From: Oscillospiraceae bacterium
GTDB lineage: Bacteria; Bacillota; Clostridia; Oscillospirales; Ruminococcaceae
NCBI GenBank assembly: GCA_017848115.1
Contig: JAGAKZ010000008.1
Location: 1-35,507 of the forward strand
Direction of reading: 5' to 3'
DNA length: 35,507 nt
Shown here: positions 1 to 35,507 of the stretch, one piece after another
Numbering within the stretch: the stretch's first letter is position 1
Layout of the letters: the number at the start of each line of letters is the position of its first letter
Made by a program: the position numbers and the translations under genes
The notes under the pieces: model-generated
Told to the model about the DNA's origin: nothing
The model's database searches: none
The model's input: only the letters and a program-made list of their open reading frames with translations

Positions 1-633
1 TATTACCTCCTTCTCGTGACTTTTCATAAATTCTTCAAGGTATCCTTTTTCTATGCATATACGATATGTTTCTATCGCTGCTTCTATACTGTTTTCATAC
101 AGTTTTCTCTGCTCATCAAACACACGGCAAAATCCTACATACTGTCCGGCTAATGTCGCATCTACTTTACTCAGTACTTTTATCTTTAATTCTATATCAG
201 AACTTCCACCGAAAAATTCTTCGCTAAATGATATCTCTTCTGGCTTTTCCTGTTCTCCTGTGTATATTACGTACAATTCAGGTTTTGGCAAATTCACTTT
301 TGAGGTGCTGTGTTCACTCTGCTGTGTGTCTATGAGATATCTGCGGTATGTTTCACTTATATAAAAAAGCATTCTCAGCGCCATATTCGGATTCCATGTG
401 CTTTGTGCTTCTATCAGTACAACATATCTGTCTTTTACTATAAATCCTAAGTCGTTGTAAATTGTATTTACTATCGCAGAATCAAGTGTCTGTACCTGTA
501 TGTCCTCCTCTTTTAAATCAGTTATCTCAGGATGAAATTCCTCATACAGTTGCTTTACATTTTCAATGTAGCTAAAAAATTTTACAAACACACTGTCTTT
601 CGATTTTCTTTTTATTGTTACATCGTTTGTCAT
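1..633 (-). CDS. Rpn/PDDEXK transposase-like nuclease, 3' end outside window
   Basis: The frame starts with ATG at 633, behind a good AAAGGAGC ribosome site, and stays open for 211 codons to the window edge, so the C-terminus is missing. The N-terminal region (MTNDVTIKRKSKDSVFVKFF) and the core around residues 60-95, with DLGFIVKDRYVVLIEAQST and then WNPNMALRMLFYISETYRR, match the Rpn / PD-(D/E)XK nuclease family transposase group. The E-A-Q in VVLIEAQS fits the (D/E)xQ variant of the nuclease motif, and an upstream Asp lies in the DLGF segment. Family members usually run to about 300 residues with a helical C-terminal tail. They are DNA endonucleases linked to RecA-independent recombination (known for E. 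coli RpnA). No inverted repeats or neighbouring transposition genes are visible. The family call is firm; any activity is inferred. Confidence 0.8.
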   Translation of the reverse strand, partial: MTNDVTIKRKSKDSVFVKFFSYIENVKQLYEEFHPEITDLKEEDIQVQTLDSAIVNTIYNDLGFIVKDRYVVLIEAQSTWNPNMALRMLFYISETYRRYLIDTQQSEHSTSKVNLPKPELYVIYTGEQEKPEEISFSEEFFGGSSDIELKIKVLSKVDATLAGQYVGFCRVFDEQRKLYENSIEAAIETYRICIEKGYLEEFMKSHEKEVI

Positions 634-692
634 ATTTCGTTGCTCCTTTTTTGTTTTCTTAATTATATTATATTTCATTAAAAATAAAAAAT

Positions 693-736
693 CAAGGGTA
701 TTTTACAGTTTTTCTCATACATATAAAATACCCTTG
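693..736 (-). terminator. Rho-independent terminator of the solute-binding lipoprotein gene
   Basis: A perfect 13-bp inverted repeat (CAAGGGTATTTTA at 693-705 and TAAAATACCCTTG at 724-736) is followed on the minus strand by a T-rich run. It lies 25 bp past the stop of the 761-4009 gene and separates it from the Rpn gene. Confidence 0.85.
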
Positions 737-760
737 TTTTATCAAATATTTAATTTATCA

Positions 761-3700
761 TTACTTCACTTCATCAAGATAAAGCTTAACTTTATTTTGA
801 ATACTTGCAGCAGTTTCGGCTGAAGTTGCTTCATCTTTGAAGAACAATTCAGCTTCTTCTTTGATAATATCCATAATAGAAACATCAAAATTACTATCAC
901 CTGTAACGGATTCAAGAATGCTCTTTACCTTTTCTACAGATTCATCGCTGATAACACCGATCTGTACCATTTCATTACCTACAGGGTAATTTGAATACAG
1001 ATTATTATTTGTATCCTGTGATTTCTTAACCATTTCATCTATAGTTGAAAGCTTAATCGGGAAACCGCCACCGAGAAAATCAGATTCTATAACGTAGTTC
1101 TGGTAATCGTCAAGGAGATATTCTCTTACAAATTTCCATGCTTCATCTTTGTTTTCAGATTTTTCAGAGATAGCGAAACTCTCACCATATCTTACTGTGA
1201 TACCGCTTCCCTTACCTGATGGCATACCCTTGAGTGTAACTTCTTCCTTGAACTTTGCAGATTCAAGAATATTAAATTCAGAAAATCCTGATATTGATGT
1301 AAATTCGAGAGCACACTCATCATTCCAGAAACGTTTTTCATAGTTGTTGTATGCATCTTCGTTTTCATCATCAAAAAGATCTACTTCTTCTTCAACACCG
1401 ATTTCTTTTATAAGTTCAAGTATAGTAATAAAATCTTCGTTGTCAAAATCGCACTTTGATTCTTTGAAATCAACATAGTCAGACATTGCTATACCTGCCA
1501 TAGCAGTAAGTAAATCTTCTCTGGGCACGTTTTCTACAACATTTCCGTCAAATGAATCAACAAATTCTTTGAACTCTGCAACAGTCCAATTACTTTCTTC
1601 ACCAACGATTGATGTTTTACCTAAAAGACCATCAAGTGTAAATGAAGGTATGATCTGACAAAGCTTTCCGTCATACGAACCTATCTCAAAAATGTTCTGG
1701 AGATAATCTTCTTTCTTGATATCAGCATCTTTTTCAATAAATGTATTGAGATCTGCAAACATTCCCTTCTTTGCATAAATATCCATATTTAGATTTGTAT
1801 TTGCAAGAACGATATCAGGAATATTTCCAGACACTATATCATTGTTGAACTGTTTTATACCCTTATTTTCATCATCTGCTGTATTGTGCTTTGCATAGTC
1901 ATAAACCTGTATTCTTGATGTATCGCTCGATTTGTTGAATTTTGTGATCTGAGTCGCTATATCATCACCTATTTCAAAACCGGCAGCAGTTATTACCTTC
2001 TTATTATTTATCTGTTCAAGCTTTGCTTCATCAGCTTTTGTGAGTATCAGAAGTGAAGGTTCAGAATCATAGTTCTTATAGTCATTTCCTATACAAGCAA
2101 TAGTATTTTCATCTATTATTGCAAGATTGCTGAATGATTCAGAAAAATCAGATTCAATCCAGTTGACGATTTCTTTTACCTTCTTGCTTTCAAAGTTATA
2201 ACCATAAAGTGAGATACCGTCATCAATGTATATACTGTTTTCACCTACACCGGAATAAACATTTGTCAAGCCTGTAAGATTTATTCCATCAATAACAATT
2301 GCTTCACCAAATTTTCCGTCTTCGGCATTTATCTTAGCAAAAACTGGTTTATCATCATTTGCACTGTCATAATATCTTGCATATATATCACCCTCGGCAG
2401 ATGTGATGATCTCTCTTATTTCATCAACAGCCTCATCAGTATTCTTTGCCTTAACATTTCCATCTTTATCAACAATGAAAAGACATGAACCGTTTTCAAA
2501 TGAATCATCTGTCACATGAAAATATACATTTCCTGATTTATCAACATTGATAAAATTTGAATAAGTCATTTCTGTTCCTACAAAATCCGGAACTTTATTG
2601 GAACTTATCTTATTGCCATCGGGATCAACAAGATTTATATACAATTCTACAGTTGCAAATGTTTCTTCAGAGTTAGTTGCAGCGTCCATCATATCATAAT
2701 TATATGCCATTTCCAGATAACATATATTACCTTCAGGTGTTATGCAGCAATCATTGACCTGACTCTCTGTTGCACCTTCAGCAAAGTTTTTGAGCGACAT
2801 ACTCTTTTCAACTGTACCATCTGCATTAAGAATCTGCAAAGTATAAAAACTTGTATCAGTTGACATAGCGTATAACATTATATCTTCACCATCAGCAATA
2901 ATGTCAAAATTTTGCGACTTTAATGCTGATGGAGTATCACTGGATAAACGATTGTAAATAACTTCAGAACTGCTGTCTTTAAGATTGTAAGAATATATTG
3001 CATCTGAATCGCTATATATAATGTGTTCTGCATCACTGCCTATATACGCTTTATGAGTGTCAGCAATCTCATAACGTCCTAATATTTCACCGGTTGAAAC
3101 GTCAACTTCATTTATATAACAACATGTTGATGTTTCATCAAGACCGCACATAATAAGATTACCATTATGGTTCATAAACATATTTGTAAGACTGCTTATT
3201 TCTCCGACATCGATCTCCATAACAACATCAAAGTTCTTATCAAGCTTATTCACCTTAAGGTCCTTATAAGTAAGATTTCCTGTCTGCATTGCTGATATAT
3301 CGATGTTATAACTTATTGTATATAAGAAACCTTTATCATCAGACAGCAACAATTCACACTGTCCGAATCCTGAAATTCCTACCTTCTTTGTGATTTCTTC
3401 TCTTTTTATTTCTTTACCTGATGGATCATATACGCCGATTTCTGCTTTTATAGCCATTCCGACAGATTTAAGAATGAGAACATACAGATTACCTTCATCA
3501 TCTATGGTCATACCATAAGGCATTTCCATAATATTATCGCATATCTGTATCTCCGTTTCACACTTTTTACTTTCAGAATCATGTACATAAACAAACGTTC
3601 CTGTTTTCTCATCGAGGTTAGCTGTGATTATCTTTCCCTTAACACTCTGTGCTATATATGGAATTCCTTTTTTGCTGAGATCAAACTTTTCTACACTCTT

Positions 3701-4009
3701 GTTCTTGGCGTCAAGACTATAAAATTCTACTGCTCCCGCTTCAGAAAAAGATACACCATATGAGTACATTTTTCCATTTACAGCCTGCAAAGAAATAAGA
3801 TTGCTTACTCCCTCAGGCATACCCTTATCTTCAGAAGTATAGTAATTAACTATCTTCTTAGTTTTACCTGCATCTACAGAAGAAGAGGCACTGTTTTTCC
3901 CGCTCTCGTTTTTCTTGTTACATCCCGTTACCATTGTTGCCGTTCCGATGATCATAGCTGTTGCAATAACCATGGAAAGTACTTTCTTTAGCATTCTTAG
4001 TTTTTTCAT
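761..4009 (-). CDS. Giant extracellular solute-binding lipoprotein with N-terminal propeller-like region
   Basis: This 1082-residue protein begins with a lipoprotein signal peptide: MKKLRMLKKV, a hydrophobic stretch, then VTGC with the lipidated Cys at residue 30. Residues about 50-660 contain many short repeats of the type 'DxxGNxYx' (DDEGNLYVLI, DKSGNVYFHV, SAEGDIYARY), which suggests a beta-propeller or other repeated beta-sheet sensor domain. From about residue 670 the sequence is a family-1 type periplasmic-binding domain: FNNDIVSGNIPDIVLANTN, FADLNTFIEKD and, near the end, EAWKFVREYLL. Ordinary sugar-binding lipoproteins are about 420-450 residues, so this is roughly two and a half times the usual size. 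No permease or ATPase genes adjoin it, so it may act as a surface sensor or partner of a transporter encoded elsewhere. It lies 58 bp after an SDR gene on the same strand and probably shares that transcript. The start has an AAAGGA site upstream. Confidence 0.8.
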   Translation of the reverse strand: MKKLRMLKKVLSMVIATAMIIGTATMVTGCNKKNESGKNSASSSVDAGKTKKIVNYYTSEDKGMPEGVSNLISLQAVNGKMYSYGVSFSEAGAVEFYSLDAKNKSVEKFDLSKKGIPYIAQSVKGKIITANLDEKTGTFVYVHDSESKKCETEIQICDNIMEMPYGMTIDDEGNLYVLILKSVGMAIKAEIGVYDPSGKEIKREEITKKVGISGFGQCELLLSDDKGFLYTISYNIDISAMQTGNLTYKDLKVNKLDKNFDVVMEIDVGEISSLTNMFMNHNGNLIMCGLDETSTCCYINEVDVSTGEILGRYEIADTHKAYIGSDAEHIIYSDSDAIYSYNLKDSSSEVIYNRLSSDTPSALKSQNFDIIADGEDIMLYAMSTDTSFYTLQILNADGTVEKSMSLKNFAEGATESQVNDCCITPEGNICYLEMAYNYDMMDAATNSEETFATVELYINLVDPDGNKISSNKVPDFVGTEMTYSNFINVDKSGNVYFHVTDDSFENGSCLFIVDKDGNVKAKNTDEAVDEIREIITSAEGDIYARYYDSANDDKPVFAKINAEDGKFGEAIVIDGINLTGLTNVYSGVGENSIYIDDGISLYGYNFESKKVKEIVNWIESDFSESFSNLAIIDENTIACIGNDYKNYDSEPSLLILTKADEAKLEQINNKKVITAAGFEIGDDIATQITKFNKSSDTSRIQVYDYAKHNTADDENKGIKQFNNDIVSGNIPDIVLANTNLNMDIYAKKGMFADLNTFIEKDADIKKEDYLQNIFEIGSYDGKLCQIIPSFTLDGLLGKTSIVGEESNWTVAEFKEFVDSFDGNVVENVPREDLLTAMAGIAMSDYVDFKESKCDFDNEDFITILELIKEIGVEEEVDLFDDENEDAYNNYEKRFWNDECALEFTSISGFSEFNILESAKFKEEVTLKGMPSGKGSGITVRYGESFAISEKSENKDEAWKFVREYLLDDYQNYVIESDFLGGGFPIKLSTIDEMVKKSQDTNNNLYSNYPVGNEMVQIGVISDESVEKVKSILESVTGDSNFDVSIMDIIKEEAELFFKDEATSAETAASIQNKVKLYLDEVK

Positions 4010-4067
4010 AAATATTTCCTTTCAAATTTATATATATATTAATTCCGGTTTATCCGGATATTAACCA

Positions 4068-4823
4068 TTATAAAGGTTTCTTGTTTTTCTGTATTTTATA
4101 AACCATACCTGACTTTATATCAGCTGGTATAAATGATGACCCCAAAAGAACAAGTTTCATTTTAAGTGTGGGAATGATATAAAATCTTCCCTTTAACATT
4201 TCATCTATCGCATATTTTGCAACGCTTACACTGTCTGCCGGTTTGAAACTGTTTGTTACGCCTGCTCTTATATTGAACTGCGTAGCAACAGGTCCTGGGC
4301 AAAGAACGCTTATCCTTACCTTGCTTTTAGAATTTTTTATCTCACGTCTTAAAGCCTGCGAAAGATTTAAAACATAATTTTTAGAAGCATAATACGCTGC
4401 CATAAGCGGACCCGGATAAAATGCGGCTGATGAAGCAACATTCAATATCATTCCATAGTTTCTCTTTTTAAAATCCTTATAAAAAAGTTTTGTCAGAACA
4501 TGAAGTGAAGTAACATTTACATTTATAAGTTCCACTTCTTTTTCAAGAGAAGTTTTTTCAAACTCACCGACAGCACCAAGTCCGGCATTGTTGACAAGAA
4601 GATCAATATTCATATGTTTACAGCAGTTATATAGTTTTACTGCATTTTCAGAACATGACAAATCAGCAACGATTACTTTTACTCTTGTAGACAGTGAAGA
4701 CTTAAGTTCAAGAAGTTTCTGTCTGTCACGTGCGGTGATTATGAGATCATATCCAAGTTCGCTGAGATAAACCGCCATATCTCTGCCTATCCCGGTACTT
4801 GCACCTGTTATCAATGCCGTCAT
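4068..4823 (-). CDS. Short-chain dehydrogenase/reductase (SDR)
   Basis: This 251-residue protein is a classical SDR with a Rossmann fold. The cofactor-binding motif TGASTGIG is at residues 6-13, NNAG near residue 90, and the catalytic Ser-Tyr-Lys set in NVASSAAFY followed by YYASK, with PGPV after it. An Arg shortly after the second strand (TARDRQKL) suggests an NADP(H) preference. The C-terminal tail is basic (KIQKNKKPL), as in the family often annotated as 'SDR family NAD(P)-dependent oxidoreductase' or DltE-like. The substrate cannot be read from the sequence. ATG is preceded by GAGAGG. It is the first gene after a good promoter and is followed by the solute-binding lipoprotein gene. Confidence 0.88.
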   Translation of the reverse strand: MTALITGASTGIGRDMAVYLSELGYDLIITARDRQKLLELKSSLSTRVKVIVADLSCSENAVKLYNCCKHMNIDLLVNNAGLGAVGEFEKTSLEKEVELINVNVTSLHVLTKLFYKDFKKRNYGMILNVASSAAFYPGPLMAAYYASKNYVLNLSQALRREIKNSKSKVRISVLCPGPVATQFNIRAGVTNSFKPADSVSVAKYAIDEMLKGRFYIIPTLKMKLVLLGSSFIPADIKSGMVYKIQKNKKPL

Positions 4824-4858
4824 TTTAATACCCTCTCATACATATATTTATAAAAATA

Positions 4859-4887
4859 ATTATACCATAATACGTAAATCCTTGCAA
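4859..4887 (-). promoter_or_regulatory. Sigma-A-type promoter for the SDR / lipoprotein genes
   Basis: Reading the minus strand, TTGCAA (4882-4887) is separated by 17 bp from TATAAT (4859-4864), 36 bp before the SDR start codon. The -10 box and the spacing are consensus. Confidence 0.65.
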
Positions 4888-5011
4888 GTTTCACTTCATG
4901 AGATTTATTTATATTTTTATAAAATATTTTCCTCTTAAAGAAAGTTATGTCTGTTTTTTAGATATATCCAATAGGTATATTTAAATATTTTCACTAAATT
5001 TCTTTTAAGCC

Positions 5012-5041
5012 TTTACAACGCTTTATGCTATATGCTATAAT
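5012..5041 (+). promoter_or_regulatory. Promoter of the hydrogenase-like sensory operon
   Basis: TTTACA (5012-5017), an 18-bp spacer and TATAAT (5036-5041) lie about 50 bp before the first gene of the six-gene operon. The start codon at 5091 has a CGGAGGA ribosome site. Confidence 0.65.
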
Positions 5042-5090
5042 TAAATAAATATATAAATTTTTTTTACAACTTTTATCGGAGGATATATTT

Positions 5091-5441
5091 ATGACAGTTA
5101 ATGATATTAAAGAACTTCTTGATGCAAAAGTACTTTGTTGCGAAGAATTTCTATCAAACGAAGTACACACTGCTTGTGGCTCTGATATGATGAGTGACGT
5201 TCTTGCCTTTGTCAAGGACCAGTCTGTTCTCATAACAGGTCTTTGCAATCCGCAGGTAATACGTACAGCAGAAATGATGGATATAACATGTATAGTATTT
5301 GTACGAGGAAAAGTTCCGGATGAAATGACACTGCAACTTGCCAAAGAAAGAAATATGCCTGTTCTTTCAACAGCACGTAAAATGTTTGAAGCCTGCGGAA
5401 TATTATATACAAACGGACTAAGCGGAGGTAAAGAGAATTGA
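5091..5441 (+). CDS. DRTGG-domain protein (first copy)
   Basis: This 116-residue single-domain protein has the DRTGG fold pattern: MTVNDIKELLDAKVL, then SDMMSDVLAF, VLITGLCNPQVIRTAEMM and a central IVFVRGKVPDEM. DRTGG domains often occur next to CBS or AAA modules and are thought to be ligand-sensing or interaction domains; their ligand is not established. It heads an operon of sensory genes and overlaps the next gene by 4 bp (TTGA). A second, diverged copy (7232-7567) lies later in the same operon. Free-standing DRTGG proteins recur next to [FeFe]-hydrogenase-like genes in Clostridia, which supports a role in redox signalling. That role is inferred. Confidence 0.8.
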   Translation: MTVNDIKELLDAKVLCCEEFLSNEVHTACGSDMMSDVLAFVKDQSVLITGLCNPQVIRTAEMMDITCIVFVRGKVPDEMTLQLAKERNMPVLSTARKMFEACGILYTNGLSGGKEN

Positions 5442-5860
5442 ATGAAGCTATAAAACTTGAATATACAATAAGTGATGATGACTTTACAAGAGCCGGCGAA
5501 GCCTCAGGTGACCTTAAGGATAAACTAAAAAAAATGGGTGTTGACCCGGCGGTAATAAGAAAAGTTGTTATCGCTATGTATGAAGGCGAAATAAATATGG
5601 TCATACACGCAAACGGCGGAAAAATAACAGTCACCATAACAACAGACGAAATAATTATGGAACTTGCAGACAAGGGACCGGGTATTCCTGATGTAAAACT
5701 TGCCATGCAGGAAGGTTTTTCAACTGCTCCTGACAATATACGTTCTCTTGGTTTCGGTGCAGGAATGGGTTTGCCAAATATGAAAAAATATTCTGACGAA
5801 ATGACAGTTGAAACACAGCAAGGCGTAGGTACGACCGTAACAATGAAAGTAAAACTTTGA
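5438..5860 (+). CDS. Anti-sigma-regulatory-factor-like ATPase (HATPase_c_2), first copy
   Basis: This 140-residue protein is an RsbW/SpoIIAB-like GHKL ATPase domain. The N-box is in YEGEINMVIHANGG, the G1 box in ELADKGPGIPD, the G2 box in GFGAGMGLPNMKK, and a final GVGTTVTM strand closes the fold. There is no transmembrane or phospho-histidine domain, so it is a protein serine kinase type, not a sensor kinase. The start is TTG, which overlaps the previous TGA as TTGA; GGAGG lies 9 nt upstream. It is paralogous to the last gene of the operon (8301-8732): both share the HANGG, GPGIPD and GT motifs in the same order. Likely job: switching a partner protein on or off in response to the neighbouring Fe-S sensor. 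The target is not visible here. Confidence 0.85.
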   Translation: MNEAIKLEYTISDDDFTRAGEASGDLKDKLKKMGVDPAVIRKVVIAMYEGEINMVIHANGGKITVTITTDEIIMELADKGPGIPDVKLAMQEGFSTAPDNIRSLGFGAGMGLPNMKKYSDEMTVETQQGVGTTVTMKVKL

Positions 5861-5888
5861 TTTTCTGATTTTAAAAAATCAAAAAACA

Positions 5889-5911
5889 GATAACATATTA
5901 TAGATGTTATC
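5889..5911 (+). other. Inverted repeat before the hydrogenase-like gene
   Basis: A perfect 8-bp inverted repeat, GATAACAT and ATGTTATC with a 7-bp loop, sits in the largest gap within the operon (62 bp). It ends just before the AAAGGA ribosome site of the 5923 gene. It could be an RNA hairpin or a dimeric operator; no T-run follows, so it is not a normal terminator. Confidence 0.4.
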
Positions 5912-5922
5912 AGAAAGGAAAT

Positions 5923-7203
5923 ATGATGGGTGCTGAATTTTATCACTCTGTCCACCTTGATGTAGAACTATGCAAAGGCTGTATAAACTGCATAAAGCGA
6001 TGTCCTACACAAGCGATACGTGTACAGCATGGAAAAGCAAAAATAATAAAAGAATACTGTATAGACTGTGGTGAATGCATACGCATATGTCCGCATCATG
6101 CAAAATCAGCCACATATGATTCTATAGACATACTAAAAAAATATGAATATACTGTTGCACTGCCAGCTCCTTCTCTATACGCACAGTTTAACAATCTTGA
6201 TGATATTGATATAGTACTCAGTGCTCTGAAATCTTTTGGATTTGATGATACATATGAAGTAAGCGCTGCAGCAGAAATGGTTTCTGAAATGTCAAGAAAC
6301 TATATAAAAAAACATCGTGAAGACGCTCCGTTTATCAGCACTGCCTGTCCTACAGTAGTACGACTCATACGTGTACGTTTTCCTAATCTCCTCGATCACC
6401 TTCTTCCGTTTGCCGCTCCTGTGGAACTTGCCGCACAGATAGCTGTAAAAAACGCAATGGAGAAAAGCGGACTTCCACGAGAAAAGATAGGAATTATATT
6501 TATATCGCCATGTCCTGCAAAAGTAACTGCCTGCAAAGACCCTATAGGCAACACTTACTCGGAAGTTGACGGAGTGATCGCAATAAAAGACATTTATCCG
6601 CTTCTTCTTCCGCATATGAAATCTGTTGCATCAGATCCTGAAAAATGTTCTGTTTCGGGCAGAATAGGTGTAGGCTGGGGTAATAGTGGCGGTGAATCCG
6701 CTGGATTGCTTACTGATAATTACCTTGCCGCAGACGGAATAGAAAATGTAATACGTGTACTCGAAGATCTCGAAGATCAGAAGTTCGGTGATCTTGAGTT
6801 TATTGAACTCGGTGCGTGCAATGGTGGTTGTGTAGGCGGTGTTTTATGCGTCGAAAATCCATATGTAGCACAGTCAAAATTAAAAAAGCTCTGCAAATAT
6901 CTGCCTATTTCAAGAAACCATTTAGGTGATGAAGTACCTCAGGGCGCTCTTTTTGAAACAGAAATAGAGTACGAACCTGTCTACAAAATAGGAAAAAATC
7001 TTGCAGAGAGTCTTGCACTTATGGCAAGGATAGATGAACTGTGCAAAAAGTTTCCCGGACTTGACTGTGGTTCGTGCGGAGCACCTACCTGCCGTGCTCT
7101 TGCTGAAGATATTGCAAGAGGATTTGCTCGTGAAGGCGATTGTATACCGCTTCTCAAAGAATCTATACTCAGTCTTTCGGAAACCATATCACCAAATCAA
7201 TAA
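5923..7203 (+). CDS. [FeFe]-hydrogenase-like protein, putative sensory (HydS-type)
   Basis: This 426-residue iron-sulfur protein starts with two ferredoxin-type 4Fe-4S motifs (Cys17-20-23-27 and Cys46-49-52-56). The hydrogenase catalytic region follows, with the H-cluster signatures recognisable: STACP (Cys142), SPCPAK (Cys197) and ELGACNGGCVGG (Cys299, Cys303). All four H-cluster ligands are present. The proton-shuttle Cys of the usual TSCCP motif is Ala141, a change also described for characterised sensory-type HydS enzymes, which have low turnover. The C-terminus has a further CGSCGAPTC...C Fe-S domain (Cys382, 385, 390, 407) of the PF04060 type. It is cytoplasmic. Its place between two DRTGG and two anti-sigma-like ATPase genes argues for H2 or redox sensing, not bulk H2 production. 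The start may be the first or second of two tandem ATGs. Confidence 0.85.
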   Translation: MMGAEFYHSVHLDVELCKGCINCIKRCPTQAIRVQHGKAKIIKEYCIDCGECIRICPHHAKSATYDSIDILKKYEYTVALPAPSLYAQFNNLDDIDIVLSALKSFGFDDTYEVSAAAEMVSEMSRNYIKKHREDAPFISTACPTVVRLIRVRFPNLLDHLLPFAAPVELAAQIAVKNAMEKSGLPREKIGIIFISPCPAKVTACKDPIGNTYSEVDGVIAIKDIYPLLLPHMKSVASDPEKCSVSGRIGVGWGNSGGESAGLLTDNYLAADGIENVIRVLEDLEDQKFGDLEFIELGACNGGCVGGVLCVENPYVAQSKLKKLCKYLPISRNHLGDEVPQGALFETEIEYEPVYKIGKNLAESLALMARIDELCKKFPGLDCGSCGAPTCRALAEDIARGFAREGDCIPLLKESILSLSETISPNQ

Positions 7204-7231
7204 CTTCTTTATTTTTGGAGGATCTTTTATA

Positions 7232-7567
7232 ATGACTATTGCAGATATTGCAGAAAAACTTAATTTTAAAATAATAAATGAAGGCGAAATGAAAACACGT
7301 GAAGCAAAAAAAGTTTTCTGTTGTGACCTTCTCAGTCTTGCTATGAGTAAACTTCCTGCCGATGCAGCATGGGTAACGGTAATGGGCAACACAAATACCC
7401 TTGCAGTAGCATCTCTGGCTGATGCGGCCTGCATAATAACTGCCGAAAATGTCTGTCCTGACGAAAATACGGTCAATAAGGCAAAAGAGCAGAATATAAC
7501 TGTGCTGAAGTCAGAGTTTCCTGTATTTGAAACGGCACTTATGATAGACAAACTTATAAATGCCTGA
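7232..7567 (+). CDS. DRTGG-domain protein (second copy)
   Basis: ATG at 7232 follows a GGAGG site and gives 111 residues; a longer in-frame reading from 7034 overlaps the preceding gene and lacks a ribosome site. The sequence (MTIADIAEKLNFKIINEG, KKVFCCDLLSLAMSKL, VTVMGNTNTLAVASLAD, then AACIITAEN) aligns with the 5091 protein, with the same strand-helix order. It lies 28 bp after the hydrogenase-like gene and overlaps the PHP gene by 8 bp, so translation is probably coupled. Its ligand is unknown. Confidence 0.8.
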   Translation: MTIADIAEKLNFKIINEGEMKTREAKKVFCCDLLSLAMSKLPADAAWVTVMGNTNTLAVASLADAACIITAENVCPDENTVNKAKEQNITVLKSEFPVFETALMIDKLINA

Positions 7568-8279
7568 GATCTCATATGATTTTCATATCCACTCATGTCT
7601 GTCGCCCTGCGGAGATGATGATATGACTCCTGCCAATATCGCCGGTATGGCTTTTCTCAACAATCTTGATGTAATAGCCCTTACAGACCATAACACCTGT
7701 AAAAACTGTCCGGCAATCATGAAAAAGGCAGAAGAATACGGCGTAACAGTAATTCCGGGAATGGAACTTACAACAAGCGAAGAAATTCATGTGCTTTGTC
7801 TTTTCAGAAACATAGATGACGCACTAAGATTTGACAGCTTTGTTTATGAAAAACTTCCCGATATTAAAAACAAAGAAGAAATCTTCGGAAAACAACAGAT
7901 AATGAACGAAAACGATGAAGTGATCGGAAATATCGACAAACTTCTCATAAATGCCACACAGATAGGTTTTGATTATCTCCCTGATATTTTAAAGGATTTT
8001 AACGGAATAATGATACCGGCACATATAAATAAAAAATCAGACAGTCTGTTGTCGGTGTTCGGCTTTATACCACCCACCTCATCTTTCAGGTGTGCGGAAA
8101 TCAATAAAACAGCCGATATTGAAGAAGTGAAAAAAAATAATCCCTATATTGAAAACTGTAAAATAATAACTGATTCTGACGCACATTATCTTCAGGATAT
8201 CAGTGAAAAAATACATTGTATCGATGTAAAAGGGAAAACTATAGAAGATATTTTTGATTTCTTTACTGATACAGTATAA
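7560..8279 (+). CDS. PHP-domain metal-dependent phosphoesterase
   Basis: This 239-residue protein has all the PHP metal-binding motifs: DFHIHSCLSPCG at residues 7-18, LTDHNT near 41-46, GMELTTSEEIHVL near 67, a PAHI motif and SDAH near the end. PHP proteins of this TrpH-like type hydrolyse phosphoester bonds in small molecules or oligonucleotides using two or three metal ions; the substrate is not known here. It starts inside the end of the DRTGG gene. PHP genes recur in this hydrogenase-linked cluster in other Clostridia, which suggests a shared pathway, perhaps removal of a phosphorylated signal (inference). Confidence 0.85.
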   Translation: MPEISYDFHIHSCLSPCGDDDMTPANIAGMAFLNNLDVIALTDHNTCKNCPAIMKKAEEYGVTVIPGMELTTSEEIHVLCLFRNIDDALRFDSFVYEKLPDIKNKEEIFGKQQIMNENDEVIGNIDKLLINATQIGFDYLPDILKDFNGIMIPAHINKKSDSLLSVFGFIPPTSSFRCAEINKTADIEEVKKNNPYIENCKIITDSDAHYLQDISEKIHCIDVKGKTIEDIFDFFTDTV

Positions 8280-8300
8280 TTTAAGAAAGGAAAATGCCTG

Positions 8301-8732
8301 ATGGAAAAAAACATTAAACTATCATACATCGTAAGCCCAAATGACTTTCTGAGTGCAGGAGCGGTTTCGGAAGACGTAAAAGCACATCTGGAAGAAATGG
8401 AAATCGACTCTGAAATAATAAGAAAAGCTACTCTTGCAATATACGAAAGCGAACTAAATATGATCATACATGCCAACGGAGGAATAATAGACATAGAGAT
8501 CACACCTGATTCGCTTAATGTGGAAGCAGCCGATAACGGACCGGGTATCCCTGATATCGAACAAGCTATGGAACCGGGATTTACCACATTAAAACCGAAC
8601 TCTGATATGAAAGCCAAAGGCATAGGAAAAGGAAGAGGTCTTTCAAATATACGCAAATGTACTGACTTCTTTGATATAGAAACCGAACTCGGATGCGGAA
8701 CGACAATAAGGTTTGGGATTGATTTAAAATAA
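8301..8732 (+). CDS. Anti-sigma-regulatory-factor-like ATPase (HATPase_c_2), second copy
   Basis: This 143-residue GHKL ATPase domain is paralogous to the 5438 gene. The N-box lies in YESELNMIIHANGG, G1 in AADNGPGIPD, G2 in GIGKGRGLSNIRK and a final GCGTTIRF. The N-terminus (IKLSYIVSPNDFLSAGAVSEDVKAHL) follows the first copy position by position. AAAGG lies 10 nt before the ATG. It is the last gene of the operon and is followed by a strong terminator. Two such kinases flanking one Fe-S sensor suggest either two outputs or a heterodimer. Confidence 0.85.
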   Translation: MEKNIKLSYIVSPNDFLSAGAVSEDVKAHLEEMEIDSEIIRKATLAIYESELNMIIHANGGIIDIEITPDSLNVEAADNGPGIPDIEQAMEPGFTTLKPNSDMKAKGIGKGRGLSNIRKCTDFFDIETELGCGTTIRFGIDLK

Positions 8733-8739
8733 AAAAATT

Positions 8740-8777
8740 GCACAACAAGTCTTTTTTAACTTGTTGTGCGTTTTTTT
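8740..8777. terminator. Bidirectional terminator between sensory operon and U32 gene
   Basis: An 11-bp stem, GCACAACAAGT (8740-8750) and ACTTGTTGTGC (8759-8769), has T-runs on both sides. It serves the plus-strand sensory operon and the converging minus-strand operon that ends at 8776. Confidence 0.9.
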
Positions 8778-9990
8778 ATTTTTGTATTCTTATTATTGCA
8801 TCTTTTGGAAAAACCTTATCACAAGGTATAGAAAACTTCATCATTGCATGATTTGCACTTTCAACCTGTTCATCTTTTTCGTTATATATTATATCGGCTT
8901 TGATAATTTCAGGTTTTGTTTTAGGTGAAAACACTTCAAGTGTATCTCCTGCAAGAAATTTGTTTCTCTGAGTTGCGTATATTCTTCCGTCCCTGCATTC
9001 GTCAATAACAGCTACTACGTCATATTCACGTATATATCCGCCTGTTTCATAATACTGACTGTCTTTTGGGTGACCAAAGAAAAATCCTGTGCAATACTTT
9101 CTGTGGCTTACTTTGAAAACTTCCTCACGTACCCAGTCAGGAAGTACAAATTTTTCATTTGGATTTGCCATATAATGATCAACAGCCATACGATATGCAT
9201 TTGTAACAACCGACACATAATATGCAGACTTTGCTCTGCCTTCTATCTTCAGACTGTATATACCTGCCTCATGAAGTCTGTCAATATAATCGATCATGCA
9301 CATATCCTTAGCATTAAGAATATATGTTCCCTGTTCATCTTCAAAAACAGGATAAAATTCATTCGGGCGTTTTTCTTCCATAAGATGATAGCCCCATCTG
9401 CAAGGCTGGGCACATTCGCCTCTGTTTGCATCACGGTTTACAAGATAACTTGAAAGCAGACATCTTCCCGAAAATGATACACACATCGCTCCGTGAACAA
9501 ATGCTTCTATATCCATTTCCTTTGGTGTTTTGGCACGTATTTCTGCTATTTCATCAATTGAAAGTTCTCGTGCAAGTACTACTCTCTTACAACCCATATC
9601 ATAAAGCTCACGGGCAGTAACATAATTTACTATTCCTGTCTGAGTAGAAGCGTGTACTTCCATCTGAGGTGCATATTTCTTTATAAGCGATATAATGCCT
9701 ATATCAGCAGCAATAAGTGCATCAACTCCACATTCAACTGCTTCTTCAACATATCTCTGAAAATGTGGTATTTCATTGTTTCTCGGAAGTGTATTGCAGG
9801 TAAGATAAACTTTTACTCCTCTTTCATGAGAAATTCTCACTGCTTCCTTTAAGCCATCAAAATCAAAGTTCTGAGGTGATGCTCTCATACCAAATCTTTC
9901 TCTTCCGAGATAAACTGCATCCGCACCATAATTAAGTGCTGCCATAAGTCTTTCATAATCTCCGGCAGGAGATAAAACTTCAAGATTCAA
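8776..9990 (-). CDS. Peptidase U32 family protein, TrhP/YrrO-like tRNA hydroxylation protein
   Basis: This 404-residue protein opens with LEVLSPAGDYERLMAALNYG, typical of the family, and carries the U32 signature in EAFVHGAMCVSFSGRCLLSS followed by ANRGECAQPCRWGY, whose cysteines are Fe-S ligands in this family. Characterised relatives (E. coli TrhP/YegQ, B. subtilis YrrN and YrrO) take part in prephenate-dependent 5-hydroxylation of tRNA wobble uridine, so the old 'collagenase' label is probably wrong here. In B. subtilis, yrrL (mltG) lies in the same cluster as yrrN and yrrO. The mltG-like gene is also just upstream here, which supports the assignment. The start is TTG with GGAGG 8 nt upstream. 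It is the last gene of the minus-strand operon. Confidence 0.85.
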   Translation of the reverse strand: MNLEVLSPAGDYERLMAALNYGADAVYLGRERFGMRASPQNFDFDGLKEAVRISHERGVKVYLTCNTLPRNNEIPHFQRYVEEAVECGVDALIAADIGIISLIKKYAPQMEVHASTQTGIVNYVTARELYDMGCKRVVLARELSIDEIAEIRAKTPKEMDIEAFVHGAMCVSFSGRCLLSSYLVNRDANRGECAQPCRWGYHLMEEKRPNEFYPVFEDEQGTYILNAKDMCMIDYIDRLHEAGIYSLKIEGRAKSAYYVSVVTNAYRMAVDHYMANPNEKFVLPDWVREEVFKVSHRKYCTGFFFGHPKDSQYYETGGYIREYDVVAVIDECRDGRIYATQRNKFLAGDTLEVFSPKTKPEIIKADIIYNEKDEQVESANHAMMKFSIPCDKVFPKDAIIRIQK

Positions 9991-10043
9991 ATAAAATTCC
10001 TCCAGTTATTTTTATGGGAGATAAACTTCTTATATAGCTCCTA

Positions 10044-11447
10044 CTACTCATTTATAATTCCTGCCGCTATACAATTTTCTCTGTGTTGTTCAACTGTTTC
10101 AGCATAATATACTATCTTTTCTTTAGTTCTTGTATCAGCACAGAAGAATAAATAGTTTGTCTGGGCAGGGTAAAGAACTGCTTTTATAGCCTCCAGACCC
10201 GGGTTACAAATCGCTCCCGGCGGATACCACTTTGTTTCATAAGTATCATAAGCACGTACCATATCTTTGGACATTCCCTTACTTTCAAGCCATACGGCAT
10301 ACTCACTGGTAGGATCTGACTCAAAGCCTCTGAAATCATATGGTCTCTCCATTCGATTATGGAAAACAGATGAAACGTTGTACATATCAGCATTATCAGC
10401 CGCTTCTTTCTGTATTATGGAAGCCATTATAATAACTTCATCCATAGTCATTCCCATCTCTTTGGCTCTTGCCTGTAATTCTTCGTTATACTTTATTTCA
10501 AAGTTATCGTATATCTTTCGTAAGATAATTTCATACTCAGATTCTTCCATCGTAGTAATATCTATAGCCTGATAAAATTCATATGTATCAGGGAAAAGGT
10601 AGCCTTCCATTCTGTGATATCTCAGACTGTGCGCTGTAGACTTCGGAACATCATTTATAAAATTATAGTCACTAAGGCCATTATTAAAATAATATATAAA
10701 CTTTTCAGCAAGACATACACCATTGTCCTCAAGCATTTTTGCCACATCATCAAGAGTTGTACCTTCAACAATCGTTATTGTTACAGTCTGACGTTCTATA
10801 TATTCTACACTTGTAAGTTCATCAAGAATATCCGTATAACCCATATTAGGACTGAGCGCATGATCGCCGGCAACAAATTCTACTGTCTCTCCGCCACGTT
10901 CTTTAAACTTAACAAGCAGCTCAAACAAAGGCTTTACTCTGATAATAGGCTCACGGCCTCTGTCTTCCTGATTTGTAGTCATTATCTCCATTACCTGCTT
11001 TACATCAGCATTTTCAGGAATCTTTAAGGTGTAGTTTGAAGCACTTTTATCTATCCCGAAAAATTCTTTTGCAAGAAAAATTATAGAAATAGATGCTATT
11101 ACCGATATTCCGACAATTATTGACGTAAAAATCAAACTAAAAGCTATTCTATTTCCTTTTTTTGGCTTGATATACTTTACCTTTACTCTTCTGGTTACCC
11201 GATCATTATTTGTTTTTTCAGATTTTATTTCTCTCTTTCTTTTACGAACACGCTCATAAACCTCTTCACTTATCTCAGGAGCATCATCTTCAAGACTGAG
11301 ATCACCATCTGAACGGTATGTACTCTCATAACTATCGGCTAAATTACTGTTTTCAGGTTTATTTATTATTTCATCAAGCATTTCATCTATCATATCTTCA
11401 TCATAATTGTCCGATAAATTTTCGCCTTTTAAAGTTTTATTATCCAT
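10044..11447 (-). CDS. mltG: Endolytic transglycosylase MltG
   Basis: This 467-residue protein has an acidic, Lys/Arg-rich cytoplasmic N-terminus of about 100 residues, one membrane segment near residues 103-127 (AFSLIFTSIIVGISVIASIS), and an outer LysM-like plus YceG domain. The catalytic Glu is in IMASIIQKEAAD, and the family motifs SDPTSEYAV and WYPPGAICNPG follow. MltG cuts nascent glycan strands and sets their length at the growing cell wall. The cytoplasmic N-terminal region is longer than in E. coli, as is common in Firmicutes. The ATG overlaps the end of the 5-formyl-THF cyclo-ligase gene by 8 bp, which suggests coupled translation. Confidence 0.93.
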   Translation of the reverse strand: MDNKTLKGENLSDNYDEDMIDEMLDEIINKPENSNLADSYESTYRSDGDLSLEDDAPEISEEVYERVRKRKREIKSEKTNNDRVTRRVKVKYIKPKKGNRIAFSLIFTSIIVGISVIASISIIFLAKEFFGIDKSASNYTLKIPENADVKQVMEIMTTNQEDRGREPIIRVKPLFELLVKFKERGGETVEFVAGDHALSPNMGYTDILDELTSVEYIERQTVTITIVEGTTLDDVAKMLEDNGVCLAEKFIYYFNNGLSDYNFINDVPKSTAHSLRYHRMEGYLFPDTYEFYQAIDITTMEESEYEIILRKIYDNFEIKYNEELQARAKEMGMTMDEVIIMASIIQKEAADNADMYNVSSVFHNRMERPYDFRGFESDPTSEYAVWLESKGMSKDMVRAYDTYETKWYPPGAICNPGLEAIKAVLYPAQTNYLFFCADTRTKEKIVYYAETVEQHRENCIAAGIINE

Positions 11448-12015
11448 TCGTTCTCATAATTCCTTTCTCGGTTATAATATAATCAACTTTTCGGTCATGT
11501 TTCTCTGTCAGAACAGATTTTTCTATGAGCGAGTCATAGCAAAAACCAACAGATATCATATTTTCATGTTTTTCAAGAAATCTGTCATAATATCCTCCGC
11601 CATAGCCTATCCGCATACCACTGCTGTCAAAGGCAAGTCCCGGAACAATGCAAAGTGAATTTTCAAAATCAGTAACTCTGAAACGTTCATCATCTTCCGG
11701 TTCTAAAATTCCATATGCTGATGTTCTGAGATTTTCAAGAGAAGATATTACAAAAAACTCCATTCTCCCATTATCATAACAACGCGGAACTGCGACTTTA
11801 CCGCCACTACTGAGTAAATATTCTATAAGTTCTTTTGTATCGACTTCGTCCCTGAATGAAACATATACAAGAAAAACCGAAATATTATGACTTTTTTTAA
11901 GAGAAATAAAATATTCTTTTATAGCATCGTCGGCCTTCTTTTTATCAGCATCACTCACAAAAAGTGATGCTCTGCGTAATTTGTACTGCTTACGCAGTAT
12001 ACTTTTACTATCCAT
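11440..12015 (-). CDS. 5-formyltetrahydrofolate cyclo-ligase
   Basis: This 191-residue protein starts with the basic helix SKSILRKQYKLRRASL and carries the ATP/folate-binding signature GLAFDSSGMRIGYGGGYYDR near residues 125-145. The enzyme converts 5-formyl-THF to 5,10-methenyl-THF with ATP, returning a storage folate to the one-carbon pool. A folate role fits with thyX upstream in the same operon, since ThyX turns methylene-THF into THF. It begins 15 bp after the DJ-1 gene and overlaps mltG by 8 bp. Confidence 0.92.
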   Translation of the reverse strand: MDSKSILRKQYKLRRASLFVSDADKKKADDAIKEYFISLKKSHNISVFLVYVSFRDEVDTKELIEYLLSSGGKVAVPRCYDNGRMEFFVISSLENLRTSAYGILEPEDDERFRVTDFENSLCIVPGLAFDSSGMRIGYGGGYYDRFLEKHENMISVGFCYDSLIEKSVLTEKHDRKVDYIITEKGIMRTNG

Positions 12016-12030
12016 ATAAAAGTTTCTCCA

Positions 12031-12570
12031 TCAGAGCATAAGTGAAGAAGCAAGAATATCTCTGCGTTCTTTTGAAATAAGAACTTCAACGAGTTTAAGC
12101 GCAAATTCCATTGATGTTCCCGGACCCTTTGAAGTTATAATGTTTTCACAAACGCATACATTTTCTGTTGAGATTTCAGCATTTCCAAGCTGTGTTTCAA
12201 AACCGGCATAACATGTAGCCTTTTTTCCGTCAAGTATACCCTTGTGACCAAGAATTGAAGGAGCCGCACATATTGCTGCAACGTATTTTCCGTTGTTTAT
12301 GCAGAAATCAACCGCATTCTGTACTGTAGCTGAACGTTCAAGATTAAGTGTTCCGGGCATTCCTCCGGGTAAAACTATCATTTCTACGTTTTCATCAAGC
12401 ACACAGTCTTTATCAGAAAGATCTGACTGAACAAGTATACCGTGTGAACCTCTTATTGCTTCTCTGCCTATTCCGACAGTCTTTACATCAAGTTCACATC
12501 TTCTCAGTAAATCAACAGCCGTAAGTGCTTCAACTTCTTCAAAACCGTCTGCCAAAAAAACATATATCAT
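12031..12570 (-). CDS. DJ-1/PfpI family protein
   Basis: This 179-residue protein matches the DJ-1/ThiJ/YajL branch. It has DGFEEVEALTAVDLLRR at the N-terminus (the conserved Glu that activates the cysteine), a VLPGGMPGTLNL loop, and the nucleophile elbow AAICAAPSILGH with the reactive Cys near residue 102. Full length for the family (about 180-190). Members act as glyoxalases, deglycases or redox chaperones; which of these applies is not clear from the sequence. It sits in the thyX-to-U32 operon. Confidence 0.9.
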   Translation of the reverse strand: MIYVFLADGFEEVEALTAVDLLRRCELDVKTVGIGREAIRGSHGILVQSDLSDKDCVLDENVEMIVLPGGMPGTLNLERSATVQNAVDFCINNGKYVAAICAAPSILGHKGILDGKKATCYAGFETQLGNAEISTENVCVCENIITSKGPGTSMEFALKLVEVLISKERRDILASSLML

Positions 12571-12603
12571 TTATAAATTCCGCCTCTCTAATACTAAAAT
12601 AAA

Positions 12604-13482
12604 CTAAAATGTTATTATATCTTTCTGAAGTAAAAATACAGGATTGTAAGATTTTTTTGATTTTCTCAATCCTTCTATTCCCAGATCTTCTTCTCTGTTT
12701 ATATACTTTACATCAGTTGCAAAATGCTTTACAAATTCATTGCACATAGCTGTATAAGCGCCTCTGTACGATGTATCTGCTTTTTCTATATGAACAACAA
12801 ATGTTTCAGAGTTAAGACGTTCTCCTATAGATACTGCAACTATTTTTCCGTCTACACGAAGTATACCGCCTTTTAACCCAAGTTCATGATAATTCATAAA
12901 ATATGTGTGTATCGCAAACTGTTCGGCAACAGCTGAATGATGTTCTTCCCTGTTGTTATTTGTATAATCATTTGCACAAAAAACTATGCACTCATCAAAA
13001 TCCTTTTCTGTAAGTTCTTCAAAACTCCAGTTATATTTTTTAAAAGCATTCAGATGATTTTTTTTGCTGTGAAATTTCTTACCTTTAAACTCTGCTAACT
13101 CCTTGGCAAGATATATATAGTCATACTGCGATTCATCACACAACACCTGTGTTTTATTATCAAAAATTTCGTTTATAAGTGATATCTGCTGTACTGACGC
13201 ATTCCAGATAACCGCTTTATGTCCGAGACTTTCGGCATATGCTTTTATCATAAAAAGTACATCTTTATAATCTCCCTTGCCTGCCGGAAACGTATATACC
13301 GGATTTTCTTTGCCAGATCTGACTATATAGAAGTCTTTATATCTGCATATCACCGAATCATTCTGTCTTCTCCATGCAAGGTTATTTGCAAAACTATACT
13401 CACAACCCATAAAGTCTGATAGAGAGAGAAGTTCATCTATCCATTTCTTATCACTTATCTGTATATCTCTGAATTCAAGCAT
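12604..13482 (-). CDS. DUF2156 (phosphatidylglycerol lysyltransferase C-terminal-like) protein
   Basis: The protein has 292 residues from ATG at 13482, which overlaps the thyX stop by 8 bp; AAAGGTG lies 9 nt upstream. A GTG four codons earlier is possible but lies inside that ribosome site. The family features are LSLSDFMGCEYSFANNLAWR at the N-terminus and paired GNAT-like folds (YIFKYKDFY, then FHSKKNHLNAFKKY and HHSAVAEQFAIHTYF). DUF2156 is related to the soluble domain of MprF, which moves lysine from tRNA to phosphatidylglycerol. There is no membrane flippase part here, so a lipid role is uncertain. It lies within a housekeeping operon. Confidence 0.8.
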   Translation of the reverse strand: MLEFRDIQISDKKWIDELLSLSDFMGCEYSFANNLAWRRQNDSVICRYKDFYIVRSGKENPVYTFPAGKGDYKDVLFMIKAYAESLGHKAVIWNASVQQISLINEIFDNKTQVLCDESQYDYIYLAKELAEFKGKKFHSKKNHLNAFKKYNWSFEELTEKDFDECIVFCANDYTNNNREEHHSAVAEQFAIHTYFMNYHELGLKGGILRVDGKIVAVSIGERLNSETFVVHIEKADTSYRGAYTAMCNEFVKHFATDVKYINREEDLGIEGLRKSKKSYNPVFLLQKDIITF

Positions 13483-14266
13483 CAGGTTTTTCACCTTTAT
13501 TTTTTTTTAATTCTTCGTAAAACTCTTTCATTTTCAGAATCTGTCCGCAGGACATTTTTCCCTCGGGACATTTTCCGCTCACTGCACATAAAGGACCTGC
13601 CTTTGTAAAAAGCGATGGTGCAACCTCACAACAAAGACGAAGCATCTCATCAGCAACTGCCTTTATCTCCCACTGTGCTCTGTTACAGCATCGATGTCTG
13701 AAAAAGTTAAGCAGACTTCTTGCATTCATAGTTATTACTATTTTTGTTTCACAAGCATTCGGTAAAATAAATCTGGCATCTTCATTCGCTTTTTTTCTAG
13801 CCTTTGACGTTGCTTCTTTTTCACTTATACCCAAAGCCATAAAGCTTTCCTTGTGCTTTTGTGTAAGGATTTCAGCTATTTTCTGATAACGCTCTGCAAG
13901 CAGATTCATAGTTTCCCTGAATTCTTCACACGCCTGTGGCACCAACTCTATTTCAGGCGGTATTATATAATCAAAATTTTCTTCATCAACATAACGCTGA
14001 CTTTTCTGCGAATAAGACGCTATTCTGTGTCTTACAAGCTGGTGAGAACAGGCTCTTGATATTCCTTCGACAGCAAATGTAAACACTGCGTGTTCAAGAG
14101 GACTTTCGTGTCCTATATCAGCAAGCATCTGAACAAATGACTGTGTTTTCTGTTCATCAAGCCCTTCGAGAAGATCCATTGCCCCCGATGAAGAATAACA
14201 AAGCTTTGCAGCTGCTGCAACTGTCTTTTCGGGCTCAGGAGTATGTGCTACCAATGTCACATTCAA
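13475..14266 (-). CDS. thyX: Flavin-dependent thymidylate synthase ThyX
   Basis: The ThyX signature is present as RHRIASYSQKSQRYV, followed by the NARSLLNFFRHRCCNRAQWE region that binds dUMP and flavin. ThyX makes dTMP from dUMP using methylene-THF, NADPH and FAD. I take TTG at 14266 as the start. The protein then begins (M)NVTLVAHTPEPEK, as family members do, and GGGGG lies about 8 nt upstream. An ATG at 14293 is open in frame but would sit only a few bases from the predicted transcription start and has no ribosome site. The C-terminal tail (CGQILKMKEFYEELKKNKG) carries four extra Cys (CAVSGKCPEGKMSCG), seen in some clostridial ThyX proteins. First gene of the minus-strand operon. Confidence 0.92.
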   Translation of the reverse strand: MNVTLVAHTPEPEKTVAAAAKLCYSSSGAMDLLEGLDEQKTQSFVQMLADIGHESPLEHAVFTFAVEGISRACSHQLVRHRIASYSQKSQRYVDEENFDYIIPPEIELVPQACEEFRETMNLLAERYQKIAEILTQKHKESFMALGISEKEATSKARKKANEDARFILPNACETKIVITMNARSLLNFFRHRCCNRAQWEIKAVADEMLRLCCEVAPSLFTKAGPLCAVSGKCPEGKMSCGQILKMKEFYEELKKNKGEKPDA

Positions 14267-14301
14267 AAAAAACGCCCCCATTAAAAAATTCATTCTTTAT
14301 A

Positions 14302-14330
14302 ATTTTAACATTTTTATACGCATTAGTCAA
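14302..14330 (-). promoter_or_regulatory. Promoter of the thyX operon
   Basis: On the minus strand TTGACT (14325-14330), 17 bp, then TAAAAT (14302-14307). The predicted RNA start near 14295 argues against the ATG at 14293 as the thyX start. Confidence 0.7.
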
Positions 14331-14381
14331 CTGTAAATACGAGTAAAAATTAACAAAATTAAACTTGTTTAACAAAACAAT

Positions 14382-14412
14382 ATACCGGTTCTAAAGGGGT
14401 AAGAACCGGTAT
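14382..14412 (-). terminator. Hairpin after the 140-residue target gene, probable terminator
   Basis: An 11-bp inverted repeat (ATACCGGTTCT and AGAACCGGTAT) lies 68 bp past the stop of the 14480 gene. The T-run on the minus strand is interrupted (TATTGTTTTGTT), so termination may be partial. Confidence 0.5.
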
Positions 14413-14479
14413 GTCGTAAAAATATTATTGTTAAATGTTTTGAGGATGGTGACTTTATTATGAATTTTTATGAAAAAAC

Positions 14480-14902
14480 TTATGATTTCATTTTCCAGCC
14501 TACTATATTTATATAGATATCACTACTGCCTCTGTCTACAGTATCTTCGATATAAAAATCATGAACACAACCGATTTTATTACCGAAACTGTCATTTATA
14601 TCAGAAGTAGTATGACTGGACTTCAGCTTAAACACATCATCTACTGTTATAGTAAGTACAGGTAAATCACAACAATTATGCTTGTTTGTATCCTGCGATA
14701 ACAACTGCATCTGTGTGTCATAATCAAGCTTTTTAGCATTAAAATAAATCTTATCTCCTGCACTTAGTGTGACGTTTACCTTTCTTGAACACTCAGTTAT
14801 AACGTCCCACACCAACGTACACCCCTGCTGTACTCCGTCAAGCACAAACTGTAAAGTTGATGACAACTCCAGTCCCCCCTTATCTCCCTGTTTTTTTCTC
14901 AT
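14480..14902 (-). CDS. Unrecognised 140-residue protein, predicted Agr/LytTR target
   Basis: I do not recognise a family. The protein has 140 residues and no signal peptide or membrane segment. It begins MRKKQGDKGGLELSS and is then rich in beta-strand-like stretches (TLVWDVITECSRKVNVTLSA, VLTITVDDVFKL, IYINIVGWKMK), which suggests a small beta-sandwich. Cysteines are at 28, 38, 77, 78 and 112. A Gly-Gly at residues 9-10 resembles a double-glycine processing site, but the leader would be unusually short. The ATG has an AAGGAG site. Upstream (14959-15026) lies a promoter with paired LytTR repeats, almost identical to that of the lectin gene, so it is very likely switched on by the Agr-like system. 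By analogy a secreted effector is possible, but no export signal is seen. Confidence 0.75.
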   Translation of the reverse strand: MRKKQGDKGGLELSSTLQFVLDGVQQGCTLVWDVITECSRKVNVTLSAGDKIYFNAKKLDYDTQMQLLSQDTNKHNCCDLPVLTITVDDVFKLKSSHTTSDINDSFGNKIGCVHDFYIEDTVDRGSSDIYINIVGWKMKS

Positions 14903-14958
14903 ATCTCCTTATGTGATGACTGACTACTTTCATTTTCCTCTTTCTTCTCCTTGTTTAT

Positions 14959-15026
14959 ATATTAACTCATTTAAAAGAACAAATCAATACTTTTGCGTGA
15001 GATGTTCAGTTTTCGGCGTGAAATGC
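14959..15026 (-). promoter_or_regulatory. LytTR-type regulated promoter of the 140-residue protein gene
   Basis: Two direct repeats, GCGTGAGATG at 14995 and GCGTGAAATG at 15016 (plus-strand reading), are 21 bp apart, i.e. two helical turns. On the minus strand they are followed after 7 bp by TTGATT (-35, 14982-14987), 17 bp and TAATAT (-10, 14959-14964). The block 14967-15026 matches 16272-16331 with one mismatch. Paired repeats at this spacing next to the -35 box are how AgrA-type LytTR regulators bind. Confidence 0.75.
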
Positions 15027-15089
15027 CTATCATTCTCCGAATTCATAATATAAACTTACATTTACTTATGTTTTTATACAATCGTATAT

Positions 15090-15605
15090 AATCGAGTAGG
15101 AGGCTACCCATTAGTTGAGTAGCCGACCTCTCACACCACCGTGCGTACCGTTCGGTACACGGCAGTTCAATAGTTTAAGTGCAGTACCTTGTATCTCTCG
15201 TGTATGTTATCATATCCGATTGATGCAAGGTATTCGTTTGTTAATGACGTAGTTAGTAACTGACTAAGTGAAATTCTCCAGTAACTTTTCCTACTATTAG
15301 CCCATTTCCAAGCTGTATAGCTGTCTATTCCAAGCTTCACAAGATTATCGTGTTTTGTCTTGATTTTCTTCTATTGTTTCCAGAAGATTTGACGTATTCT
15401 TCGCCTTATCCACTCGTTCAGAGCTTTAATCTTATTTTCCATGTCTGCAATGATTTACTGTATCGAAATACTTTGCCAGGTCTAAATCTACTACTTGCGT
15501 ATAGCCTTCTTCGTAGTATTTCAATGCTTGCTTCATCGCCTGTTGCGCACTTCTATTGGGTCTGAAGCCATGCTACTTTCTGTGACTGCCCATTCAGGGC
15601 AAACC
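15090..15605 (-). mobile_element. Decayed 3' end of a bacterial group II intron
   Basis: On the minus strand the segment has, in order, a broken intron-encoded reverse transcriptase, a domain-V-like hairpin (about 15128-15169: GCCGTGTACCG, an AACG turn, then GTACGCACGGTGG) and a domain-VI-like hairpin with a GGCTAC/GTAGCC stem (15102-15107 and 15119-15124). The sequence GGTGGTGTGAGAGG next to domain V is characteristic of these introns. No 5' intron end or domains I-IV are visible, so it is a truncated, immobile relic. It lies between the two predicted Agr target genes, and its 3' end is about 65 bp from the regulated promoter at 14959-15026. Confidence 0.8.
15167..15601 (-). pseudogene. Group II intron reverse transcriptase/maturase remnant (ltrA-like)
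   Basis: In fragments on the minus strand one reads GFRPNRSAQQAMKQALKYY, then EEGYTQVVDLDLAKYFDTVN, the RT-3/RT-4 motifs of intron-encoded reverse transcriptases. The sequence then jumps to the C-terminal maturase part: KALNEWIRRRIRQIFWKQ, a TAG in place of Trp, KKIKTKHDNLVKLG, YTAWKWANSRKSYW and SLTNEYLASIGYDNIHERYK, ending in TGA at 15167. The YADD active-site region is deleted. One base is missing just before GFRP (a TESSH-type reading is out of frame). With an internal deletion, a frameshift and a nonsense codon, it cannot be active. Confidence 0.85.
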
Positions 15606-15610
15606 AAAAT

Positions 15611-15648
15611 AAAACAGTCGGCATTTCCAAGCAACACCGACTGTTTTT
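15611..15648. terminator. Terminator of the lectin gene
   Basis: An 11-bp stem, AAAACAGTCGG (15611-15621) and CCGACTGTTTT (15637-15647), lies about 60 bp beyond the stop of the 15709-16068 gene, with a T-rich tail on either strand. Confidence 0.8.
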
Positions 15649-15708
15649 TCATATTTTCATATCTAAATAATCTACTCAAAAAACTGAAAATATTCAAGAT
15701 TTATAAAA

Positions 15709-16068
15709 TTATTTTTTATTAAATTTAAATCTACATTTGCAAACACTCATATTTGCCCATGTTTCTTTAGGGGTAACCCATTCGCCTGTCCATTCACCGC
15801 CATATGACGCACACACAACCGGACATTTCTTTTCAGCATCTTCCTGATTCCATATCGGACCTGCGATTACATCAAGTTCTAAAGACATATCGCCATCTTT
15901 TTCAGTCTCAAACTCGCAACCACAAACACTCATAACGTTTGGAACTACTGTTTTCCACTGACCATTCCATGTACCAAGATGTGCGGCACATACTATTGGA
16001 CATTTTTCTTCTGCATCTTCCTGATTCCATATTGGACCTACTGGGATATCAACTGTAAATTTAGCCAT
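15709..16068 (-). CDS. MVL-like mannan-binding lectin with eight cysteines, predicted Agr/LytTR target
   Basis: This 119-residue protein is two tandem repeats, about residues 10-53 and 69-114, offset by 59. Each has GPIWNQEDAE, then a C-P-x-V-C-A segment, G-x-W-x-G-x-W-x-T and M-S-V-C-x-C-x-F. Length, repeat number and the motifs GP(I/L)W, (T/N)G(Q/E)W and MSV match the MVL family named after the oligomannose-binding lectin of Microcystis viridis (113 residues, two repeats, as I recall it). Unlike that protein it has cysteines at 23, 27, 49, 51 and at 82, 86, 110, 112, in the same places in both repeats, suggesting disulfides or a metal site. No signal peptide is present. ATG follows an AAGAGG site; the leader RNA is about 190 nt. 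The promoter carries paired LytTR repeats shared with agrBD. The fold call is strong; mannan binding is inferred. Confidence 0.85.
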   Translation of the reverse strand: MAKFTVDIPVGPIWNQEDAEEKCPIVCAAHLGTWNGQWKTVVPNVMSVCGCEFETEKDGDMSLELDVIAGPIWNQEDAEKKCPVVCASYGGEWTGEWVTPKETWANMSVCKCRFKFNKK

Positions 16069-16263
16069 TTTAAATTCCTCTTTTCTTAATAATTAATAAT
16101 ACAAATATTCTTTTACAATTGCGTTATTTTTCTCATATCTACATTTTAGCACCCCACCCCTCAATATAACCACATATTTTTCTTTATGCAATTATAATTA
16201 ATCACAAATTTGAAAATACACATAATATTTGTTGAAAATTCATATGCGTTTTCTATGTTTTAT

Positions 16264-16331
16264 ATAATACATCATTTAAAAAAACAAATCAATACTTTTG
16301 CGTGAGATGTTCAGTTTTCGGCGTGAAATGC
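16264..16331 (-). promoter_or_regulatory. LytTR-type regulated promoter of the MVL-like lectin gene
   Basis: Direct repeats GCGTGAGATG (16300) and GCGTGAAATG (16321), 21 bp apart, are followed on the minus strand after 7 bp by TTGATT (16287-16292), 17 bp and TATTAT (16264-16269). The site also lies about 80-110 bp upstream of the divergent response-regulator promoter, so binding here could influence both directions. Confidence 0.75.
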
Positions 16332-16408
16332 ATTGTGTAAAACTTCTCTATTTTTGTGTATGCATATATATATCATGCACTATTTTAATTGTAATTTTAT
16401 ACATTCTA

Positions 16409-16437
16409 TTGACATTTATAAAAATATATTTTATATT
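16409..16437 (+). promoter_or_regulatory. Promoter of the response regulator / sensor kinase genes
   Basis: TTGACA (16409-16414), a 17-bp AT-rich spacer and TATATT (16432-16437) form a near-consensus promoter. No LytTR repeats overlap it, so the two-component genes are probably made constitutively. Confidence 0.7.
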
Positions 16438-16474
16438 TATATTATGGATTTGACACGATTGGAGGTGGATTTTG

Positions 16475-17176
16475 GTGAAAATAGCTGTATGCGATGATGA
16501 AAAAATATTTTCTGACATGATTTGCGGACTTATCAATAAAACTGTAAAAGATATTTCAGCATGTGATATATCGGTGTTCAACAGTGGCGAAGCTTTACTT
16601 TTGGCTTATGCTGAAAATGACTTTGATATTATATTTCTCGATATTGAAATGAGCGGTATAAATGGTATGGAAACTGCAAAAGAAATACGTAAAAAAAATG
16701 ACCATACTATTATTGTTTTCTTTACAAGTCATCAGGAATTTGCAATAGAAGGCTATGAAGTAAATGCGTTTCGTTTTCTTGTTAAAAACCAGCCTGAATT
16801 TATCTATGAAAAGCAGTTCAGATCAATTATGGACGAATATTCGCTAAAACATAAGACATTTGAAGTACCTACAAAAAACAAGACAATATTTTTTCCTCTT
16901 AACGATATTGTATACTTTGAAGTTATAGACAAAAAAATAATAATTCATTCAAAAGACTCTGAAATAGAATACTGCGGTAAACTTTCAGATGCAGAAAAAG
17001 AACTTCAGAACGATAATTTTACAAAGGCACATAAGAGTTTTCTCATCAATATATCATGGATAGATACTATAAATAAACTTGATGTATCGATGAAAAACAA
17101 TGATACTGTTCCGCTGAGCAGAAAATATAAAAAAGACGTCGTAGAAAACTACATCTCATACATGACTGGACGGTGA
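16475..17176 (+). CDS. AgrA-like response regulator (REC + LytTR)
   Basis: The protein has 233 residues from GTG at 16475 (MKIAVCDDEK, the usual start of this family), with GGAGG 9 nt upstream; a TTG one codon earlier is less likely. The receiver domain (residues 1-118) has the acidic pair Asp7-Asp8, phospho-acceptor Asp56 in IIFLDIEMSGING, Thr/Ser in FFTSHQEFA and Lys104 in FRFLVK. A LytTR DNA-binding domain (about 133-230) follows, with NDIVYFEVIDKKIIIHS and FTKAHKSFLINISWID. LytTR proteins bind paired direct repeats about 21 bp apart, exactly what is found at three promoters in this locus. The sensor kinase gene starts 6 bp downstream. No other LytTR gene is seen in the window, so it is the natural regulator of those sites. 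Confidence 0.92.
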   Translation: MKIAVCDDEKIFSDMICGLINKTVKDISACDISVFNSGEALLLAYAENDFDIIFLDIEMSGINGMETAKEIRKKNDHTIIVFFTSHQEFAIEGYEVNAFRFLVKNQPEFIYEKQFRSIMDEYSLKHKTFEVPTKNKTIFFPLNDIVYFEVIDKKIIIHSKDSEIEYCGKLSDAEKELQNDNFTKAHKSFLINISWIDTINKLDVSMKNNDTVPLSRKYKKDVVENYISYMTGR

Positions 17177-17182
17177 TTTTTT

Positions 17183-18466
17183 ATGAGTACTCCTCTTTGG
17201 TATTCTATTGAAGCAATAAATATCATTGCTGAAGCATTTATAATCTACATATACTTCAGTAAACTTCTCCCTGATAAATATACAAGCAGACGACCGTATG
17301 TCGGTACATATGGTTTACTATGCGGCTGGCTTTTTGCAGGTGTTACAATAAATATAAACTCTACTGTAAGCCTGATTGGAACTCTTGTGTTCATATATCT
17401 CATATCACTTCTTCTTTATGAAGGTTCTGCAAGTAAAAAAGCTTTTTTTAGCATACTGATCATGTTTATAATTATTGTTTCTGAAATGATATTTATAGGC
17501 TCTATGACTGTACTGAAACTGACAACACCTGAAGAACTTTCTTTAAGAGGTCCTGCACGAATTTCCGGAATGGTTGGTGTAAAAATTCTTTATTTCTGGA
17601 TCATTGTACTTGTCTGCAGAATTATTAATAAAAAAATACGTGAAATACCTTCAAAACATTGGATAATTATTATTTCCATGCCTGTTGTAAGTATTCTTGT
17701 TCTGTATACACTTGCTATCTCTTATATAAATCTTAACGGTCAGATGATAACTACGCTGTTTCTTCTGGCAATTGCAGGGCTTTCATTTATAAATATTGCA
17801 TTTTTCGACTTTTTTGAAAACTATAATAAACAATTGCGTATCTCTATTCTTGAACAAGTTGTTGAACATGAAAATACAAACTACAAACAACTTGAAAATG
17901 CATACTCTGAGATGCGAAAGCTAAAGCATGATGTAAGTAATCAGGTAACGATAATAAACGATCTGATTGCCAGAAACGAAAAAGACTCTGCGTCAGAAGT
18001 TATCCACAATCTATCTGAACGTCTTGACGAAATCAATTACATATGTTACACAGGCGAACCTATAATAGACTCTATTATAAATATAAAGCTTAAATCAGCA
18101 CATGATATGGGCATAAAGGTAAGCAAAAACATAGCTGTAAACAAATTTTCACTTGACTGTTTTGAATTATGTCGTGCCCTCGGAAATGCACTTGATAATT
18201 CCATAGAAGCATGTCAGCGATATGAAAACGACGAAAAATATATACATATGAGTATGCAGCAGATTGAAGACAAAATCGCTATAGAAATCTCAAATTCTTC
18301 AGATGTTGTAGATCCGAAAAATCTGCAGACAAAAAAGAAAAATAAAGCCGCTCATAATATAGGTATGAGCAGTATAAAAACATCTGTAAAAAAACTTGGC
18401 GGTTATATAAGTTATGATTTTAAAGACAATATATTTTACCTTAAAATAGTTGTTTTAAACAAATAA
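17183..18466 (+). CDS. AgrC-like GHKL sensor histidine kinase
   Basis: This 427-residue protein has six or seven membrane segments in the first 210 residues (for example 62-79, 88-106, 132-148, 160-181 and 189-209), a coiled-coil linker, and a GHKL kinase region. The phospho-acceptor is His249 in MRKLKHDVSNQ, the N-box is in ALGNALDNSIEAC (Asn335/Asn339), and the G-box in HNIGMSSIKTSVKKLGG. This is the architecture of AgrC-type receptors for cyclic peptides (HATPase_c_5 group). It directly follows the response regulator and precedes agrBD, so its ligand is most likely the processed peptide from 19246-19422. Confidence 0.9.
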   Translation: MSTPLWYSIEAINIIAEAFIIYIYFSKLLPDKYTSRRPYVGTYGLLCGWLFAGVTININSTVSLIGTLVFIYLISLLLYEGSASKKAFFSILIMFIIIVSEMIFIGSMTVLKLTTPEELSLRGPARISGMVGVKILYFWIIVLVCRIINKKIREIPSKHWIIIISMPVVSILVLYTLAISYINLNGQMITTLFLLAIAGLSFINIAFFDFFENYNKQLRISILEQVVEHENTNYKQLENAYSEMRKLKHDVSNQVTIINDLIARNEKDSASEVIHNLSERLDEINYICYTGEPIIDSIINIKLKSAHDMGIKVSKNIAVNKFSLDCFELCRALGNALDNSIEACQRYENDEKYIHMSMQQIEDKIAIEISNSSDVVDPKNLQTKKKNKAAHNIGMSSIKTSVKKLGGYISYDFKDNIFYLKIVVLNK

Positions 18467-18490
18467 TGCATATTTTTTCGTCATAAAAAT

Positions 18491-18559
18491 GCATTTCACG
18501 CAGTTTCAGATACATCTTGCGAAAAAGTATTGAAAATCCATATAAAGAAACGATATACT
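18491..18559 (+). promoter_or_regulatory. LytTR-type regulated promoter of agrBD (autoinduction)
   Basis: The repeats read on the plus strand are CATTTCACGC (18492) and CATCTTGCGA (18513), 21 bp apart. Seven bp later comes TTGAAA (-35, 18530-18535), an 18-bp spacer and TATACT (-10, 18554-18559), 28 bp before agrB. The order, repeat spacing, 7-bp gap and the AAGTATTGA sequence are the same as at the two target promoters, read in the direction of transcription. The second repeat departs most from the others, which could tune the response. Confidence 0.75.
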
Positions 18560-18586
18560 TAGATTAAGGGATTTAAGGGTAAAGTT

Positions 18587-19165
18587 ATGATAGAAAAAAT
18601 TTCAGAATACATATCAGATATTTTTGTGAAGCATTCGATAATAAATCAAGAGGACAGAACTGTTTATTCCTATGGTATGGAAATTTTAATATCTGTTCTT
18701 GTAAACATTTTAGTAATAGTAGTAATTGCATTTATTACTGAGATGTTTATTGAAATATTCCTCTTTACATCATCCTTTATATTTATAAGACGATATATTG
18801 GTGGTTATCATGCAGACACTCATCGTAAATGTATCTGTTTATTTGCAGTTGTACTCATATTTTTTTCTATAGTGATAAAACACATACCAGTTATCGCTTG
18901 TACAACAGTTTTGGCTTTATCTTTTATTTTTTCATTTATATTTGTATCATTACTTGCCCCGGTTGAACATAAAAACAAACCTTTAAATAACAAATTAAGA
19001 TCAAAACTACACAAACAAGGCATTCTGCATTTGACTCTTGTATGTATATCTTCTTTGTTACTCTTTGTTTATGGTTTCAAAGTATATTCGTTGTCATTAT
19101 CATTTGGTTCTATGGTTTCAGTTACTTCTATGATTGTCGGTCACTTAGTAAACAAGTTTTCATGA
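18587..19165 (+). CDS. agrB: AgrB-like cyclic peptide processing protease
   Basis: This 192-residue integral membrane protein has about six hydrophobic segments. The AgrB active-site region is clear: RRYIGGYHADTHRKCICLF, with His75 and Cys82 seven residues apart, as for His77/Cys84 in S. aureus AgrB. The N-terminus (EKISEYISDIFVKHSIINQEDRTVYSYGM) also matches the family. AgrB cuts the C-terminal tail from AgrD and closes the thiolactone ring at the membrane. AAGGG lies before the ATG. It is followed after 80 bp by the AgrD gene and preceded by the autoinduction promoter. Confidence 0.92.
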   Translation: MIEKISEYISDIFVKHSIINQEDRTVYSYGMEILISVLVNILVIVVIAFITEMFIEIFLFTSSFIFIRRYIGGYHADTHRKCICLFAVVLIFFSIVIKHIPVIACTTVLALSFIFSFIFVSLLAPVEHKNKPLNNKLRSKLHKQGILHLTLVCISSLLLFVYGFKVYSLSLSFGSMVSVTSMIVGHLVNKFS

Positions 19166-19245
19166 TTATTTTGTTTTAAAATTAAGATGACTTTCAAAAT
19201 ACTACTTTATAATTTATAAACTGAGCTTGAAAGGAGCTTTTTAAA

Positions 19246-19422
19246 ATGAATAAAATCTGCAATACTTTCAAAAAAATATCTATACGTTTTATGAATCAAC
19301 TTGCTTCCCTGGCACTATTTATAGGAATTATCGAAAATACCAAGGCTTGTATATGGCTCTTCCATCAACCTCAGACTCCTGATGGACTTGAAAAATTTAT
19401 GAAAGAAAAAGAAAATTTATAA
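19246..19422 (+). CDS. agrD: AgrD-like cyclic lactone autoinducer pro-peptide
   Basis: A short gene of 58 codons follows agrB, with AAGGAG 9 nt before the ATG. The layout is that of AgrD: an amphipathic N-terminal helix (FKKISIRFMNQLASLALFIG, residues 8-27), a core with a single candidate ring cysteine (NTKACIWLF, Cys35) and a charged, proline-containing tail (HQPQTPDGLEKFMKEKENL). By analogy with staphylococcal and clostridial peptides, the ring would be the five residues Cys35-Phe39 (C-I-W-L-F) with a short exocyclic tail from NTKA. The exact N-terminal cut cannot be predicted. A second cysteine at residue 5 lies in the leader. The gene is followed closely by a strong terminator. Confidence 0.88.
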   Translation: MNKICNTFKKISIRFMNQLASLALFIGIIENTKACIWLFHQPQTPDGLEKFMKEKENL

Positions 19423-19441
19423 AAGGAAAATATGAGAGATT

Positions 19442-19491
19442 AAAACAAATACCGATGACATTTTTTAAGAGATGTCATCGGTATTTGTTTT
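19442..19491. terminator. Bidirectional terminator between agrD and the lysozyme gene
   Basis: A perfect 19-bp stem (AAAACAAATACCGATGACA at 19442-19460 and its complement at 19473-19491) with a 12-nt loop ends both the agrBD transcript and the converging GH25 gene. Confidence 0.92.
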
Positions 19492-20743
19492 AATTTATAA
19501 TTTGTTTTTTTACTCTCTGATAGTCAAATACGTTCACTTGTCCATCGCCGTTTATATCAGCCTTTACCCCGTTTTCTTCATCACAAAGAACATAAGTACC
19601 AAGCTTTTTAATATCATTTACTGTAAGTACTCCGTCATCATCCACGTCATGACGTATAACAGTAATATCACTTTCTTTATCCAGTTTTACGATATCTTCA
19701 CTTTTACACCAACCTATAAGCCCATTATACTTTATCCTGTTCCATACTACTCCATTGATTTCTTTTTGTTCTTTTACTTCAACTACAGTTCTGCTGTCTA
19801 TTTCCATTATATTAGCAAAATCACTTCCTGCTCCGCATCGGAAATTCAGTTTGTTTCCTGATTTTAAAAGTGCGATTTCGTCTAAAAGCTCTTTTTTGTC
19901 CTCTATAGGTTCAGGGTATATTGTATATGCTATATTTAAATCAACGACTGCCGGAATACCTTTTTTTGTTCCTATGCTGGAATACTGCCATATATCACAG
20001 TATTCTGAATAATCATATTTTAAAGGGTCTATCTGTAAAGTAAGTGACGGATATACAGCCATCCACACTTCATATCCGGACTTTTCTATCATGGCTCTGT
20101 CAAGATGATTCAAGTACCAGTACTTACCTGTATAAACACCTGTTTTGTATCCCGCATCACTGATAATATTCATAGCGGCAAGTGTATAAGCAGTGAGTTT
20201 TTCTTTACCAAGAGCAAGCTGTTCCGAATATTCTATATCTATATACACAGGCATCTCAAATTCTTTACCATCGAGATATCCTAGAAAATCATATGCGGCT
20301 TTTTTAAATCCTTCAAGTGTCACCGCACTGCAATACAGATAAGCACCTTTTTTTATACCTGTTGACTTTACTCCTGCATAATTTTTTTCAAAATTTTTAT
20401 CAATGCCATACCATGATGTACCCGCTCTCATAATAACAAAATCTATGTTGTTTTCTTCAAGTGCAAGTTCACTCCAGTTTATATCCCCCTGATATACCGA
20501 AATATCTATGCCGTATTCTTTAGGCGGAGTTTCTTCTTCAGGTATCTCAGGAATTTCTTCAACTGTGGTATCATCTCCTGCGGTAATATCTTCACTTTTA
20601 TCCTCGGTAACATCAACTACTTCATTTTCAACCGTTACTTCCGGCATCTGAATTTCTTGTGCACATACAGAAGAAAAAAATGTTGTACTCAAAAACGAAA
20701 ATGAAACCACAAATGAAATCATCTTCCTTAATATTTTCCTCAT
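19490..20743 (-). CDS. Secreted GH25 lysozyme with SH3 and dockerin modules
   Basis: The protein has 417 residues from ATG at 20743; an upstream in-frame GTG lies inside the GGGAGG ribosome site and is rejected. A signal peptide (residues 1 to about 28, ending SVCAQE) is followed by an acidic Thr/Glu/Pro linker and a GH25 domain at about 78-275. This has GIDISVYQGDINW with the first catalytic Asp and PVYIDIEY with the Asp-x-Glu pair (169, 171). An SH3-type module follows at about 294-356 (LNFRCGAGSDF, NGLIGWC). The C-terminus (366-417) has two calcium-loop repeats, DVDDDGVLTVNDIKKL and DINGDGQVNVFDYQRVKK, i.e. a type I-like dockerin. GH25 enzymes cut the MurNAc-GlcNAc bond of peptidoglycan. 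A dockerin implies docking to a cohesin on a scaffoldin or cell surface. Confidence 0.9.
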   Translation of the reverse strand: MRKILRKMISFVVSFSFLSTTFFSSVCAQEIQMPEVTVENEVVDVTEDKSEDITAGDDTTVEEIPEIPEEETPPKEYGIDISVYQGDINWSELALEENNIDFVIMRAGTSWYGIDKNFEKNYAGVKSTGIKKGAYLYCSAVTLEGFKKAAYDFLGYLDGKEFEMPVYIDIEYSEQLALGKEKLTAYTLAAMNIISDAGYKTGVYTGKYWYLNHLDRAMIEKSGYEVWMAVYPSLTLQIDPLKYDYSEYCDIWQYSSIGTKKGIPAVVDLNIAYTIYPEPIEDKKELLDEIALLKSGNKLNFRCGAGSDFANIMEIDSRTVVEVKEQKEINGVVWNRIKYNGLIGWCKSEDIVKLDKESDITVIRHDVDDDGVLTVNDIKKLGTYVLCDEENGVKADINGDGQVNVFDYQRVKKQIIN

Positions 20744-20820
20744 AAAATAACCTCCCACTTAAAAGTATACAGCTATTTTACTATATTTCGACACAAAAGT
20801 AAAGCTTTTTTGTAAAAAAA

Positions 20821-20850
20821 ATCAGAGTTATGTTTTGGCATAACTCTGAT
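20821..20850. terminator. Terminator of the aminotransferase gene
   Basis: A 12-bp perfect stem, ATCAGAGTTATG and CATAACTCTGAT with a 6-nt loop, is flanked by A- and T-runs, 25 bp past the aminotransferase stop. Confidence 0.88.
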
Positions 20851-20874
20851 TTTTTTACTTTATTAATTTATATA

Positions 20875-22152
20875 TTACTTACTCAAACATTTTTCTACTG
20901 ATGCAAGCTGTACGCATATGCAGAAGAGTTCCATAGCTTTTCTGAGTTCATCAACTGTAGGATATGTCGGAGCTATTCTGATATTGCTGTCATCAGGGTC
21001 TTTTCCGTAAGGATATGTTGCGCCTGCACCTGTAAGTACAACACCTGCTTCTTTACAAAGTGAAACTATGCGCTTTGCACAACCGTTCATAGCATTGAAT
21101 GAAATGAAGTATCCGCCTTCTGCTTTATGCCATGATGCTGCGTCAAGAGGAAGAATATTCTTTTCAAGTTCTTCTATAACAACATCAAACTTAGGAGCGA
21201 TTATCTCTTTATGAAGGTCCATGTGTTTTTTGAGACCTTCAGCATTTTTAAAGAACTTAACATGACGAAGCTGATTTATCTTATCAAAACCGATAGTTGA
21301 TATACCAAGCTGGCTCTTTATGCTGTCAACGTTTTTCTTGCTTGCAGCCATAACAGCCACACCTGCACCCGGGAATGATATCTTTGAAGTTGAAGTAAAT
21401 TCATATACCATATCTTCAGTGCCGTTTTTCTTACATTCGTCAAATATATTGAGAATCAACTTAGGTGTATCAGTAATATGGTGTATACAATAAGCGTTAT
21501 CCCAGAAAATTCTGAAATCTTCAGCCTTTGGTTTAAGAGCGGCAAAACGCTTTACTACTTCATCACTGTATGAAATACCTGAAGGATTTGAATACTGGGG
21601 AACACACCAGATACCTTTTATTGTTTCGTCTTCGCTGACAAGCTTTTCTACCATATCCATGTCAGGACCGTCAGAGTCCATAGGAATATTTATCATTTCG
21701 ATACCGAAGTATTCACATATTGCAAAATGTCTGTCATATCCCGGTACAGGACACAGGAACTTTACCTTGTCATATTTTGACCATGGCTTGTTACCGAGTA
21801 TTCCGTGAGTCATTGCTCTTGAAATATTGTCATACATAGCTGCAAGACTTGCATTTCCGTAAACAATGATATTGTCAGATTCTACTCCGAGAAGCTCTGC
21901 AAACATTTCCTTAGCTTCAGGAATACCGTCAAGTATGCCGTAGTTTCTGTAATCTGTTCCGTTTGATGAACAAAGTGTTTCATTATCAAGTGCGTTAAGC
22001 AAAGACATTGAAATATCAAGCTGAGCCGGTGCCGGCTTTCCTCTGGACATATCGAGTTTGAGATTTAAGGCTTTGAAGTCGTTGTATCTTTTTTCAGCGT
22101 CCTTCTGAAAAGCTACCAGTTCTTCATGATTCATTTCACTTAATTTTTTCAT
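20875..22152 (-). CDS. Class I aminotransferase, aspartate aminotransferase type Ic
   Basis: The protein has 425 residues from ATG at 22152 with AGGAGG 8 nt upstream (a TTG one codon earlier is less likely). The N-terminus (LKLDMSRGKPAPAQLDIS), then NYGILDGIPEAKEMFAELLG, CVPQYSNPSG, IFWDNAYCIHHI and the PLP-lysine segment FTSTSKISFPGAGVAVMA fit the fold type I aminotransferases of the AAT_Ic group. In that group crystal structures and enzymology show aspartate aminotransferase activity. It transfers the amino group between aspartate and 2-oxoglutarate. It is monocistronic, with its own terminator. Substrate assignment rests on the subfamily only. Confidence 0.88.
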   Translation of the reverse strand: MKKLSEMNHEELVAFQKDAEKRYNDFKALNLKLDMSRGKPAPAQLDISMSLLNALDNETLCSSNGTDYRNYGILDGIPEAKEMFAELLGVESDNIIVYGNASLAAMYDNISRAMTHGILGNKPWSKYDKVKFLCPVPGYDRHFAICEYFGIEMINIPMDSDGPDMDMVEKLVSEDETIKGIWCVPQYSNPSGISYSDEVVKRFAALKPKAEDFRIFWDNAYCIHHITDTPKLILNIFDECKKNGTEDMVYEFTSTSKISFPGAGVAVMAASKKNVDSIKSQLGISTIGFDKINQLRHVKFFKNAEGLKKHMDLHKEIIAPKFDVVIEELEKNILPLDAASWHKAEGGYFISFNAMNGCAKRIVSLCKEAGVVLTGAGATYPYGKDPDDSNIRIAPTYPTVDELRKAMELFCICVQLASVEKCLSK

Positions 22153-22230
22153 CAATGAGTCCTCCTAGAGAATAATATTTATTTTAAAAATTCATTTTTT
22201 AATTAACCCTATAATATATAATATTATAAA

Positions 22231-22278
22231 AAAAGAAATTTTGCAAGTGCTTTTACTCAATCCTGCAAAATTTCTTTT
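22231..22278. terminator. Strong hairpin terminator after the FkbM methyltransferase gene region
   Basis: A 15-bp inverted repeat (AAAAGAAATTTTGCA and TGCAAAATTTCTTTT, loop 18 nt) with A/T runs lies between the 22533 gene and the aminotransferase. It is some 250 bp past the stop of the former, leaving a long 3' region. Confidence 0.75.
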
Positions 22279-22391
22279 TATCAGACAAAAATGTCACAAT
22301 ATTATGTTGTGTTTTTGGAAGTTTTGATTTTCTTGTTTTATATACCTTGTCATAAACTTTTTTTATCAGCAAAAATATATCCAGCTATCCA

Positions 22392-22532
22392 TTATACGTA
22401 AGTCTGCTTTTCTCTTTTTTCTGCTTCCTCAGAATTAAACAATTCTGCTACTTTGATAATACGATCTCTGGCTTCATCGGTATTGCCCCACCATTCATGT
22501 TTAGATTTTTTTATCTTATTTAAGACAGCTGT
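22392..22532 (-). other. In-frame coding-like extension after the FkbM methyltransferase stop
   Basis: The frame continues for 46 codons after the TGA at 22533-22535 without a new stop until 22392. It reads AVLNKIKKSKHEWWGNTDEA and then RDRIIKVAELFNSEEAEKRE. The composition (Trp pair, alternating charges, helix-like) looks like real coding sequence, not noise. No good start codon or ribosome site is visible. It may be a gene relic or the original C-terminus cut off by a mutation. The rest of this 377-bp gap holds only the hairpin at 22231-22278 and AT-rich DNA. Confidence 0.35.
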
Positions 22533-23591
22533 TCAGACAGCATACAAATTAGTTTCCCATGCCGGTATGTATGGCTGATGCCTTATATATAACCTGTAAT
22601 CAGGATTTAATTTTTTAACCATTAAAGGAAGATAGAAAATATCTCTGTTTCGGTGATAAAGCGATATCATCAGTTTCGGATGATAATTTTTTATTGTGTA
22701 TTTTGCACCGTTTATAGCTTCTTCTTCAGCACCTTCAACGTCCATTTTTATTATTGATGCCAGACTTCCCTGCAATATACTGTCAACACATCTTGCAGGT
22801 TTACTTTTTCCTGTTGTGCTTACTGCTGACTGGCGACCTGCTCTGTCTGCAAAAAGAAGTTCGGTATCCTCACTCCATACAGCACAGTTAAAAATTTCTA
22901 CATTTTCTTTTCCCTCTACGGAGAGAGAAAGCTTTTTAAAGTTTCTGTTGTCAGGTTCAAGGGCATAAATTCTTTGGTATCTGCCACCTGTAAATTCAAG
23001 AAATTCGGCTACTGTATCGCCGTTATATGCACCAAGATCCACATACACTTCATCTGTATCGGGTTTTATTATATCGGTATACACTTCACTCTTAGGAGTG
23101 GTAACACCTGTAAGGTATTTTATTTTTCCGCTTATTCTGAAGTTTATGGTATCAGCAAAGACTTTTTTTGAAAAATCGTCTGCAAGCATATTGTAAACTT
23201 CATTAATTTCCTCTTTGTGTTCCTCACAGTATTCGTATGTAAAAAGTCCTCCGCCTTCTATCGGAACATCAGGTGCATAAAGGGTGTGTCTTCTGTCATA
23301 TTCCATGATTTTTTCGATAAGCGAATCATAACCGGCAGCAAAAGCAAGAACTATAACAAAATCTTCTTCTTCCTCACAAACTTCCGAATATTTTTTTACC
23401 TTATACCCTCTGAAAGAATGACCTCGTACATATTCATCACTTGCAAAAACACCCTTTGCCTTTATTTTGTACTGTTCAAAAACCTCAAATATCTTATCAG
23501 CACCATTTCCCATTCCGTAAATATATACAGGTCTTTTTTCAAGAGCAAGCATTTCCCAGCATGATTTTCTTTCTGTAATAAAAGAAAGCAT
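22533..23591 (-). CDS. FkbM family methyltransferase
   Basis: The protein has 352 residues from ATG at 23591, which follows an AGAGGAG site; a reading from 23639 has no ribosome site. The N-terminal third has a nucleotide-binding-like motif (PVYIYGMGNGADKIFEVFEQY) of the kind found in sugar-modifying proteins. The C-terminal half is the FkbM SAM-dependent domain: YVDLGAYNGDTVAEFLEF, IYALEPDNRNFKKL, IIKMDVEGAEEEAINGA. FkbM proteins O-methylate sugars or polyketides; here modification of a surface glycan is the likeliest role. The TGA stop is followed by an in-frame open stretch (see 22392-22532). Confidence 0.85.
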   Translation of the reverse strand: MLSFITERKSCWEMLALEKRPVYIYGMGNGADKIFEVFEQYKIKAKGVFASDEYVRGHSFRGYKVKKYSEVCEEEEDFVIVLAFAAGYDSLIEKIMEYDRRHTLYAPDVPIEGGGLFTYEYCEEHKEEINEVYNMLADDFSKKVFADTINFRISGKIKYLTGVTTPKSEVYTDIIKPDTDEVYVDLGAYNGDTVAEFLEFTGGRYQRIYALEPDNRNFKKLSLSVEGKENVEIFNCAVWSEDTELLFADRAGRQSAVSTTGKSKPARCVDSILQGSLASIIKMDVEGAEEEAINGAKYTIKNYHPKLMISLYHRNRDIFYLPLMVKKLNPDYRLYIRHQPYIPAWETNLYAV

Positions 23592-23620
23592 AAATTTTCT
23601 CCTCTCAGGATAAAAATACA

Positions 23621-23641
23621 GGGTGATATAAAATACCACCC
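23621..23641 (-). terminator. Short hairpin between the PH-domain and FkbM genes
   Basis: GGGTG and CACCC with an AT-rich loop, followed on the minus strand by TGTATTTTT. It lies just after the stop of the 23657 gene; it is a weak, possibly partial terminator. Confidence 0.4.
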
Positions 23642-23656
23642 GTTTATAACTATTGA

Positions 23657-24058
23657 TTAGTTTCCAGAACCAGTGTCCTGGTCATCAAACTCCCCCATCA
23701 TATCACGACCTCTGATACCATACTTGTCACGTTCACTGTCAAGCTGTTTATCAATAAGTTTTGATACGTCATATGGATTTTTTATCGATACCAGATCCTT
23801 TTCTCTTGTATCAGTATCCTTTGAGAAAATCGTTATAGTACCACATTTAAACAATCTCTGAAAAAACGGAAGAGTCATTTTCTTATCAGTGATCTTATAA
23901 ATGTTTATTTCATCTTCAACTATATTAAAAAGACCTTTTCTGCATATTATCTTTTTCTCAGTGATAAAATATCTTGTAAAAGATATAGGCAATCCGAAAA
24001 TAGTACGTTTTTTATCTGTCCATATGTAATCAAACTGTGCTTTCTTACCCAAAGTCAT
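23657..24058 (-). CDS. Bacterial PH-domain (YdbT/bPH_2-like) protein
   Basis: This 133-residue soluble protein has the strand pattern of the YdbS/YdbT-type PH domain: ISFTRYFITEKKIICRKGLF, then NIVEDEINIYKITDKKM and GTITIFSKDTDTREKDLVSI, ending with NPYDVSKLIDKQLDSERD. Most such proteins have membrane helices, and this one has none visible. The tail is acidic (MGEFDDQDTGSGN). AAGGGG precedes the ATG. It lies upstream of the FkbM gene on the same strand, 65 bp apart. Function unknown. Confidence 0.8.
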   Translation of the reverse strand: MTLGKKAQFDYIWTDKKRTIFGLPISFTRYFITEKKIICRKGLFNIVEDEINIYKITDKKMTLPFFQRLFKCGTITIFSKDTDTREKDLVSIKNPYDVSKLIDKQLDSERDKYGIRGRDMMGEFDDQDTGSGN

Positions 24059-24207
24059 TCACCCCTTTTCGATTTTTAATAATTATGTCTACCTTTTAAT
24101 TATAAGATTTTATAGTATAATTGTCAAGGAATAATTTTTTTAGTATATCATTGTCTGATTAATAAAAAATTATTTAAAAATAAAAATATATTTTTTTGGT
24201 GATTTTA

Positions 24208-24236
24208 TTGATTTTTTTCTAATATAGTATTATAAT
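24208..24236 (+). promoter_or_regulatory. Promoter of the diguanylate cyclase gene
   Basis: TTGATT (24208-24213), 17 bp and TATAAT (24231-24236), about 57 bp before the ATG. The leader contains an 8-bp inverted repeat, AAAGTTGT (24252) and ACAACTTT (24269), directly before the purine-rich ribosome site region. Confidence 0.7.
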
Positions 24237-24292
24237 TATAAGTATATTGATAAAGTTGTAATGGGGAAACAACTTTCGGGGAGGGGAAATTT

Positions 24293-25873
24293 ATGAAATC
24301 TTTACAGATAAAAATACTGGCACTTATTTTATCGGCAATGATTATTCTTGCTTCTCTTGTAGGAATTACTTGCGTAATATCAACCAGATACCTTCTGAAA
24401 AGAGATGCAAACACTATGCTGAACACCACTTCTGAAGTTCAGAAAGTACAGCTTAATATACTGCTCAAAAATATTAAACAATCAGTGGAAATAGTTGAAA
24501 CTTGCAGTATCTATGAAGCCGATAGCATAGAAGCTTTGCAAAACGATGATGTATTTCGCAAAGAATATACAGATCATATTTTCAGGCTATTTACTAACGT
24601 TACAAATCATACACCAAACGCACTTTCGTACTATTTCAGATACAATCCTGAATTTTTCTCTCCGACCGAGGGATTTTTCAGAAGCAAAGAAAACGGTTCG
24701 GATGATTTTGAATTTGTTGAACCTACTAATCTTAATATGTATGAACCAAATGATGATAAAAATGTCGGCTGGTACTTCATACCTGCAAGAAAAGGTTCAC
24801 CTGCATGGATAATGCCTCATCAGAACCGTGATTCTGATTACTATCTGCTTTCTTATGTAATACCGCTGTATATAGGTGACAAACTTCTTGGCGTAGCCGG
24901 CATGGATGTTGACTTTGAAGACATTATGAAAAGCGTTGACAGTATCATAGTTTATAATACAGGCTATGCATATCTTACTGACAGCAACAACAGAATAGTA
25001 TATCACAAGCACTTCGATCCCGGAAGTAAATGTCCGGATAATCTCGACAAAGAGATGATTGAGTGCAAAACAACTCTCGACAACGGAATGAATCTTGTAA
25101 TAACCGTAAAAAAATCCGAAGTCTATAAAGATCTTAACTCTGTTACACTACGTGTTATTATTCTTTGCTCGCTTGTTTCCATATTATTTATATTCCTCAC
25201 TCTGCTTATAACAAGACGACTTATAAAACCTCTCGGCGATCTTACTGTTGCAACAGAACAGATGATGAAAAACAATTATGAATTTAACTATTCATCAAAC
25301 AGCAACGACGAAATCGGAATTCTTGCCCGTACCCTTGAAGCGACTTCCGCACAGATACGAAGCCAGATGTCTCACATTACAGGTCTTGCATACAGTGACG
25401 CTCTTACAGGTGTCAAAAACTCAACTGCTTACAAGGAAAAAATCAAAGAACTTGATGAAGAAATTCAGAATTCTGATCCACAATTTGCTGTTATGGTACT
25501 TGATGTAAATAACCTCAAAAAAACAAACGACAATTATGGACACAAAGCAGGAGATGCTCTTATAATATCTTCATGCAAACTGATTTGCCGTATATTTACA
25601 CACAGCCCTGTTTATCGTATAGGCGGAGATGAATTTGTAGTGCTTCTGAGAAATGATGACTACAAAAACCGTGAAACCCTCATCACAAAATTTGATAATG
25701 CAATGAAAACTGCAAAAGTCAAGACAGAAAACGAACAGCTTCAGATATCTATTGCCAAAGGGATCGCTGTTTTCAGGAAAGAAAAATTTGATTCATATCA
25801 GGAAGTATTCAAACAGGCTGATAAACGAATGTATGAAAATAAAAGTGAAATGAAAAAATCTTTTCCACAATAA
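24293..25873 (+). CDS. dCache-HAMP-GGDEF diguanylate cyclase
   Basis: This 526-residue membrane protein has an N-terminal membrane helix (residues 7-29), an extracellular double-Cache-like domain (about 35-280; WYFIPARKGSPAWIMPHQNR and LLGVAGMDVDFEDIMKSVD are typical), a second helix (about 284-306), a HAMP linker (LIKPLGDLTVATEQM), and a GGDEF domain from about 366. The active site is intact: MVLDVNNLKKTNDNYGH and YRIGGDEF (444-448). The product-inhibition I-site RxxD, normally just before GGDEF, is absent (FTHS at that place). It therefore probably makes c-di-GMP in response to a small extracellular ligand and is not subject to I-site feedback. Single-gene transcript with its own promoter and terminator; no PDE domain. 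Confidence 0.92.
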   Translation: MKSLQIKILALILSAMIILASLVGITCVISTRYLLKRDANTMLNTTSEVQKVQLNILLKNIKQSVEIVETCSIYEADSIEALQNDDVFRKEYTDHIFRLFTNVTNHTPNALSYYFRYNPEFFSPTEGFFRSKENGSDDFEFVEPTNLNMYEPNDDKNVGWYFIPARKGSPAWIMPHQNRDSDYYLLSYVIPLYIGDKLLGVAGMDVDFEDIMKSVDSIIVYNTGYAYLTDSNNRIVYHKHFDPGSKCPDNLDKEMIECKTTLDNGMNLVITVKKSEVYKDLNSVTLRVIILCSLVSILFIFLTLLITRRLIKPLGDLTVATEQMMKNNYEFNYSSNSNDEIGILARTLEATSAQIRSQMSHITGLAYSDALTGVKNSTAYKEKIKELDEEIQNSDPQFAVMVLDVNNLKKTNDNYGHKAGDALIISSCKLICRIFTHSPVYRIGGDEFVVLLRNDDYKNRETLITKFDNAMKTAKVKTENEQLQISIAKGIAVFRKEKFDSYQEVFKQADKRMYENKSEMKKSFPQ

Positions 25874-25877
25874 CATA

Positions 25878-25910
25878 AGCCTCTATCTTTGAAAAGGTGG
25901 AGGCTCTTTT
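25878..25910 (+). terminator. Terminator of the diguanylate cyclase gene
   Basis: AGCCTC (25878-25883) pairs with GAGGCT (25900-25905), extended by weaker pairs inside, and is followed by CTTTTGTT just past the stop codon. Confidence 0.75.
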
Positions 25911-25940
25911 GTTGAGTGATTATTCAAAATAAAGTTTCTT

Positions 25941-26978
25941 TTACACCGTTGCACTTTCAACCAAAGTAAGTGTTTTATTATCACAATCAATTTCATACTG
26001 CAAACCTAACGGAAAAACACCGATCGGATATGCATGACCTACATTTACATTGTACAGTATCGGAAGATCGGGCAAATTTGCTTCAAATCCGACAACCTGT
26101 TTGTATACCTCTTTGTAGCTTTCGAGTTTTTCTTCTGAAACAGGCTTGCCTACAATTATCCCTTTGATAACCGCCAGTATTCCCTGTGCATACAGATTTC
26201 TCAGAAGCCAGCATAAAACCATTTCAGGCATATCGACTTCGCTTGTTTCAATTAACAATATCTTATTTTTCCACTCATCGAGTGCAGGCCACAGAGAAGT
26301 TCCTGTAAGTTGCGGAAATACATCTATACAACCGCCCAACAATGCTCCTGTTACTTTGCCCTTACCTTGAATTACTTCATATCCTGTATTTGAAAATCTC
26401 GGTGTTGGCTGATTTACATTTTCTTCTTTCCACCAGATCTTATCTTTTTCATAACTGCAAAAGTCACTGCATCTGATTTCAAGTGTATCCTGCGGTTCAA
26501 AGAGTGTTTTCTCCATAGCATTTTTAGTGTATTCGTTAATAGATACGTACTCTGCAATATTATTCATCACGCTTAAACCATAGTAAGATACTATTCCAGC
26601 CTTATACATCATAAAATGATTTGTTGTTGTGTCTGAAAAACCTGTAAAAATCTTAGGATTCTTTCGTAAAACATCAAAGTCAATATACGGTAAAAGTCTG
26701 ATAGTATCATCTCCGCCAATGGCATTAAAAACCGCCTTGATTTCGGAATTTTTAAATGCATCCATTAAATCCTGCGCTCTTGCTTTGGGGTGCTGATACA
26801 AATAATCTATCCCCTTTAACGCATTTGGCATCGCCACTACTTCTAATCCGTATTCTTCCTCCAATCGTTTCTTTGCGATTTCAAACTTATGAATAAACAT
26901 CTTCTCGCCCATCATACCATCTGACAAAGAAACTATTGCAACTTTATCACCCTTATTCAATCTTTCAGGCTTGATCAT
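25941..26978 (-). CDS. S66 family LD-carboxypeptidase / MccF-like peptidase
   Basis: This 345-residue protein has the S66 serine peptidase layout. The nucleophile Ser115 is in IFTGFSDTTTNH, Glu244 in LLIETSE and His315 in NVGHAYPIG, giving the Ser-Glu-His triad; NAIGGDD precedes. Relatives either trim the tetrapeptide stem of recycled murein (LdcA) or inactivate the nucleotide antibiotic microcin C (MccF). The length and the insertion after the GFSD motif resemble the MccF-like branch, but the two roles cannot be separated by eye. It ends the minus-strand run started by the AAA-like gene 26 bp upstream. Confidence 0.88.
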   Translation of the reverse strand: MIKPERLNKGDKVAIVSLSDGMMGEKMFIHKFEIAKKRLEEEYGLEVVAMPNALKGIDYLYQHPKARAQDLMDAFKNSEIKAVFNAIGGDDTIRLLPYIDFDVLRKNPKIFTGFSDTTTNHFMMYKAGIVSYYGLSVMNNIAEYVSINEYTKNAMEKTLFEPQDTLEIRCSDFCSYEKDKIWWKEENVNQPTPRFSNTGYEVIQGKGKVTGALLGGCIDVFPQLTGTSLWPALDEWKNKILLIETSEVDMPEMVLCWLLRNLYAQGILAVIKGIIVGKPVSEEKLESYKEVYKQVVGFEANLPDLPILYNVNVGHAYPIGVFPLGLQYEIDCDNKTLTLVESATV

Positions 26979-27004
26979 AATTTCACTCTTTTCTTTTGAT
27001 TATT

Positions 27005-28576
27005 TTATTGTTTTAATACTTTTTCTATCTTGCATTCATGCTTTTTATTTTTTAAATCGTAATTTATAGCTACAAGCAGAATCTCTCCGCTGAATGCCTG
27101 AAGTTTTTCAGTATATTTTCTTTTCTTTATCTGAGCTATTGCACCTTCTGCATTTTTATCGTATTTCAGTTCAGCTACAATTGCAGGCAAATTCACTCCT
27201 CTTCTTGGAATAAACGCAAGATCTGCAAATCCTTCACCTGATGGGAATTCCCTGATTATTTCATACTGTTTTCTTGCCGAATAATATGCTAGTGCAAGTG
27301 TCACAGAAAGAGATAATTCATTGTTATATGCTATTATAGACGAATTCTGACGATGTATTTCCTCAATAATTTCAGCTACTTTTTCTTCATTCTGATTTAT
27401 TGTAGCCAAAAGAAGTTCTTCTGACTTACGTATTGAATTCATCACTTCTTCCCAACCGCCGTCTTTAATGCAGTTAATAAACTCCTGATGCACTTCTTTA
27501 TTAGGTATCCATGCTTCATTCGTTTCTTTATCGTAGGTCAGATAACCCAGATGAATAAGCAATGTAATGACATCATCTGCTGAGCTGAATGTGATCATAT
27601 CATTCTGAAATGTTTCGGTATTTACTCTAACCTTTTCACCGGAAATCATTTTTATTATACACTGACGCAATCCGTCCATATCTGCCTGCATAAATACTTT
27701 GAGTGCTTCAAAACTCTCTGTTTTTGTCCAGTAGTTATCAAATGAATTTTCCGTTATAGCCTGAACAACTGACTGAGGGTTATATATATCGTATTTATTT
27801 ACCTTATATCCGTCATACCATATTTTTAGTTCTTCTGACAATTCCGTATTATCTTCACAAAGCACTTTGACATCTTCAACAGTAAATCCTGTATACTGTG
27901 AAAATCTTTTTTGATTTGTCATTGTGTATTCACGATACATATTCAATGCTGAATGCTCACCATACTTCTTTATCGGAAAAATTCCTGTTGCATAATCAAG
28001 GGCGACATATTCTTTCTCTTTTAGTAAATCACGCAGAAAATCAAGATAATACTTCTGCCCTGAAATATCATTTCTGAACACTCTGAAAACACAATCCCAT
28101 TCATCTATAATAAAAACAAATGGTATTTTGTATTTTCCGTAAACTATCCTTAACATTTCATATGTTTCATAATCATCATCAATATTCAGATCATGAAAAT
28201 CTTCTTTAATATCACGGCGCAAAGCTTTTTCAAGCTTATCGGTCATTTCTTTTCCTCCTAATGATTTTGATGCAAAACCTCGGACATCTATCTGAAATAC
28301 GTTGTACTTATTAAGATGCTTTTCAAAATCCTCAGTTTTAAAAACTGCAAAATCTTTAAACAAATCCTTTGAATCACAACCTCTGCTGTAATAAGCAGCA
28401 AGCATATTTGCTGTCATTGACTTTCCGAATCTTCTTGGTCTGCTTATACAAATATGCTTATCAGATGTATCAATTACAGCATTGACTTCATTTATAAGCA
28501 TAGTTTTGTCAACGTATATTTTTGATTTTACAGCTTGTCTGAACAAGTCATTTCCCGGATTAAGATATAGCCCCAC
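27005..28576 (-). CDS. AAA-ATPase-like / PDDEXK_9 nuclease domain protein
   Basis: This 523-residue protein of the DUF1703-type family has Walker A in ISRPRRFGKSMTANMLAAYY (Lys52), Walker B in VFIIDEWD, and a C-terminal PD-(D/E)XK fold with FADLAFIPRR, then IVAELKYDKNAEGAIAQIKK (the E-L-K catalytic motif). The N-terminus GLYLNPGNDLFRQAVKSKIYVDKT is diagnostic. These genes occur in many copies in gut anaerobes and are suspected selfish or mobile elements; their activity has not been settled. The start is GTG with AGGAGG upstream. No flanking repeats are seen. Confidence 0.9.
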   Translation of the reverse strand: MGLYLNPGNDLFRQAVKSKIYVDKTMLINEVNAVIDTSDKHICISRPRRFGKSMTANMLAAYYSRGCDSKDLFKDFAVFKTEDFEKHLNKYNVFQIDVRGFASKSLGGKEMTDKLEKALRRDIKEDFHDLNIDDDYETYEMLRIVYGKYKIPFVFIIDEWDCVFRVFRNDISGQKYYLDFLRDLLKEKEYVALDYATGIFPIKKYGEHSALNMYREYTMTNQKRFSQYTGFTVEDVKVLCEDNTELSEELKIWYDGYKVNKYDIYNPQSVVQAITENSFDNYWTKTESFEALKVFMQADMDGLRQCIIKMISGEKVRVNTETFQNDMITFSSADDVITLLIHLGYLTYDKETNEAWIPNKEVHQEFINCIKDGGWEEVMNSIRKSEELLLATINQNEEKVAEIIEEIHRQNSSIIAYNNELSLSVTLALAYYSARKQYEIIREFPSGEGFADLAFIPRRGVNLPAIVAELKYDKNAEGAIAQIKKRKYTEKLQAFSGEILLVAINYDLKNKKHECKIEKVLKQ

Positions 28577-28695
28577 TGTTGCACCTCCTGATAAGTTTCC
28601 TGTTGCATCGTTTCCATTGTAGCACCTACTTTTTTTCTTCTTCCTTATTATATTATATCAAAATATAATTACATTTTCAATCGATAAATATGAAG

Positions 28696-28730
28696 AACCG
28701 GAACATGACATTATATAACAAGTTCCGGTT
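28696..28730. terminator. Hairpin after the 28795 gene
   Basis: A 9-bp inverted repeat AACCGGAAC and GTTCCGGTT with a 17-nt loop lies about 65 bp past the stop of the 351-residue gene. The T-tract is weak on the minus strand. The rest of 28577-28794 is AT-rich without a gene. Confidence 0.55.
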
Positions 28731-28794
28731 TTACTGCATATCTACCGTTGAATATGCTTGAATAAATTAATTTATTCTTTTCAACTAATATTCA

Positions 28795-29850
28795 TCAAAT
28801 CATTTTTCTTTTACACCTAAATACAAACTGCTCAAAAAGTATCGGTAAACTCTCAACTAACTTTTTCTTTTTCTCAGGATTTGGTATTTCCATACAGCAC
28901 TCCAATATCAGATCGTCCTGACATTGAGCAAAGTAAGCTATACGATATACCTTTTTATTTTTCATCTGCGCACGGAATTTAAATATTCCGTATTCTTTTT
29001 GAGTTACTGTAATCTCGTCGGCTTCACCATATGCACTAATCCAGTCTGAATATATTGTATCTGTACTTAAATCAACATATATCTCAGGGGCAACTGTAAG
29101 AGCAAAATACGCAGATGCCTGATCTGACTTTTTAGTAATGTATGAGTATAACTGATATACTTCACTCATTCCATTATCTTCATAGTCAACGAAATGATCA
29201 TCACTTGGGGTTGTTATTTCCAATACTGTTTCATCCAGTAATTCAATATTTTTTGTCTGATAATAATTACCGGACATTTTTTCTGCCATTCTCTGACCTC
29301 TGTCAAATGCCTCCATAACCATTTCGCCAAGATGCTTTACTTCAACATCACTTTTAAAGTTCAAAGGTTTTTCAAAAATTAATACATCTTCTTCTCCGGT
29401 TGATTCAGAACAATCATATAAAATTTTTGAACCTTCTTTATACGTCCATGAAAGTCTGAACATATATTCTTCATTTTTGACATCATAAGCGATTATGCAT
29501 TGATTGTATTTTTCTTTAATTTCTTTAGGACTCTTGGCATTCATAAATTCGAGATAACCCTTTCCTTTATTTTGCCTGTAATCTGAAAGTATCTGACCTG
29601 TCAGGCTCTGAGATTCTTCTACAGACAAATCACCAAGTAACTGAAATCTTTTCATAACTTCCTTTGTGTTTGTTCCTATTTCTTCTGCTGAACTTCCGGA
29701 AGTAAATTTGTAAAATTCATGATATGTATCTTCGTATATCCCATCCTCACTAACTATATTGATCTGAAGCTGGTAATAAAATATACCATTCCTTTGATAT
29801 ATTATAATAGGAAGACGAGTACGAAAATTTTCTTGTAATTTTATATTCAT
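28795..29850 (-). CDS. Unrecognised 351-residue protein
   Basis: I do not recognise a family. The protein is soluble and acidic, without signal peptide or membrane segments. It begins with a beta-strand-rich part (LPIIIYQRNGIFYYQLQINI), has helical middle sections (residues about 75-115 and 178-198) and a second beta-rich part near the end (YGIFKFRAQMKNKKVYRIAY), closing with a basic tail (FVFRCKRKMI). AAGGTG precedes the ATG. It is the last gene of a long minus-strand run of short accessory genes, among them SUKH-like ones, so an immunity-type role is conceivable; this is inference from context. Confidence 0.7.
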   Translation of the reverse strand: MNIKLQENFRTRLPIIIYQRNGIFYYQLQINIVSEDGIYEDTYHEFYKFTSGSSAEEIGTNTKEVMKRFQLLGDLSVEESQSLTGQILSDYRQNKGKGYLEFMNAKSPKEIKEKYNQCIIAYDVKNEEYMFRLSWTYKEGSKILYDCSESTGEEDVLIFEKPLNFKSDVEVKHLGEMVMEAFDRGQRMAEKMSGNYYQTKNIELLDETVLEITTPSDDHFVDYEDNGMSEVYQLYSYITKKSDQASAYFALTVAPEIYVDLSTDTIYSDWISAYGEADEITVTQKEYGIFKFRAQMKNKKVYRIAYFAQCQDDLILECCMEIPNPEKKKKLVESLPILFEQFVFRCKRKMI

Positions 29851-29883
29851 TATGACACCTTCACCTTTAGTTTGTGATAATAG

Positions 29884-30579
29884 TTAATTAAGCTGTGCCA
29901 ATTCGACAAGCTTTTTAACGTGTATTGCCACACTATCCAAACACGGAAGTAAACAGTTTGCATCATTTAACAACAGTGGTAGCTCTGTACATCCTAAAAT
30001 AATTGCTTCTATTCCATACATATCCTTCATTTTCTTTATTATTTTATTGAACTCATACAATGTCGATTCTTTCACAACACCTAATTCCAATTCTTCATAG
30101 ATTCTTTTTGCAATAAGTTCTCTATCGCTCTTATCCGGAACAATCACCTCTACTCCTGCCCCAAGCAAGTCCTTTTTCATAAAGTCATGTTCCATTGTAA
30201 AAATAGTTCCTAACAATCCGACTTTTTTATAACCCTTTTCAACAACCTCGCTACATACAGTTTTCGGAATACTTACCAGTGAAATATTTGTGTTATTTTC
30301 AATTTCATCGAATACAATATGCATAGTAACAGCAGTCAGTGTTATAATTTCGGCTCCGCTTTTGGCTAAACAATTAACTTTTTCAGAAATATAATCAGCC
30401 AGTTCTTTATACTGTTCTGATGAAACCAGTTCCCACGCTTTACGAAAATTTACGCTCTCTATCACCAGTTCAGGCATACTCTTACAACAAGTAGCTTCGT
30501 CAATTTTAGAATTCAGCTCTTTATAATACATAATAGTAGATTCGGGACCTGTTCCCCCAACCAAGCCTATCTTTTTCAT
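29884..30579 (-). CDS. Aspartate/glutamate racemase family protein
   Basis: This 231-residue protein shows MKKIGLVGGTGPESTIMYYK and, in the second half, AIILGCTELPLLL with the second catalytic Cys. The first catalytic position lies in LTAVTMHIVFDEI, where the canonical racemases have C-N-T; here no Cys is present. E. coli YgeA, an L-Asp/L-Glu racemase, also has Thr instead of Cys at that place, so racemase activity remains possible. The enzyme makes D-amino acids for wall synthesis or other use. It lies 33 bp upstream of the 28795 gene on the same strand. Confidence 0.87.
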   Translation of the reverse strand: MKKIGLVGGTGPESTIMYYKELNSKIDEATCCKSMPELVIESVNFRKAWELVSSEQYKELADYISEKVNCLAKSGAEIITLTAVTMHIVFDEIENNTNISLVSIPKTVCSEVVEKGYKKVGLLGTIFTMEHDFMKKDLLGAGVEVIVPDKSDRELIAKRIYEELELGVVKESTLYEFNKIIKKMKDMYGIEAIILGCTELPLLLNDANCLLPCLDSVAIHVKKLVELAQLN

Positions 30580-30637
30580 TTCGGTTTTTCACTCCATATT
30601 TAAGATTAGAAAATTTTGTATTTGTTGTTGTGTATCA

Positions 30638-31018
30638 TTAATTTTTAATCTTCAATCCAAAAGCCAGCCATCGACCGTCTATATCTTCAATAACAAACTC
30701 TTTGTTCTGATAATCCGTTATATTCAAAGGTTTGACAACTTTAACTCCCTTTTCAATAAATTGCTTCTCAAGAAGCTCCTGATTTTCTGTATACAAATAT
30801 GCGTCATAACCATATCCGTATAAAGTTCTGTTAGGTAAAACTTTTTCATTATTTGCTTTAAGCAATATAATTTCTACATCATCTATGTAAAGACAAATAT
30901 GCGGTTCCTGACAATTCAGATAAGGAACTGCTCTGAAACCCAGAGCTGACACATAAAATTCTGCTGTTTTCTCTATATCCGGAACCGGAAAAATACAACT
31001 TAATCCTCTTATACTCAT
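30638..31018 (-). CDS. VOC-superfamily (glyoxalase/bleomycin-resistance-like) protein
   Basis: This 126-residue protein has paired beta-alpha-beta-beta-beta units typical of the VOC fold: LSCIFPVPDIEKTAEFYVSA and LGFRAVPYLNCQEPHICLYI in the first half, DAYLYTENQELLEKQFIEKG and EFVIEDIDGRWLAFG in the second. In this fold the metal ligands are usually a His or Gln in strand 1 and a Glu in the last strand; the last-strand position is Ala-Phe here, so metal catalysis is doubtful. AAAGGAG precedes the ATG. Single-domain, possibly binding or resistance function. Confidence 0.8.
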   Translation of the reverse strand: MSIRGLSCIFPVPDIEKTAEFYVSALGFRAVPYLNCQEPHICLYIDDVEIILLKANNEKVLPNRTLYGYGYDAYLYTENQELLEKQFIEKGVKVVKPLNITDYQNKEFVIEDIDGRWLAFGLKIKN

Positions 31019-31047
31019 TGTTAATTACTCCTTTGAAAATTTGCGGT

Positions 31048-31797
31048 CTATATAATTTCATAGTACTCAATAAATGCTTGTATTTGAGCTTGCTTATCTT
31101 CATCAGACATATTGCCTTTTAAAGCTTCTATCCACTCTCTATCAATCATACAGCCAACATCAAAATTAATATTATATTTCGCTCGTTCAATCAATTCAGC
31201 ATCTTCATAATCTCCAATACAAAATAAATATCCACAAAGAACTCTTATATATTCAGAGCTTCCATCTTGATAGTTTTCAATTTCTTTTTCTATTAAATCT
31301 TTAATTTCACTCTTTGAAATCCTGGTAAAGTCAAATCCATATTTCTTGACTAAATTATCCGCTCGCTCCTCATTAGATAATGAGTTTGGCACTACATCGA
31401 TATTTATGTCCCAAAACTCAACTAATGATTTTGCAAAATAATTCTCTTCACCCTCAATAGCATTAAACAAATAAATAGATTCATCTTCTTTCATAACAAA
31501 TACATTTCCTGCACCATCATCCGAAAAAATGTAACCATTTATCCCATATTTCGTCTTGTAATATTCTGTGTTATTTTTTACCATTTCATAAGAATACAAA
31601 ATCCAGCCTATTGATTCTTTTCTATCTCCAACACTGATAACTTCTTCTATTCCATCACTCACACATAAGATTTCCAATAACGCTGTTGGCATACCACAAG
31701 CAATACTTTGTAAAGGGGAATGCAATCTAATATTGTTATTATACATTTCGTTAATTAAACAAATATACTTATTCATTTCTTTCACTTCTTTCTTCAT
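31048..31797 (-). CDS. SUKH/SMI1-KNR4-like immunity-type protein with helical C-terminal part
   Basis: The protein has up to 249 residues. The N-terminal half reads like a SUKH domain: MPTALLEILCVSDGIEEV, IGWILYSYEMVKNN, INGYIFSDDGAGNVFVMKED, YLFNAIEGEENYFAKSLVEF. SUKH proteins are the commonest immunity proteins of bacterial polymorphic toxins. The C-terminal half (from about 150) is helical, acidic and not recognised. The start is uncertain: ATG at 31797 has no ribosome site and ATG at 31776 has only a weak one. It sits with a second SUKH-like gene in the same region, though no toxin gene is in the window. Confidence 0.7.
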   Translation of the reverse strand: MKKEVKEMNKYICLINEMYNNNIRLHSPLQSIACGMPTALLEILCVSDGIEEVISVGDRKESIGWILYSYEMVKNNTEYYKTKYGINGYIFSDDGAGNVFVMKEDESIYLFNAIEGEENYFAKSLVEFWDINIDVVPNSLSNEERADNLVKKYGFDFTRISKSEIKDLIEKEIENYQDGSSEYIRVLCGYLFCIGDYEDAELIERAKYNINFDVGCMIDREWIEALKGNMSDEDKQAQIQAFIEYYEII

Positions 31798-31901
31798 TCA
31801 TGATAAATCCATATGGAATTAAACTTCAAATTTTTCATTCCATATAAATTTAATAAACAGCTGTAATCCGTCACCCTCCCGGTTGACAGCCATCATACAC
31901 A

Positions 31902-32084
31902 TTATAAACAATATAAAACAGTTATCGCAATCAGAACAAAATTAACACTGATTGAAATGATTACAGATTTGCGTTTATACTTTCTGATTTTTCTTACAAT
32001 TAGCAGAATTACAGAAAAGATAAGTCCTGATATCAACAAAAACAAGAAAAATATTATTCCAATATCAAAATACAACGGACTCAT
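31902..32084 (-). CDS. 60-residue two-TM miniprotein (copy 1)
   Basis: A short membrane protein with a perfect GGAGGTG ribosome site 8 nt before its ATG. Residues about 7-30 (DIGIIFFLFLLISGLIFSVI) and 40-59 (VIISISVNFVLIAITVLYCL) are membrane helices joined by a strongly basic loop (RKIRKYKRKS). A 184-bp segment covering nearly all of it (31917-32100) is repeated at 34361-34544. Function unknown; it could be a small inner-membrane regulator or a toxin/immunity component. Confidence 0.65.
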   Translation of the reverse strand: MSPLYFDIGIIFFLFLLISGLIFSVILLIVRKIRKYKRKSVIISISVNFVLIAITVLYCL

Positions 32085-32100
32085 TTTTCAAATCACCTCC
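31917..32100 (+). repeat. 184-bp direct repeat, copy 1
   Basis: Matches 34361-34544 at an offset of 2444 bp with about seven mismatches and no gaps. It includes the ribosome site and all but the last few codons of the two-TM miniprotein gene. Confidence 0.9.
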
Positions 32101-32179
32101 AAATTGAAATTTAGCAGGTATCTGTGTCGTTTTTTGTACATAAGATATGATTATTGATCTTCATAGAATAAATCATCAC

Positions 32180-32626
32180 TCAAAAAAATGCGAGTAAATA
32201 TATAACCGTCATACCGATTGATAAGAATGCAAACACTACTGTTAATACACTGTAAGTTAGAACCGCATTTTTTAAATGTTGTTTTGAAAAGGCAAATATT
32301 TTTGGATTGCTTTCAGGAATTATAATAGTAACTTTATCACCTTTATCTATTTTGGAATCATATGCACAAATCATGTTAGCACATATCTGATTCCTGTCAA
32401 CTGTATAGGTTGCTCTGGCGTATTTCCTGCTGTTCCTGCTGAAATATCTTCCGGTTGTCGTGCCGAATGCTAATGTAATTTCTGCCCAACACTGGATATA
32501 CATATTTGCTTTAACATCGCGGTGAAACTGTAATGCTAATTTTAAACAATATACATTTTTCGCCCAAAGTAATACAAAAAGTAATACAAACAGAATCGGT
32601 AATGCTACATCATTAACTATATTCAC
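32180..32626 (-). CDS. DUF3592-like membrane protein
   Basis: This 148-residue protein has one membrane helix at each end (LPILFVLLFVLLWAKNVYCL; AVLTYSVLTVVFAFLSIGMT) and a small beta-rich middle with RKYARATYTVDRNQICANM and KGDKVTIIIPESNPKIFAF, the layout of DUF3592 proteins. The start is unclear: GTG at 32624-32626 lies within the GGAGTG that would be the ribosome site, and no in-frame ATG exists nearby. A non-standard start or a small sequence change is possible. Function unknown; in other genomes such genes sit near toxin or immunity clusters. Confidence 0.7.
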   Translation of the reverse strand: MNIVNDVALPILFVLLFVLLWAKNVYCLKLALQFHRDVKANMYIQCWAEITLAFGTTTGRYFSRNSRKYARATYTVDRNQICANMICAYDSKIDKGDKVTIIIPESNPKIFAFSKQHLKNAVLTYSVLTVVFAFLSIGMTVIYLLAFF

Positions 32627-32660
32627 TCCTGTTTGATTGATAAATTAGGATTTGTTTAAT

Positions 32661-33065
32661 TTATGTCCACAACGATGTTATAAACATCGGAGAGGTATTG
32701 TTACCTTTCTCAAAGCCACACGCTTCGTAAAAGTGCAGTTCATCATTATAAGCGACAACCACAATTCGCATATATTCCTTATACTTTTCTTTTACCATAT
32801 TAACAAGAGTTCTTCCAATTGTTTTTCCGTGATAATTAGGGTCAACAAGAAGATAATGAACATAGGCATTCATTATTCCGTCATCCATAACACATATCAT
32901 TCCAACGAGTTTATTCTCATCCCAAGCAGAATAAACTGTATTAAAGTTTTTCATTGCGACCACAAGTTTATCAGGGAAATGCCCCGAAGACCAGTCCACA
33001 GAAAGAAACAGTCTTTCCAATTCTTCACAATCAAAATTATGAGTATCTTTATATTCAATATTCAC
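32661..33065 (-). CDS. GNAT family N-acetyltransferase
   Basis: This 134-residue single GNAT domain has DKLVGMICVMDDGIMNAYVH, then the acetyl-CoA loop region YLLVDPNYHGKTIGRTLVNM (the usual Q/R-x-x-G-x-G/A with Gly-Lys-Thr-Ile-Gly-Arg) and NDELHFYEACGFEK at the end. GTG start with GGAGG 9 nt upstream; an overlapping ATG is out of frame. Substrate unknown. Confidence 0.87.
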   Translation of the reverse strand: MNIEYKDTHNFDCEELERLFLSVDWSSGHFPDKLVVAMKNFNTVYSAWDENKLVGMICVMDDGIMNAYVHYLLVDPNYHGKTIGRTLVNMVKEKYKEYMRIVVVAYNDELHFYEACGFEKGNNTSPMFITSLWT

Positions 33066-33111
33066 ATTAGTTTACCTCCATCAAATTCTTAATTTATTGA
33101 ACAGTTGGAAT

Positions 33112-33738
33112 TTATAAACTATATTCATATATCTCAAAAGGAGTCCATATCACAAATTCGCCTTGCCCTTGAATCAAATCACAAAACAATTTTGTTTCTT
33201 CATATGTATTTTGAACTAATCCAGTTCTACAATCTATTACGTATTTATCACCAAATTGATTTTCGATTACCTCATTTAATGAATCTGCAATATAACTACC
33301 AAATGAGAAATAGCCCTTTCCCATATGTTCACATCCAAGTATGTCACAACCAATAATACTCCTCAGTATAGTACAATCCTGAGCTGACGGTACTGTCTCA
33401 AAAGTCCCTTCTCTTTCAAATTCATCAAAAATCAGAGAATCAGTAAATAAACCTACAATTCTATATTGGCTTACATTTTTAAGATAGTGAAAAACTCTTT
33501 TCACATCTTCAAAACAGCAGAATCGAACATCGGTTGTCATTCGCTTGTTTTCAAATAAATCAGAAACTAAATCACAAAATTCTGAAAATTCATTGTCATT
33601 TAATTGCAAATAATTCTGATATTGTATCCTGTCACTTCGAGGATAATTTATCCAAAAACATTTCGTTAAGTCAGGGAATTTTTCACTCATCCCATCTTCG
33701 CTTACTGAGAGGATATGACTTGTTTTTAGAGTCACCAT
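33112..33738 (-). CDS. Unrecognised 208-residue protein of the accessory island
   Basis: No family recognised. It is soluble and acidic, with mixed helix and strand: YLQLNDNEFSEFCDLVSDLF, KRVFHYLKNVSQYRIVGLFT and GEFVIWTPFEIYEYSL. Several Cys are scattered in the second half (DCTILRSIIGCDILGCEH). No signal peptide or membrane segment. The ribosome site is weak. It is placed between a SUKH-like gene and a GNAT gene, so an immunity-type or stand-alone accessory function is possible, but nothing in the sequence proves it. Confidence 0.65.
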   Translation of the reverse strand: MVTLKTSHILSVSEDGMSEKFPDLTKCFWINYPRSDRIQYQNYLQLNDNEFSEFCDLVSDLFENKRMTTDVRFCCFEDVKRVFHYLKNVSQYRIVGLFTDSLIFDEFEREGTFETVPSAQDCTILRSIIGCDILGCEHMGKGYFSFGSYIADSLNEVIENQFGDKYVIDCRTGLVQNTYEETKLFCDLIQGQGEFVIWTPFEIYEYSL

Positions 33739-33829
33739 TCAGGTTTTATTAAAGGCTTTACTATATAATATCCAAAGCATTTCATACTAATTTACCACCA
33801 TAAATTCTTATTCATCAATCAATTTTATT

Positions 33830-34312
33830 TCAATATCCATACTTATTATTAAAATCATCTTCCCACCCTTCATCAAGATAGTCTGAATACTCACATTCAC
33901 CGTCATATATAATCTCGTACAATAATTCTTCAACGCTGTCAAATTCAGTTTCTTCCATTAAGCTATCAAAAAAGAAACAGGCTGTACCCGTATCACGTTT
34001 GATATAATATTGTGATTCAGTACCCATATTGCATCCCACGATAATAATATCATCTTTTTCCTCCATACATCCTAACTCCGGGAAACACATACTAATAGTG
34101 TTGTTAAATAAATTGCAACCAGATGTCAATAAAAGCCAACTTTTATACTGGTGTGGTAATTCGGTGTTATTCTCCTTTTCCCATTGTTCGATTTTTTCTA
34201 ATGTTGCAGGTTCATCAAATTCAGAGTCGCAATCTTCTGAAACATAAGAACAAAAATTCTTATAAAATTCAAAAGTTTCTTTTATACATTCATCAATAAT
34301 AAATTCAGCCAT
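33830..34312 (-). CDS. SMI1/KNR4 (SUKH) family immunity-type protein
   Basis: The protein has 160 residues from ATG at 34312, preceded by AGGAG; an upstream ATG at 34330 lacks a site. The SUKH core is clear: EPATLEKIEQWEKENNTELP, HQYKSWLLLTSGCNLFN and DDIIIVGCNMGTESQYYIKR, with an acidic tail (ECEYSDYLDEGWEDDFNNKY). In characterised cases these bind and neutralise nuclease or other toxins of polymorphic-toxin systems, inside the producer. No toxin is in the window; orphan immunity genes of this kind are common in Firmicutes. Confidence 0.88.
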   Translation of the reverse strand: MAEFIIDECIKETFEFYKNFCSYVSEDCDSEFDEPATLEKIEQWEKENNTELPHQYKSWLLLTSGCNLFNNTISMCFPELGCMEEKDDIIIVGCNMGTESQYYIKRDTGTACFFFDSLMEETEFDSVEELLYEIIYDGECEYSDYLDEGWEDDFNNKYGY

Positions 34313-34345
34313 AATAAGTTCTCCTAACATATAATCTTTACTATT

Positions 34346-34540
34346 TTATATTGTATATATAACAGTTATCGCAATCAGAACAAAATTAACACTGATTGAA
34401 ATGATTACAGATTTGCATTTATACTTTCTGATTTTTCTTACAATTAGCAGAGTTACAGAAACGATAAGTCCTGATATCAACAAAAACAAGAAAAATATTA
34501 TTCCAATATCAAAATACAACGGACTAACTTTCCAAATCAC
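34346..34540 (-). CDS. Two-TM miniprotein (copy 2), start codon lost
   Basis: The reading frame matches copy 1 except for six or seven residues: SPLYFDIGIIFFLFLLISGL, then VRKIRKYKCKSVIISISVNF. The ATG of copy 1 is GTT here (ATGAGTCCG to GTTAGTCCG). The only in-frame start left is the GTG at 34538-34540, which lies inside the AGAGGTG ribosome site. Translation is therefore doubtful, although the membrane segments are intact. It could be a decaying duplicate. Confidence 0.45.
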   Translation of the reverse strand: MIWKVSPLYFDIGIIFFLFLLISGLIVSVTLLIVRKIRKYKCKSVIISISVNFVLIAITVIYTI

Positions 34541-34544
34541 CTCT
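34361..34544 (+). repeat. 184-bp direct repeat, copy 2
   Basis: Partner of 31917-32100; the identity ends abruptly on both sides, as expected for duplication by recombination or insertion. Confidence 0.9.
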
Positions 34545-34571
34545 AACTCTTCTCAAAGTCTGCGATTTAGC

Positions 34572-34886
34572 CTATATAGGATATACCTTACTGCAACATT
34601 CAAGTTCTGCGGATTCATCTTCTGATATAAATATATCGGATATCTTCGACAAGTCATTCTCTAATATAATTTCTGTTGTTATTAACTGAATCACTTTTCC
34701 TACATTATTTTTTGCATCATCTGTTTCCAGCCATATCCCCAATTCATTATTTGAAATATAATCATATCCATTATCTCTAATTAACCCATTAGAATACTCT
34801 TCAATTCGGTCTGGTAAAACATAACGAATATCCAAATCGGGATTGTTCATCTTTTTTGAATCTAAAACAATAATTATTGTTTGCAT
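34572..34886 (-). CDS. Small immunity-like protein (unrecognised family)
   Basis: The protein has 104 residues from ATG at 34886 (GGAGG 10 nt upstream; a TTG two codons earlier is closer). It begins MQTIIIVLDSKKMNNPDLDI and continues RYVLPDRIEEYSNG, NELGIWLETDDAKNNVGKV, ending SDIFISEDESAELECCSKVY. Strands and helices alternate, and the protein is acidic. Similar short proteins occur as single genes near toxin-immunity loci in Firmicutes as far as I recall, but I cannot name the family. Confidence 0.65.
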   Translation of the reverse strand: MQTIIIVLDSKKMNNPDLDIRYVLPDRIEEYSNGLIRDNGYDYISNNELGIWLETDDAKNNVGKVIQLITTEIILENDLSKISDIFISEDESAELECCSKVYPI

Positions 34887-34943
34887 AATCAAATTTCCTC
34901 CGTCAACTTCAAATTTTCATCTCTTCGACATATTGGAATTTGT

Positions 34944-35372
34944 CTATCGGCTCCAAGCCATAACCAACTCTTTTTCGTTGGTATTATCATCCGTGTTTTC
35001 TGATTGAACTACAAATTGTTCTCTCTGATAAAATTGAATTGCACGGATATTCTTATTATAAACGCTCAAATACATATTGGATTTAATGCCTTTTGCATAA
35101 TTCAATAGTTGTTTCCCAATGCCTTTCGACTGCATATCTTCTTTTACGAATAATCCCGCAATATAATTATCTGTCAATCCAATAAAGCCTTCTATTTCTT
35201 TTGTGCCATTGTTTTCATACACATATATTTCTGCTTGTGGAAGAATCTTTTTTACCATATCATAATTATCCATCCAATAGTGCTTTGATATGAAACTATG
35301 TGCTTTAATGTTTATATCAAGCCATATCTGCATAACAGCAGATAAATCATTTTCCTTGACTGCTCTTATCAC
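34944..35372 (-). CDS. GNAT family N-acetyltransferase (YiaC-like)
   Basis: This 142-residue GNAT domain has MIRAVKENDLSAVMQIWLDI, GFIGLTDNYIAGLFVKEDMQ, then the acetyl-CoA motif QSKGIGKQLL and LSVYNKNIRAIQFYQREQFV. The closest known family is the YiaC/YjaB type, which acetylates protein lysines in some bacteria. GTG start with AGAGG upstream. The C-terminus reads ELVMAWSR. Confidence 0.87.
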   Translation of the reverse strand: MIRAVKENDLSAVMQIWLDINIKAHSFISKHYWMDNYDMVKKILPQAEIYVYENNGTKEIEGFIGLTDNYIAGLFVKEDMQSKGIGKQLLNYAKGIKSNMYLSVYNKNIRAIQFYQREQFVVQSENTDDNTNEKELVMAWSR

Positions 35373-35402
35373 AATATAACCTCTACAAATTTGAATTTAC
35401 AG

Positions 35403-35507
35403 TTATCTATACTCATTTGGAATTTCGATATGAAATGTCTCACACAATAGCTTCACATCATGTACATCATTTTCATCAAATTCATATCCCAAATGGAACA
35501 TTACTTG
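35403..35507 (-). CDS. C-terminal end of an unrecognised protein (5' part outside window)
   Basis: The minus-strand frame is open from the window edge for 34 codons (VMFHLGYEFDENDVHDVKLL and then CETFHIEIPNEYR) and stops with TAA at 35403-35405. The residues are typical coding composition and end 30 bp before the GNAT start. Too short for a family call. Confidence 0.5.
   Translation of the reverse strand, partial: QVMFHLGYEFDENDVHDVKLLCETFHIEIPNEYR

Follow-up and report, generated by a model that had tools for sequence, protein, structure and literature searches.

A probable pheromone circuit of Agr type whose small regulon likely serves competition, with effector cassettes that may be swapped at its operator-promoters

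The DNA considered in this study (the window) is a stretch of 35,507 nucleotides from contig JAGAKZ010000008.1 of GCA_017848115.1, a draft genome assigned to an Oscillospiraceae bacterium. The features of interest are collected in Table 1. Genes for a LytTR regulator, a GHKL kinase, AgrB, a 58-residue AgrD, an MVL-like lectin and a protein of 140 residues had been named in a first-pass annotation of this DNA, and all are present at or near the positions given there.

Table 1. Features of the Agr-type locus and its neighbouring target genes, with positions in the window.
Feature	Position	Strand	Remarks
140-aa protein	14480..14902	-	99% identical in sister genome
Direct repeat, downstream copy, 73 bp, lectin cassette border	14954..15026	-	Single copy in sister genome
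140-aa gene operator module (copy B), then TTGATT-17-TAATAT	14984..15025	-	
Group II intron 3' end remnant in lectin cassette	15091..15167	-	Borderline; Rfam RF00029 40.3 bits, gathering score 40
Terminator after lectin gene	15611..15647	-	
MVL-type mannan-binding lectin, 119 aa, two repeats	15709..16068	-	Pfam MVL (PF12151) 86.9 bits, cut-off 25, 2 stretches; PDB 1zhq E 2.2e-27
Direct repeat, upstream copy, 73 bp, lectin cassette border	16259..16331	-	95% to other copy
Lectin operator module (copy A), then TTGATT-17-TATTAT	16289..16330	-	
Likely regulator-kinase promoter, TTGACA-17-TATATT	16409..16437	+	Without the module
LytTR response regulator, AgrA-like (receiver + LytTR domain), 234 aa	16472..17176	+	Pfam LytTR 79.6 bits, Response_reg 64.8 bits
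AgrC-like GHKL sensor kinase, 427 aa	17183..18466	+	Pfam HATPase_c_5 68.9 bits
agrBD operator module, then TTGAAA-18-TATACT	18492..18533	+	3 departures from target copies
AgrB peptidase/exporter, 192 aa	18587..19165	+	Pfam AgrB 131.5 bits, cut-off 23
AgrD pheromone precursor, 58 aa	19246..19422	+	TIGR04223 32.7 bits, cut-off 19
Terminator after agrD	19443..19490	+	

The locus has the composition of an Agr-type system: AgrB, an AgrD with a cyclisable core, and, adjoining agrBD, a GHKL kinase and a LytTR regulator, the last resembling by sequence the structures of S. aureus AgrA and ComE. Neither regulator nor kinase belongs to the corresponding NCBIfam subfamily, since they score far under the cut-offs for the equivalogs AgrA (51.8 of 400 bits) and staphylococcal AgrC (26.2 of 500 bits). 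AgrD gave no match in the Pfam profile search. Its ring is probably Cys-Ile-Trp-Leu-Phe, judging by eye from the pattern Cys-x4-(H/Y)Q in the AgrD-like frames of relatives. A search of a collection of genome contigs with AgrB as query returned no relatives. The likely promoter of the regulator and kinase agrees with consensus at 11 of 12 positions, the best of 28 sites, a number of sites no greater than in shuffled sequences (29.7). The locus has as a neighbour a dockerin-bearing GH25 protein.

Three promoters in the window carry the module that the annotation had described, in which a 10-bp repeat is followed by 11 bp, a second 10-bp repeat, 7 bp and then the -35 box. They belong to agrBD, to the lectin gene and to the gene for the 140-aa protein. 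The latter two carry the module exactly, and all three departures of the agrBD copy fall in its second repeat, so that its own two repeats are alike at only 6 of 10 positions. The second repeat is followed by 7 bases, the TTGA of the -35 box, 17 bp (18 bp before agrB) and the -10 box. Two direct repeats about 21 bp apart and immediately upstream of -35 are what characterizes a LytTR direct-repeat operator. When the spacer was allowed to range from 9 to 13, the paired pattern was found twice in the window and not once in 100 shuffles. The -35 box begins 7 bases past the second repeat in eight of eight sites (of five kinds) in this genome and its sister, a distance that the search left free, the 11-base spacer being fixed by the pattern. 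The same geometry is visible more broadly: among 29 regions upstream of agrB-like genes (of 30, the near-duplicate from the sister genome being omitted), 12 have a repeat with 9 or more of its 10 bases alike at 21 bp, against zero to three for every other distance between 12 and 44. The window's own region was kept and is not among the 12. At least one of these 12 pairs (L079) sits within an agrD-like frame, probably by chance.

How private the operator is to this circuit was judged from mismatch searches that held the spacer at 11. With up to three mismatches allowed, the genome contains four operator copies, the fourth on contig C103, and the reversed control none. With the assembly rated at 81% completeness, further operators may be missing. 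The search of related genomes that the annotation had proposed covered 149 genomes, this one included, and gave 23 matches. All eight without mismatch lie in the present genome (G000) and in the sister genome of Ruminococcus sp. SIG549 (G010), four in each, and circuit and operator occur together only in these two of the 149. The 15 matches elsewhere all have one or two mismatches, and I regard them as background because the reversed control produced 20 matches over the same genomes (two of them in the sister). Around one of the two with a single mismatch (in G143, the other being in G070), the 6 kb of listed surroundings show no agr gene. Viral contigs gave no match to the operator pattern. 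Occurrence of the repeats at unrelated promoters genome-wide, which the annotation would have taken as evidence against its reading, was not encountered in the 81% complete assembly.

That the operators are read by some other LytTR regulator of the genome, rather than the neighbouring one, has only a very slim chance of being true. On contig C36 the genome does possess a further Agr circuit, which includes a LytTR-type regulator, but the repeat of that circuit is different and occurs nowhere except at the circuit's agr genes, whereas the operator considered here stands at this circuit's own agrB and accompanies this circuit in the two genomes that have it. Such privacy is seen in other circuits: the exact sites of three (that on C36 and those of G050 and G054) occur once each, at their own agr genes only. 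A further genome, G008, provides no fair test in this comparison, its own repeat pair being spaced at 21 and the pattern at 22.

What stands behind the operators is more varied than the private two-gene regulon originally proposed. The lectin and the 140-aa protein do share the operator of agrBD; the number two does not hold, since there is the fourth operator with its transcript on C103 and, in the sister, a further promoter that precedes a bacteriocin-type operon. The lectin consists of tandem MVL repeats and by eye has no signal peptide. In 391 genomes of the class the MVL family was found in this genome only, and searches with the lectin against plasmids and viral contigs gave nothing useful. 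The 140-aa protein also shows no signal peptide by eye, no Pfam or NCBIfam family over cut-off and nothing convincing in PDB; its structure predicted from the one sequence has a mean pLDDT of 41.9, too low to claim a fold. The fourth operator precedes a short predicted transcript with no clear protein. I considered an RNAIII-like regulator RNA, since the transcript has a better fold than its shuffles (z -4.11), but the fold includes a strong terminator hairpin. For that reason, and because the transcript resembles the 140-aa unit at both ends (69.4 bits, against 27.0 for the best of 200 shuffles), it is likelier to be a shortened copy of that unit.

Comparison with the sister genome separates constant from variable parts. 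The regulator is identical at 234 of 234 residues, and nine of ten neighbouring stretches are 97.9-100% identical. The components expected to determine specificity differ: AgrB has 74% amino acid identity (80.8% in agrB DNA; none of the other 28 AgrB-like matches exceeds 36%), the kinase diverges in part of its N-terminal half, the sensor end, and the AgrD core is CIWLF here and CFLFF in the sister. A variable specificity block beside a constant regulator is thus observed in one genome pair. Divergence is not unique to the agr block, as the remaining one of the ten stretches (10044-11447, an unrelated neighbour gene) is 80.0% identical.

The cargo differs as well. Here a 1.3-kb cassette containing the lectin is bounded by two copies of the 73-bp promoter; in the sister both circuit and 140-aa gene are retained but there is no counterpart of the lectin, which, as part of a variable cassette, is therefore not at the core of the system. 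Conversely, two 126-bp copies of the fourth promoter, which is single in the present genome, enclose a bacteriocin-type operon of 7.8 kb in the sister. Both single copies (the sister's of 73 bp and our genome's of 126 bp) look recombinant inside the repeats, judging from few informative bases. The lectin cassette also holds the apparent 3' end of a group II intron, a borderline remnant in that the whole-window gathering scan does not list it, and its protein frames fall in no useful family.

Two other origins of this arrangement should be weighed. One is misassembly of mixed strains, which would make the promoter-flanked cassettes artefacts. Both genomes are drafts (the sister, 92% complete, is a metagenome bin), so that operators may be missing and direct repeats, above all the 126-bp pair, could be misjoined. 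Usual short reads, however, are longer than 73 bp, and in both genomes the cargo is contiguous with long matching stretches on either side, making an artefact very unlikely. The other, which I rate as quite unlikely, is that the lectin and the 140-aa gene share a promoter as a mere by-product of duplication, with no selected control of the lectin. Two promoters 95% identical over 73 bp that bound a cassette would be expected from such an event, and the intron remnant speaks of a history with mobile DNA; yet the repeats and the -35 and -10 boxes are intact in both copies, and a second locus shows the same arrangement with other cargo.

The nature of that other cargo bears on function. The sister's operon has best matches to DUF1430 (20.5 of 28.2 bits) and an Lcn972-type ABC ATPase (212.9 of 254.85), both below the curated cut-offs. 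Its candidate bacteriocin, of 133 aa, matches no NCBIfam or Pfam family, lacks the marks of a mediterrocin/Lcn972 structural protein and shows no likeness (E 6.1) to the mediterrocin-family protein encoded on C36 of the present genome. The latter is a clear member of its family (NF052268, 81.2 bits, cut-off 40), and the second Agr circuit runs directly into its operon.

The reading of the locus as a circuit is well supported by its genes and sites. AgrB would cut and cyclise the AgrD peptide and release it; the kinase would sense the peptide and activate the regulator; and the regulator, binding both repeats just upstream of -35, would turn on agrBD in a feedback loop and, through their operators, the lectin, the 140-aa protein and the short C103 transcript. 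The regulon most likely serves competition, by analogy with the Blp, Pln and Sil pheromone systems and on account of both the Lcn972/mediterrocin-type operon behind the same operator in the sister and the second circuit running into a mediterrocin-family operon. It might instead control its promoters for adhesion or aggregation, the lectin acting on mannan- or chitin-like surfaces with the 140-aa protein as partner. The nearest solved relative (1zhq) is named a mannan-binding lectin, and the GH25 dockerin protein adjoins; I nevertheless consider this unlikely, as it is precisely the lectin that varies, the sister doing without it and having a bacteriocin-type operon behind the same operator.

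Taken as a whole, I think it probable that the locus encodes a pheromone circuit of Agr type and that its regulon is small, dedicated to it and likely to serve competition, with effector cassettes that are swapped at the operator-promoter, presumably entering or leaving by homologous recombination between its copies. More tentative is the specific proposal, which may well be wrong, that the operator-promoter is itself the exchange site, where cassettes bringing their own copy integrate at resident copies or excise from them, the specificity block being exchanged separately. If so, any captured gene, bacteriocin or lectin, would come immediately under quorum control, and MVL-type lectins would represent a pheromone-controlled effector of a new kind. 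Should the lectin be an effector, the competition factors under pheromone control would include sugar-binding proteins as well as bacteriocins. The two natural pairs with and without a cassette suggest a way in which a quorum regulon could acquire genes in a single step. For a Ruminococcus-type bacterium there is now a pheromone regulon that can be tested and whose targets are few and definable, and Agr signalling is joined to mediterrocin-type bacteriocin operons within the same genus.

Several known systems share parts of this design. Staphylococcal agr likewise consists of AgrB, AgrD, a kinase and a LytTR regulator, and has signal groups with a constant regulator. The Blp (pneumocin) locus of pneumococcus resembles the present system in its strain-variable, pheromone-driven effector region. 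It is not of Agr type, and its variation is confined to one region, compared with two loci on different contigs here. The operator geometry, which the annotation had likened to that of AgrA-type sites next to -35 boxes, matches published pheromone operators: in the sections available of PMC2766830, SilA operators are pairs of 10-bp direct repeats separated by 11 bp (10-11-10), and in those of PMC2714321, the pln operators of Lactobacillus plantarum are tandem repeats (9-12-9) directly upstream of -35. The Sil system of Streptococcus has, besides these repeats, a LytTR regulator, few genomic sites, bacteriocin-type targets, a presence that varies between strains and truncated mobile elements nearby; it differs in that the SilCR peptide and an ABC transporter replace AgrD and AgrB, and those sections name no lectin (PMC2766830). 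Pln likewise places several operons behind one operator of nearly equal geometry but has paired activator and repressor regulators, its described targets being bacteriocin, transport and regulatory operons (PMC2714321). The Agr system of Clostridium acetobutylicum, in the part of PMC10301443 available, shares AgrB, AgrD, kinase and LytTR regulator, with agrBD and agrCA apparently separate operons; unlike the few private operators and apparently exchangeable cargo here, it involves a lanthipeptide-synthetase-like effector and effects on granulose and sporulation.

The lectin belongs with the Microcystis viridis lectin MVL (PDB 1zhq) over nearly its whole length, and differs from it by the CPxVC and CxC cysteines in each repeat and by its place behind a pheromone-type operator. 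Finally, mediterrocin/lactococcin 972 clusters comprise a secreted small protein with a signal peptide, a DUF1430 membrane protein and an ABC ATPase (PMC12345188, in part), the make-up of the C36 operon and, less surely, of the sister's cassette. The main text of that source lacks the terms quorum, agr, LytTR, autoinducer and response regulator, with an unspecified transcription regulator in its section 9; unlike the clusters described there, those considered here have Agr genes or operators directly in front.

Four genes of the locus lie on the + strand and code for a LytTR-domain response regulator, a GHKL kinase, AgrB and AgrD (58 residues). The - strand encodes an MVL-type lectin and, in addition, a protein of 140 residues without known family. 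The response regulator matches the AgrA and ComE structures at the sequence level. The first-pass annotation described three promoters here that share a module (two 10-bp repeats 11 bp apart, then 7 bp and a -35 box), the putative site of the regulator. All three are real, two as exact copies and one before agrB, and a fourth lies outside the window on contig C103. The own genome (G000; a draft assembly of 3.34 Mb in 108 contigs, 81% complete) was searched with two differently written patterns, the spacer fixed at 11 bases in both; at up to three mismatches the module was found four times and its reversed control not at all. The regulator's own promoter lacks the module, an arrangement that would suit constant production of the receptor and induction of the signal.

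Two neighboring features may be recorded. Each repeat of the lectin has CPxVC and CxC cysteines, which the Microcystis lectin does not have at the aligned positions. Convergent with agrD lies a gene for a GH25 lysozyme-like protein that contains a dockerin domain and matches SH3 weakly; the operator module is absent in front of this gene.

Features of the agr locus and related loci (window positions unless a locus is named)
Feature	Position	Strand	Remark
agr locus	14480-19491		
140-residue unit	14480-14902	-	
Operator module	15025-14984	-	exact copy
Lectin	15709-16068		
Operator module	16330-16289	-	exact copy
Regulator-gene promoter	16409		TTGACA-17-TATATT, near-consensus, without module
Operator module before agrB	18492-18533	+	three departures, all in second repeat
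GH25 lysozyme-like protein	19490-20758		
Gene divergent from G010	10044-11447		
Short transcript behind fourth operator	L009 7327-7600; L036 11780-12035		ends match 140-residue unit
Second Agr circuit of G000 (C36)	L097 964-10693		
AgrD and mediterrocin-family operon of G008 (C276)	L101 220-4700		
Large proteins, lipoprotein-like start	761-4009; L097 964-3858; L036 14942-17656		

In the search of related genomes for the repeat pair, proposed earlier as a check, sites without mismatch (eight) occur only in G000 and its sister G010 (Ruminococcus sp. SIG549), four in each. When up to two mismatches are allowed, the genomes with a match number 14 of 149 (own included), and the 15 matches outside G000 and G010 do not rise above the control (20). 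AgrB-like proteins occur in 19 of the 149 genomes; that of the window is 74% identical to its G010 counterpart and at most 36% identical to the remaining 28 matches. The 140-residue protein is present in G000 and G010 only (2/149), and the MVL family in one of 149 genomes and one of 391 genomes of the class, the own genome both times. The comparison covers one sister genome, and the assemblies are drafts. Contig SVNW01000033.1 (Ruminococcus sp. isolate SIG549) and the G010 stretch agree at all of 16,702 bases.

Other Agr circuits appear to have operators of their own. Upstream of AgrB-like genes (30 loci, 29 after exclusion of the G010 ortholog), a repeat alike in 9 or more of 10 bases was found at spacing 21 in 12 of 29 regions, as against zero to three for any other spacing between 12 and 44; of those 12 pairs, L079 at the least (inside an agrD-like frame) is probably due to chance. 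The repeat sequence varies between circuits. The operators of three other circuits (G000 C36, G050 and G054) were searched at up to three mismatches. That of C36 matches exactly once, at the agrD of that circuit, and has a three-mismatch match in G010 within an AgrB-like gene; those of G050 and G054 each match exactly once as well, at the agrB of the circuit concerned, and across four genomes have three further three-mismatch matches, compared with four in the control. Among the circuits tested, that of the window is the expanded one, having four sites in G000 and four in G010.

Nine of ten DNA stretches across both flanks are 97.9-100% identical between G000 and G010. The tenth, a second sharply divergent block near agr, is only 80.0% identical, with neighbors at about 99%, and therefore sharp local divergence is not limited to agr. 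Within the circuit, the regulator is identical at 234 of 234 residues and the latter part of the kinase at 96.6% of bases, while agrB stands at 80.8% and a 150-base stretch of the kinase sensor part at 80.0%; the AgrD core is CIWLF in G000 and CFLFF in G010. In agr specificity groups, the regulator is constant and the signal block divergent, and the window block compared with G010 looks like such a case. The AgrD ring would consist of Cys and four residues, judging from Cys-x4-(H/Y)Q seen by eye in the AgrD-like frames that relatives carry. The confirmed pentapeptide of AgrD type from Clostridium thermocellum, closed by a lactone, points to the same ring size (PMC5322536).

The two genomes also differ in what stands behind the operators. 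Alignment with G010 exposes a 1305-base insert in G000, made up of the lectin gene together with its terminator and the remnant of a group II intron, and flanked by a 73-base promoter in duplicate; in G010 this promoter is single. The fourth site shows the reverse: G010 has about 7.8 kb between two promoter copies of 126 bases, a length enough to trouble short-read assembly, and G000 a single copy. The G010 cargo comprises genes for an ABC ATPase, a DUF1430-like membrane protein and four other proteins, of 196 residues, 133 residues (with a signal-like start), 904 residues and again 133 residues (without family). At both loci the left part of the single copy resembles the upstream copy and the right part the downstream copy, the pattern to be expected had a single crossover between promoter copies made or resolved the duplication, though informative bases are few (at the lectin locus one is upstream-like and three are downstream-like; at the other locus the numbers are one and a handful) and G010's single copy has one private base. 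Either gain or loss of a cassette would fit.

In G000, the fourth module is followed by -35 and -10 boxes and a predicted transcript of about 230 bases with a terminator-like hairpin at its end. Among the frames listed, none reaches 50 residues, and by eye none exceeds about 16 codons. The transcript resembles both ends of the 140-residue unit (3' part 69.4 bits, against at most 27.0 in 200 shuffles), and on that match it probably represents a truncated version of a unit of this kind. It may act as a small RNA, and transcription may read through into the next gene past the hairpin, whose 330-residue product starts like a lipoprotein.

The ABC ATPase and DUF1430 protein of G010 point to a bacteriocin cluster of the Lcn972/mediterrocin type, both matches lying below curated cut-offs. 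The G010 133-residue protein has no family match and no likeness to the mediterrocin-family protein of C36. DUF1430-type relatives of the G010 protein occur in 6 of 149 genomes; those in G000 are 25-29% identical, and the G010 operon itself was therefore not found in assembled G000. In the second Agr circuit of G000, which has its own repeat pair at spacing 22, agrD and agrB run directly into a mediterrocin-family operon (mediterrocin-family protein 81.2 bits, cut-off 40; DUF1430 protein 29.2, cut-off 28.2; ATPase nearest the Lcn972 type, 217.8, below its cut-off of 254.85). In G008, a repeat pair with -35 and -10 boxes precedes AgrD (31.9 bits, cut-off 19) and genes for a mediterrocin-family protein (87.2, cut-off 40), a protein like DUF1430 (23.9 of 28.2) and an ATPase closest to the Lcn972 type (231.9 of 254.85). 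By analogy with these two arrangements and given the G010 cargo, competition would be the best reading of what the window regulon serves. Also seen were three large proteins (904-1082 residues) that begin like lipoproteins; two match solute-binding protein families above cut-off (the L036 protein matches none), and two sit in bacteriocin-type operons.

Agr genes have already been counted in rumen genomes (PMC10838665). With most subscription papers and all preprints outside the scope of the search, no paper was found joining Ruminococcus, agr quorum sensing and AgrD, nor, in the titles and abstract openings of the papers listed, any report of pheromone control of an MVL lectin or of promoter-bounded cassette exchange in quorum regulons. 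The main text of the mediterrocin paper (PMC12345188) uses none of the terms quorum, agr, LytTR, autoinducer and response regulator. The sites of the Pln system are arranged 9-12-9, just upstream of the -35 box (PMC2714321). In the Sil study, a genome was searched for further sites and bacteriocin-type targets were found; SilA sites are arranged 10-11-10, a geometry equal to that of the window operator (PMC2766830).
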